From Nitrospira sp. (GTDB taxonomy: Bacteria; Nitrospirota; Nitrospiria; Nitrospirales; Nitrospiraceae): a stretch of DNA of 64,000 nucleotides. Positions 1-64,000 of this stretch are shown here, one piece after another (position 1 is the first letter of the stretch; every line of letters begins with the position of its first letter). The position numbers and the translations under genes are program-made. The DNA lies in the NCBI GenBank assembly GCA_031315995.1, contig JALDRG010000006.1, forward strand, positions 1 to 64,000. Direction: 5' to 3'. The notes under the pieces are model-generated. The model worked only from the letters and a program-made list of their open reading frames with translations. It had not been told where the DNA came from and did not search any database.

Positions 1-208
1 TATGGGGAGCAGTCTGAACCACCGGCTGTATAACCACCAAGGACTCATGCTGTGTCATGTGCCTTCCCTCGTGAGTTGATCGCATCGGACCATCTTTTGG
101 ATACTCGGGAAATCCCTAGCTCGCAGTCCTCGCGACCCCGCGAGGGTAGATGCGGCGTGTCCTTGGCAGGCGAGTCGCCCCTCTCGAATTACGGTCTTCC
201 CTGCGCGA
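1..208. other. Non-coding start of window
   Basis: No convincing gene. A short perfect inverted repeat (arms CCTCGCG at 128-134 and CGCGAGG at 139-145, loop of four) lies beyond the end of the minus-strand gene at 209. It could be a weak terminator for that gene but has no T tract. Confidence 0.4.
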
Positions 209-1486
209 TCAGCGGCCTCGACCGCCGCTACCGGGTGAAGCCCCGTTTCCGCCGCCATGTCCGGCAAAACTGCCCATCGATTGCGAGCTGACAGACGGGC
301 GTTGCTGCGGAATCGAGGGTGAGGTGTGAATGTTTGGAGGGCTGGGGCGCCAGAAGTGATTGGGATGGAGCTGGTAGGCCTGCGGTTGCGGTGCAGGCTG
401 GTAGATCACCGGCGGAACGGATCGAGGTGTCGGGATGGTCACGATATCCCCCACCTTGGCAGGCAGGCCCTGCTGGTTGAGCAGGGGTGCCGCGTGACGG
501 CTCTGCGATGATGGCGCGAGCAATGATCGGCGCGGCGCCTGCTGAGGGGCAACATGCGGAGTGGGTGAGGTCGCCCCGGTCTGCGCCGTGATGGCGTGTT
601 GGGCGAGGGGAGAATGCCGACGCCGTGGGGAGAGACGTGGCGCTTGCAGCAGGAAGCCGTTGGCGCCGGAGATTCCAAGCCGAGGGTAAGAGTAGAAGCC
701 GGGAGTCGCATACACCACGCTGGTCCAGGCCTGTGACATGAGGCCATTGGCCTGCAGTTCGTGAAGCATGTCTTCTCGCTCTTGGATGAGCTGCTGTGCT
801 TCATCCGGGGAAGGGGCGGCTGCGAGGGCATGGTTCGTGGCATCAAGCTGTTCTTGCAGCCGATCGGTCTCGGCGCGAAGCGCCGTGAGTTCGCTCGTGG
901 CGCTCTCGTTTTCTCGGAGCGCCGTGATGGCCTGCGCCACTTCATGCGGGTCGATCTCGGCCGTAAGCTCGGCGTGGATCACGATGATGTTATTCTCCAC
1001 CCTGGTTGTGATCGTCTCATCCAAGACCGTCACGATGCCCGCCGTATAACTTCGGATGTCGTCTCGCGTGACGTTCAAGTCCCGCACTTCCGTGACGCTT
1101 TCCAGATACGTCGCCACCTGTTCGAGCGCGTCTCTCTTGGCCGCTTCGACCGCCAGACGCGCGCCGTCGGGACGGGTGTCGTGATCGCTCATGCGATATT
1201 CGCCGCTGGCCGTGACGATGCGGGAATCGGCGGAGCGTATGGGTGGTTCGGTGTCGGCGTGAGGCGGTGCAACGGGACTGTTCGAAGGCGCGTGGAACTC
1301 CTGTGCCGTGAGGCGACTCCGATATTTCTCAGGAACGGATTCGAGCTGGTTCGTGAAGTTCCGGACGCCGGCGTCGTCGGTATAGGAGTAAATGGAGGCG
1401 AGGCCGTAGGGTGGCGTGATGGCCTGGGCGGAAAGACCAAGCAAGCAGAGAGTGGAGTGTAGAAGTGCATTGCGGGAGAGAAACAT
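209..1486 (-). CDS. Secreted DUF4124-like / FlgT-N-like protein with Pro-Gly-rich tail
   Basis: A 425-residue exported protein of unknown function. A signal peptide occupies about residues 1-22, ending near SAQA. It is followed by a DUF4124-like segment around residues 33-60 (YSYTDDAGVRNFTNQ), the pattern of many Nitrospira and proteobacterial periplasmic proteins. Residues about 90-180 (VTASGEYRMSDHDTRP, then AKRDALEQVATYLES) resemble the LPP20/FlgT N-terminal fold; this is inferred from pattern memory. A short coiled coil at about 190-235 precedes a low-complexity tail rich in Pro, Gln, Gly and Ser that ends in Gly-Arg. The ATG at 1486 has a GGGGGA Shine-Dalgarno. It stands alone, with no operon partner. 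Confidence 0.75.
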   Translation of the reverse strand: MFLSRNALLHSTLCLLGLSAQAITPPYGLASIYSYTDDAGVRNFTNQLESVPEKYRSRLTAQEFHAPSNSPVAPPHADTEPPIRSADSRIVTASGEYRMSDHDTRPDGARLAVEAAKRDALEQVATYLESVTEVRDLNVTRDDIRSYTAGIVTVLDETITTRVENNIIVIHAELTAEIDPHEVAQAITALRENESATSELTALRAETDRLQEQLDATNHALAAAPSPDEAQQLIQEREDMLHELQANGLMSQAWTSVVYATPGFYSYPRLGISGANGFLLQAPRLSPRRRHSPLAQHAITAQTGATSPTPHVAPQQAPRRSLLAPSSQSRHAAPLLNQQGLPAKVGDIVTIPTPRSVPPVIYQPAPQPQAYQLHPNHFWRPSPPNIHTSPSIPQQRPSVSSQSMGSFAGHGGGNGASPGSGGRGR

Positions 1487-1810
1487 GTTGATCCCCCGTC
1501 TCTTAGTTTATTCAGAATAACACAGCGAGGGAGGGGGATTCTGCAAGGAGGGGGTTGGATAAATTCATGCCGGAGGGGGCGGGTTTTGTCGTTCCGTCCC
1601 GAGTGAAATACTGACTGCCATCGCGGGATTGGCCAGCATACCTCTTGCCCCCCCACTGCCCGCTCGATATCGGCCATGTCACAGACTCGCACAGAGCGAT
1701 CATTGCCTCCCTACAGCGCCGTGCACCTCGTGGGAGCGCGCGTAGGGTCACCGGTCTTGACGACAATGTGACGGTTCCGATTTCTCGATGTGTGGGGCGT
1801 GAGGGAATGT
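1487..1810. other. Intergenic, no gene seen
   Basis: Contains the presumed promoter of the minus-strand gene starting at 1486. Open frames here are short and arginine-rich and look like chance. No repeat or RNA gene was recognised. Confidence 0.4.
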
Positions 1811-2599
1811 TTATTGAGGGCGGGCAAAATGCGACGCGAGTTCGGTGCGGCTGGTGACGCGCGCTCGTCTTGCAAGGTTTCTTACATCGAAGATCCGTGA
1901 TCTCAGCCCTTCACTGACGATGGCGGCTTCCTTTCCGTCACGCGTAGTCGACAGAGAAGGTAACTCTGTCTGGCTTTGAAGGGTGGCTGCTATTCCACGA
2001 ACAGCCTCTTCAAATTCCACCGCATCCTTCTCAGTGTCCCAACTCGTGAGCCAGGCCATCTCGCGTCCATTGTTGCATTCAGCCGCAATCCATCGGTCCC
2101 CGTCCCATCCTTCCCACACCTGTTGCGCGATGAGCGCGTTGAACTTGCGAAGCCACAGCGACAGGGTGAATTCTCCCATCGTATCTTGGTAGATGTCGCG
2201 GCACCCCTCTGTCTCCATCGATCGTGCATATTCAGACAGATCAATGGCCTGAAAGTTTTGCCGTCCCTGGCTCCCGGGGTGGAGAATTTGCTCGGTCGTT
2301 GCGGGTGGTGACGTTAACCCATCTTTCCCTTCATGGTAGGCAAAGCGGTAGCCATAGATATATGGGAACGAGGTTGATTCGCGGACCAGGGCGGGTGCGT
2401 CGCTGAGCGGGCCGACTGGATCTTGAGATTCCCGCAGGACGTCTTCCGGATCCTTAGCCCGGCCAAGTAGTCCAAACGATTGGTGTACGCACGTCTCCAT
2501 TCCATTTGTCGCGCTTCTGATGACAGGCCGTTTACCGATGCAGCATTCTGACTCACTTCTGCGCTGGCCTGAACGCTTCGCGGAAAGTGTCGCAATCAC
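1811..2599 (-). pseudogene. 5'-truncated remnant of a large conserved hypothetical protein
   Basis: The open frame is 262 residues, but only residues from about 56 onward look like a real protein. That part (ALVRESTSFPYIYGYRF, PPATTEQILHPG, GWDGDRW, WLTSWDTEKDAVEF) follows the C-terminal order of a widespread family of larger proteins, about 400 residues, which have a metalloprotease-like N-terminal half. That N-terminal half is missing here, and the first 55 residues have no family character. The stretch between the TEQILHP motif and the tryptophan-rich end is retained. The simplest reading is a gene that lost its 5' part. A short functional protein cannot be excluded, because the remaining frame is open. 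Confidence 0.45.
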
Positions 2600-2797
2600 C
2601 CACTCTGGCGAATTGCTTCACCCACTCAGTTGCGTTGTCATTCTGCTCGTGTGGGCGTGCACGCTTATCAACCAGAAAGGTTGTGTGCCAGAACCCGCCG
2701 AAGGTTCTCTGTCAACGAAGCGTAGTGACATGCGTTGATTGGACTGACTCGCCTCGAAACGAACTGTTCGAACAGCACACTTTCCAAGGGAGGATGC

Positions 2798-3385
2798 ATG
2801 GACTACCAGAAGACCGCGTTGATGGTGATGTTGATGATGTCGGCTGCGGTTCCGGTGTCGGCCCAGTCGGTTGGGTCTGAGGTGCAGCGGGATATCAATC
2901 AGGAAACACGCATTGAGCAGGGGTTGAAGTCTGGAGAACTCAACACACGGGAGGCGGCCAAACTGGAGCGGGGAGAGGCTCGGATCGACCGGATGGAATC
3001 CAAAGCGCTCAAAGACGGCACGTTGTCGCCGGAGGAGTCGGCTCGGATTCGGCGCGCGCAGAATCAAGAGTCTGAGGCGATCAAGCGGTTGAAACACAAT
3101 GAAGCCATCGGCAATCCTAATTCGGCCTCGTCGCAGCGCATGCAAACCGATGTGCAACGGAATATCAATCAGCAAACCCGCGTTGAGCAGGGGGTACAAT
3201 CGGGTCAGCTCACGAATCAGGAAGTGTCGAAACTTGAACGGGGCCAAGCCCGGGTGAATCGTAGTGAGGCGCGAGCAGGGGCAGACGGCCATGTGGGCGC
3301 CCATGAGCAGAATCGCATTCAGCGTCGGGAGAACGTACAGAGCGAGCGGATCTACAATAAGAAGCATAACGATCGCCAACGCTGA
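2798..3385 (+). CDS. Secreted protein with two tandem ~75-residue repeats
   Basis: A 195-residue exported protein. The ATG at 2798 is chosen because AAGGGAGG lies just upstream (2786-2793), while an earlier in-frame start has no ribosome site. A signal peptide spans about residues 1-23 (LMVMLMMSAAVPVSAQ). The mature part is two copies of a charged helical unit: each starts with a variant of QRDINQETRIEQGLKSGEL, continues with KLERGEARIDR, and ends with RIRR followed by a KHN-type motif. The repeats resemble a hypothetical family in Nitrospira and betaproteobacteria. The pattern of acidic loops and paired helices suggests an EF-hand-like or helical-hairpin fold; this is inference only. A strong hairpin follows the stop codon, so it is probably monocistronic. 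Confidence 0.85.
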   Translation: MDYQKTALMVMLMMSAAVPVSAQSVGSEVQRDINQETRIEQGLKSGELNTREAAKLERGEARIDRMESKALKDGTLSPEESARIRRAQNQESEAIKRLKHNEAIGNPNSASSQRMQTDVQRNINQQTRVEQGVQSGQLTNQEVSKLERGQARVNRSEARAGADGHVGAHEQNRIQRRENVQSERIYNKKHNDRQR

Positions 3386-3415
3386 TTACTCGCGGGCCAT
3401 CGCGACCGGTCATGC

Positions 3416-3448
3416 CGTCCCGCCGGCCTGGTGAAGGCCGGCGGGACG
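3416..3448 (+). terminator. Intrinsic terminator-like hairpin
   Basis: A perfect 14-bp stem (CGTCCCGCCGGCCT paired with AGGCCGGCGGGACG), a 5-nt loop, and TTGTGTGT downstream, 31 nt after the stop of the tandem-repeat protein gene. Confidence 0.8.
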
Positions 3449-3969
3449 TTGTGTGTCGAGAGTCGGCGCCGAATATCCTGCCGATTCCGTCGGGGACGCC
3501 GCTCGCGCCATTTCTCACTCTTGCCGGTTCAGACGATGGCCGTCGTCTCCCTTTCAACTCATCGCCACATATGGTCGACCGGCGGCCCCATAGAATCGCC
3601 GGTAGGACGCACGCAGGTTTGATTGTGGCGCCGTATCGCAGCGAAGCAACAAGGCGATCACGCGGGAAGCTGGAACTATCAGGGATCAACGATCCTTCAT
3701 GCGCCGATGCTTGATCTAGCTTGGGGCCTCTGTTAGGGGCCCTTCTGCTCAACATGAGGGCTTCGTACGACGCGTCTCATCCCTGGTTTCAGATCCTTCG
3801 GTGGGCTCGCCTCCGTTCTCCGTGACATCGTCCGCTTTCCGACGCAGCGTAGGTACGAGGCGTCGTCAACCCTCTTTTTTTGAGGAGGATGTCGAGCGAG
3901 TATGGAGATCGTAAGAAACATGACCGCAGTGCAGGGGCTCGTCCATAGCAACCCACGAACTGCGGAAGA
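3449..3969. other. Intergenic, no gene seen
   Basis: Short frames on both strands lack start signals and protein-like composition. Nothing beyond the terminator at its left edge could be supported. Confidence 0.4.
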
Positions 3970-4398
3970 TTGCTTGGAATGTGCGAAGCCATCTGTTCAC
4001 ACACTGCCGCCTCACCCGGCGACAGTGGATCGGATGGATTGGATCTTCGCCGCGTTGCTGGCCATATCGGTGCCCGTGGTTGGCACAATGACACCGCCGT
4101 CTCTCCGGACTATGAAACGGCCGCGTTGCTCCTGCTGTTGCAGCAGGACATGCTGGCTTACCTGGATGGCGGGGCGGTGGAATCCACTGTGGTGGTCGGC
4201 GCGGGAATCACTCCGGCCTGGCTCTCGCAACCGATGGCGGTCTCAGACCTCGCGCTTCCCGGCGGGTCCATCACGTGGCAGTGGGATGGGCGGAAGATGC
4301 GCGTGACGCTCCGAGGGCCCGCGCGGAAGATTCAGTTGGGCTCGGCCTTTCCACCGGGCACGGAGCTCTCCGTCGTGCAGAAGCCATTGGGCCGCTGA
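3970..4398 (+). pseudogene. C-terminal fragment of an unidentified protein
   Basis: The frame is 142 residues. The first 45 residues are unconvincing, but the remainder (DMLAYLDGGAVESTVVVGAG, AWLSQPMAVSDLALPGG, ITWQWDGRKMRVTLRG) has the alternating pattern of a beta-sandwich and ends in a natural-looking way. I read it as the surviving C-terminal domain of a larger enzyme, perhaps glycoside-hydrolase-related, whose 5' part is lost. I could not name the parent family. There is no clear ribosome site and no neighbour that explains it. Confidence 0.35.
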
Positions 4399-4642
4399 GT
4401 CGACCGGCCGTGACTCGTGTCCACGCTCCCTGCCATCAGAATCCTCGTCCGCCACCGTGACCGACAGACTCTTTCGCTCTGTTTGCAACCGGTTCCGCAC
4501 AGTTGCCTCGCTTAACATTTCAGAGAAACAGCCGATACAGAATGCTGGAGAGCCCCGCTTCGTGCGGAGGCTTGTCGTACTTCGTCCGGTGCCTGTGTGA
4601 TGCGGAATAGTCCGCACAGCAGGGTGTGAGGGAGGCTTGCTG

Positions 4643-6286
4643 ATGGTGAAAAGCCGGATGGACCTGTCGTTCGCGTTGGATTCGGAGACCGCACATGCGA
4701 TTCTCAACAGCGCCTTGGACGCCCATGTTCTGATGGACCAAGCGGGGATGATCGTCGGATGGAACCCTCAGAGCGAACGAATCTTCGGTTGGACTGCGGA
4801 AGAAGTGTTGGGGCGACGACTTTCCGAGGTCATCATTCCGCCTGCATACCGGGAGGCCCACGAACGCGGGATTCAAATTTTCCGTGAGACGAGGAAGGGG
4901 ACCGTGTTGGGCAACCGAATCGAAATCGAGGGCTGGCATCGCGAGCAACGGCCCTTTCCCATCGAACTCACGGTCGTACGGGTCACGAAAAAAGACGGGT
5001 ACTTATTCAGCGCTTTCGTACGGGACATTACCGCACGAAAGCTGGCCGACCGCTTACTCAATGAAGCCAAGGATCGAGCCGAACAGGCTGCGAGGGACCG
5101 CGCGGGCATTCTAGCGGGCGTCGATGTTTTTTTTATTTATGTGAACGCCCAAGGGGTGGTGACGGAATGGACCGCCATGGCGGAACTCACGTTCGGTCTT
5201 ACCCGGAACGTGGTGCTTGATCGACGGCTGCGGGAGTTGCCCATTCTCTGGGATTGGGAGGCACTCGCCTCGATGATGCGGTCTCCCGGCGAACGGAAGA
5301 AAGTTCGATTGAGCCAGCAGGATGGGCCGGAGCGACTGATCGACCTCACGGTCACCCCGGTCGTGCAGGGGCAGGGAACCTGCTTCATCTTCATGGGCAA
5401 GGATATTACCGAACAGGTGAAACGCGATCACGAACTCGCGCAGTCACAGAAGCTGGAATCCATCGGCCAGTTAGCGGCGGGTATCGCGCATGAGATCAAC
5501 ACCCCGACACAGTTTGTCGGCGACAACACCATGTTCCTCAATGATTCGTTCATCGACCTCTTGCGGGTACTGCGGCAATATCAGGTGCTGCTTGCCGCAG
5601 TGCAGACGAACAGCTGCACCGCGGCGCTCATTGAGACCTGCGTGGCGGCGAACGAGAAGGCGGATCTCGACTACCTCATCGCGGAGATACCGCAGGCCAT
5701 CCTTCAGTCGCTCGATGGCATTTCGCGAGTAGGCGAAATCGTACAGGCCATGAAGGAATTTGCGCATCCGGGCACGAACGAAAAGACGGAAGTGAACCTC
5801 AATAACGCCATCATGAGCACCCTGACGGTGGCCAGTAACGAATGGAAATATGTCGCGGAGATGCAGACCCACCTGGACCCGTTGTTGCCTTCGGTTCCCT
5901 GTCTGATCGGAGAGTTCAACCAGGTCGTGCTGAACATCATCGTCAACGCCGCCCACGCCATTACCGATGTGGTTAAAAACAGCGGTGCCAAAGGAACCAT
6001 TACGGTCTCAACGGGGCGGGTAGGAGACTCGGCCGAGATTCGTATTTCCGATACCGGCAGCGGCATTCCCGAGTCCATTCGCTCGAAGATCTTCGATCCG
6101 TTTTTTACCACCAAGGACGTCGGCAAGGGCACCGGGCAGGGCTTGGCGATCGCTCGTTCCGTGGTGGTGGATAAACATGCGGGCAGCATTACAGTGGAAA
6201 GCGAGCCGGGACAGGGCACCACGTTCGTGATCCGTCTCCCCCTGGCAATCCCGTCGCGCGTAGCGTCCGATCAAGAGGCGGCATGA
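4643..6286 (+). CDS. PAS-PAS sensor histidine kinase
   Basis: A 547-residue soluble kinase with no membrane segment. Two PAS domains lie at about residues 18-135 and 158-260. The HisKA box contains the phosphorylated histidine (GIAHEINTP, about H283). A long helical insert precedes an HATPase_c domain at about 400-540 with its N box (NIIVNAAHAI), ISDTGSGIPES and GKGTGQGLAIARS. The ATG at 4643 is preferred over TTG at 4637 because the GGGAGG site is correctly spaced only for the ATG. The stop overlaps the ATG of the next gene by four bases (ATGA), which implies translational coupling to the REC-HDOD partner. Signals sensed by the PAS domains are unknown; no ligand or heme residue is obvious. 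Confidence 0.92.
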   Translation: MVKSRMDLSFALDSETAHAILNSALDAHVLMDQAGMIVGWNPQSERIFGWTAEEVLGRRLSEVIIPPAYREAHERGIQIFRETRKGTVLGNRIEIEGWHREQRPFPIELTVVRVTKKDGYLFSAFVRDITARKLADRLLNEAKDRAEQAARDRAGILAGVDVFFIYVNAQGVVTEWTAMAELTFGLTRNVVLDRRLRELPILWDWEALASMMRSPGERKKVRLSQQDGPERLIDLTVTPVVQGQGTCFIFMGKDITEQVKRDHELAQSQKLESIGQLAAGIAHEINTPTQFVGDNTMFLNDSFIDLLRVLRQYQVLLAAVQTNSCTAALIETCVAANEKADLDYLIAEIPQAILQSLDGISRVGEIVQAMKEFAHPGTNEKTEVNLNNAIMSTLTVASNEWKYVAEMQTHLDPLLPSVPCLIGEFNQVVLNIIVNAAHAITDVVKNSGAKGTITVSTGRVGDSAEIRISDTGSGIPESIRSKIFDPFFTTKDVGKGTGQGLAIARSVVVDKHAGSITVESEPGQGTTFVIRLPLAIPSRVASDQEAA

Positions 6287-7494
6287 CGCGGCTTCTCTTT
6301 GTCGATGATGAAGACAGGGTGTTGGACGGTTTGCAGCGTATGCTTCGCCCCATGCGGCACGAATGGGACATGCGGTTCGTCACCAGCGGGGGGGTAGCGT
6401 TGCAGAGCCTCGCCCAGACGCCGTTCGACGTGGTCGTGTCCGATATGCGGATGCCGGGAATGGATGGGGCGCAATTCTTGAAGGAAGTGCAGGCTCGTTT
6501 TCCGCAGGTGGTGCGCATGGTATTGTCCGGACATTCCGATCAAAACATGATCGAGCAATCCCGCAACGCAACCCATCTATACCTTGCCAAGCCCTGCCCG
6601 CCGGAGGTACTCAAAGCCACGATTACCCGTGTTTGCCATCTGAAGGCGTTGTTGGCCGACGAAGGACTGAGAGGCCTCGTGGCCGGCATGAGCAACGTGC
6701 CCACCTCGCCCCTGCTCTATCGCGAGCTCACGCGTGAGTTGGCGACAGCCAGTCCTTCGATGAAGACCATCACCGCCATCATTGCCAAAGATCTCGGGAT
6801 GACCGCCAAGATTCTTCAGATCGTCAATTCCACCTATGCCGACCGGTGCGATTTGGTGGCGACGGCGGCGCAGGCTACGAGTTTGCTGGGGCTCGATACG
6901 ATTTGCTCCATGGTACGCATAGAAGGGGGCTGTTCGGTCCTTACCGACCGCGCCGGTGCCTGTCTCAATTTCGAACGTCTGTGGGAGAAAAGCCTCGAAA
7001 CCGGCGCGCTGGCGCGGGTGATTGCGCAAGCGGAGCAGGCTTCGCCGCAAATGGTGGATCAAGCGGGAACCGCCGGACTGCTGCACGAAATCGGTGCGCT
7101 GATACTCGCCGGACATGCGACGGAACGCTTTACGGAGGCACGCTCCCTGTCGAAGGAACACAGGCTTCCTCTCTGGGTCGCAGAACAACAGGTATTCGGC
7201 AATACGCATGCCGAGGTGGGGGGCTATCTGCTTGGGTTGTGGGGACTGAGCGAGCCGATCGTGACCGCGGTGGCCTACCATCATGCGCCCAGCCGGTATG
7301 CGGAAAGCGGCTTCTGCCCCTTGACCGCCGTGCACGTGGCCGATTCTCTACAGAGAGAACTTGCTTCCACCGCGTACGTTGACGCGCCGGCGCAACTGGA
7401 TATGGCCTATCTGTCACGCCTCGGCCTTACCGAGCGGCTCCCCGCGTGGCGTGAGGCCGCGGCAGCTTGGCACAAGGAGCATGCGCATGAGTGA
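6283..7494 (+). CDS. Response regulator with HDOD output domain
   Basis: A 403-residue protein. The N-terminal receiver domain is complete: acidic pocket LFVDDED, phosphoacceptor Asp about residue 54 in VVSDMRMPG, conserved Ser in LSGHSD, and Lys in LAKPC. An HDOD domain follows at about residues 140-345 (KDLGMTAKILQIVNST, then LLHEIGALIL and VAYHHAPSRY). HDOD proteins are non-enzymatic HD-superfamily signalling modules found with two-component and c-di-GMP systems. It starts inside the stop of the kinase gene and overlaps the next start, so the three genes form a tight unit. It is the probable direct phosphorylation partner of that kinase. Confidence 0.92.
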   Translation: MTRLLFVDDEDRVLDGLQRMLRPMRHEWDMRFVTSGGVALQSLAQTPFDVVVSDMRMPGMDGAQFLKEVQARFPQVVRMVLSGHSDQNMIEQSRNATHLYLAKPCPPEVLKATITRVCHLKALLADEGLRGLVAGMSNVPTSPLLYRELTRELATASPSMKTITAIIAKDLGMTAKILQIVNSTYADRCDLVATAAQATSLLGLDTICSMVRIEGGCSVLTDRAGACLNFERLWEKSLETGALARVIAQAEQASPQMVDQAGTAGLLHEIGALILAGHATERFTEARSLSKEHRLPLWVAEQQVFGNTHAEVGGYLLGLWGLSEPIVTAVAYHHAPSRYAESGFCPLTAVHVADSLQRELASTAYVDAPAQLDMAYLSRLGLTERLPAWREAAAAWHKEHAHE

Positions 7495-8710
7495 CGCCAT
7501 TCTGTTCGTCGACGACGATGCGAACATATTGGAGGGTTTCAAACGTCAATTGCGGAAAGATTTTACGATCGAGACGGCCATCGGTCCGGAGGAAGGGCTG
7601 AAAGCCATCGAAGCGCGCGGCCCGTTTGCCGTGGTGGTCTCCGATCGCCAGATGCCTGGGATGGACGGCGTGGTGTTTTTGAGCACGGTGCGTGAGCGAT
7701 CCCGCGATGCGGTCAGAATTCTGTTGACCGGCAATGCGAATCTCGATGCAGCGGTTCAGGCGATCAATGAGGGGCAGATCTTCCGGTTCCTCACCAAGCC
7801 CTGCACCCATGAGGTGCTGGTCGGCACGCTCACCGCCGCTTTGCAACAACACAAACTCATCACGGCAGAGCGGGAGTTGCTGGAGCAGACGTTGGGTGGC
7901 AGCATTCGAGTGCTTTGCGACATGCTCTCCTTCGCGAATCCTGAGGCCTTCGGGCGCTCCTCCCGCATTACACGATCCGTCCGGGCCATGGCCGATCAAT
8001 TACAGCTCCCCGATCCTTGGCTGACGACCACCGCGGCCATGCTTTCACAAATCGGCTGCGTCATCCTGCCGGAGATCGTGCTGAACAAGGTGTATCACGG
8101 AGAAGAGCTGCGGGCGGAGGAATCGCAACTGTATAAGCAGCACCCTTTTATGGGCGCCGATATGGTCGCGGCGATTCCACGCATGAAACCCGTGGCGGAG
8201 ATTATCCGGTTTCAGGACAAGCCGTACCGTGCGGCGGAAGGCTCCAATGATCCGCATGCGGGGGAGCGGTTACCGATCGGAGCCCGCATCCTCAAGGTTG
8301 CACTGGACTTCGATGCGTTGCTCTCGACGGGCAAGTCGCAGGCGAATGCGATCACCATTCTGAAGGGGCGGAAGGATGTGTACGATCCAAAAGTCCTCGA
8401 AGCCCTGATCACCTCCGTGACCACCGGCAGGAAGCCGCAGGTGCTGTCGGTCGGTATCACCGGCCTGCTGGACGGCATGATCCTGGTCGAAGACATCCAC
8501 TCCGGCGCGGGCGAACTGCTGGCGTCGAAGGGGCAGGAGGTGACGGCGTCGATGCGGATGCGCCTCCTGGGTCTTGGCAGGTCCGCGGAGATCAAGGAAC
8601 CACTGATGGTGATTCATCCAAAGCAGACCGGTTTGCCGAATGGTGATCCGGGGGAACAGGCCGTGACTTCGTTCCTGCAAAACCTGAAGACATCGATCCA
8701 GGCTGCGTAA
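7487..8710 (+). CDS. Response regulator with degenerate HD-GYP-like domain
   Basis: A 407-residue protein. The ATG at 7487 has AAGGAG at ideal spacing; an ATG six bases earlier is too close to it. The receiver domain is intact (LFVDDDANIL, Asp53 in VVSDRQMPG, LLTGNA, FLTKPC). The C-terminal half follows the order of RpfG-type HD-GYP phosphodiesterases, but the metal site is gone. The first His is replaced in SSRITRSV, the HD pair reads SQIG in place of HDIG, the GYP motif is absent, and only the HP-GA block (QHPFMGADMV) and RILKVALDFDAL remain. It therefore probably binds partners and does not cleave c-di-GMP. It overlaps the HDOD gene by 8 bp. Confidence 0.88.
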   Translation: MSDAILFVDDDANILEGFKRQLRKDFTIETAIGPEEGLKAIEARGPFAVVVSDRQMPGMDGVVFLSTVRERSRDAVRILLTGNANLDAAVQAINEGQIFRFLTKPCTHEVLVGTLTAALQQHKLITAERELLEQTLGGSIRVLCDMLSFANPEAFGRSSRITRSVRAMADQLQLPDPWLTTTAAMLSQIGCVILPEIVLNKVYHGEELRAEESQLYKQHPFMGADMVAAIPRMKPVAEIIRFQDKPYRAAEGSNDPHAGERLPIGARILKVALDFDALLSTGKSQANAITILKGRKDVYDPKVLEALITSVTTGRKPQVLSVGITGLLDGMILVEDIHSGAGELLASKGQEVTASMRMRLLGLGRSAEIKEPLMVIHPKQTGLPNGDPGEQAVTSFLQNLKTSIQAA

Positions 8711-8813
8711 TCGGTCGGGGGCTTCTGCCCGCGCAGCAACGGATTTCTAGCCTCTACTCATCGACTCCCTCTCTCCCGGTCAAGTCCCTGTTACACCATC
8801 CGACATCGTCCTC

Positions 8814-11489
8814 ATGGAGGGACTGGTTCGGATATGCGATACATTCTGCAGTTGCGTCCCGACATCAAGAGTCTCCATACTATTACCCATGCGAGATGCC
8901 CTTACGACCGAACTCGAAATGGGCGCAGGAGATCCTCGCAAGGCCCTCCTGCAAGTCGCCGAGGCGATTTCCATGCATGGGGACCTGGCGGCCCTGTTTA
9001 AGGACCTGGCGCAACGCCTGCCGGCCGTTGCGCCCTTCGATTTTATCGGTCTTGTGCTGCATGATCCTGCGAAGCAGGTGATGAAAGTGCATGTGCTCGA
9101 GACGGCCGAGGCTCAGGCTGCCACGAAGCGGCTCGATGACATGGAAATCCCGATCGAGGAGTCCGCCGGCGGCTGGGTCTGGTCGCAGCAGCAACCCTTG
9201 ATGATTCCCTCGCTCGCTGATGAAACGCGATACAAGCTCGGACTGGACGCGCTCAGGAGTCTCGGCGTGCAGTCCCTCTGCCTGTTTCCCCTCACGACGG
9301 CCATGCGGCGTCTCGGCGCGATCGGATTCGGCAGCCTGAGGACCTTCGCGTTCGGTGAGGCCGACATGGAGTTTCTCAACCAGGTCGCCAAGCTGGTCGC
9401 GGTGGCGGTGGACAATGTGCTGCATCATCAGGCCTTGCGTGATGAACGGGATCGATTGCAATTACTTTTGGATGTGACGGAATCGATCGCCTCACATCGT
9501 GATCTCACGCTGTTGTTGGAGGATTTGGCCCGGCGGCTGCCTCACGTCGTGCCGTTCGATTTCATCAACGCCGTGCTCCATGATCCTGCGAGCGACAAGA
9601 TGCGCTTGTGGCTGTTGGTGACATCGGAGCCATCCACGATCCGTCCAGGGCTCGAAACCCCCGTCGATGAATCGCCCGGAGGGTTGGTGTGGAAAACCCA
9701 GCAGCCGTTGACGGTTCCTGACGTGACGCAGGAACATCGATTCCCAGGACTGATGGCGCTGTTTCGCGAGAACGGAGTGCGATCGTTTTGTGTCGTGCCG
9801 CTCACGACCGCGCAGCGGCGGTTGGGCGCGATGGGATTCGGCAGCCTCCAGGCGCGGGTCTATGAGACATTTGAAATCGCGCTCATGCAACAGGTGGCCA
9901 AGCAGGTGGCGGTAGCCCTGGACAATGCGCTCAACGCCGAGACGGCCGTGACCTATCAGGCCCAGTTGACGCGGGAACGCGACCGCCAGCGCCTCTTGCT
10001 TGAAGTCAACAATGCGGTGGTATCCCATCTGGATCTGGATCAACTCTTTCCCGCGGTCAGCGCCTGCCTGCGCCGGGTGATTCAACACGATGGTTCCAGC
10101 CTGCTTCTCTGCAATGAGGAGATGGGGCAATGGCGCATCCACGTCCTGGATTTCGACCGAAACGAAAGCTTCATTGAGGAAGGGAAGATCGAGGAGCGCG
10201 CGCAATCGCCGTCCTGCCTGGCGATTAACACAGGCAAAACGGTGTTGTTCGGAGAGCAGGATCTTCTGGCCATGGCAGGCACCTCGCCCTGTGCGCAGGA
10301 TCTGCTTGATCGCGGGGTCAAGTCCTTCTGCTCCCTGCCGCTCTTGTCGCATAACCGCACGCTTGGTGCGTTGAACGTCGGGCGGCGAAGGGACGACGGC
10401 TTCGGCGAGGAAGACGTGCAACTCCTCGCCCAGGTCGCGCAGCAGGTCGCCATCGCGGTGGAAAACGCACTCGCGTTTCGGGAGATTGCCGCTCTCAAGG
10501 ATAAGCTGGCCAAAGAGAAGGTCTATCTTGAGGAAGAAATTCAGACGGCCTACAACTTCGAGGAGATCGTCGGGGACAGCCGCACGCTCAAGCAGGTGCT
10601 CAAACAGGTCCAGACCGTGGCTGCCACCGATTCCACCGTGCTGATTCTCGGTGAAACGGGCAGCGGAAAAGAGTTGATCGCGCGCGCCCTGCACAATCTC
10701 AGTGACCGGCGGGAGCGGACCTTCGTGAAGCTGAATTGCGCCGCGATTCCCACGGGCTTGCTGGAGAGCGAACTGTTCGGTCATGAAAAGGGCGCGTTCA
10801 CCGGGGCGATCGCGACGAAGATCGGCCGCTTCGAATCAGCCGACCGCGGGACGATCTTTCTCGATGAGGTGGGAGAGATTCCGTTGGAACTTCAGGTCAA
10901 GCTGCTGCGTGTGTTGCAGGAGCAGGAGTTCGAGCGGTTGGGAAGCACCAGAACCATTCGTGTCAACGTCCGGGTGATCGCCGCGACCAATCGGGATCTC
11001 GGCCACATGGTGGAAGAACAGAAGTTTCGCAGCGACCTCTACTATCGGCTGAAGGTATTTCCGATTACCCTGCCGCCCTTGCGTGAACGGCCAGAGGATG
11101 TGCCCCTGTTGGTCCGGCACTTTGTGCAGAAGTTCGCTGCGCGCATGAAGAAGCGGATCGAAACCGTTCCTGCCGAGGCGATGAAGGCTCTTCAGGCCTA
11201 CCCTTGGCCCGGCAATGTGCGAGAGTTGGAGAATTTCATCGAACGCTCGGTGATCTTGTCCTCCGGCTCGAACCTATTCGTGTCGGCGGCGGAACTGAAG
11301 CGTCCCGCTCCGATGGGGAATGGGTCGGCTGCGACATTGGAAGAGGCCGAGCGCGATCACATTCTGAAAGTCCTTCGGGACACGAACTGGGTCATCGGCG
11401 GCGATGCCGGGGCGGCAGCCCGGTTAGGGATGAAGCGAACTACCCTCCAGTCCAAAATGCACAAACTTGGCATCACGCGCCCACGGTAG
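8814..11489 (+). CDS. Triple-GAF sigma-54-dependent transcriptional activator
   Basis: An 891-residue FhlA-like enhancer-binding protein. Three GAF domains lie at about residues 40-195, 220-375 and 400-555; GAF1 and GAF2 are close paralogues ([11 protein letters not shown] and [11 protein letters not shown]). The AAA+ domain spans about 590-825, with Walker A GETGSGKE, the sigma-54 contact loop GAFTGA and Walker [14 protein letters not shown] Fis-type helix-turn-helix closes the protein ([20 protein letters not shown]). There is no receiver domain, so it should respond to ligands at the GAFs and not to phosphorylation. The start is uncertain: ATG 8814 or ATG 8889, neither with a good ribosome site. 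A sigma-54-type promoter lies about 200 bp downstream, before the RND operon, making that operon its likely target. Confidence 0.93.
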
Positions 11490-11559
11490 CGCCGATCGTT
11501 CGACAGCTGCCACAGAGCTTCATGCCGCGTGATCAGGTCGGATGCGCCGCTGCCGCTAT

Positions 11560-11575
11560 TTCGGCAGATGCCGAA
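11560..11575. promoter_or_regulatory. Inverted repeat, candidate enhancer site
   Basis: A perfect inverted repeat, TTCGGCA-GA-TGCCGAA, lies about 117 bp upstream of the -24 box of the sigma-54-type promoter at 11692. A half-site-like ATCGGCA follows about 32 bp later (11592-11598). This distance suits an upstream activator site for the enhancer-binding protein encoded just before it. The 2-nt spacer is too short for a stable terminator loop. Confidence 0.5.
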
Positions 11576-11691
11576 GGAAAGGCAGGCGGGCATCGGCACC
11601 GCTTCTCGTCAGGTCGTATTTCATGATACAAGCCAAAACTTTTCTTTCGATGGGAGACGCACTTAGGATGGAATGTGCTCGACGTCTAGGC

Positions 11692-11707
11692 TGGAACGGT
11701 CGTTGCT
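11692..11707 (+). promoter_or_regulatory. Sigma-54 (-24/-12) promoter
   Basis: TGGAACG, 4 nt, TTGCT: GG and GC are separated by exactly 10 nt, and the boxes match the consensus TGGCACG-N4-TTGC with one mismatch. Transcription would start near 11718, about 70 nt before the adaptor gene of the RND operon. Confidence 0.7.
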
Positions 11708-11785
11708 TTGTATCGGTGAAAGCATTCTTGCGATGGAGCCGGAAAGTTTCCGCTTCATCTGCCATCTGCCGGGAGGGTAACTGTC

Positions 11786-12913
11786 ATGGATCGTCGTAGT
11801 TGGATCGGGTCTTCGCTGCTGCTCCTGGCCGTGGCCGCAACGGGCGTGGGTCTGGCTGCATGGAAGTACGGGAGCATCCAGGCCAGTGATGCCGCTTCGG
11901 CGAATCAGCCGGAGCCGATGGAAACGGTGTCGGTCGACGTCGCCAGGGCAGTCGAGGATCATCAGACGGCCACCTCGATCGGCACGGTGCTGGCGCTGCG
12001 CTCGATCACGCTCCGCAACGAACTGGCCGGAACCGTCAGTCAAGTCCGATTCGTGCCCGGCCAGATCGTTGCGGCCGGGGCCGTGCTCATTGCACTCGAC
12101 GTGTCGGTCGAAGAAGCGGACCTACGCGCCCAACAGGCCCAGGCCGTCTTGGCTCGGACGGTGTTGGATCGCCGGCGCGCGTTGACTCAAGACCAGGCCG
12201 CGGCGCAGGAGGAAGTCGATCGCGCCCGCGCAGACCTTGATGTCGCGCAGGCCCAGATTGCCCGCACGAAGGCGCTGATTGCCCGCAAGACGATCCGTGC
12301 GCCGTTCCGTGCCCGTGTCGGCTTGGCCGACGTGCATCCCGGACAGTATTTGAACGAAGGTACTCAGCTGACGACGCTGCAAGGGGTCGATGAGGCGGTT
12401 CATGTGGACTTCGCGGTCCCGCAGCATGTCGTGCTCGGGCTGCGGCAAGGCTCGGCCGTCGAGGTGTTCACCGGTACCGCTTCTTCCCCCCTGGTCGCCA
12501 AGATTGTGGCGCTCGATGCCCGTATCGACCCCACCACGCGGAATACCATGGTGCGTGCCAGGATCGAGCATTCCGCCACGATGCCCGCTCCCGGTGCCGC
12601 CGTGCGGATCAGGGTTCCGGTGGGAGTGGCGCGCCAGGCCGTGGCGATTCCAGTGAATGCCTTGCGCAAGGGGCCGGGAGGCGATCAGGTGTTTGTCATC
12701 GAGTCGGACCAGGAGAACAAGCCGCGAGCGCATGTGCGCCGAGTCGAAAGCGGCGCGATGATCGGCGACGACATCCTCATCCATAGCGGCTTGACCGCCG
12801 GCGAACGAGTGGCATCGTCGGGGTCGTTCAAGTTGCGCGATGGTGTGCTCGTGGCCGTCGCCGCCCAGCCGGACCGTACATCGGGACCGGACCGTCTTCT
12901 CAGCCAACAGTAA
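11786..12913 (+). CDS. RND efflux periplasmic adaptor (HlyD/MFP family)
   Basis: A 375-residue membrane-fusion protein that bridges an RND permease and an outer-membrane channel. One N-terminal membrane anchor lies at about residues 5-28 (SSLLLLAVAATGVGLAAWKY), with no lipobox. The order is standard: a barrel/lipoyl half (LRNELAGTVSQVRFVPGQ), a helical hairpin at about 100-165 rich in Ala and Gln, the second lipoyl half (ARKTIRAPFRARVGLADVHP), a beta-barrel and a membrane-proximal domain. A GGGAGG ribosome site precedes the ATG. It is the first gene of a four-gene operon behind the sigma-54-type promoter. It belongs to a different adaptor subgroup from the lipoprotein adaptor at 51114. Confidence 0.93.
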   Translation: MDRRSWIGSSLLLLAVAATGVGLAAWKYGSIQASDAASANQPEPMETVSVDVARAVEDHQTATSIGTVLALRSITLRNELAGTVSQVRFVPGQIVAAGAVLIALDVSVEEADLRAQQAQAVLARTVLDRRRALTQDQAAAQEEVDRARADLDVAQAQIARTKALIARKTIRAPFRARVGLADVHPGQYLNEGTQLTTLQGVDEAVHVDFAVPQHVVLGLRQGSAVEVFTGTASSPLVAKIVALDARIDPTTRNTMVRARIEHSATMPAPGAAVRIRVPVGVARQAVAIPVNALRKGPGGDQVFVIESDQENKPRAHVRRVESGAMIGDDILIHSGLTAGERVASSGSFKLRDGVLVAVAAQPDRTSGPDRLLSQQ

Positions 12914-12924
12914 GGCCAGGGAAC

Positions 12925-15900
12925 ATGCCCATGCGTTCATTTACCGACATCTTCATCAAGCATCCCGTACTCGCCGTGGTCGTGAATCTCGTGATCGTCC
13001 TCGTGGGTTGGCGGGCACTGACGACGTTGCCGGTGCAGCAGTACCCAAAGATCGAGAGTTCCTCGATCATCATCACCACGGTCTATTACGGAGCCGGAGC
13101 CGAGACCGTACGAGGCTTTCTGACCACACCGATCGAACGGGTGGTGTCGGCGATCAGCGGCGTCGACTATTTGGAATCCACCAGCCGCGCCGGCATCAGT
13201 ACCGTGACGGTGCATCTCAAGCTGAATCACAGTAGTACGGCGGCGCTCGCTGAAGTAACGGCGCGTCTTCAGCAGGTTCGGTCGGAGCTGCCGGCCGAAG
13301 CTGAACCGCCGGCGGTGGAGGTGCAGCGCGCCGATCGCCCTTACGCCTCGTTTTATCTCAGCTTCACCTCGCCGGAGCGCACGGTCCCGGCTCTGACAGA
13401 CTGGCTGCTGCGAGCCCTTCAGCCTCAATTCGCCACGCTGACCGGTGTCCAGCGGGTGACGATTGAAGGCGGGCGGCAGATCGCCATGCGTGTATGGATC
13501 GATCCCGATCGGCTCGCGGCCTATAACCTGTCTCCCGGAGACGTGCAGGCCGCCTTGCGACGGAACAACTATCTGGCCGCCGTCGGTCGGACGAAGGGGA
13601 ACCTCGTGCAGGTCAACCTGCTCGCGAATACGGACCTGCGCTCCGTCAGCGAGTTTCAGGAACTCATCGTCGCCGACCGCGGCGGCGCCATTGTGCGGCT
13701 GAGGGATGTGGCGAGAGTAGAAAACGGGGCCGAAGAGGCTGAGATGGTGGCGAAGTACAACCGCCTGGAGGGGGTGTATCTCGGCGTCTGGCCCCTGGTC
13801 GGCTCGAACGAGATCGAGGTGGCGCATCGGTTGCGGGAAGAGATGGATCGTATTCGGCCGACTCTGCCGAAAGACATCGACATGCAGCTGGTCTGGGACG
13901 GCACGATGTTCATGGAGAGCGCGCTGAAGGAGATCACCAAGACGCTGGGCGAGACGATCCTGATCGTGGCGACGGTGGTCTTTCTGTTCATGGGATCGGT
14001 CAGGACGGCGCTGGTCCCGCTGGTGGCCATGCCCGTGTCGCTGATCGGGGCCGCCATCTTCATGTTTGCGTTCGGTTTCAGTCTGAACCTCCTGACGATT
14101 CTGGCGATCGTGTTGTCGGTGGGGTTGGTGGTGGATGACGCGATCGTCGTCGTGGAGAACGTCGAACGGCACGTTCGCGAAGGGAAGTCGAGAGTGCAGG
14201 CGGCATTGATCGGTTCGCGCGAGTTGGTCGGTCCTATCATTGCCATGACTATTACCTTGGCCGCGGTCTATGCCCCGATCGGTTTTCAGGGAGGTCTGAC
14301 CGGCTCGCTGTTTCTTGAATTTGCCATCACCCTGGCCGCCGCCGTGGTGTTGTCCGGCGTGGTGGCGGTCACCCTGTCGCCGGTCATGAGCTCGCGTTTT
14401 GTCCACCCGGAAGGCAAGGAGGGCAAGCTGACCCGGCTGGTCAACCGTGGGTTCGACGTGATCCGAGTGGGCTACGGGAGGTTACTCGACGGCGCGTTGG
14501 AAATGCGCTGGGCGATCGTGGTGGCGTCGCTGTTGATTATGATGGCGGCTGTCCCGCTCTATCTGTTCTCCCGGCAGGAACTGGCCCCTGTGGAAGACCA
14601 GAGCCATATCAGCCTCTTTCTGGAGGCGTCGCCGGACTCGACGGTCGCGGCGACGAACCGTGATTCGTTGAAGGTAGTCGATGCGATCCGGTCGTTTCCG
14701 GAGGCCCGGTTCATGTGGTCGCTGACTTCGTCATGGGGAGGGTTCGGCGGACTGGTGGCCAAAGATTGGCGGGAACGAACACGCTCGACCGAGCTGATGT
14801 ATGGCGAAGTGTTCGGAGTGGTGTCGCAGATCCCCGGGTTGCGGGTGTTCCCGCGCCTCGATCCGCCGTTGCCGTCGCCGGGCCAATACGACGTTGAACT
14901 GATCCTGGGCAACGATGTCCCCCCCGAGCAGATGCTCGAGATGACCGGCGCGGTCCTGGGTGCTGGTTGGCAGAGCGGCAAGTTCCTGTATGTCGACACC
15001 GACCTGAAAATCGATTTGCCTGAAGCGCGCGTCGTGCTCGATCGCGAGCGACTCGCCGACCTGGGCTTCGATCTGGCGGGGGTGGGCCAGGAACTCGGGA
15101 CGTTGCTCGGCGGGGCGTATGTGAACCGCTTTAATTTTTATGACCGCAGTTACAAGGTCATCCCTCAAATCGGCGACAAAGATCGCGCGACGCTGGGCCC
15201 GCTCCTCGACCTCAAGATCAAAACGCCCGGCGGCCAACTCGTGCCGGTTTCGACGTTTACCCACATTGAAACGAGTACCGCGCCGCGGACGCTGAATCGC
15301 TTTCAACAGCGCAATGCGGTGCGGATCTTCGGCGGCGTGAAGCCCGGTGTCACCAAGGAGGAGGGGTTGCGTGTCCTGGAAACCGCCGCGTCGGCGGCCG
15401 TCGGTCCGCGGGTGGCGATCGATTACGCGGGAGAATCGCGCCAGATTCGCCACGAGGGGTCGGCCTTGACCGTGACGCTCGGCTTCGCCGTGGTGCTCAT
15501 TTATCTCGTGCTCGCGGCCCAGTTCAAGAGTTTTCGTGATCCGTTGATCGTCCTGCTGGGTTCCGTGCCGCTGGCGATTTCCGGTGCGTTGGTCTTCAGT
15601 TTCCTCGGCCTGACGACCATCAACATTTACTCGCAAGTCGGGCTGATTACGCTGGTCGGACTGATCGCGAAGAACGGCATCCTGATCGTGGAGTTCGCGA
15701 ATACGCTGCAGGTGCGAGGGCTGTCGAAGACGGCTGCGTTGCGCGAAGCCTCCATGACGCGGCTGCGGCCGGTGTTGATGACCTCGGCGGCCACGGTCTT
15801 CGGACACCTTCCGCTGGTGCTCGTCTCAGGCCCTGGCGCCGCAGCCCGCAATAGCATCGGTATGGTGTTGGTCACAGGGATGACGGTGGGCACGTGCTTT

Positions 15901-16017
15901 ACGTTGTTCGTCGTGCCGGTGTTTTACTCGCTGATCGCCGCCCAGCATCAGCCTGCAGCCGAAGTGGAAGCGGCCGAAGAGGGGGAGTTGCAGGAGTTGG
16001 TCGGCGCGAAGGGATGA
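12925..16017 (+). CDS. RND efflux permease (HAE1/AcrB superfamily)
   Basis: A 1030-residue inner-membrane proton-driven pump. The N-terminal segment FIKHPVLAVVVNLVIVLVGW is the first transmembrane helix, followed by a large periplasmic loop, a block of six helices from about residue 335, a second loop and a final helix block. The proton-relay aspartates are present in helix 4 (VGLVVDDAIVVVEN), and the matching lysine in helix 10 is in GLIAKNGILIVEF. Length and motifs indicate multidrug/hydrophobe (HAE1) pumps and not metal pumps; the substrate cannot be read from sequence. The gap to the adaptor gene is 11 bp. The alternative ATG at 12931 changes only two residues. Confidence 0.94.
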   Translation: MPMRSFTDIFIKHPVLAVVVNLVIVLVGWRALTTLPVQQYPKIESSSIIITTVYYGAGAETVRGFLTTPIERVVSAISGVDYLESTSRAGISTVTVHLKLNHSSTAALAEVTARLQQVRSELPAEAEPPAVEVQRADRPYASFYLSFTSPERTVPALTDWLLRALQPQFATLTGVQRVTIEGGRQIAMRVWIDPDRLAAYNLSPGDVQAALRRNNYLAAVGRTKGNLVQVNLLANTDLRSVSEFQELIVADRGGAIVRLRDVARVENGAEEAEMVAKYNRLEGVYLGVWPLVGSNEIEVAHRLREEMDRIRPTLPKDIDMQLVWDGTMFMESALKEITKTLGETILIVATVVFLFMGSVRTALVPLVAMPVSLIGAAIFMFAFGFSLNLLTILAIVLSVGLVVDDAIVVVENVERHVREGKSRVQAALIGSRELVGPIIAMTITLAAVYAPIGFQGGLTGSLFLEFAITLAAAVVLSGVVAVTLSPVMSSRFVHPEGKEGKLTRLVNRGFDVIRVGYGRLLDGALEMRWAIVVASLLIMMAAVPLYLFSRQELAPVEDQSHISLFLEASPDSTVAATNRDSLKVVDAIRSFPEARFMWSLTSSWGGFGGLVAKDWRERTRSTELMYGEVFGVVSQIPGLRVFPRLDPPLPSPGQYDVELILGNDVPPEQMLEMTGAVLGAGWQSGKFLYVDTDLKIDLPEARVVLDRERLADLGFDLAGVGQELGTLLGGAYVNRFNFYDRSYKVIPQIGDKDRATLGPLLDLKIKTPGGQLVPVSTFTHIETSTAPRTLNRFQQRNAVRIFGGVKPGVTKEEGLRVLETAASAAVGPRVAIDYAGESRQIRHEGSALTVTLGFAVVLIYLVLAAQFKSFRDPLIVLLGSVPLAISGALVFSFLGLTTINIYSQVGLITLVGLIAKNGILIVEFANTLQVRGLSKTAALREASMTRLRPVLMTSAATVFGHLPLVLVSGPGAAARNSIGMVLVTGMTVGTCFTLFVVPVFYSLIAAQHQPAAEVEAAEEGELQELVGAKG

Positions 16018-16057
16018 CCTGATCCGACTTGTGGAACGCGACAGGAGGACTTGCACG

Positions 16058-16369
16058 ATGCTGAAAATTACATCCGAGCGGACTTCCGACTCCGCGCGTC
16101 TGACCTTGGAAGGGAGTCTGAGCGGGCCCTGGGTGACCGAGCTGGAACGGGTGTGGCAGCAGGTCAAACAGGCCGGCACGTGTGCGCCTGTAGTGGAACT
16201 GACGGGGATCACGTTCATCGCGGAGGACGGCAGGGCTTTGTTGACCAGCATGTGGCGAGAGGGGGCCGTCTTGATCGCGAACGGATGCTGCACCAGGCAT
16301 ATCGTGGAACAAATCACCGGGACGGAGGCCGGTCCGTCTGCGCCATCAGTTCGCTGCGAGGCAAACTAG
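16058..16369 (+). CDS. STAS-domain protein in RND operon
   Basis: A 103-residue single-domain protein similar in pattern to anti-sigma-factor antagonists (STAS fold): RLTLEGSLSGPWVTELERVW, then VVELTGITFIAEDGRALLTS. In phospho-regulated STAS proteins the loop after the central strand carries Ser or Thr; here it reads AEDG, so switching by a kinase of the SpoIIAB type is doubtful. The ATG at 16058 is chosen because AGGAGG ends 9 nt upstream; the longer GTG start at 16031 has no site. It lies 40 bp after the permease and 12 bp before the channel gene, so it is co-transcribed. Its role in efflux is unknown; it may be an adaptor or sensor. Confidence 0.8.
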   Translation: MLKITSERTSDSARLTLEGSLSGPWVTELERVWQQVKQAGTCAPVVELTGITFIAEDGRALLTSMWREGAVLIANGCCTRHIVEQITGTEAGPSAPSVRCEAN

Positions 16370-16381
16370 GATGAGAACATC

Positions 16382-17827
16382 ATGCGCCGAGTCGCTCTCC
16401 TCATAGGATCTCTCTTCATAGCCGCCTGTGCGGTCGGACCGGACTACTCCCGTCCGGACCTTGCGGTACCGGATCGGTTCCGCATGGGTGCGACGCAGCA
16501 GGAAGCCGAGTCCTTTGCCAATCTGCCGTGGTGGGATTTATTGCAAGACGAGGAACTCCGTCGTCTCATTCGAGTGGCGCTGGCCGAGAATAAAGATCTG
16601 AAGCGGGCGGTCGCATCGGTCGAGGAGTTTCAGGCGCGGATGTTCATCGCACAAATGGACTTTGCGCCTAAGGCCGATGTCACCTCCAATGCGCCGTTGT
16701 TCGGCCGCAAGGCGAACTTTCTATTTCCCGGGTTTCCCAATCCGTTCAACTATTACCTCCAAGGCAATCTCTCCTGGGAACTTGATCTCTGGGGACGGAT
16801 CCGCCGGTCGAACGAAGCGGCGAGAGGCGATCTCCTGTCGCGGGAGGAGGCCCGACGCGCCGTCGTGCTCCAGTTGGTGAGCGGCGTCGCAGAGGCGTAT
16901 TTCGACCTGCTGCAGTTCGATATGCAACTGGCCGTGGCGCAGAGAACGCTGAAATCCTGGGACGAATCGGTCAGGATTGCCGAGGCACGGCTGCGGGAAG
17001 GCATGATCTCAAAAATCGATGCGGACCAGTTTGCGGCTGAACGAGCCAATGCCGCGGCGCGGGCGGCGGAGTTGACCCGGCAGATGGTACAGAAGGAAAA
17101 CCAGATCAGTGTCCTGCTGGGACGTTCGCCAGGCCGGATACAGCGAGGCCGTTCCCTGACCGATCAGGTAATGCCGCCGGAGGTGCCGGCCGGTCTTCCT
17201 TCGGAATTGCTGCAGCGCCGACCGGACCTCGTGCAGGCGGAACAGGAACTGGCGGCGGCCACGGCAAGAATCGGAGTGGCGAAGGCGGACCGGTTTCCGA
17301 AGCTCAGCATTACAGGGATCTTGGGCGTCGCCAGTCCGCAGTTGTCACGGTTGGTTGCGGATGAGACGGCGTTCGGCGTCGCAGGTCCTAGTCTTGCCGG
17401 TCCGCTCTTGAACGCCCAGATCCTCGGGTTTCAGCAAGAGGCAACCGAAGCGCAGAGCCGTGCGGCGCTGGCGCAGTATGAACAGGCCCTGCTGGTGGCG
17501 TTTCGTGAAGTGGAGGATGCGCTGGTTGCGGTGCGAACGGTGCGGGAGCAGCGGGGCGCGCAGGCCGAGCAGGTCGAGTCATTGCGCTCGGCCTTGCGGC
17601 TGGCCAACCTGCGTTACAAAGGAGGATTGGCCAACTACCTCGATGTCCTCGTCGCGCAACGCAATCTGTTCGAAGCGGAACTCGCGCTGACCAGCACCCA
17701 CCGGTTACAGCTCGTTTCCGTCGTGCAATTGTACAAGGCGCTAGGGGGAGGATGGTCGCCGCTAGATACGGCCCAGCAGCAGCCGGGAAAAATTCCAGTC
17801 GAGACGGGGCAGGCGGAACGTGGCTGA
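16382..17827 (+). CDS. NodT-type outer-membrane efflux lipoprotein
   Basis: A 481-residue TolC-superfamily channel. The N terminus is a lipoprotein signal (SLFIAACAVGPDYSRPD) with Cys about residue 18 and the typical VGPDY start of the NodT/OprM class. Two OEP repeats follow, with long helical stretches rich in Ala, Glu and Arg, and the conserved beta-barrel segments NPFNYYLQGNLSWELDLWG and GITGILGVASPQ-like. It forms the exit duct of the upstream pump. It closely resembles the channel gene at 55479 over its whole length, whereas the pump subunits of the two operons are clearly different. Confidence 0.94.
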   Translation: MRRVALLIGSLFIAACAVGPDYSRPDLAVPDRFRMGATQQEAESFANLPWWDLLQDEELRRLIRVALAENKDLKRAVASVEEFQARMFIAQMDFAPKADVTSNAPLFGRKANFLFPGFPNPFNYYLQGNLSWELDLWGRIRRSNEAARGDLLSREEARRAVVLQLVSGVAEAYFDLLQFDMQLAVAQRTLKSWDESVRIAEARLREGMISKIDADQFAAERANAAARAAELTRQMVQKENQISVLLGRSPGRIQRGRSLTDQVMPPEVPAGLPSELLQRRPDLVQAEQELAAATARIGVAKADRFPKLSITGILGVASPQLSRLVADETAFGVAGPSLAGPLLNAQILGFQQEATEAQSRAALAQYEQALLVAFREVEDALVAVRTVREQRGAQAEQVESLRSALRLANLRYKGGLANYLDVLVAQRNLFEAELALTSTHRLQLVSVVQLYKALGGGWSPLDTAQQQPGKIPVETGQAERG

Positions 17828-18216
17828 TGAACTGTCTGATGTCGGACTGGTAAAAAAAGTGAAGATCGACAGCCCCAGACAACCTGGATTTATCAGCGGA
17901 AAATTTCACGCGAGCCTCAAGGCTGAGAGTCGATACAATTTCATCACCATCGCCATAATCGCGCCGACGTTGTTCGACGTCCTTTTTGAATACTGACGAA
18001 CCGGGTTCCTTCCGGAGAGGCTCTTGCCTGTGGGCCGCTGCCATGCGTTGTCCTGGCCGGGAGAGGGATCACGGGTCGTGATGCTGGCGACAGGGTGCGG
18101 TGCTGTTTGAGACGCTTGCCGCGACGGGCAAGGCCAGGTTGGATTCCTACTACCGCATCGACTTCGCCTGTTCTATAATGCGCCCGACCTTGCCGTTCGT
18201 GATCACCCGAACTACG
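17828..18216. other. Intergenic, possible promoter
   Basis: No gene supported. A TATAAT at 18174-18179 lies 38 nt before the lipoprotein start at 18217 and could be a -10 box, but no good -35 was found at normal spacing. Confidence 0.3.
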
Positions 18217-19404
18217 ATGAACTTTGCCGTTCGCATCCTGTGTGCTGGTCCTGTCCTCGTGGGGCTCTTTCTCACGGGCTGCCTTTCGCCGATTGCTCTG
18301 CATCAAGCCGTGCTCTCCTATGACGAGACCGTGACGCAGGTGAGCAGCGAGCAGTTGCTCCTGAACATCGTGCGCGCCCGGTATAATCGTCCGGTGCATT
18401 TCACCACAGTCTCGAGCGTGGCCGCGACGTTCGATTTCCGCATGACGGCCGGCATCCGCCCCCCTGAGGGAGACGCGCGCGGCCTCGTCGCTCCCATATT
18501 CAGCACAACCGTGGCCGAAAATCCGACCATCACCATCGTCCCCATGGACGGGGCGGAATTCGAGCAACGCCTGTTGACGCCATTGGAGGAAGAGCGATTT
18601 CTGTCGATTCTGGAACTCGGAAGCGATCTTGGCATGGCCCTCAGGATGATGGGTTCTGCCATGCGAATGGAGACCGAGACCGGACTCGTGGTGCTGGAAA
18701 ATGAACCCGGGACTCCTGCCGAGTACGAAGAATACCGACGGCGATGTCTCCACCTCAGCGTCCTGCACCGCAATCACCAGCTTTTCATCGAGCCCGTGAT
18801 GGTCGGAAAGCTCTGGGAAGGCAGCATGGAGCGGGGGCCGACGCCGGAGGATATCCTGCAAGCCTTGGAGAAGGGCCATCGCTGGTATAAGACCGGCGAC
18901 CATCGGTATGCGCTCAGTAAGTCGCGCTTGCTGCTCTCGAACTATGACGCGACGCGGCGATCTGAACGGCGCGGGGATTTTGTTCAGGATCTGCAGGATT
19001 GGCCCCCGAATGAAATTCTCGTCGATATCCGGCCGGACTACCCGGGCGGGGAGTTTCCGATCCATGGCCGTATCAGCCTGCGAAGCTTCAATTCCATCCT
19101 GCAGTTTTTGGCGCGTGGCATCAGCGACCGTCCTGAATATGCCGTGCAGCAGGACCCTCGAACGGGCCCCGTCGAGGTTAATCCCGCACAGACGCTCCAG
19201 ATCCTGGAGACCGGCACGGTGCCGCCGGATGCCGCTCTCTTCGTGAAGTACCACGACAGTTTTTACTCGGTCGAGGAAGCGCGTTACGCCAGAGGAGAAG
19301 GCGCGAATTGGAACCTCAAGGCGTTCAACATGTTGTATCAGCTCTACCAGATGACGAAAAAACCGGTCTCGGCTCCCGTGCCCGGCATCGCGATCGCCAA
19401 GTAA
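18217..19404 (+). CDS. Conserved lipoprotein of unknown function
   Basis: A 395-residue protein from ATG 18217. The signal and lipobox are clear (AGPVLVGLFLTGCLSPI, Cys about residue 22). An in-frame ATG at 18178 would give a longer n-region and cannot be excluded. The mature part begins with LHQAVLSYDETVTQVSSEQL and LLNIVRARYNRPVHF, a conserved opening I recall from uncharacterised envelope lipoproteins, often near transport genes. A C-terminal part with GEFPIHGRISLRSFNSILQF looks alpha/beta. No catalytic motif is visible. It follows the first RND operon on the same strand after 389 bp, so it may be separate. Confidence 0.8.
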   Translation: MNFAVRILCAGPVLVGLFLTGCLSPIALHQAVLSYDETVTQVSSEQLLLNIVRARYNRPVHFTTVSSVAATFDFRMTAGIRPPEGDARGLVAPIFSTTVAENPTITIVPMDGAEFEQRLLTPLEEERFLSILELGSDLGMALRMMGSAMRMETETGLVVLENEPGTPAEYEEYRRRCLHLSVLHRNHQLFIEPVMVGKLWEGSMERGPTPEDILQALEKGHRWYKTGDHRYALSKSRLLLSNYDATRRSERRGDFVQDLQDWPPNEILVDIRPDYPGGEFPIHGRISLRSFNSILQFLARGISDRPEYAVQQDPRTGPVEVNPAQTLQILETGTVPPDAALFVKYHDSFYSVEEARYARGEGANWNLKAFNMLYQLYQMTKKPVSAPVPGIAIAK

Positions 19405-19463
19405 CGGCCTCCGAAAAAGGTCACGATCTCTCCGAATCGCCGTCCCATGAGGCTGTGCCGCCG

Positions 19464-20717
19464 ATGAGTGAGGAGCGGACCCCAGGCATACGCGAGGTGG
19501 TAGACCGCATCTACCGCTCGGAATCCCGCCAGGTGCTCGCCACGTTGATCCGTCTGCTCGGAGATTTTGACGCCGCTGAAGAAGCCTTGCATGAGGCCTT
19601 CACTGTGGCGGTCGAGCAATGGGATCGGGATGGCGTGCCGTCCAATCCGCGGGCCTGGCTCGTCTCGACCGGCCGGTTCAAGGCCATCGATGGAATGCGT
19701 CGGCGCGCCCGGTTCGACGCCTCGCTCACGGAACTCGCCACGCACTTGGAACTCAGGACCAGTGATCCCGAGGACTGGAGCGACGAGGCGGTGGAGGATG
19801 ACCGGCTCCGGCTGATGTTCACCTGTTGCCATCCGGCCTTGTCGCCTGAGGCGCAAGTGGCGATGACGCTGCGCGAAGTCTGCGGACTCACGACGGACGA
19901 GATCGCGCGCGCATTTCTCACCAAGCCCACGACCATCGCTCAACGGATCGTGCGCGCCAAGGCCAAGATCCGCGATGCGCACATTCCGTATGACGTGCCC
20001 TCGCAGGCTGACTTGCCGGACCGGCTGGATACCGTACTCCAAGTCGTCTATCTGGTGTTCAATGAGGGCTACAGCGCGTCAGGCGGGACGTCGCTCACCA
20101 GACACGATTTCTCCGGCGAAGCGATTCGTTTGGGGCGGCTGCTGATCCAATTGCTTCCGGAGCCTGAAGCGACGGGACTGCTTGCGCTCATGTTGCTGCA
20201 CGACTCGCGGCGCGCGGCGCGCACATCGCCGACGGGCGATCTGATTCTTCTGGAGGATCAAGACCGCAGGGTGTGGAATCACGATCAGATTACGGAAGGG
20301 GTGTCGCTGGTGGCGCGGGCGTTGTCATCGGGCCGGATCGGTCCCTACACGGTCCAAGCGGCGATCGCCGCAGTACACGCCCAGGCACCTCATGCCGCTG
20401 CCACGAACTGGACTCAGATCGTCGCGCTCTACGACGTGTTGATGCGGTCCGATCCCTCGCCGGTGGTCGAGCTGAATCGAGCGGTCGCAGTCGCGATGCG
20501 TGATGGTCCAGTTGAAGGACTGGCCCTCGTCGATGCGATTCTTTTGCGCGGCGAACTCGTGACCTATCACTTGGCGCATGCGGCGCGGGCGGACCTCTGC
20601 CGTCGACTGGGGCGAACGGCAGAGGCCCGCAGTTCCTACGAACGGGCCCTGAGTCTCACGCAACTGGAACCGGAACGGAGGTTTCTGCAGCGTCGGCTGA
20701 GAGAATCGGAGGACTGA
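19464..20717 (+). CDS. ECF42-like RNA polymerase sigma factor with C-terminal extension
   Basis: A 417-residue sigma factor. Sigma-2 lies at about residues 10-80 (SRQVLATLIRLLGDFDAAEE, PRAWLVSTGRFKAID). Sigma-4 is at about 110-165 (LSPEAQVAMTLREVCGLTTD, AFLTKPTTIAQRIVRAKAKI). A C-terminal extension of about 230 residues has TPR-like helices, NEGYSASGG, LMLLHDSRRAAR, and a final RLGRTAEARSSYERAL. This sigma-2/sigma-4/TPR layout with a DUF6596-type middle identifies ECF42. No anti-sigma gene is adjacent; in this group the extension is known to be needed for activity. ECF42 genes are usually linked to DGPF (YCII) proteins, and three such genes plus matching promoters occur 15-27 kb downstream. 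The ATG at 19464 is preferred to a start inside the preceding gene. Confidence 0.93.
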   Translation: MSEERTPGIREVVDRIYRSESRQVLATLIRLLGDFDAAEEALHEAFTVAVEQWDRDGVPSNPRAWLVSTGRFKAIDGMRRRARFDASLTELATHLELRTSDPEDWSDEAVEDDRLRLMFTCCHPALSPEAQVAMTLREVCGLTTDEIARAFLTKPTTIAQRIVRAKAKIRDAHIPYDVPSQADLPDRLDTVLQVVYLVFNEGYSASGGTSLTRHDFSGEAIRLGRLLIQLLPEPEATGLLALMLLHDSRRAARTSPTGDLILLEDQDRRVWNHDQITEGVSLVARALSSGRIGPYTVQAAIAAVHAQAPHAAATNWTQIVALYDVLMRSDPSPVVELNRAVAVAMRDGPVEGLALVDAILLRGELVTYHLAHAARADLCRRLGRTAEARSSYERALSLTQLEPERRFLQRRLRESED

Positions 20718-20963
20718 GAGAGGCGGTCTTCATCGTGCGGAGTCGGGAAAGATCCAAGCATGGGTGACCGCGGCGAAACCAGAGAGCCGCGCGTGCCGTT
20801 GCCGCCCATTCCGGTGACTCTCGCGGTCGGTGATCGAGCCTGAGTCGATCTCTCCCCCTTACGGCGTACCCTAACGTCAGTCCCATCTCTTTTCCCCGGA
20901 CGAGGAGGACACACATGTGGAGTCATCGGATGATGGGAACCGGACTCCGCCCGCAGGCCGTGC

Positions 20964-21371
20964 CTATTGGCTATCCAACGATGTCTTGCCGTCAAAATGG
21001 TGGTCGGCATCGGCGTCCGCCTCCTTTTTGGTTCGGTGTGTGGTGCCGGCCTTGTGTTCCGGTGGACTGTAGAGACTGTAGAGTTTGAGGTCGGCGCTTG
21101 TCGACGTGTTGATGACATTGTGCTTGGTTCCGGCTGGGATCACGACGGCGAAGCCATCACGCACGGCATGGTCCTGCCCATCCAGCACGACAGTTCCTTC
21201 GCCTGCTTCGAAACGAAGGAACTGATCCAGTTCGTGGACCTCCGCGCCGATCTCCTCTCCTGGTTTCAAACTCATCAGCACCAGCTGACTGTTTTTGGCC
21301 GTAAACAACACCTGCCGGTATAGTGAGTTCTTGATCGTCGCGTCTTCGATTTGAGTGATGTAGCCCTTCAT
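20964..21371 (-). CDS. Cupin-domain protein
   Basis: A 135-residue single cupin. Motif 1 (GEEIGAEVHELDQFLRFEAGEG) keeps H and E ligand positions, and motif 2 is IPAGTKHNVINTS, so a metal site is likely (H, E/Q, H). Small cupins of this type are reported as dioxygenases, isomerases or storage-like folds; the substrate is unknown. The C-terminal 25 residues are His, Asp and Lys rich (DADADHH). A GGAAGG ribosome site precedes the ATG. It is convergent with the sigma factor gene. Confidence 0.88.
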   Translation of the reverse strand: MKGYITQIEDATIKNSLYRQVLFTAKNSQLVLMSLKPGEEIGAEVHELDQFLRFEAGEGTVVLDGQDHAVRDGFAVVIPAGTKHNVINTSTSADLKLYSLYSPPEHKAGTTHRTKKEADADADHHFDGKTSLDSQ

Positions 21372-22024
21372 ATCGACAACCTTCCGTTAAAAGTGCATGG
21401 CGCCGCTTCAGTCGGGGTAGATTACTATAGCCTCCCCATAAGTTTATAGATCGATCGCCGCCGCCTCCGTGAAGGGTCCAGCTGCTTCGGTTCCCGCATT
21501 TCCCCAGTCGCCGGGACAGCTACCGATGATCCCGGATGCCTTTCGAGCCTCCCGTGGATTCCGCACCCATCGTCACAGCAATTGCACGCAATATCCAAAA
21601 GGATACCCCTTCGTATCGTAATCGATACGGAGCCGTCGCCGAACGCTTCACTCACGATAGAAGAGACGCGGGGGTAATCGAGTGAGACGGCCAACTTGCA
21701 TGGGACTCCCATGTCGCTGTGGCCATGGCTCGACTTTTGCGTTTGGACAGCACCAGTTTGACCGGAAGCTCGATTGGGAACGGCTTCTTCATAGGCGGGC
21801 AGGCCCGGCGCCTGGATCACAGAGCAGTTGGGCATATCGTTCGGAGCAGTGACGAGCCTCAATCCCATAGAGCGGCAGAGAAAGACCCGCCGGCTGAACG
21901 GATGTCTCACAGATCTGATTGATTGCCAGGTGGGAGAGGAGATGACGATGGTCGTTGTCTCCCTAAGGGCTGCACCATACACCGCTTGTTCATTGGTGGA
22001 AACCATTCAGCGAGGGACCAACTA
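21372..22024. other. Long intergenic region upstream of isoamylase gene
   Basis: 653 bp without a convincing gene. A minus-strand frame over most of it has Arg/Pro/Ser-rich composition and no ribosome site. A perfect inverted repeat, CGTATCG-TAAT-CGATACG, lies at 21612-21629 and could be an operator. The promoters of the cupin gene (leftward) and the isoamylase gene (rightward) should lie here. Confidence 0.35.
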
Positions 22025-24406
22025 GTGAGACTGCCGGTACAGAATTCGTATGTCCGCTCATGGGGCCGATGCCGATCGGGCACCGAAGAGGGATCGTCGG
22101 CGCGCTCCTCCGTTCGACAAGCTGCCATGCTCTCACTCGTGTTGTTCGTCGCGCTGGTGTATCCATTGTTCAGCTGCCTGGAGGCGGGCGCGCTTGGCTC
22201 CAAGGGATTGGGAGTCACCGGTGATGACCACGCCCTGACGTTTCGCATCTATTCGTCGCGTGCCACCCGTCTTGAACTCTGGTTATACGGGGAATCGTTC
22301 GGAGCCGAAGAAAAGGCGCGTGTTCTCATGACCAAAGATCCGGCCACACACCTCTGGGCCGCCACCCTTCCCCGGCCCACGATACGGAACGAGCTGGGAA
22401 TCGATGGTGTGATCTATTACGGCTACCGAGCCTGGGGCCCGAACTGGACCTATGATCCTTCATGGACGAAAGGCTCCGAGATCGGCTTTCACCAGGATGT
22501 CGATGGCGAGGGAAATCGATTTAATCCCAACAAGCTGTTGCTCGATCCCTATGCCATTGAAGTCTCTCATGATCCGGTCACTCCTCGGCAGAGCGATGGT
22601 GGCATCTATGCGTCTGGTCAGGGCCGGCGACGCATCGACACGGGGGCAGCGGCTTCGAAGGGTGTGATCATCGCCAATGCGCCGGTCCATCTTGGAGCGA
22701 GACCAACGCGGCCATTCAAGGACGATATCATTTACGAAGTCCACCTGCGGGGGTTTACGAGAAACGACGCCTCGATCCCCAAGCCGTTCCGCGGCACCTA
22801 TCGAGGCGCTGGGTTGAAAGCGCCCTATCTGAACTCCATCGGCGTCACGGCGGTCGAATTCTTGCCCGTTCACGAACTGCAGAACGAGGCCAACGATGTG
22901 GTTCAATCCACCAAAGACGATGACTACTGGGGATATTCCAATTACAACTATTTTGCGCCGGATCGCCGATATGCCGCGGACAAGGCGCCGGGGGGTCCCA
23001 CGCGTGAATGGAGGGAAATGGTCAGGGCCTTTCACGATCATGGCATCAAGGTCTATCTTGACGTGGTCTACAACCACACCGGGGAAGGAGGGCTGTGGGA
23101 TGGAGACGAGACCACGGCCAATATCATCTCGTATCGTGGGCTGGACAATCCCTCCTACTATGAACTCACGGCTGACAATAAGAAGTACTACGACTGCACC
23201 GGGGTGAACGGCAATTTTAATGCCGCTCATGAGGTAATCCGCGATCTGATCGTCGATTCCCTTGCCTATTGGAAAAACGACCTCGGGGTGGATGGATTCA
23301 GGTTCGATCTTGCCCCCCTGCTCGGGAACACGTTCGTCAAGGACGGGTTTCGCTTCAACAAATTCGACTCGAAAAATGCCCTGAATCGAGCCGTGCGGGA
23401 ACTTCCTGCGCGTCCAGCTGCCGGCGGGGAGGGAGTCGATCTCATCGCTGAACCATGGATGCCGAAGTGTGATGGCCAGCAACAGGGCAATTTCCCGAGC
23501 GGATGGGCGGAATGGAACGATAAATTCAGAAATACCTTCCGCGAGCACCAGAACAAACTCGGGATTGCTCAGGTGACGCCCGGCCAACTGGCCATGCGAT
23601 TTGCCGGCTCAGAGGATTGGTTCAAGGACGACGGCCGTCGGCCATGGCATTCCGTGAATTTCATGGCGGCCCATGACGGATTTACGCTCCGCGATCTGTA
23701 CTCCTACAACTCAAAACAGAATAACCAGCCGTGGCCTCTGGGACCGTCCGATGGCGGGACCGACGACAACCGTTCCTGGGACCAAGGCGGTGATCAGAGC
23801 TTGCAGCGGCAGGCCGCGCGCAATGGTTTGGCGTTTCTGATGCTGTCATCCGGCGTGCCGATGATCACGGGCGGCGATGAGATGTATCGTACGCAATTCG
23901 GCAATAATAATCCGTACAATTTGGATTCGGAGAAGATCTATCTGGACTATGCAGAGGCGACCAGATTTCCCGCATTTTTTCGGTATGCGAAGAAGTTGAT
24001 GGTCTTTCGCCTGGCTCACCCGTCGTTGCGACCGGCAACCTTCTTCGACGGGACGGATCATAACGGGAATGCATTAAAAGACATCACTTGGCTCAGCGAT
24101 CGGGGCGGAGAGGCGGATGAGGGCTATATGAGGAATCCGGACAATCACTTCCTCGCCTATCGGTTGGACGGAACCGAGGCCGAGGATTCGGTGCGGTCTA
24201 TCTATGTCGCCTATAACGGGTGGAGTGAGAGGGTCACGGCCACGTTACCCGTCAATCTCACCGGGGCAAAATGGTATCGCGTGGGTGACACTGCGGCCTG
24301 GATGGAAAGCAAAGACAACTTTACCGGTGCGGGTCAGGAAGAGTTGATGGAAGGAGACACATACGTGTTGGCGGGACGGTCGGTACTGGTGTTGGTGGAA
24401 AAGTAA
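22025..24406 (+). CDS. glgX: Exported isoamylase / glycogen-debranching enzyme
   Basis: A 793-residue GH13 enzyme that cleaves alpha-1,6 branches of glycogen-like glucans. The CBM48-like N-terminal domain is followed by the catalytic barrel: region I DVVYNHTGEG, region II DGFRFDLAPL (nucleophile Asp), region III LIAEPWMP (acid Glu) and region IV MAAHDGFTLRD. Unlike cytoplasmic GlgX, it carries a hydrophobic signal segment (LSLVLFVALVYPLFSCLEAG), so it is probably exported, like secreted Pseudomonas isoamylase. The GTG at 22025 has GAGGGA at 7-nt spacing; the alternative ATG 22127, at the signal itself, has no site. No glycogen genes adjoin it, but glgB is at the other end of the window. Confidence 0.9.
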   Translation: MRLPVQNSYVRSWGRCRSGTEEGSSARSSVRQAAMLSLVLFVALVYPLFSCLEAGALGSKGLGVTGDDHALTFRIYSSRATRLELWLYGESFGAEEKARVLMTKDPATHLWAATLPRPTIRNELGIDGVIYYGYRAWGPNWTYDPSWTKGSEIGFHQDVDGEGNRFNPNKLLLDPYAIEVSHDPVTPRQSDGGIYASGQGRRRIDTGAAASKGVIIANAPVHLGARPTRPFKDDIIYEVHLRGFTRNDASIPKPFRGTYRGAGLKAPYLNSIGVTAVEFLPVHELQNEANDVVQSTKDDDYWGYSNYNYFAPDRRYAADKAPGGPTREWREMVRAFHDHGIKVYLDVVYNHTGEGGLWDGDETTANIISYRGLDNPSYYELTADNKKYYDCTGVNGNFNAAHEVIRDLIVDSLAYWKNDLGVDGFRFDLAPLLGNTFVKDGFRFNKFDSKNALNRAVRELPARPAAGGEGVDLIAEPWMPKCDGQQQGNFPSGWAEWNDKFRNTFREHQNKLGIAQVTPGQLAMRFAGSEDWFKDDGRRPWHSVNFMAAHDGFTLRDLYSYNSKQNNQPWPLGPSDGGTDDNRSWDQGGDQSLQRQAARNGLAFLMLSSGVPMITGGDEMYRTQFGNNNPYNLDSEKIYLDYAEATRFPAFFRYAKKLMVFRLAHPSLRPATFFDGTDHNGNALKDITWLSDRGGEADEGYMRNPDNHFLAYRLDGTEAEDSVRSIYVAYNGWSERVTATLPVNLTGAKWYRVGDTAAWMESKDNFTGAGQEELMEGDTYVLAGRSVLVLVEK

Positions 24407-24489
24407 CAGCGTCGCGATGGGATGGAGATGCGATCTAATCCGCCGCCGACATAGCTGCGCAGGGCAGCTGCGATCACACAGAGGGAGCC

Positions 24490-24828
24490 ATGGTGGAAGT
24501 CCTGATCATTTTTAAAGCGCCGCCGAGTCCGAGGGTGGTGGCGGACCTCAGGTCACGGTTTGCCGTGAAGGCGCTCGCGCCGCCTCGGATCGCCGTCCTC
24601 CACCTCCAGGAGAACCAAGTGCAGGATCTCCAGCGAATGCCGGGGTTGGAAGCGGTGCTGCAAGGCCCCTCGAGTCCCTCTCCTCCCTCGCTCACTGAAC
24701 AGGAACGACTGTTCATCACTGGCTGGCAACAGCAACAACAGGGGGAGGGCGGCAAGCGCCGGAAGGGGGAGGGGCTACCCTGGGATGCAGAGGGCTATCT
24801 TCCGCCGGACAGACCCAAGTCGCAATAA
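24490..24828 (+). CDS. Small protein, candidate partner/inhibitor of the next protease
   Basis: A 112-residue protein with no signal peptide. The first 60 residues (VEVLIIFKAPPSP, IAVLHLQEN, GLEAVLQG) have the beta-alpha-beta pattern and VxxVL-type ending of inhibitor-I9-like protease prodomains; this is inference from pattern. The tail (TEQERLF, a Gln run, KRRKGEGLPWDAEGY) shares spacing and motif with the N-terminal region of the adjacent protease (TERLGLE, HRTREGQPWNMEGC). A GAGGGAG site precedes the ATG, and the protease begins 39 bp after its stop, so the two are co-expressed. It may act in trans as prodomain, chaperone or inhibitor. It could also be an unrelated small protein. Confidence 0.75.
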   Translation: MVEVLIIFKAPPSPRVVADLRSRFAVKALAPPRIAVLHLQENQVQDLQRMPGLEAVLQGPSSPSPPSLTEQERLFITGWQQQQQGEGGKRRKGEGLPWDAEGYLPPDRPKSQ

Positions 24829-24867
24829 TCGGTCTTGTACGCGACCACACTACCATAGGAGGGAACG

Positions 24868-26649
24868 ATGGCAGGCGATCTCAACATAACCGAATATCTA
24901 GTCGTCACAGGCAACCGAACGCGGGGGTTGGCGGCGGCGCCGTCCTCGGAGATCCCATTTCTGCATCGGTATGGGGAACGGGTGCTGATTGGACAGGCCC
25001 CTGCTCCTCATGCGTCTCGGGCGCGGACCTTCGATCCCGTGGCCGATGAGCTGCCGGAATCATTGCTGGCCGAGTTGAATCCCACCGAACGCCTGGGGTT
25101 GGAGGCGCTGCGCCATCGGGCGCGTCCGGACTATGTTCGGACGAAGCAGCATCGGACGAGGGAGGGCCAGCCGTGGAACATGGAAGGATGCCAAGACGCG
25201 GCCGAGCGGGGCAGGTCTCGCGCCAGGGGTGACGCCCCTCAGGCCGGTGCCCCCACCAGTGCCTATCTTGAAGGCAGCGTGGCCGTCGGGCTGATCATCG
25301 TGGAGGGTCCCACGGCGGCGCTTCAGTTCAGCGCGCAGGAGCGAACCAAGGTCGTCGCCGAAGTGCAAAACGGTTTGACCTGGCTCGCCTCGATGAACCC
25401 GTCGGCAGGCATCAGCTTTACGTACGATATCCGGATCGTGTCCCTGTCGATCCAGCCCGATCCCGCCGCACCCGACTTGGAGGGGCATTGGCGCAATCCC
25501 GCCATGGCCTCGTTGGGATATCACGCCTCCTGGACTGGGGTGGTCCAATACGTGGAAGCGATCAGGCAACAATTTGCCACGCAATGGACCTACTGTGCCT
25601 TCTTTACCAAATATCCGCTCGTCCATTTCGGCTATGCCAGTATCGGGGGGCCACGCCTCGTGATGGACTACAACAATGACGGGTGGGGACCGGATAACAT
25701 CGACCGCGTCTTTGCGCATGAAACCGGCCATATTTTCGGCTGCCCGGATGAATATGCGAGCAGCGGCTGCAACTGCGCCGGCTCGTGGGGCCGGTTCGGA
25801 CGGCCGAACACGAATTGCGAAAACTGCGCGCCCAACGGAGGAATCGCCTGCCTCATGAAGGCCAACACCTGGGCCATGTGCGATCCGACGCGCGCGCATT
25901 TGGGCTGGGCCGAGACGATGGGTGATATGAGGAATCCCGTCCTGATCCAAAGCCGGTTCGGAGGGAAGGGTAACTTCGAACTGGCGGTCCCCGCCGTCTC
26001 CAGCGGTGTGGCCGTCACATGGCGCAACAATGACAATCCCTCGATGCCCTGGGCCCCAATGGGAGGATTCGGCCAGGCTCTGGGCAAAGTGGAGGCCATC
26101 TCCCTGATCCAAAGCAACTTCGGCTCGCCGGGCAACCTGGAGCTGATTGCGCGCGTCGGGCAACAGCTGCATTTCATGTGGCGGGATTCGGGCCCGGCGT
26201 TTCGATGGAGTGCGCCGACGTCGATGTTCGGCGGCGCGCGCGGTAATCCGGTGCTGATCCAGAGCCGGTTCGGCACAAAGGGCAACTTCGAGCTGGTCGT
26301 GCCGGCGGCGACGGGCGGCGGACTCCTATTCTCATACCGGAACAACGACAATCCGTCGTTGCCCTGGTCGGCGCCCCTGCGATTCGGCCAGACCTTGGGC
26401 ACGGTGGACGAAGTGACCTGCATTCAGAGCAACTTCGGCTGGCCGGGCAACCTGGAGCTGATTGCGCGCGTTGGGCAGCAGCTGCATTTCATGTGGCGGG
26501 ATTCGGGCCCGGCGTTTCAGTGGCACGGGCCGTTCCTGCTGTTCACCATTCCCGCCGCCGCGCCGACATCGCCGGCCCCAGACGATGGGGCGGAAGAGGG
26601 ACTCATGTCGGGACGCGATCGAGAATTGGAGATCCCGGTGGGAGTGTGA
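24868..26649 (+). CDS. Metzincin-like metalloprotease with PLL-type lectin-like repeats
   Basis: A 593-residue protein. An N-terminal segment of about 150 residues resembles a prodomain and ends near a TREGQPWNMEG motif. The catalytic domain at about 150-350 has the zinc motif HETGHIFGCPDE (HExxHxxGxxD, first His about residue 284), a Cys-rich loop and a Met-turn-like ACLMKANTW. Residues about 350-570 are four repeats of about 48 residues (NPVLIQSRFG, GNFELAVP, WRNNDNPS; LIQSNFG, GNLELIARVGQQLHFMWRD), matching PLL/tectonin-like lectin propeller blades. No signal peptide is visible, so export, if any, would use another route. An AGGAGGG site precedes the ATG. Substrate and role are unknown; a glycan-targeted protease is one reading. 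Confidence 0.88.
   Translation: MAGDLNITEYLVVTGNRTRGLAAAPSSEIPFLHRYGERVLIGQAPAPHASRARTFDPVADELPESLLAELNPTERLGLEALRHRARPDYVRTKQHRTREGQPWNMEGCQDAAERGRSRARGDAPQAGAPTSAYLEGSVAVGLIIVEGPTAALQFSAQERTKVVAEVQNGLTWLASMNPSAGISFTYDIRIVSLSIQPDPAAPDLEGHWRNPAMASLGYHASWTGVVQYVEAIRQQFATQWTYCAFFTKYPLVHFGYASIGGPRLVMDYNNDGWGPDNIDRVFAHETGHIFGCPDEYASSGCNCAGSWGRFGRPNTNCENCAPNGGIACLMKANTWAMCDPTRAHLGWAETMGDMRNPVLIQSRFGGKGNFELAVPAVSSGVAVTWRNNDNPSMPWAPMGGFGQALGKVEAISLIQSNFGSPGNLELIARVGQQLHFMWRDSGPAFRWSAPTSMFGGARGNPVLIQSRFGTKGNFELVVPAATGGGLLFSYRNNDNPSLPWSAPLRFGQTLGTVDEVTCIQSNFGWPGNLELIARVGQQLHFMWRDSGPAFQWHGPFLLFTIPAAAPTSPAPDDGAEEGLMSGRDRELEIPVGV
25936..26550 (+). repeat. Tandem duplication inside the protease gene
   Basis: The lectin-like part consists of two copies of a unit of about 315 bp, each holding two blades. 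For example, the segment around 26142-26209 recurs at 26457-26524 with only a few silent-type differences, which indicates a recent duplication or gene conversion. Confidence 0.8.
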
Positions 26650-26862
26650 AGCCGCTTTGCATCGAGACTCCCGGAAGAACCGGCGAGATTCTGTCTTCTG
26701 GGCTGTCATCGACAGCCCGGGAGACAGGTCCGGCCCACAGGGCCCGTACATTCCCTCCCGTCCCTGCCATGCACAGGCCTTTCGATCCTCCTGAAATTCC
26801 CTTCTTTACATGTATGGGATGGTATTGTACGCTCGTCGATGTTGGGCTGATTCACCCGTGAA

Positions 26863-27102
26863 TCATGCGGCTAGACGAGACCGGTGAGACGGGTCAACAT
26901 GCAGAGGAAAGCAGTCATGCATGGGTGCTCTCTCGATAAAGAAAGCCGTTCCTGCCTTCGTGCGGGTCACTTGGTAACCTGACTTCGAATTCCGCATTAC
27001 GTTGAACCACTGGGCTGGGGCGATTATCTCACTGCCGGTTGAAAGGCGGACCTTCTGTCCCACTTCGCGCGGCGGGATCTGTCTATTGAGCAGGGTCACC
27101 AT
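26863..27102 (-). CDS. Small hypothetical protein, divergent from hpnA
   Basis: A 79-residue frame from ATG 27102. The core (GQKVRLSTGSEIIAPAQWF, SGYQVTRTKAGTAFFIERAP) looks protein-like: balanced composition and alternating hydrophobic strands, unlike the Arg-rich chance frames nearby. No family was recognised. The start lies back to back with the hpnA start (27105), which leaves almost no space for separate promoters, and the ribosome site is weak (AAGG about 13 nt upstream). It may be real, or a coincidence. Confidence 0.35.
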   Translation of the reverse strand: MVTLLNRQIPPREVGQKVRLSTGSEIIAPAQWFNVMRNSKSGYQVTRTKAGTAFFIERAPMHDCFPLHVDPSHRSRLAA

Positions 27103-27104
27103 TG

Positions 27105-28103
27105 ATGCGTGCCTTGGTAACCGGAGCAACGGGGTTCGTGGGCGGACGACTGGCGCGTGAACTCGTGGCTCAGGGCGCCACTGTCAGGGCGCTCGTGAGG
27201 CACACGAGCGACCGACGCGCCATCGCAGATCTTCCGGTCGAATACATGCTCGGGGACCTGTGCGACCCGCAGTCGCTGGCACAGGCGGTCACGAACATCG
27301 ATGTGCTGTTTCACGTCGCCGCCGATTACCGATTTTGGGTGCCGGACCCCGCCTCGATGCAGCAGGCGAACGTGGAGGGGACCGTGGCCCTCATGCGCGC
27401 GGCCTTGGATGCCGGAGTCCCGCGCATCGTGTACACATCGAGTACCGTGACGGTGGACTGCTCAACGTCTCGCCTTGGAACAGAGGACGACTTCGTGTCA
27501 CCCGCGGATTGCCGAAGCACCTATCAACGGACGAAAGTATTGGCGGAGCGGGCCGTGTGGGAGTTCGTGCGGCAGGGCGCTCCGATCACGATTCTCAATC
27601 CCTCGACCCCCGTGGGCGGGGGCGACCATCGGCCCACCCCGACCGGTCAATTGATCGTGGATTTTTTGAACGGGCGACTCCCGGCGTTTCTGAACACGGT
27701 CCTGAATTGGATCGCCGTAGAGGATGTCGCGAAGGGACACTGGCTTGCTGCGACCAAGGGGCGCATTGGTCAACGGTATATCCTCGGGCATGCGAATCGG
27801 CCGCTGCAAGAGGTGTTGGCGCTGTTGTCCGACGTCAGCGGCCGACCGGCGCCACGCGTGAGGATCCCGTATGCGCTCGCCTATGCGGCAGGCCTTGGCG
27901 GTGAAGTCTGGGGTCGATTCAGTGGACGCCGGCCGCAAGCCGCGCTTGAAGGCATCCGCATGGCGGCAACACCCATGCAATTCGACGCAACCAAGGCGGT
28001 GCAGGAACTCGGGTTGCCGCAGACACCCATACGAACCGCAGTTACCGAAGCAGTCGAGTGGTATCGGGCGCATGGCTATGTCTCCGGAAGAGGAGTCCAA
28101 TGA
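27105..28103 (+). CDS. hpnA: Hopanoid-associated NAD-dependent epimerase/dehydratase
   Basis: A 332-residue extended short-chain dehydrogenase. The Rossmann nucleotide motif is VTGATGFVGGRL, and the active site carries the SST block (YTSSTVTV) and YQRTK (YxxxK). FHVAADYRFW and NPSTPVGGGDHRPTPTGQLI match the HpnA family linked to hopanoid side-chain modification; the exact reaction of HpnA remains unsettled. The ATG at 27105 is preferred over the TTG one codon earlier. Its stop overlaps the ATG of hpnG (ATGA), a two-gene translationally coupled unit that supports the name. Confidence 0.88.
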   Translation: MRALVTGATGFVGGRLARELVAQGATVRALVRHTSDRRAIADLPVEYMLGDLCDPQSLAQAVTNIDVLFHVAADYRFWVPDPASMQQANVEGTVALMRAALDAGVPRIVYTSSTVTVDCSTSRLGTEDDFVSPADCRSTYQRTKVLAERAVWEFVRQGAPITILNPSTPVGGGDHRPTPTGQLIVDFLNGRLPAFLNTVLNWIAVEDVAKGHWLAATKGRIGQRYILGHANRPLQEVLALLSDVSGRPAPRVRIPYALAYAAGLGGEVWGRFSGRRPQAALEGIRMAATPMQFDATKAVQELGLPQTPIRTAVTEAVEWYRAHGYVSGRGVQ

Positions 28104-28822
28104 AAATAGGATTGGTGGCGGAAGTGAAATGGGAAGTGAGGGAGGTATGCCGCCAGTTGAAGTTGACACGGCTGTCCGCCGCGCACCTCTGGGGGGCGAC
28201 CTTGCAGCAGCACGAAATACGGCTGTGCCTTTCCGGCATGGTTCCCGCCATCGCGAAAGAGCGGGTGGATCGCTTTCTCGACGAGATGAGGCCGGAGTTG
28301 ATGATCAGCAGCGGACTGGCGGGAGCCCTCCAACCGCAGTTGTCCATCGGCGACGTGGTCGTGCAGTCACATGACCCCTCGTTGGCCGCCGCGGCCGCCG
28401 ACGCACTGAACACAACGTCGATTCCATTTCAGGTCGGATCTTTGGTGACCGTGTCGCAACCGGTGCTCACTTCCGCTGCGCGCCGACAACTGGCTGCGAC
28501 GACGAACGCCATCGGGGTCGATATGGAGAGCCAAACGATCGCCGCTCTGTGCAAAGAACGCGGCATTGCCTGTCTCGCGCTCAAAGCGGTGTCCGACGGC
28601 ATCGACGACGATCTTTCTCCAGTGTTGGGCGGGTTTGACATCATACACATTCCCCGGATCGCCCTGCGCGTGCTGACTCGTCCATCGACCTGGCCTCTTG
28701 CGGCTCGCCTTGCCAAACACAGCCACTTGGCTGCCGATCGCCTCGGCCATGCGGTTTGGACCGTCCTGACCCGGTTCGCTTCCTCCGCCGGCAGCCAGTC
28801 GACCTCACGGATGGCCGACTAG
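28100..28822 (+). CDS. hpnG: Hopanoid phosphorylase (adenosylhopane to ribosylhopane)
   Basis: A 240-residue member of the MTA/SAH nucleosidase-like phosphorylase superfamily. In hopanoid synthesis HpnG removes adenine from adenosylhopane. The purine-nucleoside phosphorylase pattern is visible: LSGMVPAIAKE, ISSGLAGALQPQLSIGDVVV, a VDMES motif (VDMESQTIAAL) for ribose binding, and the acidic KAVSDGIDDD loop for the base. The start overlaps the hpnA stop by four bases. hpnH, squalene-hopene cyclase and other pathway genes are not in the window. Confidence 0.87.
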   Translation: MKIGLVAEVKWEVREVCRQLKLTRLSAAHLWGATLQQHEIRLCLSGMVPAIAKERVDRFLDEMRPELMISSGLAGALQPQLSIGDVVVQSHDPSLAAAAADALNTTSIPFQVGSLVTVSQPVLTSAARRQLAATTNAIGVDMESQTIAALCKERGIACLALKAVSDGIDDDLSPVLGGFDIIHIPRIALRVLTRPSTWPLAARLAKHSHLAADRLGHAVWTVLTRFASSAGSQSTSRMAD

Positions 28823-29054
28823 CGGGAGGGCACCATCGTTGATTGCCATGCGGGACAGGCCCGCCTTGTCTTTGAATTCCCACTCCCTGATGGGTCCAAG
28901 TCACCAAGAGAAGCGTTGACCCAGCACAAAATTCGGCGAGTGCCAATGTCGGCCTCCCTTCGCGCTGGACCAGCGTGCGAAGCGTATGGTAATGAAGTAA
29001 GAGGCCATTTCGCATCCGCCAAAAAAACAGCACCGTCGACCAGTTGATATTCCA

Positions 29055-29417
29055 ATGCCCGATCTCTCCTCCACCCAAGACCGACACTCCCACACCGGCA
29101 CCCTCCTCGGGGCCGTGTGGATGGTCGTCATCAGCCTGGCGCTCTTTTTTCTCCCCGGGCTCAACGGGCTCATTGCCGGCTTGGTGGGAGGCTATATGAT
29201 CGGGTCGGTCGGCCGGGCCTTCACCGCGGCGCTGCTTCCGGCACTCATCGTGGCAGCCGGTCTCTGGGCGCTGCTGATCCTGGTGGGGTTGCCCGTGATC
29301 GGATTCCTTGCCGGAACCGCCGTTACGATCCTGATCGCCTCATCTGAAGTCGCATTATTCGTGGGGGCCTTTCTGGGCGCCGTGGCGCATCAGTTCCTTG
29401 ATCATCCACGCGAGTAA
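29055..29417 (+). CDS. Small integral membrane protein
   Basis: A 120-residue protein with about four hydrophobic helices (VWMVVISLALFFLPG, LIAGLVGGYMIGSVG, LLPALIVAAGLWALLILVGL, FLAGTAVTILIAS). Gly-rich motifs (GLVGGYMIG) allow tight helix packing. No known family was recognised with confidence. There is no strong ribosome site, so the start is approximate. Its 3' end overlaps the convergent lipoprotein gene by 16 bp. It is on the same strand as hpnG after 232 bp. Confidence 0.75.
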   Translation: MPDLSSTQDRHSHTGTLLGAVWMVVISLALFFLPGLNGLIAGLVGGYMIGSVGRAFTAALLPALIVAAGLWALLILVGLPVIGFLAGTAVTILIASSEVALFVGAFLGAVAHQFLDHPRE

Positions 29418-30535
29418 CACGACCGATCTTCGACCCTTGGCCCGCGATCCCAGAAGCATGACTCCGGCTCGACTATCCTAGCGGCTCTTGTTGTGACACC
29501 AAGCACGACGGAGGTCCGTTGATCGCTTCTCTGCGTCGCCTTGGCCGCCGCCGACTGAATTAACACCTCTCGCAGCAGTTGTTCCAAATCTTGGTTCATC
29601 AGGAGAATCACGGCCCGCAAGGAGTCGAGCATGCGTGTCCGTCGTTGCAGGTCCTCAGTCGTATAGTCGCCGCCTGCTCCGAACAGGAACTCGATCCGAG
29701 CAGCTTCCGCGTCGGAGGCCTCGGCACCGAGTCGGCCCTCTTGCCTCCATGCGGCGATGATTTCGTCCTGATAGGTTCGGTCGGTGGCTTCCTCCCGCAT
29801 CGGCCGCCTCAGAAACCGCCAGACTGACGGCGGCAAATAGACCGGCGTCTCGGAGTTCTCCCACACCTCGCGAAGGATATTATCGGGATGTTCGAAACGT
29901 TCCTCGCTCTCTTGATAGAGGGCGGTGATACCAAGGACTCCCGCCAGAGTCCCGCCGACGACAGACAAAATGCCTTCGGCAGCCCCGCTGGTCTCCGCGA
30001 TCGAGAGTCCTCCCGTTGCGACTGCCGCCGCGGCTCCGATCACAATGGCCCACAGCGTCTGTTGTTTGACCCGGGCGGTGTCAGCGGTCCTGAGACGATC
30101 GACCACCTGGAAGGTCCGCTCGATTTCGCAGCTCGTCTTGGCCACGGCGCTGGACACCTCCAACATGGCCAGCATGACACGGCTGAGGATTTCCTGACGC
30201 ACTTCGTGAAGACGGGCCGCGTCGGTGGGAGACGTGATGGAGCGCTCCTCCAGAATTTCGAGTGTGCTGAGCAGCGAACGGATCTCGATGACCTCCGCCG
30301 TCTGGATGGTCCTCCATGAAAAGGAGGTCGGTGTCCGTGCGGCGGCTTCCGCAGCCAAGGGGTCTTTCTGTCGTTGCTCGAACAGCGCGAGCGGAATCTT
30401 TCGAAGCTTCACTTGCTCGGCGGGAGCGTTACAGCGCCGTTCGTGGCTCTTCGTGGTCCGTTCTCCCGTCAGGCCGGTTGTCGCCGCACAACCTGAGCAG
30501 AGGAACAGACTGATCAGGACGGACAAAACTCTCAT
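29402..30535 (-). CDS. Lipoprotein with a central membrane hairpin
   Basis: A 377-residue protein with a lipoprotein signal (SVLISLFLCSGCAATTG, Cys about residue 16). The N-terminal third is helical and charged; two hydrophobic segments at about 160-205 (LWAIVIGAAAAVATGGLSI, ILSVVGGTLAGVLGITALY) form a Gly/Ala-rich hairpin. The C-terminal part is again charged, with helices such as RRTRMLDSLRAVILLMNQDL. No catalytic motif or family was recognised. GGAGG precedes the ATG. The hairpin suggests contact with, or insertion into, a membrane in addition to the lipid anchor. Confidence 0.8.
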   Translation of the reverse strand: MRVLSVLISLFLCSGCAATTGLTGERTTKSHERRCNAPAEQVKLRKIPLALFEQRQKDPLAAEAAARTPTSFSWRTIQTAEVIEIRSLLSTLEILEERSITSPTDAARLHEVRQEILSRVMLAMLEVSSAVAKTSCEIERTFQVVDRLRTADTARVKQQTLWAIVIGAAAAVATGGLSIAETSGAAEGILSVVGGTLAGVLGITALYQESEERFEHPDNILREVWENSETPVYLPPSVWRFLRRPMREEATDRTYQDEIIAAWRQEGRLGAEASDAEAARIEFLFGAGGDYTTEDLQRRTRMLDSLRAVILLMNQDLEQLLREVLIQSAAAKATQRSDQRTSVVLGVTTRAARIVEPESCFWDRGPRVEDRSCYSRG

Positions 30536-30599
30536 GGGCCTCCGTGCCTGTGAGGTGAATGTTATCTGGTGAACTACTCCAGCCCGTGCTGCCGGTCGA

Positions 30600-31610
30600 T
30601 CAGGGTTTCATGGCGCTTTCCACCGCCGTGCCTCGGTTGTCCTCGATACGGATCGGCGGCAGACCCACGATCTCATAGGTCCCCGAAGCCAACCCGATGC
30701 CCGCCTCGTCAAGCATCCGTAGGATATGGCGGCTCATGGCATCTTTCAACCCACGGATACCGTGGTCCTTGACGATGAAGCGCACGGTTAGTTCGAGCCA
30801 ATTGTCGGTGAGCCGGTAGTAGACCTTCGGTTTCATCTCGGCCGGTTTGAGCAGGTACCGCCGCTGCATCTCCAGCAGGGCGTCGTGACTCAATTCGCTG
30901 ATCGAAATGGTGTGTTGTTCGGCGGCCTCCAGCAGGATCCGTTCCGCCTGGTCGCGGTCGGCAGAATAGGCGATCGGGAGGACCAACTCTTCCCAGAGAT
31001 ACGGAAAGTCGCGTGTATAGTTGTAGACCGGTTCGTCGAAGATTCTGGCATTGGTGACGGTCACGACGCGGCCGGTGTATTCGCGGCTATGCACCCAGAC
31101 GGCTGGATCGGCTCCCTGCACGGGGCGCGGCTGGCCCATCTCCATGATCGTCGTCCGGGTGAAGTCCAGGGCGATCACGTCGCCGCGCACGCCGCCCATG
31201 ACGATCCGGTCTCCGACGTTGAAGATCTTTCCCCGCAGGATGATGGCATAGCCGGCCACCGCGGTAACGACTTTCTGAAGGGCGAAGGCCAGGCCGGCGG
31301 TCACCAGGCCGAGGGCGGTGGTCAGGCGCGTGGGGTCGTCGAACCAGATGGAGATCAGACCCAGGACCAGAAACACCGCTGTGCCAAGATTGATCGCCTG
31401 ACGAGCCCAGAACTCCGTACGCTCACGACCCCGTCCCCGTAGGATTCGCGCCGCGCCCTTGCGGATTAAGCCTCCCAGCAGCAGCACGGCTGTAATGAAG
31501 AGCAGCGTGAACAGCAGCTTAGTGCCGTTCTCTGCATTGATACCGACCATGCGGACGCCGAGGAGTTCCACGGCACGCTCCGGCCCCACTAGACCTATGA
31601 AGTCTTCCAT
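30600..31610 (-). CDS. MscS-family mechanosensitive channel
   Basis: A 336-residue small-conductance mechanosensitive channel homologue. The order is an N-terminal helix (LFTLLFITAVLLLGGLI), a second helix (INLGTAVFLVLGLISIWF), and the pore-lining TM3 (GLVTAGLAFALQKVVTAVAG) with Gly/Ala packing. The conserved beta-domain follows with GKIFNVGDRIVMGGVRGDV. The C-terminal cytoplasmic part is alpha/beta. An insertion around EMGQPRPVQGADPAVWV is longer than in E. coli MscS. AGGAGG precedes the ATG. It relieves osmotic or turgor stress; ion preference is not visible. It stands after the minus-strand lipoprotein gene and could share its transcript. Confidence 0.92.
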   Translation of the reverse strand: MEDFIGLVGPERAVELLGVRMVGINAENGTKLLFTLLFITAVLLLGGLIRKGAARILRGRGRERTEFWARQAINLGTAVFLVLGLISIWFDDPTRLTTALGLVTAGLAFALQKVVTAVAGYAIILRGKIFNVGDRIVMGGVRGDVIALDFTRTTIMEMGQPRPVQGADPAVWVHSREYTGRVVTVTNARIFDEPVYNYTRDFPYLWEELVLPIAYSADRDQAERILLEAAEQHTISISELSHDALLEMQRRYLLKPAEMKPKVYYRLTDNWLELTVRFIVKDHGIRGLKDAMSRHILRMLDEAGIGLASGTYEIVGLPPIRIEDNRGTAVESAMKP

Positions 31611-31869
31611 ATGGACCTCCTCTTGCGCTCGTTCCGTGGGCGTGTCGCCGGAGAGCGAACACTCCCACCGAATGCATCCGCGCGTGGTGTGAACTGCGGA
31701 AAGTTTATGTAGAGCCTGTTCGCTTTGGTGAGCCTAGCACGCGAGCGTTGCTGAAACAAAAGGTGGTACGGCGGGTTCTGCTCATCGATGCCGAAAATTC
31801 CTACGAGGCGATTTGCGTCGGCTCGCAACTCCCCATTGATGCAGTTTGGCACCACGGAGCCTGGGGCAA

Positions 31870-32925
31870 TTATGGCCGCGCTTCATACACGATGTTGAAC
31901 GGCGTCTCTGCCGCCCGTCGGAACCGTGTGAATCCCCCTGCTGTGACCGCTGTGCGCATGCGTGTCTCCCCGGCTTGGGCGCCCAGACAGAGGCCTACCT
32001 CCTGGGACCGTGAGCATGGCGTACAGAGCAGTGTGGAGGCTGAGTAATAGATTCGTCCGACGGGATTCAAATTGTCTTTCAACTCGTCATTGGCGAACGG
32101 CTCGACGATCATCCAGTGGCCGTCCCGGGTGAGAGATTGCCGCACATGTGTCGCGGCGCCGGTGGGATCGCCCATGTCGTGCAGACAGTCGAACATCGTC
32201 ACGAAGTCGTAATTATTGCCCGGAAATTGCTTCGCGCTGGCGGTCTCGAAGCGCGCCCGATCGGCGACACCCGCCTTCTGTGCTGCTTCACGCGCCGCCG
32301 CGATCGATCCCTCGTGATAATCGAAGCCGACGAATTCTGATTGCGGGTATGCCTGCGCCATCAGGATCGTCGAGGCGCCGTGACCGCAGCCGACGTCGGC
32401 GACCCGAGCACCCTGTTTCAGTTTGGCAGCGAGATCGTCGAGCGCGGGAATCCATGCGCCGACCAGATTCGCGGCATAGCCGGGGCGGAAGAACTTCTCG
32501 CACCCCTGGAACACGGCCTCGTGGTGCTCGTGCCATCCCATACCTGCGCCACTGCGGAAGGCTTCGACAATACGGGGTACAGCCATTAACGATCCGAGTG
32601 CCAGTTCGAATGCACCGGGAACATAGGCGGGGCTGTCTTTGTCGGCCAGCGTGAACCGTTGTTCCTCAGTCATGCTGAACCGCTGGGTTGCAGCGTCGTA
32701 GCTGACATAGCCGCCCGCCGCCTGTGAGCTGAGCCATTCGCGCACATACCGCTCATCGGTGTGCGTTTTCCCCGCCAACTCGGCTGAGGTCAAAGGACCG
32801 GCCGCCAGCGCCTGGTACAAACCAAGCTTCTCGCCGATCACGACCATCCCGGCATGAAACGTCGCGCCTAAATCACTCACGAACCTGCCGAGAAACTCGT
32901 TCAACTTTTCGGTATTGGGAGCCAT
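31870..32925 (-). CDS. Class I SAM methyltransferase with winged-helix N-terminal domain
   Basis: A 351-residue enzyme. Residues about 1-90 form a winged-helix dimerisation domain (GLYQALAAGPLTSAELAGKT, ERYVREWLSS), followed by the SAM-binding Rossmann domain: motif I VADVGCGHGAST, motif II acidic VGFDYHEGSI, and motif IV FVTMFDCLHDMGDPTG. The layout is that of Rv2258c-like small-molecule methyltransferases. The substrate is unknown. It is divergent from an AraC-type regulator at 33129, with 203 bp between the starts, which suggests that the regulator controls it. Confidence 0.9.
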   Translation of the reverse strand: MAPNTEKLNEFLGRFVSDLGATFHAGMVVIGEKLGLYQALAAGPLTSAELAGKTHTDERYVREWLSSQAAGGYVSYDAATQRFSMTEEQRFTLADKDSPAYVPGAFELALGSLMAVPRIVEAFRSGAGMGWHEHHEAVFQGCEKFFRPGYAANLVGAWIPALDDLAAKLKQGARVADVGCGHGASTILMAQAYPQSEFVGFDYHEGSIAAAREAAQKAGVADRARFETASAKQFPGNNYDFVTMFDCLHDMGDPTGAATHVRQSLTRDGHWMIVEPFANDELKDNLNPVGRIYYSASTLLCTPCSRSQEVGLCLGAQAGETRMRTAVTAGGFTRFRRAAETPFNIVYEARP

Positions 32926-33128
32926 GGTGTCCTCCTTCCGGGAATATGCCTATCAGGGTGGTATGGGGGCCGTCATCGTGTTCTCCTGAGGACGGCCAAG
33001 AGATATGCTTGCTCGGCGTTGAATGGCAGTCTACACTCGGATGAACTCGCACCCTTTGCCGGGAATCCGCGTTTCTTTGCAGATGCCTTTCGTTCCAAGT
33101 GTTCGATTCGATGTGGAGGGGGTAAGGA

Positions 33129-34124
33129 ATGGATGCATTGTCAGAGGCGTTGAACTCCGTGCGCATGACCGGCGCCATCTTTTTCGATGCGGAATTCACC
33201 GCACCTTGGGGCTTGGCGGTGCCTGCCATGAAACAGATTGCCCCTGTGCTGTCTCCCGGAACCGAGCGGCTCGTGGGCTACCATTTGGTGACGGAGGGAA
33301 CGGCGCTGGTCAGCCTCGATGGAGCCACGGACGTTCACCTCGCGGCCGGCGATATCGTGATCATTCCGCACGGCGATGCCCACACGGTGACCAATGGTTC
33401 GCCATCGATGCTGATTGAGAGCGGCGACTTGCTCGGCACCTGCATTGCGGGCGATCTCAGTACCTTGCGGCTGGGTGGCGGGGGGAAAGCGACTCGATTT
33501 GTCTGTGGCTATTTTGGGTGCGAACGTCATGCAGACCGACTGTTTCTCGCTGGGCTTCCGTCGATGATCAAGCTCAACCTCCTGGGTGATGCAGCCGGCG
33601 AATGGTTGGAAGGGTCGATTCGACATCTTGTTGCAGAGGCGGGGTCGGGGCGTCCGGGAGGAAAAATTCTACTCTCAAAAATGGCCGAGGCGTTCTTCAT
33701 CGAGACGTTGCGACGTTACATGGACCAATTGCCGCCGGAGCAGACCGGCTGGCTTGCGGGCGCGCGGGATCCGATCGTCGGTGCGACACTGGCCTTGTTG
33801 CATCGGATGCCATGCCACCCGTGGACCGTCGCCGGACTTGCTGCGGAAATTGGGGCGTCGCGCTCCGTTTTGATGGAGCGGTTCGCGCATTTTCTGAATG
33901 AGCCGCCACTGAGCTATCTGGCGCGCTGGCGCCTGCAGCTTGCGGCGAGAATGCTTCAGACGACCCAACATACGGTCTTGCAGGTCGCATTGGACGTGGG
34001 GTATGAATCCGAAGCCGCATTCAATCGTGCGTTCAAGCGCGAGTTCGCCCTTCCTCCGGCGCGATACCGCAAGCAGCTTGCCGGAACCAATGTCGAGCCC
34101 ACCAGGGAGCGATCGCTGGCCTAA
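33129..34124 (+). CDS. AraC-family regulator with cupin sensor domain
   Basis: A 331-residue regulator. The N-terminal cupin (Cupin_6 type) spans about residues 10-190 and contains VHLAAGDIVIIPHGDAHTV. The C-terminal AraC DNA-binding part at about 220-320 has both helix-turn-helix units (VAGLAAEIGASRSVLMERF and VLQVALDVGYESEAAFNRAF) and the closing LPPARYR. The GGAGGGGGTAAGGA region gives a strong ribosome site. The effector is unknown; in this family the neighbouring enzyme is often the target, here the divergent methyltransferase. Confidence 0.92.
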   Translation: MDALSEALNSVRMTGAIFFDAEFTAPWGLAVPAMKQIAPVLSPGTERLVGYHLVTEGTALVSLDGATDVHLAAGDIVIIPHGDAHTVTNGSPSMLIESGDLLGTCIAGDLSTLRLGGGGKATRFVCGYFGCERHADRLFLAGLPSMIKLNLLGDAAGEWLEGSIRHLVAEAGSGRPGGKILLSKMAEAFFIETLRRYMDQLPPEQTGWLAGARDPIVGATLALLHRMPCHPWTVAGLAAEIGASRSVLMERFAHFLNEPPLSYLARWRLQLAARMLQTTQHTVLQVALDVGYESEAAFNRAFKREFALPPARYRKQLAGTNVEPTRERSLA

Positions 34125-34268
34125 AGACGCGAACGCGAGACCCCATCCCCATGGACGGTTGAGCAAAGAGTGATCCCGCCCTGTGGCTGGTCGACCCGTT
34201 CCCCTCTGCGCATCCCAAGCAAACTCTCGGCACTGGCCATATCAGCGCAGTCACACGAGGAGTCTCGT

Positions 34269-34398
34269 ATGTATACCCCACCTGGTTTCCACGGTGACGC
34301 CCTATTTCTTTGTGGCCGACGCAGAAGGCTTTGTCCGCTTTCTGCTGCATGGCCTTGGCGGCATTGAAACTTGCCGTGCGATCCGGCCTGATGGTCAG
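34269..34398 (+). pseudogene. Truncated, frameshifted VOC/PhnB-like gene
   Basis: GAGGAG and ATG (34269) begin MYTP, then a 2-nt deletion near 34281 shifts the frame. In the next frame the text continues HLVSTVTPYFFVADAEGF and HGLGGIETCRAIRPDGQ, the start of a PhnB-like VOC protein (compare TVTPYLCIKGAARAIDF in the gene at 45765). The rest is lost. The surrounding stretch 34125-34560 has no other supportable gene. Confidence 0.6.
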
Positions 34399-34560
34399 CG
34401 GGAGGGGCAAACAGGTTGCGGCTCAGCGCGCCTCAAGCCTTGCGTGGCAGGATCAGTAGCGATGGGTTTCAGTGGTGCAGTTGCCGAATCGGTTTGATGC
34501 CTTCCTCGCCCCATCAAAAATCATGACGCTTTTCGGTGAGGATCTTGGCCGACACGTTGC

Positions 34561-34929
34561 TCAGGTGGCTTTCCGTCGATGGATCAGCAGGGAATCTCCA
34601 TCCGGGTCGGACACAATGGCCATGTGGCACACGGGTTTCTCTAACGGTTCAAGCCGGAAGGGGCACTTGTGCTCTTTGAGTGCTGCAATTGCCGCATTGA
34701 AATCTTCCACTTCGAGAGCGACCGATCCGCCGCCTGGAGACGGCTTCCAATCCGGCGCGCCGTTTCCGATGCCGAGCGTGTTCGAGCCGAGATCATATTC
34801 GACGAACCCCTTGTCTCCCTCACCGAAAAACCGTGACTCCTTCAGTCCCAGTACGCCCTCATAAAACCGGCGTGCCCGTTGGAGGTCTGTGACCGGATAG
34901 CAGGTAAATGCGATATCGATGACTTTCAT
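34561..34929 (-). CDS. VOC (glyoxalase/bleomycin-resistance fold) protein
   Basis: A 122-residue VOC protein. It starts VIDIAFTCYPVTDLQRARRF-YEGVLGLK and ends with MAIVSDPDGDSLLIHRR, the two beta-alpha-beta-beta-beta modules of the fold. A possible metal ligand set (His/Glu) is incomplete: the first-strand position is F or T, so enzymatic glyoxalase activity is not assured. The ATG at 34929 is chosen for the AAAGGAA site; the longer start has none. It is the only VOC gene of the island on the minus strand. No copy of the island promoter motif precedes it. Confidence 0.88.
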   Translation of the reverse strand: MKVIDIAFTCYPVTDLQRARRFYEGVLGLKESRFFGEGDKGFVEYDLGSNTLGIGNGAPDWKPSPGGGSVALEVEDFNAAIAALKEHKCPFRLEPLEKPVCHMAIVSDPDGDSLLIHRRKAT

Positions 34930-35072
34930 GCGGTTCCTTTCTTCCACCGACCTGTGACTCGTTTCAGCGGCGAGGCTTGCAAGGATCTGTATCCGCCCTA
35001 CGGGCAGGTGCGTTGAGGATGCTCCCTCTCTAACATGTTGATATCACAAGCATTCGTTGGCCTGCTTGGCCC

Positions 35073-35100
35073 TGTCGATTTTCTTGAGCCGCAACGACTA
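35073..35100 (+). promoter_or_regulatory. ECF-type promoter P1
   Basis: TGTCGA (35073-35078), 16 nt, CGACTA (35095-35100). It lies 36 nt before the ATG of the VOC gene at 35137 and heads the VOC-YCII-YCII run. The same pair of hexamers recurs at 39127 and 46412, and matches the motif recalled for ECF42 sigma factors. Confidence 0.75.
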
Positions 35101-35136
35101 TCTTGTGCGACAGGATACAACCACAAGGAGGAGACC

Positions 35137-35550
35137 ATGGCAGCAAGGACCAAGAAGCGGACGGTTAAGAAGCCACAGGCGGCGGCCAGTATTGTCTGGT
35201 TTGAGGTGCCTGCCGACGATCTCGACCGGGCGAAGAAGTTTTATGGGTCGTTGTTCGGCTGGAAGTTTGCGAAAATTCCCGTCGCCATCGACGACTACTG
35301 GCACATCGATACCGGCGGGAAGGACGCGACGCCCGACGGCGGACTGATGCCGCGTATGTATCCGGAACAATCCATCACCAACTATGTCGGTGTGCCGACG
35401 GTGACCGTGGCGATGAAAAAGGTCGAGAAACTCGGCGGGACGATTTGCAAGCCCAAGACGGCGGTGCCGGGTATGGGCTACTTCGCCATCTGCCAGGATA
35501 CGGAGGGGAATGCCTTTGCCCTATGGGAGATGAACGAACGCGCCAAGTGA
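35137..35550 (+). CDS. VOC-family protein behind promoter P1
   Basis: A 137-residue VOC protein with a basic N-terminal tail (ARTKKRTVKKPQ) before the fold. SIVWFEVPADDLDRAKKFY and FGWKFAK are the first module; GMGYFAICQDTEGNAFALWE is the second. The ATG at 35137 has AAGGAGGAG upstream; earlier in-frame codons overlap the promoter and are rejected. It is the first gene of a run with two YCII genes (34 bp to the next). The basic tail is unusual and might bind nucleic acid; this is speculation. Substrate unknown. Confidence 0.92.
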   Translation: MAARTKKRTVKKPQAAASIVWFEVPADDLDRAKKFYGSLFGWKFAKIPVAIDDYWHIDTGGKDATPDGGLMPRMYPEQSITNYVGVPTVTVAMKKVEKLGGTICKPKTAVPGMGYFAICQDTEGNAFALWEMNERAK

Positions 35551-35584
35551 GACTGCTGCAGAAGGGATAGAGAAGGGGGTTGTC

Positions 35585-35941
35585 ATGAAATATCTCTGCC
35601 TGGTGTATGTCGAAGAAAAGACGTTGAATGCCCTGTCCCGGGATGAGCGGGTCGCACTGTCGGATCAATCCATCGGCTACTGCGATGAATTGCAGAAAAA
35701 CGGCCAACTGATTGGGGCCTCGCCCCTTCATCCGGTAGAGACCGCGACGACGGTGCGGGTGCGAGCTGGGAAGGTCTCGACCATCGATGGGCCCTTCGCG
35801 GAAACGAAAGAGCAGTTGGGCGGATACCTGTTGATCGATGTCAGAGACCTCAACGACGCCGTCCGGATTGCGTCGAAGTTTCCCGCCGCTCAGTACGGCA
35901 GTATCGAAGTGCGGCCGATCAAAGAGAGCGGTTGTGCCTGA
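35585..35941 (+). CDS. YCII (DGPF) domain protein
   Basis: A 118-residue single-domain protein, ferredoxin-like fold. It has the opening MKYLCLVYVEE and the signature IDGPFAETKEQLGGYLLID that names the DGPF family. YCII proteins include dechlorinating and epimerase-like enzymes with a His-Asp pair, but most of the DGPF type have no assigned reaction. An AAGGGG site precedes the ATG. It sits between the VOC gene and a second YCII gene in the P1 run. DGPF genes are the characteristic neighbours and targets of ECF42 sigma factors. Confidence 0.93.
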   Translation: MKYLCLVYVEEKTLNALSRDERVALSDQSIGYCDELQKNGQLIGASPLHPVETATTVRVRAGKVSTIDGPFAETKEQLGGYLLIDVRDLNDAVRIASKFPAAQYGSIEVRPIKESGCA

Positions 35942-35992
35942 ATGTTCGATCGACAGAGGCCACGGATCGACGAGGCTTCATGGAGGCGCTGC

Positions 35993-36355
35993 ATGAAATT
36001 TATCTTGCTGGTGCATCACGACGAAACGGCATTCGAGCAGATGAACGAGGAGACGAAGAGCGAGTTACTGGCGGAGTCCATCGGGCTGTGCCATCAACTG
36101 GATGCGCAGGGGGCATATCTGCATGCTTCTCCGGTTCATCCTGCTGCAACGGCGACCCTTGTGCGGGTACGTGACGGACGGCCGCTGGTGACCGATGGAC
36201 CGTTCATCGAAACGCGTGAGCAGATGGCCGGCTATTTCCTGATCGATGCAAAGGATCGCGAAGAAGCCGTGGCGATCGCCGGACGGGTTCCCGGCGCGCG
36301 TATCGGGACGGTTGAGGTGCGGCCGGTAAGAGAAGTAACGGGATTGCCGGAATGA
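35993..36355 (+). CDS. YCII (DGPF) domain protein, second copy
   Basis: A 120-residue paralogue of the preceding gene. MKFILLVHHDETAFEQM opens it and VTDGPFIETREQMAGYFLID carries the DGPF signature; HASPVHPAATATLVRVR aligns with the same region of the first copy. The ATG at 35993 follows TGGAGGC at proper spacing and is preferred to the longer frame that starts right after the previous stop. Tandem DGPF genes could form a heteromer, since the fold usually dimerises. Confidence 0.93.
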   Translation: MKFILLVHHDETAFEQMNEETKSELLAESIGLCHQLDAQGAYLHASPVHPAATATLVRVRDGRPLVTDGPFIETREQMAGYFLIDAKDREEAVAIAGRVPGARIGTVEVRPVREVTGLPE

Positions 36356-36358
36356 TGC

Positions 36359-36418
36359 AATGTTCAATTTTAAATGGTGAATGGTCGATTGATCATTGAG
36401 AACCGAGCATTGAACATT
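36359..36418. repeat. AT-rich inverted repeat
   Basis: Perfect 10-bp arms AATGTTCAAT (36359-36368) and ATTGAACATT (36409-36418) enclose 40 nt with further ATTGATCATTGA-like words. Similar words (TCAATGTTGAATGAG, ATGCTCAATAGG) occur at about 38150-38180, so the BNR/ubiquitin-like pair is flanked by related AT-rich elements. Confidence 0.55.
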
Positions 36419-36481
36419 CCAGTGCACGACAAGGTGCGCCTTGCTTGGAAGAGACGACGAATATTGAGAAAGGAGTGACGT

Positions 36482-37663
36482 ATGAGTCGGGTACGGGTGC
36501 TTGTTGGAACAAAGAAGGGGGCATTCATTCTCACGTCGGATGGCAAGCGCAAGCGGTGGACCGTCGATGGTCCGCATTTTGCCGGTTGGGAACTCTACCA
36601 TCTCAAGGGCTCTCCCGCCGACCCCAACCGGTTGTATGCCTCGCAAACCAGCAGCTGGTTCGGCCAAGTGATTCAACGTTCGGATGACGGCGGCAAGACC
36701 TGGAACCCGCCCGGAACCACACCGGAAGACTTGATGGGGACGGATGGGATGCCGAAGGGCGAGAGCAATATGTTCGTCTATGACGCGTCGACGGAAACCG
36801 GCAAGCCGCTGACCACCCACCAGCATTACGACGGCACCCAGCGTCCTTGGGAGTTCAAGCGAGTCTGGCATCTCGAACCGTCGCTGACCGATCCGGACAC
36901 CGTCTATGCCGGGGTGGAGGATGCGGCGATGTTCAGATCATCGGATGGGGGAAAGACCTGGAAGGAGCTGCCGGGCCTACGTAGCGCCAAGGGGCATCTC
37001 TGGCAGCCCGGCGCCGGCGGGATGTGCCTGCATACGATCCTTTTGGATCGGAGCCAGCCCGATCGGATGTTCATTGCCATTTCTGCCGCGGGCGCGTTCC
37101 GGACCGACGATGCCGGCAAGACCTGGACGCCCATCAATCAAGGCCTCAAGTCACAGTATGAGCTGCCGGATCCGGATGCCGAAGTCGGCCACTGTGTCCA
37201 CAGTATCGCCATGCATCCGTCGCATCCGAACCGGTTGTTCATGCAAAAGCACTGGGATGTGCTGCGCAGCGACGATGCCGGTGGATCGTGGCATGAGATC
37301 AGCGGCAACCTGCCGAGTGATTTCGGATTCCCGATCGCGGTGCATGCGCATGAACCGGAGACCATCTATGTGGTGCCGATCAAGAGCGATTCTGAACATT
37401 ACCCGCCGGACGGAAAACTCCGCGTGTATCGAAGCCGGACCGGCGGCAATGAATGGGAGGCGCTCACGAAGGGGTTGCCGCAACAAGACTGCTACGTCAA
37501 CGTTCTGCGCGACGCCATGGCTGTAGATTCGCTCGAGTCCTGCGGCCTCTATGTCGGGACCACCGGCGGTCAGGTCTATGTCTCGGCCGACGGGGGAGAC
37601 AGTTGGGCGGCGATTGTGCGGGATTTGCCGGCGGTGTTGTCCGTGGAAGTCCAAACTCTTTAG
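36482..37663 (+). CDS. BNR/sialidase-like beta-propeller protein
   Basis: A 393-residue protein without a signal peptide. Asp-box (BNR) repeats are clear: [36 protein letters not shown] and VSADGGDSW. The start [17 protein letters not shown] and the conserved [18 protein letters not shown] are typical of a bacterial family of uncharacterised propellers distinct from true sialidases, which have an Arg triad not seen here. An AAAGGAG site precedes the ATG. It is followed, after a palindromic repeat, by a ubiquitin-like protein; I recall this pairing from other bacteria. It may be a cytoplasmic scaffold or binding protein. Confidence 0.88.
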
Positions 37664-37669
37664 CGAGAT

Positions 37670-37783
37670 GCTGAAAACGCCCTCCAGCGGCGTTCTCGCC
37701 TCGAACGCGTCCTCAACGTAGCCTCGAGGCTACGCCTCCGGCGCGTTCATCGGCTGCGGCCTTGCTGGAAGGACGTTTTGAGC
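37670..37783. repeat. Long imperfect palindrome (REP/MITE-like)
   Basis: The 114-bp element has outer arms GCTGAAAACGCCCTCCAGC and GCTGGAAGGACGTTTTGAGC (near-perfect complements), inner GAACGCG/CGCGTTC, and a central perfect palindrome GTAGCCTCGAGGCTAC (37718-37733). It starts 7 bp after the propeller stop and would fold as one long hairpin in RNA or DNA. I recall similar dispersed elements in Nitrospira genomes. No second copy was seen in this window. Confidence 0.75.
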
Positions 37784-37833
37784 GCTCGCGAGAAGCTGCG
37801 TGACTCGCTCAGTCTAGGAAATAGGAAAATAGG

Positions 37834-38136
37834 ATGGGAATGATTCGAGTCGTACTCCCGGCACATCTACGCACATTGGCACGTGTGAATGGGGAGCTCA
37901 GTTTGGACGTGGCCGGTCCGGTGACGCAACGCGCGGTGCTTGACGCGCTCGAAGCGCGGTATCCCATGTTACGGGGAACCATCCGCGACCATGTCACCCA
38001 TACACGTCGTCCGTTTGTTCGGTTCTTCGCCTGCGAACAGGATCTGTCGCACGAGTCACCCGATGTTCCGCTGCCGGACACCGTCGCGTCAGGAGCCGAG
38101 CCGTTATTGATCATTGGGGCGATGGCGGGGGGGTAG
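37834..38136 (+). CDS. Ubiquitin-like (MoaD/ThiS-type) small protein
   Basis: A 100-residue beta-grasp protein. It starts with [15 protein letters not shown] and ends exactly in Gly-Gly (IIGAMAGG), the C-terminal form of sulfur carriers and small protein modifiers, which is needed for adenylation by an E1-like enzyme. No E1, MoaE or ThiG gene lies in the window. Its position after the BNR-propeller gene suggests a shared function, but this is not known. The ATG at 37834 has AGGAAAATAGG upstream; ATG 37840 is an alternative. Confidence 0.85.
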
Positions 38137-38218
38137 CGGTACAGAAGGGTCAATGTTGAATGAGTAATGCTCAATAGGAAGTGAATTCCAATGTGAGCGG
38201 CTGCAACGGAGGCAGGCC

Positions 38219-38704
38219 ATGCAGAAGATAGCCCCATGTTTGTGGTTTGACGATCAGGCAGAAGAGGCGGCGACGTTCTATGTATCGATGTTCAAGCATT
38301 CCAAGCTTGGCCAGGTCACCTACTATGGAGATGCCGGTGCGACTGTCTCCGGAAGGCCCAAGGGTTCAGTGATGACCGTGGCGTTCGAGATCGACGGGCA
38401 GGAGTTCCTGGCGCTCAACGGCGGTCCGATCTTCAAATTTACCGAGGCGATTTCGTTGATGGTCAAGTGCGAGACGCAGCAAGAGATCGACCACATGTGG
38501 GAAGCCCTTTCAGAAGGCGGAGAAAAGGGACAATGCGGTTGGTTGAAGGACAAGTTCGGGTTGTCGTGGCAGATCGTTGTGCCACAGTGGGACGAGATGT
38601 TGCGGGACAAGGACGCCACGAAATCCGAGCGTGTCATGAAGGCCATCCTTGACATGACCAAGCCCGACATCGAGACCATCAAGAGTGCATATGAAGGCCC
38701 CTAA
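38219..38704 (+). CDS. PhnB-like VOC protein
   Basis: A 161-residue PhnB/3-demethylubiquinone-methyltransferase-like VOC protein, a family named from sequence similarity and not from proven activity. It has CLWFDDQAEEAATFYVSMF, FEIDGQEFLALNGGP, and GQCGWLKDKFGLSWQIVVP, the standard blocks. A GGAGG site lies upstream. It is closest in layout to the gene at 43558 (CLWYDKEAEAAARF, WCKDKWGVSWQI), so the island carries at least two diverged copies. It lies 49 bp before the DoxX-like gene. Confidence 0.92.
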   Translation: MQKIAPCLWFDDQAEEAATFYVSMFKHSKLGQVTYYGDAGATVSGRPKGSVMTVAFEIDGQEFLALNGGPIFKFTEAISLMVKCETQQEIDHMWEALSEGGEKGQCGWLKDKFGLSWQIVVPQWDEMLRDKDATKSERVMKAILDMTKPDIETIKSAYEGP

Positions 38705-38752
38705 CAGGGTCACGAAATTCTGGACCGCCACTTGCCAGAAGGAGTCACCAAG

Positions 38753-39121
38753 ATGCATATGAAACTCATGTGGGGAGGCCGAGTGATTTCCGGTCTGCTT
38801 GCCCTGCTGTTCACCATGAGCGCGGTTATGAAATTGATGGGTGGGGCTGAGGTGAGCGAGGGGTTTGCGCACATGGGTTTGCCGGCGTCGTTGCGCATCC
38901 CTCTCGGGATTCTCGAATTGGGCTGCGTCGTGATCTACGCCGTTCCCGCTACGGCAGTCGTCGGCGCCATTCTCCTCACCGGATATCTCGGCGGCGCGAT
39001 CGTCACGCATCTGCGGATCGGCGAGCCCGTGGTGTTCCAGATTACACTGGGTGTTCTCGTGTGGCTTGGTGTGTACCTGCGCGAATCTCGACTGAAATCA
39101 TTGATTCCATTGAGAACATAG
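38753..39121 (+). CDS. DoxX-like membrane protein
   Basis: A 122-residue protein with four predicted helices (VISGLLALLFTMSAVMKLMG, IPLGILELGCVVIYAVP, VVGAILLTGYLGGAIVTHL, VFQITLGVLVWLGVYLR), in the DoxX-like arrangement. DoxX-like proteins are small inner-membrane proteins linked to thiol or redox stress in a few species; the role here is unknown. The ATG at 38753 follows GAAGGAG at 8 nt; the TTG at 38732 is rejected. It probably shares the transcript of the PhnB-like gene. Confidence 0.88.
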   Translation: MHMKLMWGGRVISGLLALLFTMSAVMKLMGGAEVSEGFAHMGLPASLRIPLGILELGCVVIYAVPATAVVGAILLTGYLGGAIVTHLRIGEPVVFQITLGVLVWLGVYLRESRLKSLIPLRT

Positions 39122-39126
39122 CACCC

Positions 39127-39155
39127 TGTCGATCTCGAGCCGGTGTATTCGACTA
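39127..39155 (+). promoter_or_regulatory. ECF-type promoter P2 (orphan)
   Basis: TGTCGA (39127-39132), 17 nt, CGACTA (39150-39155). It shares its upstream word GATTCCATTGA with promoter P3, and the -35 continues TGTCGATCT. No convincing protein gene follows within 400 bp. Confidence 0.7.
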
Positions 39156-39566
39156 AAGGGTAGAGTGCGGTCGATCGATGAAGGTCGCCCTGCCATCTCT
39201 CATCATCGTTTTCCTTGCAGGCATGGAACTTCAGGCAAGATTCGGCCTCGCCGTCTCTCAGGGGATGAGGGACAATCTCCCGCAGCCGCGGCTTGTGCCG
39301 ACGCGTCGGCAATCGAATTTTTCTCGTCCGGGTTCGTCAAGGATGCGCCGATATCTCGGCGCATGCCGAGGGGCAGTCACGTCGGTTTCGGCACCAGACC
39401 CATCACATTTCGATATGTGCTGTGAGGTCTCACGATTTGCGTTGATTGAACGCGAGCTTTTCCGCCATCGGAATGGCTGGTCAGATGGAATAGTTTTTGC
39501 TGATCCTGAAGTTTAGATGATGTCAATAAATCCCCTACGGTCTCGACAATGTCCGGCGGACAGGTG
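39156..39566 (+). other. Palindrome-rich stretch behind P2, possible structured transcript
   Basis: Four palindromes follow one another: AGCCGCGGCT (39284-39293), TGCCGACGCGTCGGCA (39296-39311), a 9-bp stem ATGCGCCGA/TCGGCGCAT with loop TATC (39343-39364), and an overlapping TCGGC-GCAT-GCCGA (39356-39369). A 112-residue frame (39178-39516) has no ribosome site and an Arg/Ser-rich composition. A non-coding RNA, or a decayed gene that kept its promoter, are the two readings. Confidence 0.4.
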
Positions 39567-40562
39567 ATGAACGATATTCTGCAAATCCTGACTCAGCACG
39601 GGACAATGGTTCTGGTTGCGGTCGTCTTTATCGAGCAAATAGGGATGCCATTGCCCGCGATCCCTATCCTAGTTGCGGCTGGGGTGCTTGCGGGAACGGG
39701 ACACATGAATATCTGGATTGCCGTCGTTGCTACGGTGATGGCCGCACTCGGCGCAGATTGGATCTGGTATGAGCTGGGCCGGCGGCGTGGACGACTGGTA
39801 CTGGATTGGGTCTGCCGTATCGCGCTCGAGCCGGACTCTTGCGTGCGCAAGACCGAGAATTTCTTCATCGAACATGGCCCACACTCGCTGGTGGCGGCCA
39901 AATTCATTCCTGGGTTGAGCACAATCGCGCCGCCGCTCGCCGGCATCGTAGGACTGAGTCTTCCCATTTTTCTACTGTATGACGGCCTTGGCGCGATAGT
40001 CTGGGCCGGATCGGGGTTGGGCATCGGCTATGCGCTCAGCGATCAGATTGAGCAGGCCATCACCTATGCAAAGCAAATCGCTCCGGCAGCGATAGGCGCT
40101 GCAGTCGGCGCGCTGATCGGATACGTTTCCTACAAAGCGCTGCTCCGTCGTCGGCAGCTTCGTCGGGTGCCTCGCATCACGGTCGAACAGCTGACAGAAC
40201 GACTCAAGGCGGCTGAGCCGCCCCTCCTCATCGACCTACGTCCTCGAATAGGTGCCGAGGCGGAGCCTGGTCTCCCGAATGCATTAAGGATGTCGCTGGA
40301 GGATTTGGTTCTTCGACACGGGGAACTTTCCCGTCATCGTGACCTAGTCTTGTACTGCGGCTGCCCGGAAGACATCGCGAGCGCCCAAGGGACGCTTCTT
40401 CTATACAAGCAGGGTTTCACACGAGTCTGGCCCCTCGCCGGAGGAATCAAGGCCTGGAACGCCCGCGCCGTAAAGCACCAAGATGCGACAACTATCCTGG
40501 AAGCGCAGAGGAGTACGCCGGAACTTATCCATGATGGGGCGCAGATCGCGCTTATACGGTAA
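39567..40562 (+). CDS. DedA-family membrane protein fused to a rhodanese domain
   Basis: A 331-residue protein. Residues about 1-200 are a DedA/SNARE-associated domain with the re-entrant segments typical of DedA lipid transporters (FIEQIGMPLPAIPILVAAG, AKFIPGLSTIAPPLAG). Residues about 215-305 are a rhodanese domain with LLIDLRPR and an active-site loop LYCGCPEDIASAQ that keeps the cysteine. A 25-residue tail follows. The fusion is found in several phyla. The ATG at 39567 has GGACAGG upstream; ATG 39549 is a six-residue-longer alternative. It may link lipid flipping to thiol chemistry; the substrate is unknown. Confidence 0.9.
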   Translation: MNDILQILTQHGTMVLVAVVFIEQIGMPLPAIPILVAAGVLAGTGHMNIWIAVVATVMAALGADWIWYELGRRRGRLVLDWVCRIALEPDSCVRKTENFFIEHGPHSLVAAKFIPGLSTIAPPLAGIVGLSLPIFLLYDGLGAIVWAGSGLGIGYALSDQIEQAITYAKQIAPAAIGAAVGALIGYVSYKALLRRRQLRRVPRITVEQLTERLKAAEPPLLIDLRPRIGAEAEPGLPNALRMSLEDLVLRHGELSRHRDLVLYCGCPEDIASAQGTLLLYKQGFTRVWPLAGGIKAWNARAVKHQDATTILEAQRSTPELIHDGAQIALIR

Positions 40563-40725
40563 GTGACGGGACCATGATGAATGGGACAGGAATGCATGCA
40601 GCTTCACCGGGGGCAGAACGATTGATCGGCCTCGGGACGATCCATCCGCCTGCGTAGGCGATCAAGGAGGTGAGAGAAGAGGCTCGTACGCGCTGCTCAG
40701 ATTGGTAGGATGCTCCCGGTGATGA

Positions 40726-41271
40726 GAAACCGACGGGGGAGACGGCTATGCGAGCATCGGATTTGCTTCCGGATCGCTCTACCATGAAGTGTTCGGTGGT
40801 GTCGGTCTACGCCGTGTGTCGTTCGCCGAGATGCTGGAGCCTCTCCTGGGACCAAGCGATCCGCGGCGAGGATTCTCGCGCGTCGTAGGGTTTTCCGCCA
40901 TGGGACATTATGGCCAACTGTTCAGCGGTGCGGCCTATCATGAGACGGTACTGGCCCGTCACTCCTATCTGGCGCAAGCGTCGATCTCCTTCGCCGACTA
41001 TGCCGGCGCCGACGTGGAGCCGCCGCGATGGGAATTGGAGATTGCCGCCACGATCGATTCCGGTCTGTTCTCTACAGCCACTGGACAGTCCATCGAACGA
41101 CGCTTCGGCTCGCTCGCCCTGCGTGCTCCCTATGGGACATTCGAATTATGGAATGATTTCGTGGGTGGGACGGACAATGGGCCGACCTATGGATTTCAGA
41201 TCATGTTTGACGTGCGAAGGATCTACGACCGGCTTAGCTCAATTAAGCCATCTCGATCGGGGTCAACTTAG
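40726..41271 (+). pseudogene. Fragment of an outer-membrane-like protein
   Basis: The frame is open from 40726 without a good start, so the text runs GYASIGFASGSLYHEVFGG upstream of any GTG. It goes on with amphipathic strands (GHYGQLFSGAAYHETVL, ELEIAATIDSGLFS, NGPTYGFQIMFDVRRIY) that look like the C-terminal beta-barrel of a larger envelope protein. The 5' part is absent, and the last residues (SSIKPSRSGST) look like read-through after a small lesion. No family was named. The bases 40563-40725 hold nothing supportable. Confidence 0.4.
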
Positions 41272-41640
41272 CGAATAGCCGCTTCTTGGCTCTAAGATTG
41301 CGTACGGTACAAATCCTCGAATACCGTCTGTCATGCCAGGTACTGACTGCGACAGATTATTCGAACGCCATCCATCTTACGTCTGTTGATAGTCATGTCC
41401 GGGCCTAGGGGTTTCGCCAGTGTTGATAGCTTTAGGCATGTGGGACTGATTCAGGTAGCAGGGTGAGGCGAGTTTCTAACGATAGCACCTTAGTGTTCCC
41501 TGAGTTTGACGCGGTTGTATTCTCATGGCCTATGAGGCCTCCATGCCGCATGAACCAAGAGGAGAGAGTCATGGCCAAGAACTAGATAGCTGAAGCCACA
41601 CGTTCGATTGAGTACGCTGTGACAAAGAGGAACTACGGAC
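41272..41640. other. Intergenic with a fossil gene start
   Basis: No full gene. At 41557-41585 AAGAGGAGAG is followed by ATG GCC AAG AAC TAG, i.e. MAKN then stop. The PhnB gene at 43558 begins with AAAGGAG and MAKNTICLWY, so this looks like the surviving start of a lost copy, or an aborted leader. The rest is without features. Confidence 0.45.
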
Positions 41641-42024
41641 ATGAAAAATAATCCTGTCGTCTGGTTTGAAATCTACGTTCGCGACATGCCGCGCGCGAGG
41701 ACGTTCTACGAGGCGGTCTTTGGGATCAAGCTGGAAAAGTTGCAGACCCCTGAAGAGGGTCCGACCGAGATGTGGGCCTTTCCTATGCAGCAGAACGGTG
41801 CCGGGGCGACCGGAGCGCTCGCCAAGATGCCTGACGGCCCCTGCGGCGAGGGCAACAGCACGATTGTCTATTTTTCGTCCGAGGATTGTGCCATAGAGGC
41901 AACGCGGGTTGTCCCGAACGGCGGGCGTGTGATGAAAGAGAAGTTCGCGATCGGGGAATATGGATTCATCGCGCTGGTCATCGATACCGAAGGTAATGTC
42001 ATTGGCATTCATTCCAATCAGTAG
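41641..42024 (+). CDS. VOC-family protein
   Basis: A 127-residue VOC protein with the pattern NPVVWFEIYVRDMPRARTFY-EAVFG and IALVIDTEGNVIGIHSN. The sequence GALAKMPDGPCGEGNSTIVY is the conserved middle of a subgroup close to the gene at 35137. An AGAGGAA site lies upstream. It lies alone between a decayed region and a TPR-like gene. No copy of the island promoter motif was found before it. Substrate unknown. Confidence 0.92.
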   Translation: MKNNPVVWFEIYVRDMPRARTFYEAVFGIKLEKLQTPEEGPTEMWAFPMQQNGAGATGALAKMPDGPCGEGNSTIVYFSSEDCAIEATRVVPNGGRVMKEKFAIGEYGFIALVIDTEGNVIGIHSNQ

Positions 42025-42158
42025 TCGCAAAGATCAGCCAGGATCGCCTCTCGCTGTTCCGCCTGTGGCGCGCCGCTGATGCTCTGACGTGACCAAGCCG
42101 AACGGATTGATTGACATGGCATGGGTGGGAGCGGTGGTCCTGGCAGAGGCCACAGGGC

Positions 42159-43145
42159 ATGAAAAGTACCATCCACAAGAAAGCGTTCGTGATCATCGCC
42201 ATATTGTTAGTCATAGCAATGGCCACGCTTGTTCTCACCCATACTGATCGCATCGCAATCCTATTGGCCCCAACGAAGCAAGCGGTAAGATTGCGCAGTG
42301 AGACTGCCATACAGGCTGACGAACTCTTCTGGAAAACATTCCATCACGGCGAATACGAAAGGATTTCGCATGCGCTGCAAGTTTTGACGGCTGCTTACCT
42401 GGACACACCAACCGATGCAGTGACTGCGGCTCACATCGCTTGGCTGCATAACTGGCGAATCGCTGAACGCAATCGGATGGATTTAGTTCCGGCCACAATC
42501 ACAGATGATACGATGCTCGCCCGAAGATACTTCCAAGAAGCGGTGAAACTTGATCCATCGGATGCGCGGTACCTTGGTTTTCTCGCTGGTCATACCCTCG
42601 CAGAAGGAACCTTGCACAAAGACGAAAAACTGACACGCGAGGGCTATTTTATGTTGCTCAGTTCGATCAAGGCCTGGCCGGAATTCAACCTCTTCACAGG
42701 CGGCTATGTTGTGAGTCGACTGCCGGCCGATTCGCCCAGGTTTCGCGAAGGACTGGAATGGCAGTGGCGTACTTTGGACGAATGTACACAGGCAAGATTC
42801 GACCGCACAAACCCGGACTATTCCGAGTATATGGCGCTTGAAACCAGAGAAGGTAAGAAGCGAGCCTGCTGGAATTCTTGGATCGCCCCGCATAACTTCG
42901 AAGGGTTTTTCTTAAACATGGGCGACATGCTGGTCAAGTCTGGCGACTGGCACACCGCGCAAAAGATTTATGCGAACGCGAAGCTCTCAAAAGAGTATAC
43001 GACCTGGAAGTACCAAGCGGTACTGGACGACCGCATCAAGCAGGCGCCAGACAACGTCCTATTGTTCAATGCGCCACATGAAACACCGAAGGCACGAATC
43101 ATGATCAATTCTGAATTTTCCTGTATGGCCTGTCATCAGCAGTGA
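42159..43145 (+). CDS. Membrane-anchored TPR-like protein with C-terminal CxxCH motif
   Basis: A 328-residue protein. One N-terminal helix (AFVIIAILLVIAMATLVLTH) anchors it, probably facing the periplasm. Helical TPR-like text follows (RRYFQEAVKLDPSDARYLGF, GDWHTAQKIYANAKLS). The extreme C terminus is SCMACHQQ: a CxxCH heme-c motif three residues from the end. If the periplasmic topology holds, this would be a monoheme protein with an unusual terminal heme. The ATG at 42159 is used; the upstream TTG has no site. It sits among VOC genes but is unlike them in kind. Confidence 0.78.
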   Translation: MKSTIHKKAFVIIAILLVIAMATLVLTHTDRIAILLAPTKQAVRLRSETAIQADELFWKTFHHGEYERISHALQVLTAAYLDTPTDAVTAAHIAWLHNWRIAERNRMDLVPATITDDTMLARRYFQEAVKLDPSDARYLGFLAGHTLAEGTLHKDEKLTREGYFMLLSSIKAWPEFNLFTGGYVVSRLPADSPRFREGLEWQWRTLDECTQARFDRTNPDYSEYMALETREGKKRACWNSWIAPHNFEGFFLNMGDMLVKSGDWHTAQKIYANAKLSKEYTTWKYQAVLDDRIKQAPDNVLLFNAPHETPKARIMINSEFSCMACHQQ

Positions 43146-43557
43146 CCTCGCCTGAGTTCATTGAGAGGACAGCGGAGTTATCGATGGACCTGGATTCTGG
43201 TGCGCATTTAATTGCGGACGAAAACAAGAATCGCTCGTAGCTCAGGCACTGAATCCCAGCAGATGCGCACTGCAAGTGAAAGCCGATTGACTCGTTTGCC
43301 GCCTCTGAGCGCCACGTCCACACGTGACGAGGTTTTGCTCTCAGGCATGGATTAATGATGCACGTGTCGAATGGATTACGGTCGGTCTCGGGTGCGTTGA
43401 GGTCCTATTGAAGCGACTGCCGATCCTAAGCAGCGGAGGCCTAAAAATGCCGGCACAAAGTCCTGATGAAATCTGCCGCCTGTGCGGAATCGTGCACAAG
43501 GGTTTGCGCTCCGACATCGCAGGACAGACTATAACCAACTATGCGAAAGGAGAAGCC

Positions 43558-44058
43558 ATGGCCAAAAACACGATTTGCCTTTGGTACGACAAGGAAGCCG
43601 AGGCTGCGGCCCGCTTCTACGTCAAGACGTTCCCGGACAGCGAGGTGGGTGCCATTCACCATGCGCCCAGCGATTATCCCGACGGCAAGAAAGGCGAGGT
43701 GCTGACGGTGGAATTCACAGTGGCCGGCGTGTCGTGTCTTGGACTCAATGGCGGGCCGGCGTTCAAACACAACGAGGCATTCTCATTTCAGATCGCGACC
43801 GACGACCAAATAGAGACCGACCGCTATTGGAACGCGATTGTCGGTAATGGCGGTCAGGAGAGTGAGTGCGGCTGGTGCAAGGATAAGTGGGGCGTTTCCT
43901 GGCAGATCACGCCGCGCGTGCTGACCGAGGCCTTAGCGGCGGGCGCAGAGGAGGCCAAGCGCGCGTTCGATGCGATGATGACCATGCAGAAGATCGACGT
44001 CGCCGCCATCAAGGCAGCGCGGCTCGGAATCGGCGCGAAGGCCAAAGGGTCGAGCTGA
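43558..44058 (+). CDS. PhnB-like VOC protein
   Basis: A 166-residue PhnB-type protein. NTICLWYDKEAEAAARF, FTVAGVSCLGLNGGPAF and CGWCKDKWGVSWQITPR are the family blocks, followed by a helical tail of 40 residues (MTMQKIDVAAIKAARLG). The ATG at 43558 has AAAGGAG upstream. The longer frame from 43324 adds 78 residues without family character and is rejected. It is a diverged paralogue of the gene at 38219. Function unknown. Confidence 0.92.
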   Translation: MAKNTICLWYDKEAEAAARFYVKTFPDSEVGAIHHAPSDYPDGKKGEVLTVEFTVAGVSCLGLNGGPAFKHNEAFSFQIATDDQIETDRYWNAIVGNGGQESECGWCKDKWGVSWQITPRVLTEALAAGAEEAKRAFDAMMTMQKIDVAAIKAARLGIGAKAKGSS

Positions 44059-44122
44059 CCGGATTGCAGGTGGTTGCTGAATGATACTAAAAGTCACGTG
44101 TCCAGCTGAAGAGTGATTCTTC

Positions 44123-44535
44123 ATGGGTAGTCTCGACCGTCGAAGGAATGTCCGTCGATTTCTTTTCTTGGAGGGACTCGTGTTTCTTGTGGCCGCATTG
44201 CTGCATGCCGATGTGTTTATCGACGGGTATGAACATGTCCAAGCTCGCATTGCGGAAAGCGTGCTGGCGAGTGTGTTGTTGATCGGACTAGTGCTGAGCC
44301 AACTTCGTCCGACATGGACTCGAGTCACAGGCATTGCGGCGCAGGGGTTCGCATTGTTCGGGACGCTGATCGGCATGTTTACGATCAGCGCGGGAGTGGG
44401 CCCACGCACGTGCTCGATGTCGTATATCAATTCGGCATTGTTGTTGTGTTGTCGCGGGGATTAGCCACAGCCATTCGAGTACCGGTTCACAAGGTCATGC
44501 AATGGGGAAGGTGTCGCGCGGCAATGATAGCCTGA
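44123..44535 (+). pseudogene. Small membrane protein gene with a frameshift
   Basis: The frame from ATG 44123 encodes FLEGLVFLVAALLHADVF, AESVLASVLLIGLVLSQL and FALFGTLIGMFTISAGVGP-RT, a conserved three- to four-helix protein. After about 44411 the same protein continues in the next frame (VLDVVYQFGIVVVLSRGLA) to 44535, consistent with loss of one G in the ACG(G)TGCTC context. Either the gene is inactivated or the sequence has an error; as read, the product ends early at 44464. Confidence 0.7.
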
Positions 44536-44805
44536 AATGGAACAACAGCCACAAGTTGCAACATATGCTGGTACGCCTTGGGGTAGGGATGAAGCTTGTG
44601 AGCAGCGATGTTTCAAAGTCGGGCGTCTTGATCGCAACTTAGTCAGCGGGCAAGGTGCCAATCGGCTCTTTGTAATCCGCCATCCCCAGCGCAGTGGAAC
44701 TCAAGTGCCGCGAGCGCATGAAGCGCGAGGGTTAGCGGTTGGCTGACGCTTCTGGATTCCGATCAGCATTTGTGGAAAATGTCTGAATTCTGTGTAGGAA
44801 AAGCA

Positions 44806-45720
44806 ATGAAACAACCTTTGAATGGCAAAGTGGCGTTGGTGGCCGGCGCGACACGCGCGGCGGGCCGCGGCATCGCCATTGAGTTGGGCGCCGCCGGTGC
44901 CACGCTCTACTGCACCGGCCGAACGACCCGCTCGCAGGCGTCCGAGATGAACCGCCCTGAAACGATCGAGGAAACGGCCGAACTTGTGCGGCAAGCCGGC
45001 GGCGAGGGCATCGCCGTACAAGTCGATCATCTTGTTCCGCAACAGGTACAGGCGCTTGTGGCTCGTATCGAGCGCGAACAGGGTCGTCTCGATATCTTAG
45101 TCAACGACGTGTGGGGGGCGGATTTTCTCATCGAGTGGAATGTTCCCTTGTGGGAACATTCGCTGGAGAAGGGCATCCGTATGCTGCGGCTGGCCATCGA
45201 TACCCATATCGTGACGAGTCACTTCGCTCTGCCCCTCTTGATCAAGCGTCCGGGCGGCCTGGTCATCGAAATGACCGACGGCACGGCCGAGTACAATCAG
45301 GCCACCTACAGGAACTCGTTGTTCTACGATCTGGCCAAGACCTCGGTCATTCGCATGGCATGGGCACAAGCGCACGAGCTGAAGCCTCATCTGTGCACTG
45401 CCGTGGCGCTCACTCCCGGCTGGCTGCGGTCCGAGCTGATGCTTGACGTCTACGGCGTCACGGAAGCCGATTGGCGCGATGCGTGTGTGAAACAGCCCCA
45501 TTTCGTCATCAGCGAATCGCCGCGCTTTGTGGGCCGTGCTGTCGCGCACCTGGCCGGCGATCCGGATGTGGCCCGGTGGAGCGGGCGGTCGCTCTCGAGC
45601 GGCCACCTGGCCAAGATATACGGCTTTACTGATGTTGACGGTTCGCAGCCGGATTGCTGGCGGTATTTTGCCGAGGTACACGATGCCGGCAAACCAGCCG
45701 ATGCGACGGGGTACCGGTAA
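44806..45720 (+). CDS. Short-chain dehydrogenase/reductase
   Basis: A 304-residue SDR. The cofactor motif reads VAGATRAAGRGIAIELG (the TGxxxGxG position is replaced by AGxxRAAGRG, as in a subfamily of long SDRs), with a GRTT motif that suggests NADP preference. NDVWG replaces the usual NNAG, and the active-site YDLAK (YxxxK) is present with a preceding Ser/Thr region. A long C-terminal part (GSQPDCWRYFAEVH) is characteristic. The ATG at 44806 is preferred for TAGGAAA. The VOC gene starts 44 bp after its stop, so the two probably share a transcript. Confidence 0.9.
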   Translation: MKQPLNGKVALVAGATRAAGRGIAIELGAAGATLYCTGRTTRSQASEMNRPETIEETAELVRQAGGEGIAVQVDHLVPQQVQALVARIEREQGRLDILVNDVWGADFLIEWNVPLWEHSLEKGIRMLRLAIDTHIVTSHFALPLLIKRPGGLVIEMTDGTAEYNQATYRNSLFYDLAKTSVIRMAWAQAHELKPHLCTAVALTPGWLRSELMLDVYGVTEADWRDACVKQPHFVISESPRFVGRAVAHLAGDPDVARWSGRSLSSGHLAKIYGFTDVDGSQPDCWRYFAEVHDAGKPADATGYR

Positions 45721-45764
45721 GCTCAACGGACGGAGTCGCCCGCCAATCAGGAAAGGAGTGCAGG

Positions 45765-46247
45765 ATGAAACTCAAGAAAGTGAAGTTTATCCCCACTGGG
45801 TACCAGACCGTAACGCCATATTTATGCATCAAGGGGGCAGCTCGTGCCATCGACTTCTACAAGAAGGCCTTCGGGGCAAAGGAAATCATGCGCCTACCTG
45901 GGCCGCATGGTGCCATCGGCCATGCCGAAATCCAGATCAATGGGCACCGCATCATGTTAGCCGACGAGTGTCCCGGCATGAACTTCAAGGGGCCCGACGC
46001 ATTTGGCGGCACGCCGGTCCATATCCATGTCTACGTCAAGAATTCCGATGCAGTTGCTAAGCGAGCCGTTGCCACGGGCGCAAAACTTCTACGGCCGGTA
46101 CAGGACCAGTTCTACGGAGACCGAAGCGGATCTCTGGAGGACCCCTTTGGACATGTCTGGCACGTCGCCACGCATGTGAAAGATGTTTCTATGAAAGAGA
46201 TGAAAAAGAAGGCTTCCGCCATGGCAGCTCATGCCGACGAATCGTGA
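45765..46247 (+). CDS. PhnB-like VOC protein
   Basis: A 160-residue VOC protein of the common PhnB-like kind: YQTVTPYLCIKGAARAIDFY, FGAKEIMRLPGPHGAIGHAE, IHVYVKNSDAVAKRAVATGA and a terminal DPFGHVWHVATHVKD. Residues His and Glu at metal-binding positions are present (GHAEIQI, FGHVW), so it may bind a divalent metal. The ATG at 45765 follows AAAGGAG. Its start resembles the decayed gene at 34269, which suggests a common origin. Confidence 0.92.
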   Translation: MKLKKVKFIPTGYQTVTPYLCIKGAARAIDFYKKAFGAKEIMRLPGPHGAIGHAEIQINGHRIMLADECPGMNFKGPDAFGGTPVHIHVYVKNSDAVAKRAVATGAKLLRPVQDQFYGDRSGSLEDPFGHVWHVATHVKDVSMKEMKKKASAMAAHADES

Positions 46248-46411
46248 CAGTGTCCCGTACAGCAGAGCCAGAACGAATGTCTGCTTACCGTCATAGAGAC
46301 TTGTCGATTTCGAATCCATCGAACGAAAGGGTTCGTGAGTTTGCCTGGCTTGGTTCCTGATGGTCTCCGGCCGGCGCTCAAGACGCTGATTCCATTGAAA
46401 TTTCCTGGCAC

Positions 46412-46440
46412 TGTCGATTTCAGGCCCTCTCGTTCGACTA
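46412..46440 (+). promoter_or_regulatory. ECF-type promoter P3
   Basis: TGTCGA (46412-46417), 17 nt, CGACTA (46435-46440), about 60 nt before the YCII gene at 46501. A weaker look-alike, TGTCGA-16-CGAAAG, lies at 46302-46329. P3 shares the -35 extension TGTCGATTT with P1. Confidence 0.75.
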
Positions 46441-46500
46441 ATCCGTAGAAGAAGTTTGAAAGAACATTGCCAGGAGCCTACCAGAGAAGGAGATCTCATC

Positions 46501-46935
46501 ATGCGATTTATGGTCATCGTCAAAGCGACAAAAGAGTCGGAAGCGGGCGTGATGCCGAGCCAGCAGTTGCTGACCGAGATGGGGAAATTTAATGAAGACC
46601 TTGTCAAGGCCGGCGTGATGCTTGCGGGCGACGGACTCCAGCCAAGCTCCAAAGGCGCGCGCGTGAAGTTCTCGGGTGACAAGCGAACCGTGGTCGACGG
46701 TCCCTTCGCCGAGACGAAGGAGCTGATTGCGGGCTATTGGCTGTGGCAATGCAAGTCGAAGGAAGAGGCGATCGAATGGGTGAAGCGCTGTCCTAATCCA
46801 GCCGTCGACGGCAAGGAGGGTGAAATCGAGATTCGTCAAGTCTTTGAAGCCGAGGACTTCGGAGCCGAGTTCACACCTGAGCTAAGAGAGCAGGAGCGGC
46901 GCGTGTTCGAGCAGGCCAAAGCCAACAAACGGTAG
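46501..46935 (+). CDS. YCII (DGPF) domain protein, third copy
   Basis: A 144-residue YCII protein of the longer DGPF subgroup. MRFMVIVKATKESEAG opens it, VVDGPFAETKELIAGYWLWQ holds the signature, and EEAIEWVKRCPNP is the next helix. The C-terminal helix (REQERRVFEQAKANK) extends beyond the basic domain. The ATG at 46501 has GAAGGAG; the longer frame to 46456 overlaps the promoter. It is the first gene after P3 and is followed 65 bp later by a DUF1428 gene, a pairing typical of ECF42-linked loci. Confidence 0.93.
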   Translation: MRFMVIVKATKESEAGVMPSQQLLTEMGKFNEDLVKAGVMLAGDGLQPSSKGARVKFSGDKRTVVDGPFAETKELIAGYWLWQCKSKEEAIEWVKRCPNPAVDGKEGEIEIRQVFEAEDFGAEFTPELREQERRVFEQAKANKR

Positions 46936-47000
46936 ACATGGATGAGACCGGTCTTGCTAACCTGAAGACGACGGCCGAAAGGTGAGAAAGGATGGGGCAC

Positions 47001-47360
47001 ATGCGATATGTCGATGGGTATATCCTGCCGGTCCCGAAGAAGAACGTGAAGGCGTACGTGCGGATGGCCAAGAAGGCGGGAAAGATCTGGCGGGAGCACG
47101 GTGCGCTGGAGTACCGGGAATGTGTCGGTGAGGATCTCAATGTGACAATGGGGTTGCCCTTTCCTCGCCTGCTCACAATCAAGCCCGGCGAGACGGTCGT
47201 GTTTGCCTGGATCCTGTTCAAGTCTCGCGCGCATCGCGACCGGGTGAATGCCAAGGTTATGAAGGATCCGCGAATCGCAGGCCTGTGCGATGCCACGTCG
47301 ATGCCGTTTGACGCCAAGCGCATGGCCTACGGCGGATTCTCGACTATGGTCGATGTCTAA
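47001..47360 (+). CDS. DUF1428 family protein
   Basis: A 119-residue protein of the DUF1428 (YbaA-like) family, ferredoxin-like fold. It starts YVDGYILPVPKKNVKAY, then HGALEYRECVGEDL, FAWILFKSRAHRD and ends MPFDAKRMAYGGFSTMV, the consensus order of the family. Function unknown; DUF1428 genes often accompany YCII genes. The ATG at 47001 is placed 9 nt after AAAGG; the earlier ATG at 46992 touches the site. It probably shares the P3 transcript. Confidence 0.92.
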   Translation: MRYVDGYILPVPKKNVKAYVRMAKKAGKIWREHGALEYRECVGEDLNVTMGLPFPRLLTIKPGETVVFAWILFKSRAHRDRVNAKVMKDPRIAGLCDATSMPFDAKRMAYGGFSTMVDV

Positions 47361-47500
47361 GTGGTTCTCGGGGAAGAGACAAGAAAGGAGCAAACGCATG
47401 CGCAACGGTGTCGAGGCCGGTCTTGATCTCGTTGTGCCGGACGCGCATAGTTTTATCCACTAGGTTTTCAACTGACCCTACCCAGACAGAGGAGGCCCCC

Positions 47501-48100
47501 ATGCGATATATCACTGTGATCCTTATTGCGTTCTCGCTGCTTGTGAGCGCGTCGTTCGTAGCGGCCAAGGAGAAAAAGCACGACAAACATATGGATCCTC
47601 AGGAGATGATGGAGCTGTGGAAGAAGCTGGCCGAGCCCGGCGAGCCGCATAAAGTGTTCGCCGGTCTGGCCGGAAGTTGGACCACTACGACCAAGGAGTG
47701 GATGGAGCCAGGCAAACCGCCGACGGAATCGACTGGTACCGCGGAGATGAAGATGTTATTGGACGGACGTTTTCTCTATCAGGAGTACCATGCCCAAATG
47801 ATGGGACAGCCCTATTCCGGCATTGGTATCGACGCCTACGACAACATGACCAAAAAATATGTCACGACCTGGATGGATACGATGGGCACGGGGATTTTCC
47901 TGATGGAGGGCACGGCGAGTGCGGACGGCAAGACGATTACGCTCAAGGGGTCGCATCCCGAGCCGGGCGGCGGGAAGATGCACCATCGGGCGCTCTGGAA
48001 ATTGGTGGACGCCAATACCCAGATCTTTGAGATGTATGGGACGCATGGCCAGGGCAAGGAAGAGAAAATGATGGAGATCACCTATACCCGCAAGCCGTGA
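47501..48100 (+). CDS. Secreted DUF1579 family protein
   Basis: A 199-residue exported protein. A signal peptide covers residues about 1-22 (VILIAFSLLVSASFVAAKEK), then a His/Lys/Met-rich linker. The DUF1579 core follows: FAGLAGSWTTTTKEW, DGRFLYQEYHAQMMGQPYSG, and YDNMTKKYVTTWMDTMGTG. DUF1579 is a lipocalin-like barrel often found with YCII/DUF1428 and ECF genes. GAGGAGG gives a strong ribosome site. It lies 140 bp after the DUF1428 gene, on the same strand, and may belong to the P3 unit. Confidence 0.9.
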   Translation: MRYITVILIAFSLLVSASFVAAKEKKHDKHMDPQEMMELWKKLAEPGEPHKVFAGLAGSWTTTTKEWMEPGKPPTESTGTAEMKMLLDGRFLYQEYHAQMMGQPYSGIGIDAYDNMTKKYVTTWMDTMGTGIFLMEGTASADGKTITLKGSHPEPGGGKMHHRALWKLVDANTQIFEMYGTHGQGKEEKMMEITYTRKP

Positions 48101-48183
48101 AGCTGAAACCAGAGTCCGCATGACGACATGCGCGCAGGCGACGGGCGCGATCGCTTGCGCGCTGCACCTGAAGCGGATTTCAG

Positions 48184-48807
48184 ATGGATGGTGGCGTCCC
48201 GTCGAGGTTGGAGCGTCGAACCGCACGGGCATTCCATGAGTTGCTCCCGCCGGAGATCCCGGCGCCCGTTGTCGATCGCTTCTGGTGTGGTGTCGTCTCT
48301 GAGAATGGGCGGTGTCATGACCACGCGATCATCCCTGGCGGCTGCGTCGATGTGGTCTATAAGCAGGCCGGTTCGCGGGTCCGCTGCCTGGTGTTTGGCA
48401 CGACGACCCGCATGCGGTTTTTTCGAATCAATCCCGATGCCACCTACGTGGGGACCCGCTTTCGGCCAGGCATGGCCAGACATCTGCTGGGCGATTTCCC
48501 GGAGGAACTGCGGGATCGTCACCTGGAGGTTCAGGGGTCTCTCGGTCTGACATCGGACCAGGTGGCCGACGCGCCGACTTTCTCTGCGCACGGTGCTTTG
48601 CCGGCCCGAACAATAATCGGCGCGCTGCGTCGGCGTGAGGTCGTACCGACCTCGCTCGATCAGGCGATCGGCCATGTGCAACACAATCGAGACCCCTGGC
48701 GAGTCGAGAGTCTCGCAGCCGCCTATAGTGATCAGGCGCACATGAATCGAGACGTTCGAGTTCTCACCGGCACCACACCTTCTCATTATCGAATCGCACT
48801 TGTGTAG
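48184..48807 (+). pseudogene. AraC-type regulator lacking the first helix-turn-helix
   Basis: The 207-residue frame has the sensor domain of a DUF6597-type AraC regulator (HELLPPEIPAPVVDRFWCG, IIPGGCVDVVYKQ, GMARHLLGDFP). The DNA-binding part is short: RVESLAA is joined directly to AYSDQAHMNRDVRVL, then GTTPSHYR. Intact homologues have about 40 residues between these points, including the first helix-turn-helix and the linker helix. An in-frame internal deletion is the simplest explanation. The protein may be non-functional, or act without DNA binding. Confidence 0.6.
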
Positions 48808-48995
48808 AAGACTTCACCGACCTTCAGACCTCAAGGTGCAGCGCGATGTCGGGTTTTTCCAAGATCGAGCCACAGGGCCGACTGTTCTATCGCGTCGGTG
48901 GCATAGGCGAAGGCGAGCGGGTGCACACTGTCTGCCGAGCCAAGATCTGGGCAGATGCGGATCTTGCCGACAGGGGCGAGGGTTTGGATCTCAAC

Positions 48996-50075
48996 GTGTT
49001 CCAACGTACCTCTGTCCTCGCACTTGTCACGGGCCTCGTCTTGGTGTCGCTCATGGCCTGTGCGCATTCCACGCCGCCGTTTGTCGACGAATCCGGCGTG
49101 CCCCTTGTCGGAAGCATTGCCCAGGAGATGTATCTGGCTATGCCGGGTGCCGAGGAATATGTACTGATTCGCGGGCGAGACCGGAGGAAACCGGCGGTCT
49201 TATTTGTGCACGGCGGTCCGGGAGGTAGTGAAACGGCGCTGATGCGCGCGTTTCATCCCGAACTCGAAGCGGATGTTGTGATGGTCTATTGGGATCAACG
49301 GGGGGCGGGCAAATCTTATCGCTCGACCACTCCGATCGACACGATGACGATAACGCAATTCATCGAGGATATGGACCACGTTGTCGAGTACGTGCGACGA
49401 CATCTGGGGCGGGAGCGCCTGTTCCTCCTTGGTCACTCCTGGGGTGCGACCTTGGGAATGCTGTACGCCAAACGGTTTCCCGAGAAAGTGGCGGGATATA
49501 TTGGTATCGGCCAACCGTCCGGTCCTGAGGTGGAACACCATGCCTACGAGTTCGTGGTACGTGAAGCACAGTCGCGCGGCGAGGAGCGCGCATTGGTGCA
49601 ACTGAAAGAAATCGGCCCGCCGCCCTACGCCGAGCAGGACAAGGTTCACGTACGCGATCACTGGCTGCATCGCTTCGGCGGCTACACCGTTGCCCCGATT
49701 GGCTTGAGCTCTCTCGTCTGGCGAGCTTTGTGGACGCCGGAAGCCGGATTGGGAGACCTGTTTCGTGCATGGTCCGCTCTCCACTTTTCGCAGACTGCCC
49801 TTGCCAAGGAACTCGCTCAGTTCGACCTCACCAAGGCCGTATCGTCGCTTGAAGTGCCGGTGACCTTTATCCTTGGCCGACACGACGAGCGCACCTGGGC
49901 TCCAATGGCCGAGCGCTACTTGGAGCAGCTCGACGCACCATGCAAGCGGCTCCTCTGGCTGGAACACTCGGCGCACAATGGTCCGTTCGAAGAGCCGGCT
50001 CTGTTTCGGCGGTATGTGCTGGATACCATAAGGAATCTGGAGGCAAGACAGGAGTGTATGCCGGTTGCACGGTAG
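48996..50075 (+). CDS. Alpha/beta-hydrolase lipoprotein (proline-iminopeptidase-like)
   Basis: A 359-residue hydrolase from GTG 48996. The lipoprotein signal is TSVLALVTGLVLVSLMACAH, and the mature enzyme shows the oxyanion HGGPGG, nucleophile elbow GHSWGAT, acid in LGRHDERT and His in EHSAHNGPF, the order of S33 peptidases. VYWDQRGAGKSYRST is conserved. The open frame extends upstream to 48846, but that extension would place the signal internally; it is rejected although no perfect ribosome site supports the GTG. It could cleave N-terminal Pro residues or hydrolyse esters. It stands after the decayed AraC gene. Confidence 0.85.
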   Translation: MFQRTSVLALVTGLVLVSLMACAHSTPPFVDESGVPLVGSIAQEMYLAMPGAEEYVLIRGRDRRKPAVLFVHGGPGGSETALMRAFHPELEADVVMVYWDQRGAGKSYRSTTPIDTMTITQFIEDMDHVVEYVRRHLGRERLFLLGHSWGATLGMLYAKRFPEKVAGYIGIGQPSGPEVEHHAYEFVVREAQSRGEERALVQLKEIGPPPYAEQDKVHVRDHWLHRFGGYTVAPIGLSSLVWRALWTPEAGLGDLFRAWSALHFSQTALAKELAQFDLTKAVSSLEVPVTFILGRHDERTWAPMAERYLEQLDAPCKRLLWLEHSAHNGPFEEPALFRRYVLDTIRNLEARQECMPVAR

Positions 50076-50285
50076 GTGTGATTGGAGCATCGAGAGGGTT
50101 GGGCGCGTCCGTGGATCAGAGGTACACAACGGACTCAAGAGCCTTGGCGCATTGACCTGGGCGCAGCCGTATGATTGAGTAGCACGCTGTGGCACAACTC
50201 GATTATTGCGCGATGAGAGAACGCGGTTGGCGGACGTTTCCTCCATTCTGCTAGAACGGCATCATCTTTACCAAGGGAGGCTCGT

Positions 50286-50720
50286 ATGTATCGAACGATT
50301 GGATTTTTCGCGATGGTCATGATCCTGAGCAGTCTCAGCGGCTGCAGCTATCTCTTTTATCCACGGGCCAGCGATTATGCGACCCAGGCTAAAGGAGCGA
50401 ACGGCGTGGAGACAATGGTGAATCTGGCTACTATGATGGAAGCCACCGCGGCCAAGGCCAAGGGCGGGAAGGGCGTCGATACGGCGTTCGATGATCTCCA
50501 CAACCAGTTCCACGCGCTCAGTGATTCATTCTGCGGCGTGACCGACGCGCAGGCGAAGACATCGGAGTTCGCCTTGGCTGTGACGCATAAGAAAGAACTC
50601 GGTGCGATCTTCGGTCGGCTGTGGAAATTCAAGGATGATCAGCCGCAACGGGATCAGCATCTTGATCTGTTGACCGCTGAGTTGAAAGAACTTCGCGAGA
50701 CGGTACAGACGATCAAGTAG
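50286..50720 (+). CDS. Small lipoprotein of unknown function
   Basis: A 144-residue lipoprotein. Signal and lipobox: FFAMVMILSSLSGCSYLFY, Cys about residue 20. The rest is helical, with AAKAKGGKGVDTAFDDLHNQ and a C-terminal coiled segment (HLDLLTAELKELRETVQ). No family was recognised. An AAGGGAGG site precedes the ATG. A perfect hairpin lies just after the stop. Confidence 0.82.
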   Translation: MYRTIGFFAMVMILSSLSGCSYLFYPRASDYATQAKGANGVETMVNLATMMEATAAKAKGGKGVDTAFDDLHNQFHALSDSFCGVTDAQAKTSEFALAVTHKKELGAIFGRLWKFKDDQPQRDQHLDLLTAELKELRETVQTIK

Positions 50721-50733
50721 GGCGCCCTGCACA

Positions 50734-50769
50734 CGTGATGACGCCATGGTGTTGAATGGCGTCATCACG
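50734..50769. terminator. Strong hairpin after lipoprotein gene
   Basis: A perfect 14-bp stem (CGTGATGACGCCAT pairs with ATGGCGTCATCACG) with an 8-nt loop, starting 13 nt after the stop. No T tract follows, so it may be an imperfect terminator, a 3'-end stabiliser, or a site upstream of the RND operon. The rest of 50770-51113 holds no gene. Confidence 0.55.
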
Positions 50770-51113
50770 GAGTGACGGAGGGATCGGCGAGCGCGTTTGA
50801 TAGGCCCGGCATGTTGAAAGGGTAGTCTGGGGAACGAGGCTCGGGTGCAGGAACCATCGGGCTACGTGGAAGCCTGTGAGTCCAGGAAGTCGAAGCTCTA
50901 CGCGAAACCATCGGTCATCCGCTGTCCTCGACCGCACATTGCCTCCATGCGCGATGCAGTCCATTTTCAACATGTAGGTCCTTCGACTGTGCATGGCTAT
51001 TCCCTGAGCCCGCGCGCGCCGCGGTTCCGTTGCTTACACGGAAGCCAACCAGTAAGATAGCCCGGCAGCGAGATCCTATGAACTGCGTATTCAGATTTTA
51101 TCAGGGAGCGAGC

Positions 51114-52310
51114 ATGGCCAGTCGATCACGATTCTCTACGTTCGTCCCACTCCTGTGCGCGTGTCTCGCGGTGACTCTGTTCCCAGGCTGCGCGCAGGAG
51201 GCCGGCCCGCCCCCAGCTCCCCCCGTTCCGGAGGTGGGCATCATCGTGGCAACCGCGCAGGATGTGCCGGATGAGCCAGAGTTTATCGGGCAGGCGGAGT
51301 CCTCTCGTCCGGTGGAAATTCGATCACAGGTGACGGGGATTCTCAAGGCCTGGTTTTTTAAGGAAGGCCGCGACGTCAAGAAGGGCGATCGCCTCTATCA
51401 GATCGATCCTGTTCCGTTTCATGCGGCGATGTTGAGCGCCAAGGCGCAGGTCGCTCAGGCGGAAGCGCAACTCGTGCAAGCCAAGCAGAATCTGGCGCGC
51501 GTTAAGCCGCTATTGGCCCAGCAGGCGGTGAGCACTAAGGATGTCGATGATGCGGTCGCGGAGCAACTGGGGGCCAAAGCGGCGCTTGAAGGCGCCAAAG
51601 CAGACCTGGTGAAAGCAAAGTTTGATTTGGACAATACGCTCATTGTGGCTCCAGTGGATGGGATGATTGAGCGCACGCGGGTCTATGAGGGGCGGCTGGT
51701 CTCGGCGCAAACCGACTTGCTGACGATGATTTATCAGGTGGATCCGATGTATGTCATCGTCAGCGCGCCGGAAAGTTTCCTGCTGAAGCGACGCCGGGAC
51801 AGCGATGCGAAACGGATCCAACATCCGGGCGTCTACCATTTGCGCGGGGTGCTCACCTTTGTGGATGGCACCACTTATGAGCATGAAGGTGTGTTGGACC
51901 TCCTTGATATCGGTCTGAGGACTGATACGGGTTCACGGCAGGCGCGGGTGGTCTTTCCGAATCCGGATCGGCAGCTATTGCCGGGACAGTTCGTGCGGGT
52001 GCGATTCAAGGGCACGGTCAAGACCGGGGCGATTCTCGTGCCGCAACGGGCTGTTCAGCAGGGTGCCAAGGGTTCGATCGTCTTTGTGGTCGGCAACGAG
52101 GATAAAGTTGAAATGCGGGAGATCCAGGCGACGAGCTGGCAAGGGAAGCAATGGATGGTCGAGGAAGGCTTGCATGTGGGCGACCGCGTCATTGTGGACG
52201 GCTTGCATAAGATCACTCCCGGCGCTCCGGTAAAGCCGGTATCGATTCCGGACCTTGGTGTGACTACTGTTCCGAGCCCCGTTCAGCCCGACGTGGAGCA
52301 TGCCTCGTGA
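51114..52310 (+). CDS. RND efflux periplasmic adaptor lipoprotein
   Basis: A 398-residue MFP-family adaptor (AcrA/MexA type). The signal is STFVPLLCACLAVTLFPGCAQ, with lipobox Cys about residue 25. The lipoyl/barrel halves are GQAESSRPVEIRSQVTGIL and TLIVAPVDGMIERTRVYEGR, separated by an Ala/Gln-rich hairpin at about 100-160. The second barrel part has GQFVRVRFKG. The ATG at 51114 has GGGAG at 5 nt; ATG 51078 is a longer alternative without a signal-like start. Its stop overlaps the permease start by four bases (GTGA), so the two are translationally coupled. Confidence 0.93.
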   Translation: MASRSRFSTFVPLLCACLAVTLFPGCAQEAGPPPAPPVPEVGIIVATAQDVPDEPEFIGQAESSRPVEIRSQVTGILKAWFFKEGRDVKKGDRLYQIDPVPFHAAMLSAKAQVAQAEAQLVQAKQNLARVKPLLAQQAVSTKDVDDAVAEQLGAKAALEGAKADLVKAKFDLDNTLIVAPVDGMIERTRVYEGRLVSAQTDLLTMIYQVDPMYVIVSAPESFLLKRRRDSDAKRIQHPGVYHLRGVLTFVDGTTYEHEGVLDLLDIGLRTDTGSRQARVVFPNPDRQLLPGQFVRVRFKGTVKTGAILVPQRAVQQGAKGSIVFVVGNEDKVEMREIQATSWQGKQWMVEEGLHVGDRVIVDGLHKITPGAPVKPVSIPDLGVTTVPSPVQPDVEHAS

Positions 52311-55300
52311 TCTCACATTTCTTTATCGACAGGCCGATCTTTGCGTCGGTGTTGTCCATTATCATCGTCGTCGTCGGGTTAGTGGCCTTGAGAGCTCTCC
52401 CGGTTGCTCAATTTCCGGAGATCACTCCACCCGTCGTTCAGGTCGAAGCCGACTATCCCGGTGCCAATGCGGAGATCGTGGCCGATTCCGTGGCGCGCCC
52501 GATCGAAGTCCAGCTTCCTGGGATCGACAACCTGCTCTATTACGATTCCACCAGCACTAACGACGGTCACATGTCGATCAAGCTGACCTTTGAGATCGGC
52601 ACCGACGTCGACATCGCCCAAGTCCAAACTCAGAATCGTGTGAAGCTCGCAGAGCCGCAGTTGCCGCCGGAGGTCGTGCGTCAAGGTATCAGCATCACGA
52701 AGGTCTCGCCGGATCTGCTTGCGGTCGTGGCGCTGAGCTCGACCGATCCGACGCACGATACCGTCTACTTGTCCAACTATGCGATTCTCCGCGTCGTCGA
52801 CAACGTCAAACGGTTGCGAGGCGTGGGGAACGCTCTTGTCTTTGGATCACAGAACTATTCGATGCGGTTGATCTTAGATCCCATCAGGATGGCCCAACTC
52901 AGCCTCACGCCGACTGATATCTCGAGCGTCGTGCGGGAGCAGAACCGGGATTTTCCCGCCGGGACGATCGGCCGTGAACCGGCCTTGAAGGGAACAGAGC
53001 TGACGATCCCCGTGATTACGCAAGGTCGTCTCACGGAAGTCAAAGAGTTCGAGAATCTGATCGTCCGCGCCATGCCGAACGGCTCGATGATCAGATTGAA
53101 GGACGTGGCGCGCGTTGAGTTGGGAGCGCAATCCTATACGCTCGAAGGCCGTTGGAACGGCAAGCCCAACGTTTTCTTGCTGACCTTTCTCTCTCCAGGC
53201 GCCAACGCGCTTGAAACGGTGCAGCGGGTACGAGATGAGCTGGCAGAGGTCTCCAAGAGTTTCCCTTCCGGGGTGTCCTACGATATTCCCTACGACACCA
53301 CGCGCTTTATCGAGGTCTCCATACAGGAAGTCGTGAAGACCCTCGCGGAGGCGATGGTACTCGTTATTCTGGTCGTGTATCTGTTCCTGCAGAGCTGGCG
53401 CGCCACGTTGATTCCGGGCGTGGCGGTGCCGGTGTCATTGATCGGTACTTTTGCCGGGATGCAGGCGTTGGGCTTCTCGATCAATACGTTGACTCTATTC
53501 GGCATGGTGCTCGCGATCGGCATTGTCGTGGATGACGCGATCGTCGTGGTCGAAAATTGTGAACGGCACATGACCCAGGGGGGGCTCTCTGCCAAGCTGG
53601 CGGCCAAGCGAGCGATGGAGGAGGTCACGGGGCCGGTAATCGCGATTGTGCTGGTACTGTGCGCGGTGTTCGTCCCGGTAGGGTTCTTGGGCGGCATTAC
53701 CGGCGAGTTGTATAAGCAGTTCGCGATTACCATTTCCATCGCGGTCATCATTTCTGGATTCGTTGCCCTCACGCTGAGTCCTGCCCTCTGCGCGCTCGTG
53801 TTGAAGCCGGGCGAGGAGCGGCACCATGGTTTCTTCGGCCTCTTCAATCGAACCTTTGCCTGGATGCAAACTCGGTATATCACGACCGTCGGCGGAGCGC
53901 TGAAGCGACGTGTCTTGTCGGTGGCGGTGTTCGGCGTCTTGTTAATCGGGGTGTTTCTGCTCTTCAAGGTCATTCCAGGCAGTTTTCTGCCTGAGGAGGA
54001 TCAGGGCTATTTCATCACAATTGTTCAGTTGCCCGATGGCGCGTCCAAGCAACGGACCGATGCGGTATTGAGCAAAATCGAGAGCTATTTTCTGGCAAGC
54101 CCGGTGATCCATTCCACTGATGCCCTGTCCGGCCAGAACTTTGTTTTCAATACGCGTGGCCCGAATGCCGCGACGATGTTCGTGCCGTTACGACATTGGG
54201 ATGAACGAACCGCACCTAAAGATCATGTGAAGTCCATCATCGGCGCGGCGTTTGGCGAGTTCGCCAAGATTCCGGAGGCCCTGATATTGGCCTTCAATGC
54301 GCCTTCTATTCGAGGGCTCGGTGCCACAGGGGGCTTCACCTTGCAGCTCCAGGATCCGAGCAGCGGAGATTTCAATAAGTTCTCGGCGGCGGCACAAGAG
54401 TTCGTGGCCAAGGCCAGACAGAACCCAGCTGTCGGCGCGATTGGCACCAGTTTTCGGGTGAGTGCGCCGCGCATTCTTGCCACGGTGAACCGCGAGCGGG
54501 CCAAGGCGCTGGGGGTGCCGATCTCGGAAGTCTTTGACACCATGCAGGCCTATTTTGGGAATTTCTACATCAACGACTTCATCAAGTTCGGCCGCGTTTT
54601 CCGTGTACAAACAGAGGCCGATGCACAGTATCGGTCCACGCCGGAAGATATTTCTAAGATTTTCGTGCGTGCGAATGGGCCGCAAGGCTCCACCATGATT
54701 CCCTTGGATACCGTAGTGAACACGGAGTTCACGAGTGGTCCGGATCCGGTCACGCATTTCAACGGCTACAATACGGCGCTGGTGCTGGGCGCGGCTGCTC
54801 CTGGAGTCAGTTCAGGGCAGGTGCTCGATGCGTTGGAGTCGATCGCGATGGAGGTGCTGGTGCCGAAGGGCTATGCCATCGATTGGAGCGGCATTTCCTA
54901 TCAAGAACGCATGGTCGGAAGTCAGTCACTGTATGCGTTTGCATTTGGATTGTTGATGGTCTTCTTAGTGCTCGCCGCTCAATATGAGAGTTGGGTCGTC
55001 CCATTTGCGGTGATTTTGGCCGTGCCGATCGGACTCTTTGGCGCTCTTTCGGCTGTATGGCTGAAAGGGATGAGCAATGACATCTATTTCCAAATCGGCC
55101 TGGTCACACTCATTGGTCTATCAGCGAAGAACGCAATTTTAATCGTCGAATTTGCCAATAGACGATACGAAGAGGGGCATCCTCTGCTTGATTCGACGAT
55201 TGAGGCGGCCAAACTTCGATTTCGTCCCATTATCATGACCTCGATGGCGTTCATTTTGGGCGTGGTGCCGCTGGTCATTGCCACGGGAGCCGGGGCGGCC

Positions 55301-55486
55301 AGCCGAAATTCAATAGGGACCGGAGTGTTCGGAGGAATGCTGGCGGCCACCTTTTTGGCCATCTTTTTCGTGCCGCTCTTCTTCGTTCTGATTCGTTCGC
55401 TGAGTCGCCGTTTAAAAACACAGACTCCTCCACCGCAGCATTCGTCGGAGGGACCCGAGAAGGAGCGCGACTATCAACATGCGTAG
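52307..55486 (+). CDS. RND efflux permease (AcrB/HAE1 family)
   Basis: A 1059-residue permease of the AcrB class. The N terminus ISHFFIDRPIFASVLSIIIV is typical, the helix-4 aspartates are in AIGIVVDDAIVVVENCERHM and the helix-10 lysine in GLSAKNAILIVEFANRR. PVAQFPEITPPVVQVEADYP and SLIGTFAGMQALGFSIN are hallmark segments. The GTG start at 52307 lies inside the adaptor stop. The C-terminal tail is short and charged. It is clearly more AcrB-like than the permease at 12925. It exports hydrophobic compounds; the exact substrates are unknown. Confidence 0.95.
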   Translation: MISHFFIDRPIFASVLSIIIVVVGLVALRALPVAQFPEITPPVVQVEADYPGANAEIVADSVARPIEVQLPGIDNLLYYDSTSTNDGHMSIKLTFEIGTDVDIAQVQTQNRVKLAEPQLPPEVVRQGISITKVSPDLLAVVALSSTDPTHDTVYLSNYAILRVVDNVKRLRGVGNALVFGSQNYSMRLILDPIRMAQLSLTPTDISSVVREQNRDFPAGTIGREPALKGTELTIPVITQGRLTEVKEFENLIVRAMPNGSMIRLKDVARVELGAQSYTLEGRWNGKPNVFLLTFLSPGANALETVQRVRDELAEVSKSFPSGVSYDIPYDTTRFIEVSIQEVVKTLAEAMVLVILVVYLFLQSWRATLIPGVAVPVSLIGTFAGMQALGFSINTLTLFGMVLAIGIVVDDAIVVVENCERHMTQGGLSAKLAAKRAMEEVTGPVIAIVLVLCAVFVPVGFLGGITGELYKQFAITISIAVIISGFVALTLSPALCALVLKPGEERHHGFFGLFNRTFAWMQTRYITTVGGALKRRVLSVAVFGVLLIGVFLLFKVIPGSFLPEEDQGYFITIVQLPDGASKQRTDAVLSKIESYFLASPVIHSTDALSGQNFVFNTRGPNAATMFVPLRHWDERTAPKDHVKSIIGAAFGEFAKIPEALILAFNAPSIRGLGATGGFTLQLQDPSSGDFNKFSAAAQEFVAKARQNPAVGAIGTSFRVSAPRILATVNRERAKALGVPISEVFDTMQAYFGNFYINDFIKFGRVFRVQTEADAQYRSTPEDISKIFVRANGPQGSTMIPLDTVVNTEFTSGPDPVTHFNGYNTALVLGAAAPGVSSGQVLDALESIAMEVLVPKGYAIDWSGISYQERMVGSQSLYAFAFGLLMVFLVLAAQYESWVVPFAVILAVPIGLFGALSAVWLKGMSNDIYFQIGLVTLIGLSAKNAILIVEFANRRYEEGHPLLDSTIEAAKLRFRPIIMTSMAFILGVVPLVIATGAGAASRNSIGTGVFGGMLAATFLAIFFVPLFFVLIRSLSRRLKTQTPPPQHSSEGPEKERDYQHA

Positions 55487-56915
55487 ACTGGCCCTGGTTC
55501 TTGCATCGACGCTTTTCGTGGCCTGTGCCGTCGGCCCTGACTTTACCAGGCCGGACGCGACCACTCCGGATGCTTTCCGCATGGCGGAGCCTGGCCGCGA
55601 TGCCGCATCGATTGCGAATACGCCTTGGTGGGAGTTGTTGAAAGATCAAGAGCTTCAAAAGCTCATTCGAACGGCCTTAGAAGAGAATAAAGATCTCAAG
55701 CGTGCGGCGGCGGCCGTGGAGGAGTTTCAAGCCCGCTTGTTTGTCGCAAGGACCGATTTCGCCCCACAGTTGAACATGACATCCAATGCGCCGATCCTCG
55801 GTCGAAAGACAAATTTTCTATTTCCTGGATTTCCCAATCCCTTCAACTACTACATACAGGGGAACTTGTCGTGGGAAATTGATGTCTGGGGCCGTATCCG
55901 TCGGTCCAATGAGGCAGCGCGCGGCGACCTCTTCGCGCGCGAGGAAAATCGTCGCGCCATCGTGCTGCAGCTGGTTAGTGGGGTGGCTGAGTCCTATTTT
56001 GAATTGCTCCAGTTCGATATGCAGCTGGATATCGCGCAGCGTACCCTGAAATCGTGGGAAGAGTCTGTGCGAATCGCCCAAGCACGATTGCGGCAGGGGA
56101 TGATCTCCAAACTCGATGCCGATCAATTTGAAGCCGAACGCGCGAATGCCGCGGCTCGGGCTGCGGAATTCGAACGGCAGAAGGTGCAGAAAGAAAATCA
56201 ACTGAGTGTCTTGTTGGGGCGGAACCCGGGCCGGATCGCTCGCGGACAGTCCTTGACCGAACAGGTCATGCCACCGGACGTTCCTCCTGGGTTGCCTTCC
56301 GAATTGCTTCAGCGACGTCCGGACATTCTTCAGGCGGAGCAAGATTTCGCTGCGGCGACGGCTCGTATCGGCATGGCGAAGGCCGATCGATTTCCTAAGC
56401 TCAGCATTACCGGCATCTTGGGAGTGGCGAGCCCACAGCTGTCCAGGCTGGTGGCCAATGAGACCGCATTCGGTCAGGCGGGAGCAGGCTTGGCTGGTCC
56501 ATTGTTTAACGCGCAAATTTTGGGATTTCAACAACGAGCAGCCGAGGCTCAAGCCAGGCAAGCCCTGGCACAGTACGAACAATCTGTCTTAGTTGCCTTC
56601 AGGGAAGTCGAAGACTCGCTGGTGGCGGTCAGAACCGTTCGCGAGCAACGAATCGCGCAGTTGCAACAGGTAGAAGCCTTGCGCTCCGCGCTCAGTCTTG
56701 CCAATCTTCGATACAAGGGGGGATTGGCCAATTATTTAGATGTGTTGATTGCGCAACGCAATCTTTTCGAGGCCGAGCTGGCGCTGATGGGAACACATCG
56801 ACTTCATCTGGTGTCTATCGTGCAATTGTACAAAGCGTTGGGCGGCGGGTGGACACCCGAAGGGCAGTCGCCGATTCAACCGTTGCCGGTGGCCTCAGAG
56901 CCGGAACGGCGCTAA
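55479..56915 (+). CDS. NodT-type outer-membrane efflux lipoprotein
   Basis: A 478-residue channel lipoprotein; the start MRRLALVLASTLFVACAVGP has its lipid Cys about residue 16. NPFNYYIQGNLSWEIDVWGR, LVSGVAESYFELLQFDMQLD and NLRYKGGLANYLDVLIAQR are shared almost residue for residue with the channel at 16382. Its ATG overlaps the permease by 8 bp, so the three-gene operon is tightly coupled. It completes the tripartite pump. By eye about three quarters of positions match the first channel. Confidence 0.95.
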   Translation: MRRLALVLASTLFVACAVGPDFTRPDATTPDAFRMAEPGRDAASIANTPWWELLKDQELQKLIRTALEENKDLKRAAAAVEEFQARLFVARTDFAPQLNMTSNAPILGRKTNFLFPGFPNPFNYYIQGNLSWEIDVWGRIRRSNEAARGDLFAREENRRAIVLQLVSGVAESYFELLQFDMQLDIAQRTLKSWEESVRIAQARLRQGMISKLDADQFEAERANAAARAAEFERQKVQKENQLSVLLGRNPGRIARGQSLTEQVMPPDVPPGLPSELLQRRPDILQAEQDFAAATARIGMAKADRFPKLSITGILGVASPQLSRLVANETAFGQAGAGLAGPLFNAQILGFQQRAAEAQARQALAQYEQSVLVAFREVEDSLVAVRTVREQRIAQLQQVEALRSALSLANLRYKGGLANYLDVLIAQRNLFEAELALMGTHRLHLVSIVQLYKALGGGWTPEGQSPIQPLPVASEPERR

Positions 56916-57020
56916 GGGTAGAGCTTCGATGCAGCCAGGCCAAGTGTGTCCTTGCCCCCCGCACATTGTGGTCGACTCGCTTTTCACCTCATGAATGTTC
57001 TTCCATCGTCTGTGGCGCAG

Positions 57021-57392
57021 TCACGTTCGGCGATTGGCTGATGACGTAAGGGTGAGAATCATGGAGAGGCTCCCACCTAAGGCGGCCATGAACAAGATGG
57101 TAAGGCCGCTCTGTATCCATGCCGAACTGGTCTGAATTCCGAGTGCGACGTTCGTGAGGTTAAAAGTCCAGACCGTCGCTGCCACCCACGCGAGATGTTC
57201 TGCACGATTGTTTGGGATGCGAATACCTGCCAGTGTAAATCCGATTGCTCCTGACAACAGGTTGGCCAAGTAGGCGATTGACGGCTCGCTCTGCAGGTTG
57301 ATCCCCGCGATCGCCATGCCGAGTCCGGTCGCGAATGTGAGGCCGTATACGATCGCGGCATCGCGTGCCACTACTTTGAGACTAGAGGTCAT
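57021..57392 (-). CDS. Small integral membrane protein
   Basis: A 123-residue protein with four helices (DAAIVYGLTFATGLGMAIAG, IAYLANLLSGAIGFTLAG, HLAWVAATVWTFNLTNVAL, SGLTILFMAALGGSLSMIL). No family was recognised. It is isolated: nothing convincing lies in 57393-57667. The ATG at 57392 is used; the ribosome site is weak. Confidence 0.8.
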   Translation of the reverse strand: MTSSLKVVARDAAIVYGLTFATGLGMAIAGINLQSEPSIAYLANLLSGAIGFTLAGIRIPNNRAEHLAWVAATVWTFNLTNVALGIQTSSAWIQSGLTILFMAALGGSLSMILTLTSSANRRT

Positions 57393-57667
57393 CGCAGCCG
57401 TTCCTGTTGATGATTGTTGCTGAGTCGAATAATCTCCAGTCGCTTCAGGATTAATAAGAGAAGTGTGTGCGGGATGACGGCAGGAGGATGGGTAAGCGCG
57501 CGATCACATCTCATGCGGTCGGCTGAGTGATGGTTCGCCCGTGCCTCCTTCTGAGTCTCAGAGAAAGTGAAATGTGGCATGAAAGTGGACGGCAACGGAG
57601 TCGAACGATAATCGCTGTCCCTTCCTCGCACGCGCGAAGTTGAATCGTGAGATGCGGCCATATGCTG

Positions 57668-57847
57668 CTACAGTCTTTTTTTCTGAGTCGGGTTGAGAGG
57701 TTGTGGACTGACGGATCCTGGTTTCCGGTTCCGCAGCCAACGGGTCAAGCGTCGGGACAACGCAGCGACCAGGTTATCGATTGCGAGCACTGCCGCGCCA
57801 ATTATGAATAGCCCCAGGACCAGGGCCAGCTCGATATCTATGGACAT
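57668..57847 (-). CDS. 59-residue single-span membrane protein
   Basis: A 59-codon gene found by reading the minus strand. It starts SIDIELALVLGLFIIGAAVL, a single membrane helix, and continues with a basic segment (SRRLTRWLRNRK) and a Lys-rich tail. The positive-inside rule puts the C terminus in the cytoplasm. The start has only a weak GGA site. No family was recognised. The composition (one clean helix, then a basic tail) is hard to obtain by chance. Confidence 0.6.
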   Translation of the reverse strand: MSIDIELALVLGLFIIGAAVLAIDNLVAALSRRLTRWLRNRKPGSVSPQPLNPTQKKRL

Positions 57848-57987
57848 GTTTATTTATTCCGTAGCTCTGCTCGCGCGTGAGTCGTGAAGAGTTCTGATCA
57901 TTATTCGCATACGGTTCACCATGAGATCGCAGGGACCAGGATGCCTCCATCCGAGGTCTTTCTGGCATCCTGATCATTGTTCCGGCG

Positions 57988-58233
57988 CTAGGCGGCCAGG
58001 TTGGACGTGGCCTCTACTCCCATGGGAACTGTCGCATCGTTGCCGACTGGGGCACTGGAGGCGGGGGTATGTAGTCTGGCCCCCTGGGTCTCTCGGTTGC
58101 GCTGTAACATGCTCTCCGCCACATTCCCGCAGTTCATGCATCGTTTTGCTTGGAGCCACATGGGGCCAGATGAGTCCTCCATATCCAAGAGAAAATCGTC
58201 GACCATGCATCCGTTACAGCGAGAACAACTCAT
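57988..58233 (-). CDS. Small Zn-ribbon-like protein
   Basis: An 81-residue protein with two CxxC knuckles: MSCSRCNGCMVDDF and KRCMNCGNVAE, the layout of a short zinc ribbon. I recall a Nitrospira/proteobacterial family of this type beginning with similar text. The ATG at 58233 has GGAGGAGA upstream. The C-terminal half is low-complexity. It lies next to two PilZ genes on the same strand; function unknown. Confidence 0.85.
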   Translation of the reverse strand: MSCSRCNGCMVDDFLLDMEDSSGPMWLQAKRCMNCGNVAESMLQRNRETQGARLHTPASSAPVGNDATVPMGVEATSNLAA

Positions 58234-58369
58234 AATGGTCTCCTCCATTGTTCAGTGCCTAGGTGTAAGCCTAGAACCGAAAGGTCCTCTCCGATAGACC
58301 TGAATGAAGTACCTCCTTGGCGGTACCTGCAGTTCAGCTTCTCAAGGCGTCACTATCACAATCCTTTCG

Positions 58370-58783
58370 TTAATCATTGTGTTGAGATTCAAGGTAAGTA
58401 TCCTGCTGTATCTGGCTTACTGAGTCGGTGATTCTGTTTAGACACGCCTTGATGGCCACCTCAGTTGAGGGGCTGAGAGTGATGGAGCGCAAGCCGAACT
58501 CACGTCCCTTGACCCATTGAACAATCGCGAGTTCGATTTCGATGGAATTCGAGGTGAGAGGGAAAAGGATTCGGAGAGAGAGGAGAGTGCCCGGCATGAA
58601 GCGCTGATCTCCTACCACCTGCCACCCTGCGAGGGACATATCGTGTATGGTGCCTGTTCCATTCACGTGTATGTCGTGGTACTGCAAGGTGTATCGAGTC
58701 TTCACGCGTCTGTGAGCACGAAGGGTGAAGATCTGTGACACAGTGATTGCCTTCCGAGGAACAGATGTCCTCGCTGCTTGCAC
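58370..58783 (-). CDS. PilZ-domain protein
   Basis: A 137-residue PilZ protein, a c-di-GMP receptor fold. The RxxxR motif reads AHRRVKTRY, and the D/NxSxxG motif is HDMSLAGWQVVG; both are present, so nucleotide binding is likely. A strand-rich core follows (GTLLSLRILFPL, VQWVKGREFGLRSI). It could link c-di-GMP to motility, surface or envelope behaviour. It is followed upstream on the same strand by a second, more diverged PilZ-like gene ending 6 bp before it. Confidence 0.88.
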   Translation of the reverse strand: MQAARTSVPRKAITVSQIFTLRAHRRVKTRYTLQYHDIHVNGTGTIHDMSLAGWQVVGDQRFMPGTLLSLRILFPLTSNSIEIELAIVQWVKGREFGLRSITLSPSTEVAIKACLNRITDSVSQIQQDTYLESQHND

Positions 58784-58789
58784 GTTCCG

Positions 58790-59152
58790 CTATTCCGCAG
58801 CCGTAATCGTCAGTTCCGAGCGTGAATCTTGAAGCTTCATCTCTAAGGGAAGGTGGGCTTCGAAGAAGCAATTCAGGCGAAGGCGTTCATCGATATCCAT
58901 CAAAAGAAGTTCCACTCCGAACCGTTCTCCTTGTACCCAGGTCACCTTTGCCAAACTTACCGAGACCGGTCGGCCAGCATCAGGAACTTGCAGCTTGAGC
59001 GCGAGGTAGTCTCCGTCTATGAGACTGTGCGCGGTGGGGCGAAGTGCTCCGGCATGGTCGGAATCGAGGATGCGGCCTTTTTCGGCACAACCCATCGCAA
59101 CGCCTGATAAGACGCAGTGAACGACGAACCGTGGATGTGACTTACGTGTCAT
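58790..59152 (-). CDS. Diverged PilZ-like protein
   Basis: A 120-residue protein with the same strand order as its neighbour (KLQVPDAGRPVSVSLAKVTW, VQGERFGVELLLMD). The binding motifs are altered: the RxxxR position reads KSHPRFVVHCVLSG and the second motif is LDSDHAGALRP, so c-di-GMP binding is doubtful. The ATG at 59152 follows GGGAGG. It forms a probable operon with the PilZ gene; the pair may make a heteromer with one binding-competent subunit. Confidence 0.75.
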   Translation of the reverse strand: MTRKSHPRFVVHCVLSGVAMGCAEKGRILDSDHAGALRPTAHSLIDGDYLALKLQVPDAGRPVSVSLAKVTWVQGERFGVELLLMDIDERLRLNCFFEAHLPLEMKLQDSRSELTITAAE

Positions 59153-59829
59153 GGGAGCCTCCCGCCTTTGGCGCACGAGCACGACACAACCGCGGTGCTG
59201 AGAGTATCTCTCTTAGGACGAACCAGATAGTCTGCGAAGAGGGTACTTCTAACGAGGGGCAAGCCGGAAAGACACGGAGCCGAGAAGTGCTACCGCTTGT
59301 GCTATCGGGTCGAATCGAAGGCAAGTTGGAAGTGTGAGGGCAGTGAGGAGTAGGTTTGCCAGTGAGGATGGGAGTTCAGGTCGCCTACAGGGATCCTTGC
59401 ACAGTGAGGTAATAGCAAATGCCGTTCAGATCTGCATCTCAAGTCAAGGTGGATAGTTTCGCTCCATTTCCAGGCTTAGAGGGTGCCTACAAAGGCTTGC
59501 TGAATGAATTGAGTCTTAGAGATGGCATATCGCGAGAAGTGAGCCTGTGCGGCGGAGGCACAACCATTTCAACCGAAACCGGCGCTGAGCTGTACGTACA
59601 ATAAAGTCGATGTTCAGTTCGAAGCACGAGCTGGATCCCCTTGCTCGAGAGGGCCTCATGGTGGTCGCAGAGGAGGCAAGAGAGAAATCTCAGTCCGTTG
59701 GGTGACTGCTGGCGGTGGTGGGCTGTCACCTGCGCAAGCATCGTGTTCTTGCAATTCTGATGGAGGCAACGAAGTGAATTGGGAAAGGTTCGTGAGTTCT
59801 GCAAAGGCTTGGCGAGTTCGAATCGAGGT
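59153..59829. other. Intergenic, possible HNH-type remnant
   Basis: 677 bp without a convincing gene. On the minus strand (about 59600-59790) a fragment reads CLHQNCKN, AQVTAHHRQQSPNG and CLLCDHHEALSSKG, spacing reminiscent of an HNH endonuclease or similar zinc module. It has no supported start or end. Confidence 0.3.
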
Positions 59830-61026
59830 TTATCCGAAATGTAAGACGCTTTTCAGCCCCTCATTCTTCGGCCGGTAATGAGGAGTGTGGATGAGGCGTG
59901 TGTGGACGGAATCGTCCAGTACTTCGGTGTTCGTTCCAGTTTGCATGACTGGTCGATAGAATCGCGAGTGAAACCATTTCCGGAAGCCCCCCAAACACTC
60001 GCTAAAAGAATCGTGAATGGGGCATAGGGTATTTGGCGACTGCGGTATTGTCCGGGGCTCAATTGCCAACCCAGTTTCTATTGAATGCCGCTGCAGCCAA
60101 GCCAGGCTGAAGTCAGCCAGATCGCGTTCCGGGTAGGTTCCGCCGAGGTCGCCGTGCGCCCCTGCAAACCAGCGTTGCTCAATTGTCTGTCCGGAGCCGG
60201 CAGGGGAGGTCCAGAGGGTGGCATTGTGGTCGGCGCGGTGTTCATCGATCGCAAGCGCATGATAGGCCTGGTTCACGATCGAACTCAATTCGGTGTCGTG
60301 AAAATTGTAGCGATGGTCGTTCAACCACTTCAGGGCGTTCGTCGGAATTCCAAGCGGGCCGACGGTGTCCCATAGACCCAGAAACGTGATGCGGACGTCT
60401 TGGGTTCCTCGTCGCCGAGCAGTGGGAATCACTCCGGTGTGGCTCTCACTGTGGCCATTGCGATAGAGGCGATAGGCTTCGTCGAGTGCTTGATTGGAGG
60501 GATCGAGGATCATCTCGGTCAGGCATTGAGCAAGCACGGTAGGCAGTAAGGTTGTGGTTGAGGGCGGGGATGCCGCCTCCCGTACGCGGGTGACAAGGTC
60601 GGTATTAAGTAGCGTCACGGGGATGAGGCCTGCTGTCGTGAGCAGGCCCACGAGGGAACGTGCCGTATACGCGCCTCGACTGAATCCATAGATAAAGAGA
60701 TCATCCCCTGGATCGTAGGTTGCTGCGAGGTAGGCATAGCCATAGAGAATCGTCCGATCCACCCCGTATCCGAATGAGCCACTGCGGAAGCGGTCAAACC
60801 AGGGGATTTCAGTCCCGGAGTCATACCATTTCTGCTGCGGGCGTCCGTCATGTGCCTGGGGCAGGATCGAATGGTAGAGTCGCAATACATTCGTCTCCTG
60901 TGGTGGTTCGTGGTTGGTGCTATGAGGAGGCTGGTGAACGGGAATGTCCAATGAGGGTAGGTGCACTCCAGGGTCTGGAGGTCGGTCCCATATGCCATCG
61001 AAACACAGAATCAACCGTTTTGACAC
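59830..61026 (-). CDS. DUF2235 alpha/beta-hydrolase (Tle1-like)
   Basis: A 398-residue member of DUF2235, the fold of type VI Tle1 phospholipases. It starts at a GTG (61026) with SKRLILCFDGIWD, the conserved first strand; a longer TTG start at 61107 adds residues without family character. The nucleophile elbow is FIYGFSRGAYTAR (GxSxG), an acid is near FLGLWDTVGPLG, and the His region is WFAGAHGDLGGTYPE. Substrate may be a phospholipid. No T6SS genes, immunity lipoprotein or VgrG are next to it, so a housekeeping lipase role is as likely as an effector. Confidence 0.88.
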   Translation of the reverse strand: MSKRLILCFDGIWDRPPDPGVHLPSLDIPVHQPPHSTNHEPPQETNVLRLYHSILPQAHDGRPQQKWYDSGTEIPWFDRFRSGSFGYGVDRTILYGYAYLAATYDPGDDLFIYGFSRGAYTARSLVGLLTTAGLIPVTLLNTDLVTRVREAASPPSTTTLLPTVLAQCLTEMILDPSNQALDEAYRLYRNGHSESHTGVIPTARRRGTQDVRITFLGLWDTVGPLGIPTNALKWLNDHRYNFHDTELSSIVNQAYHALAIDEHRADHNATLWTSPAGSGQTIEQRWFAGAHGDLGGTYPERDLADFSLAWLQRHSIETGLAIEPRTIPQSPNTLCPIHDSFSECLGGFRKWFHSRFYRPVMQTGTNTEVLDDSVHTRLIHTPHYRPKNEGLKSVLHFG

Positions 61027-61481
61027 GCGTCGTCTTTCTCTACAGCATACGAGGGGCGTCGAGACTTCATCGTGTGATCGTCCTGCCTTGGTGGAGAGAA
61101 AAATCAACCCAGGCGGGGATGTAAGTGCATCGCATGGACATGGTAAAGCAATCTTAATGCCATCATTGTTGGCTGTCGGCGGTGAGCGATGATGCCTTGG
61201 ATTCGAGAGATGGTTTGCAGGACGATACGACGGTAGCCTTCGCGGATGTTATGTTCTGAACATGTGCGTCCATCTCGCGAGATGCCTGTATCGAATGGGA
61301 TACGTATTCGTATCTGAACGCATACATCGTGCGTGCGTACCAGGTATGAGAATGTCGTCGGCGAGTCCGATCATGTAACGGTTTTCGCAGGAGGCGAATA
61401 GGTAGGGATACTTGTCGCGAAGTTGCTGCTACATCGATCGTGAGGTCAGCCCTGTGTGGTCAGGCGGAGATGTCGAGCTGG
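61027..61481. other. Intergenic, no gene seen
   Basis: 455 bp between two minus-strand genes. Short frames lack protein character; no hairpin with a T tract was noticed. The promoter of the DUF2235 gene should lie at its left. Confidence 0.4.
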
Positions 61482-62057
61482 TTACCGGTGGTCGGACTTG
61501 AGGATCAACTCCCTATCTTGTTCGATCTGCGCGGCTAATTGGTGGAGGGCCTGAGAGGTGGCCTCGGCGATCGGCTCCTGATCCGATGCGGTGACCCATC
61601 TCACTGATGAGCCCAGCGCTTCGCCCTCGGCCGCGTAGGTTTTGATGGGAGCCTGTCCGGAAAAAGAAAGGTCCGATTCCAGATGTACCCGATAGAGGTA
61701 GCGATCAGGCGCTCGAAGAGTGAGCCAGGCCTTTACGACCAGTCGCATGTCGGCGGGTTCTGTACCCACAGTGGTAAAGGTCCGGCGCTGAGCGAAGTAT
61801 CCGACAGTGGCCTGACGTAGATCCTGCGCCGGCCATTCAAGGAGAGAAATGCCCGGCATGTGATCCGCTCCTTCTATCGCAAGGAACGGCACCTCGATCT
61901 GTACGCTGGTGGGAAGCGGGACGGCAGTGGTGTCATTCGATGAGGGGGCGACGTGGATAGGATGAACACAGCCGGATCCAATGAGGCATGCGCCCAGCAA
62001 CAGGATCGTCAGTCGGTGCCTGATCTTCGGCATAATTCGAATCAACCCTCGTGTCAT
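61482..62057 (-). CDS. Lipoprotein of unknown function
   Basis: A 191-residue lipoprotein with signal RLTILLLGACLIGSGCVHP (Cys about residue 30). The mature part is strand-rich: TSVQIEVPFLAIEG, MRLVVKAWLTLRA, YRVHLESDLSFSG. Its start overlaps the stop of the upstream gene by four bases, so the two are coupled. An inner ATG (residue 9) is an alternative. No family was recognised. Confidence 0.82.
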   Translation of the reverse strand: MTRGLIRIMPKIRHRLTILLLGACLIGSGCVHPIHVAPSSNDTTAVPLPTSVQIEVPFLAIEGADHMPGISLLEWPAQDLRQATVGYFAQRRTFTTVGTEPADMRLVVKAWLTLRAPDRYLYRVHLESDLSFSGQAPIKTYAAEGEALGSSVRWVTASDQEPIAEATSQALHQLAAQIEQDRELILKSDHR

Positions 62058-62545
62058 GGCTGGTGTGAGCCAGCGGGAGGACTGAGGAGGTCTAGGTCAC
62101 GAATGGCCCGTGTCGCCTGCTCCCGATATGTTCGCTCTGTGGCGCCGGTATAGGTATCAATGACGCGTTGGTAGGTAGCTCGGGATGGCGGATATTGCTT
62201 TTTGATTGAGAGGTATTGTCCCAGGGCCAGCCAGTTCTGGGCGGCCGTCTCATTGGCGGTGAGGCGATCGGTCCATTCGCGATCAACCTGGTTGGTTCCG
62301 GGTCGATTGACGCGCCGAGTGATGGTGTCGCCCAACTGGGCCGAGAGTTGTTCGATGGCTTCGTTCTCTCTGACGGCGGCGGCTACCCGATCATGTTTCA
62401 GGTGATCATAGAAGGCTTCGACATGGTCCTTGATCGTGTCGGCGCGTTTCTCATGGATATCGTGGGCACAGTGCGCGAGGGTGAGACAGACTGCGAGCAA
62501 CACCAGCCCTTGCCACATCAAGGTGATTCCTGCGCGAATTGCCAT
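62054..62545 (-). CDS. TPR-like envelope protein
   Basis: A 163-residue exported protein with N-terminal hydrophobic segment LMWQGLVLLAVCLTLAHCAH; the LAHC could be a lipobox (Cys about residue 26). A helical part follows with KKQYPPSRATYQRVIDTYTG, similar to one TPR unit. It is the first gene of a coupled pair with the lipoprotein downstream. Function unknown; the pair may act together at the cell envelope. Confidence 0.8.
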   Translation of the reverse strand: MAIRAGITLMWQGLVLLAVCLTLAHCAHDIHEKRADTIKDHVEAFYDHLKHDRVAAAVRENEAIEQLSAQLGDTITRRVNRPGTNQVDREWTDRLTANETAAQNWLALGQYLSIKKQYPPSRATYQRVIDTYTGATERTYREQATRAIRDLDLLSPPAGSHQP

Positions 62546-62646
62546 CGTCGCCTCCTGGTAAACCGAACCGTTGTGCCCCGAACTTACGTGGTCGGTGGTG
62601 CGATCCTACCGTAGGCGAGCGCGGAAAGGCGAGCCTGTGGACGAGT

Positions 62647-64000
62647 CTACGGCGTGGATTTGAAGAACAGCACGGACAGCGGAGGTAGCGTCAGGGCCAA
62701 TGAGTGCGGTCGATCGTGGGCAGGAACAGGCTCAGCCCAGACGCCGCCGAGATTTCCCAAGCCGGTCCCGCCGTACATCGACGCGTCGCTGTTCAGGAGC
62801 TCTTTCCAATACCCGCCGTACGGGACGCCGATGCGATACTGCAGCCGTGAGATCGGCGTAAAGTTACAGACGACGGCAATGTGCTGTTGTGGCGACCGGC
62901 CATGGCGTAAGAGGCTGATGACGCCGGCATCCATGTCCTGGCAGTCGATCCATTCGAACCCACGCGGGTCGAAATCGAATTCATGCAGCGCCGGCTCCGT
63001 GCGGTAGAGATGGTTGAGGTCGGCCACCCACCGTTGTAGGCCTTGATGGGGCGGGTACTGCAGCAGGTTCCAATCGATGCTGTCGTCATGGGCCCATTCA
63101 CGCCACTGACCGATCTCGCCGCCCATGAACAGCAGCTTCTTGGCGGCCTGCGCATACATATAGCCGAATAATGCGCGGAGGTTCGCGAACTTCTGCCAAT
63201 CGTCGCCAGGCATCTTGCCAAGCAGCGAACCTTTGCCGTGCACGACTTCGTCGTGGGACAGCGGGAGCAGAAAGTTTTCTTGGAACGCGTAGAGCATCCG
63301 GAAGGTGAGGTTGCGGTGATGATGTTTGCGATACACGGGATCCAGCGCCATATATTGCAACGTGTCATGCATCCACCCCATGTCCCATTTCATGCCGAAG
63401 CCCAATCCGCCCGTATACGTCGGACGTGATACGCACGGCCACGAGGTAGATTCCTCCGCAAAGGTTTGCACCTCCGGGTGTCGTCGGTAGACTTCTTCGT
63501 TGAGCTGCCGCAGGAAGGTGATCGCTTCCAGGTTTTCTCGGCCGCCGTGCCGGTTGGGAATCCATTCGCCTTCTTTTCGCGAATAATCCAAATACAGCAT
63601 CGACGCCACGGCATCTACTCGCAGCCCGTCGGCATGATAGTGCTCCAGCCAGAAGAGGGCGCTGCTAATGAGAAAACTGCGCACTTCGTTGCGGCTGTAG
63701 TTAAATACGGCCGTGCCCCAATCGGGGTGGAGGCCCTGGCGGGGATCGGCATGTTCAAAGAGGTGGCTTCCGTCGAATCGGCTGAGCCCATGTTCGTCGG
63801 TCGGAAAGTGTGACGGGACCCAATCGAGAATGACCCCAATGTCGTGCTGATGGAGTTGATCAATGAGATACATGAGATCCTGCGGCGTCCCATAGTTGCC
63901 GGAGGGGGCGAAGTAGCCGGTCGTTTGATAGCCCCAGGAGCCGAAGAAGGGATGGTCCATGAGCGGCAGGAATTCCACATGGGTGAAGCCCAGGCGTTGC
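62647..64000 (-). CDS. glgB: 1,4-alpha-glucan branching enzyme, C-terminal part (runs off window)
   Basis: The gene begins beyond 64000; about 450 residues of the C-terminal part are present. GH13 regions: [31 protein letters not shown] (nucleophile Asp), [12 protein letters not shown] (acid Glu) and [17 protein letters not shown]. The family mark [17 protein letters not shown] is intact, as is the C-terminal beta domain ([20 protein letters not shown]). It forms alpha-1,6 branches in glycogen. The stop is TAG at 62647. The start and any upstream glycogen genes are outside the window. Confidence 0.95.

Follow-up and report, generated by a model that had tools for sequence, protein, structure and literature searches.

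A GAF-domain activator predicted to control an RND efflux operon and a VTT-rhodanese gene through sigma-54 in Nitrospira

Comparison of related genomes indicates that a tripartite RND efflux operon of Nitrospira is very probably controlled, through sigma-54, by the GAF-domain activator encoded next to it, and that a gene for a VTT-rhodanese membrane protein is a predicted second target. The features on which this reading of the sequence is based lie in a stretch of 64,000 nucleotides (G000:C34:1-64000, hereafter the window) and are listed in Table 1. The nearest named record is L145, Nitrospira sp. RBC048, the adaptor of which is 98% identical to that in the window. Sigma-54 control of the pump by a GAF activator had been proposed in the initial annotation, and the conserved sites, their narrow spacing, the co-occurrence of sites and activator and the predicted second target now give this proposal strong comparative support.

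Table 1. Coordinates of the genes and predicted regulatory elements in the window
Feature	Position	Strand	Remarks
Activator	8814..11489	+	three GAF, sigma-54 AAA+ with GAFTGA, Fis-type HTH, without receiver; FhlA-like (Pfam, NCBIfam)
Predicted activator site UAS1	11551..11566	+	TGCCGCTATTTCGGCA; 141 bp 5' of sigma-54 site; 91% mean identity
Palindrome TTCGGCA-GA-TGCCGAA	11560..11575	.	UAS1/UAS2 junction, no separate unit
Predicted activator site UAS2	11569..11584	+	TGCCGAAGGAAAGGCA; 123 bp 5' of sigma-54 site; 81% mean identity
Third half-site TCGGCA	11593..11598	+	+24 from UAS2; aligned in most relatives
Conserved TTAG	11663..11666	+	between binding sites and promoter, conserved alignment columns
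Predicted sigma-54 -24/-12 element	11692..11707	+	TGGAACGGTCGTTGCT; 11/12 consensus positions; 80% mean identity
RND periplasmic adaptor (MFP)	11786..12913	+	TIGR01730 above cut-off
RND permease, AcrB/MexB-like	12925..16017	+	ACR_tran 790.8 bits; AcrB-like PDB matches; DD + K proton-relay motifs
Small STAS-looking protein	16031..16369	+	open reading frame between permease and outer-membrane genes
Outer-membrane efflux protein	16382..17827	+	TIGR01845 above cut-off
Second module, UAS1 equivalent	39346..39361	+	CGCCGATATCTCGGCG; 140 bp 5' of its sigma-54 site
Second module, UAS2 equivalent	39364..39379	+	TGCCGAGGGGCAGTCA; 122 bp 5' of its sigma-54 site
Second module, half-site TCGGCA	39388-39393		after UAS2 equivalent
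Second module, sigma-54 element	39486..39501	+	TGGAATAGTTTTTGCT
VTT (DedA-like)-rhodanese membrane protein	39549..40562	+	predicted second target; Pfam VTT_dom, Rhodanese

The gene preceding the pump had been described as a sigma-54 activator with a GAFTGA motif and a Fis-type end. The Pfam profile search bore this out, showing three GAF stretches, Sigma54_activat (246 bits) and, at the C-terminus, HTH_8 (29.1 bits against a cut-off of 22), and detected no receiver domain in the protein. Walker A, GAFTGA and Walker B are found at residues 613, 660 and 679, respectively. The AAA+ domain with these motifs, the C-terminal Fis-type HTH and the presence of rpoN in the same genome (one match, PF04552, E 2.6e-56) are the features of a bEBP. 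The annotation had also stressed three GAF domains without a receiver. This architecture is real in the window, but three GAF domains are not an essential trait, since several orthologs, including that of N. moscoviensis (718 aa), are of two-GAF size. GAF1 and GAF2 (within 8814-10500) are 51% identical, so that one was probably duplicated from the other. Given this identity and the orthologs of about 700 aa, the third GAF domain seems to have been gained recently or lost repeatedly. In the AlphaFold model the GAF domains are good and the AAA+ region is poor; the PDB matches of the model are generic tandem GAF proteins (such as phosphodiesterases and phytochromes) and give no pointer to a ligand. 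Upstream of the activator on the same strand (4637-8710), Pfam showed a PAS-domain histidine kinase as well as two proteins in which a receiver is combined with HDOD and HD domains.

The arrangement was compared with known systems. In NtrC/NifA-type systems, a -24/-12 promoter is preceded, at about 100-140 bp, by dyads resembling TGC-N10-GCA. The present case differs from that type in the lack of a receiver, in the sequence of the sites and in the presence of two abutting sites 18 bp apart. FhlA, the activator of formate hydrogenlyase in enterobacteria, likewise combines GAF domains, an AAA+ domain with GAFTGA and a Fis-type HTH without a receiver, and it is the best NCBIfam match of the activator; the nearest named matches among plasmid genes are also fhlA (44-47% identical). 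The score of 637.3 bits is, however, below the equivalog cut-off of 830. Moreover, the clade of the window has three GAF domains, and the target is a pump and not formate metabolism as in FhlA. NorR, which acts on norVW, is also a GAF-controlled one-component activator; its AAA+ domain is restrained by the GAF domain until the ligand binds, and its ATPase activity depends on three enhancer sites upstream (PMC2941729), comparable to the two sites and half-site here. The NorR model, however, matched the activator mainly over the AAA+ part, with 382.5 bits against an equivalog cut-off of 476, and the target differs from norVW.

The genes for the adaptor, the AcrB-type permease and the outer-membrane channel stand together (TIGR01730, ACR_tran, TIGR01845), as in a tripartite RND system of the HAE1 type; this class is assigned from the genes. 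The small frame at 16031-16369 matched no Pfam family, and a protein resembling it comes after the module in L268. Further downstream, the frame at 19308-20717 resembles, by eye, a sigma factor of the ECF type that carries a long extension at its C-terminus. The activator and adaptor genes are on one strand and separated by only 296 bp, and no credible terminator was found in this gap, where the sole terminator-like match, a near-chance one, overlaps the sigma-54 site. These facts would allow most pump transcription to come from a sigma-70 promoter or from read-through of the activator gene, with the sigma-54 site minor or fossil. The stretch 11450-11850, however, showed no sigma-70-like site in the forward direction, and the pumps of relatives that lie 1-7 kb from the activator still keep a module of their own. 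Transcription of this kind is therefore very improbable as the main route, and we favor a dedicated sigma-54 promoter for the pump.

The sequence TGGAACG-N4-TTGCT at 11692, with its GG-N10-GC spacing, had been reported correctly in both letters and position. It lies 79 bp upstream of the first gene of the pump. Its GG (11693-11694) and GC (11705-11706) fall within CTGGAACGGTCGTTGCT at 11691-11707, which has one mismatch to YTGGCACGN4TTGCW, in keeping with the sigma-54 consensus TGGCACG-N4-TTGCW. The inverted repeat TTCGGCA-GA-TGCCGAA was also found where it had been placed. As the binding unit, however, it gave way to two abutting 16-bp sites, since its two arms are the right half of one TGC-N10-GCA site and the left half of the site that follows. 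A free-standing palindromic operator was considered and rejected, because one-site promoters, for instance those adjoining the activator of other species, retain the 16-bp unit without the junction. The motif TGCCGNNATNTCGGCA has a single exact match in the genome, which is UAS1. UAS2 is found at a similar spacing across most relatives, and the half-site TCGGCA also occurs at the activator-adjoining promoter in other relatives. About 26 bp upstream of the sigma-54 element, TTAG is kept in most aligned relatives and does not match the activator site or the promoter consensus; it is possibly the site of an architectural protein.

The sigma-54 motif alone, with at most one mismatch, occurs at 37 sites genome-wide, compared with 41 in the reversed control. 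It was accordingly rejected as sole evidence, and it leaves room for the idea that all of these matches are chance occurrences in a GC-rich genome. Conservation was therefore taken as the basis for regarding the module as real. Of the 29 genomes of the genus, 22 gave a match to the adaptor, and 21 cassettes, the window included, were compared. In 18 of the 21, a sigma-54 site lies within 300 bp upstream of the adaptor, with a TGCCGANATNTCGGCA-like site before it; in the other 3 the module is missing before the pump. Dinucleotide-shuffled sequence gave no module in 2000 rounds. The conservation of both sites before orthologous operons, which the annotation had put forward as a check, is thus borne out. 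Over 25 aligned pump-upstream regions, the mean identity to the window is 80-91% at UAS1, UAS2 and the sigma-54 element (Table 1), compared with 44% elsewhere. UAS1 usually starts 140-143 bp upstream of the promoter element, with UAS2 18 bp later; shorter distances are seen in L090 (120) and in N. moscoviensis (129). In the cultured strain N. moscoviensis NSP M-1 (L154) the module is present and its first site is perfect (14/14). Together with the genome-wide controls given below, the shuffles and the conservation of the alignment columns leave chance with next to no probability, and we regard that reading, on these comparative data, as already refuted.

Most relatives carry an independent module copy that either adjoins the activator or lies just past an FAD oxidoreductase gene downstream of the activator; this copy often reads into a gene for a VTT (DedA-like)-rhodanese protein and then a TerB-domain gene. 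Beside the activator of the window the VTT-rhodanese and TerB genes are absent, and no TerB gene was found in the genome of the window or in G003. The second module was found by prediction: a homolog of the VTT-rhodanese protein was searched for first, and then the DNA upstream of it. The protein found in this way is 62% identical to that of the G019 gene behind an activator-adjoining module, and the spacings of its module are nearly equal to those at the pump. The strict two-part pattern has exactly two matches in the whole genome, one at the pump and one at this gene. The pump is therefore predicted to be one of at least two targets. The second module is itself preceded, at a distance of 50 bp, by a further perfect palindrome, TGCCGACGCGTCGGCA (39296-39311).

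The specificity of the pattern was analyzed across genomes. In the 29 genomes of the genus, the strict pattern gave 30 matches against 3 in the control, a count that is partly circular because the pattern was drawn from sequences of the genus. By their coordinates, all of these matches lie at the pump, the activator, the VTT-rhodanese gene or paralogous activators. In 197 Nitrospirales genomes, 93 matches were found against 5 in the reversed control, tandem sites being counted twice in a few places; outside the genus the numbers were 64 and 2. The counts outside the genus and the second target in the window provide the non-circular evidence. Of 1232 reading frames in named genomes, 26 have the module upstream, and almost all of these 26 are pump adaptor or DedA-like genes. 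At 11 places outside the genus or in single-locus records, which were read further, the next gene encodes an RND adaptor in one case, a VTT-rhodanese protein in another, and various small or other proteins in the rest; a matching activator C-terminus lies at most 162 bp upstream in 4 of the 11.

Co-occurrence was counted at the 79 named adaptor loci that have enough upstream DNA: 18 carry both activator and module, 6 only the activator, 4 only the module (no activator in the locus DNA covered) and 51 neither. The Fisher test for this co-occurrence gave p = 2.4e-9, a value that overstates independence because the loci are related. A TetR gene lies directly upstream of the pump at 9 loci, none of which has the module (p = 0.056 for this contrast alone). 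The orthologous pump stands right behind the TetR gene, without a sigma-54 module, in L098, L099, L152, L155, L202 and L210. Activation in the window would thus stand in place of a presumed repression, and the TetR loci without the module suggest that one type of regulator was replaced by another.

It is worth considering that the sites and promoter may be real while one or more paralogous activators drive the pump, the neighboring activator sharing or lacking the main role. The genome has two such paralogs, 56% and 45% identical. Near-identical sites lie beside the genes of paralogs, which makes cross-regulation conceivable: TGCCTAGATCTCGGCA lies just 3' of the C10 paralog gene with a sigma-54-like TGGCATCGCCCCTGCT 115 bp further, and the equivalent site of the G022 paralog is a 14/14 match. 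Strict matches directly 3' of paralogous activator genes were located at G022:C11 and G001:C1. The neighboring activator, however, is kept upstream of the pump, 0.3 to 7 kb away and on the same strand, in all 21 cassettes of the genus, and the presence of the module follows that of this activator. It is therefore improbable that a paralog takes the main role, and control by the neighboring activator is preferred. At the paralog with 45% identity (G000:C10:13405-14961, L105), a sigma-54-like site is followed by a small gene and one for an FtsX/MacB-like permease.

The following mechanism is proposed, its order (site binding, GAF ligand, ring release, sigma-54 remodeling and transcription) being drawn by analogy with NorR. 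A one-component, FhlA-like enhancer-binding activator would bind the two abutting TGC-N10-GCA sites and the half-site, about 100-140 bp upstream of the -24/-12 promoter, through its Fis-type HTH. Binding of a small molecule to the GAF domains would release the AAA+ ring, which would then touch sigma-54 through GAFTGA and open the promoter. The MFP-RND-OMP pump transcript would start at about 11718, and the same activator would drive the second promoter, that of the VTT-rhodanese membrane protein gene. We infer the binding of the activator to the 16-bp sites, the transcript start and the gating by a ligand. From the GAF domains and the absence of a receiver, a chemical inducer is a fair inference. 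The set of targets, namely the pump and the DedA-like and TerB proteins, would fit envelope or toxic-compound stress.

The mechanism is standard, and the regulon appears to be undescribed. Searched by term, the open-licence sigma-54 papers on the regulons of Geobacter (PMC2725144), Desulfovibrio (PMC4641369) and Clostridiales (PMC6615313), on E. coli (PMC8743547) and on many phyla (PMC12316311) report no RND pump under a GAF-type sigma-54 activator; this absence is weak evidence of novelty because only open-licence papers were covered. For Nitrospira, one paper places an RND system close to a urea transporter, together with a sigma-54 regulator, and gives no promoter (PMC12516955). Within the published open-licence literature, we found no Nitrospira transcriptome paper that reports induction of the pump.

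Nitrospira is central to nitrification and wastewater treatment, and the comparison of 197 genomes provides a concrete and testable candidate stress regulon with exact predicted sites for these nitrite-oxidizing bacteria. Since the module occurs in the cultured strain NSP M-1, the question of the regulon is open to experiment. A wider picture may be offered tentatively, and we think it somewhat less probable than the contrary: a Nitrospirales-wide regulon in which GAF-only sigma-54 activators sharing one DNA code control RND pumps, DedA-like VTT-rhodanese and TerB membrane-stress genes, the control of the pump alternating with TetR by lineage and the inducer being a stress molecule specific to nitrite oxidizers. 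The orthologous pumps, some of which stand behind a TetR gene and others behind a sigma-54 module, would represent a natural case of regulatory replacement.
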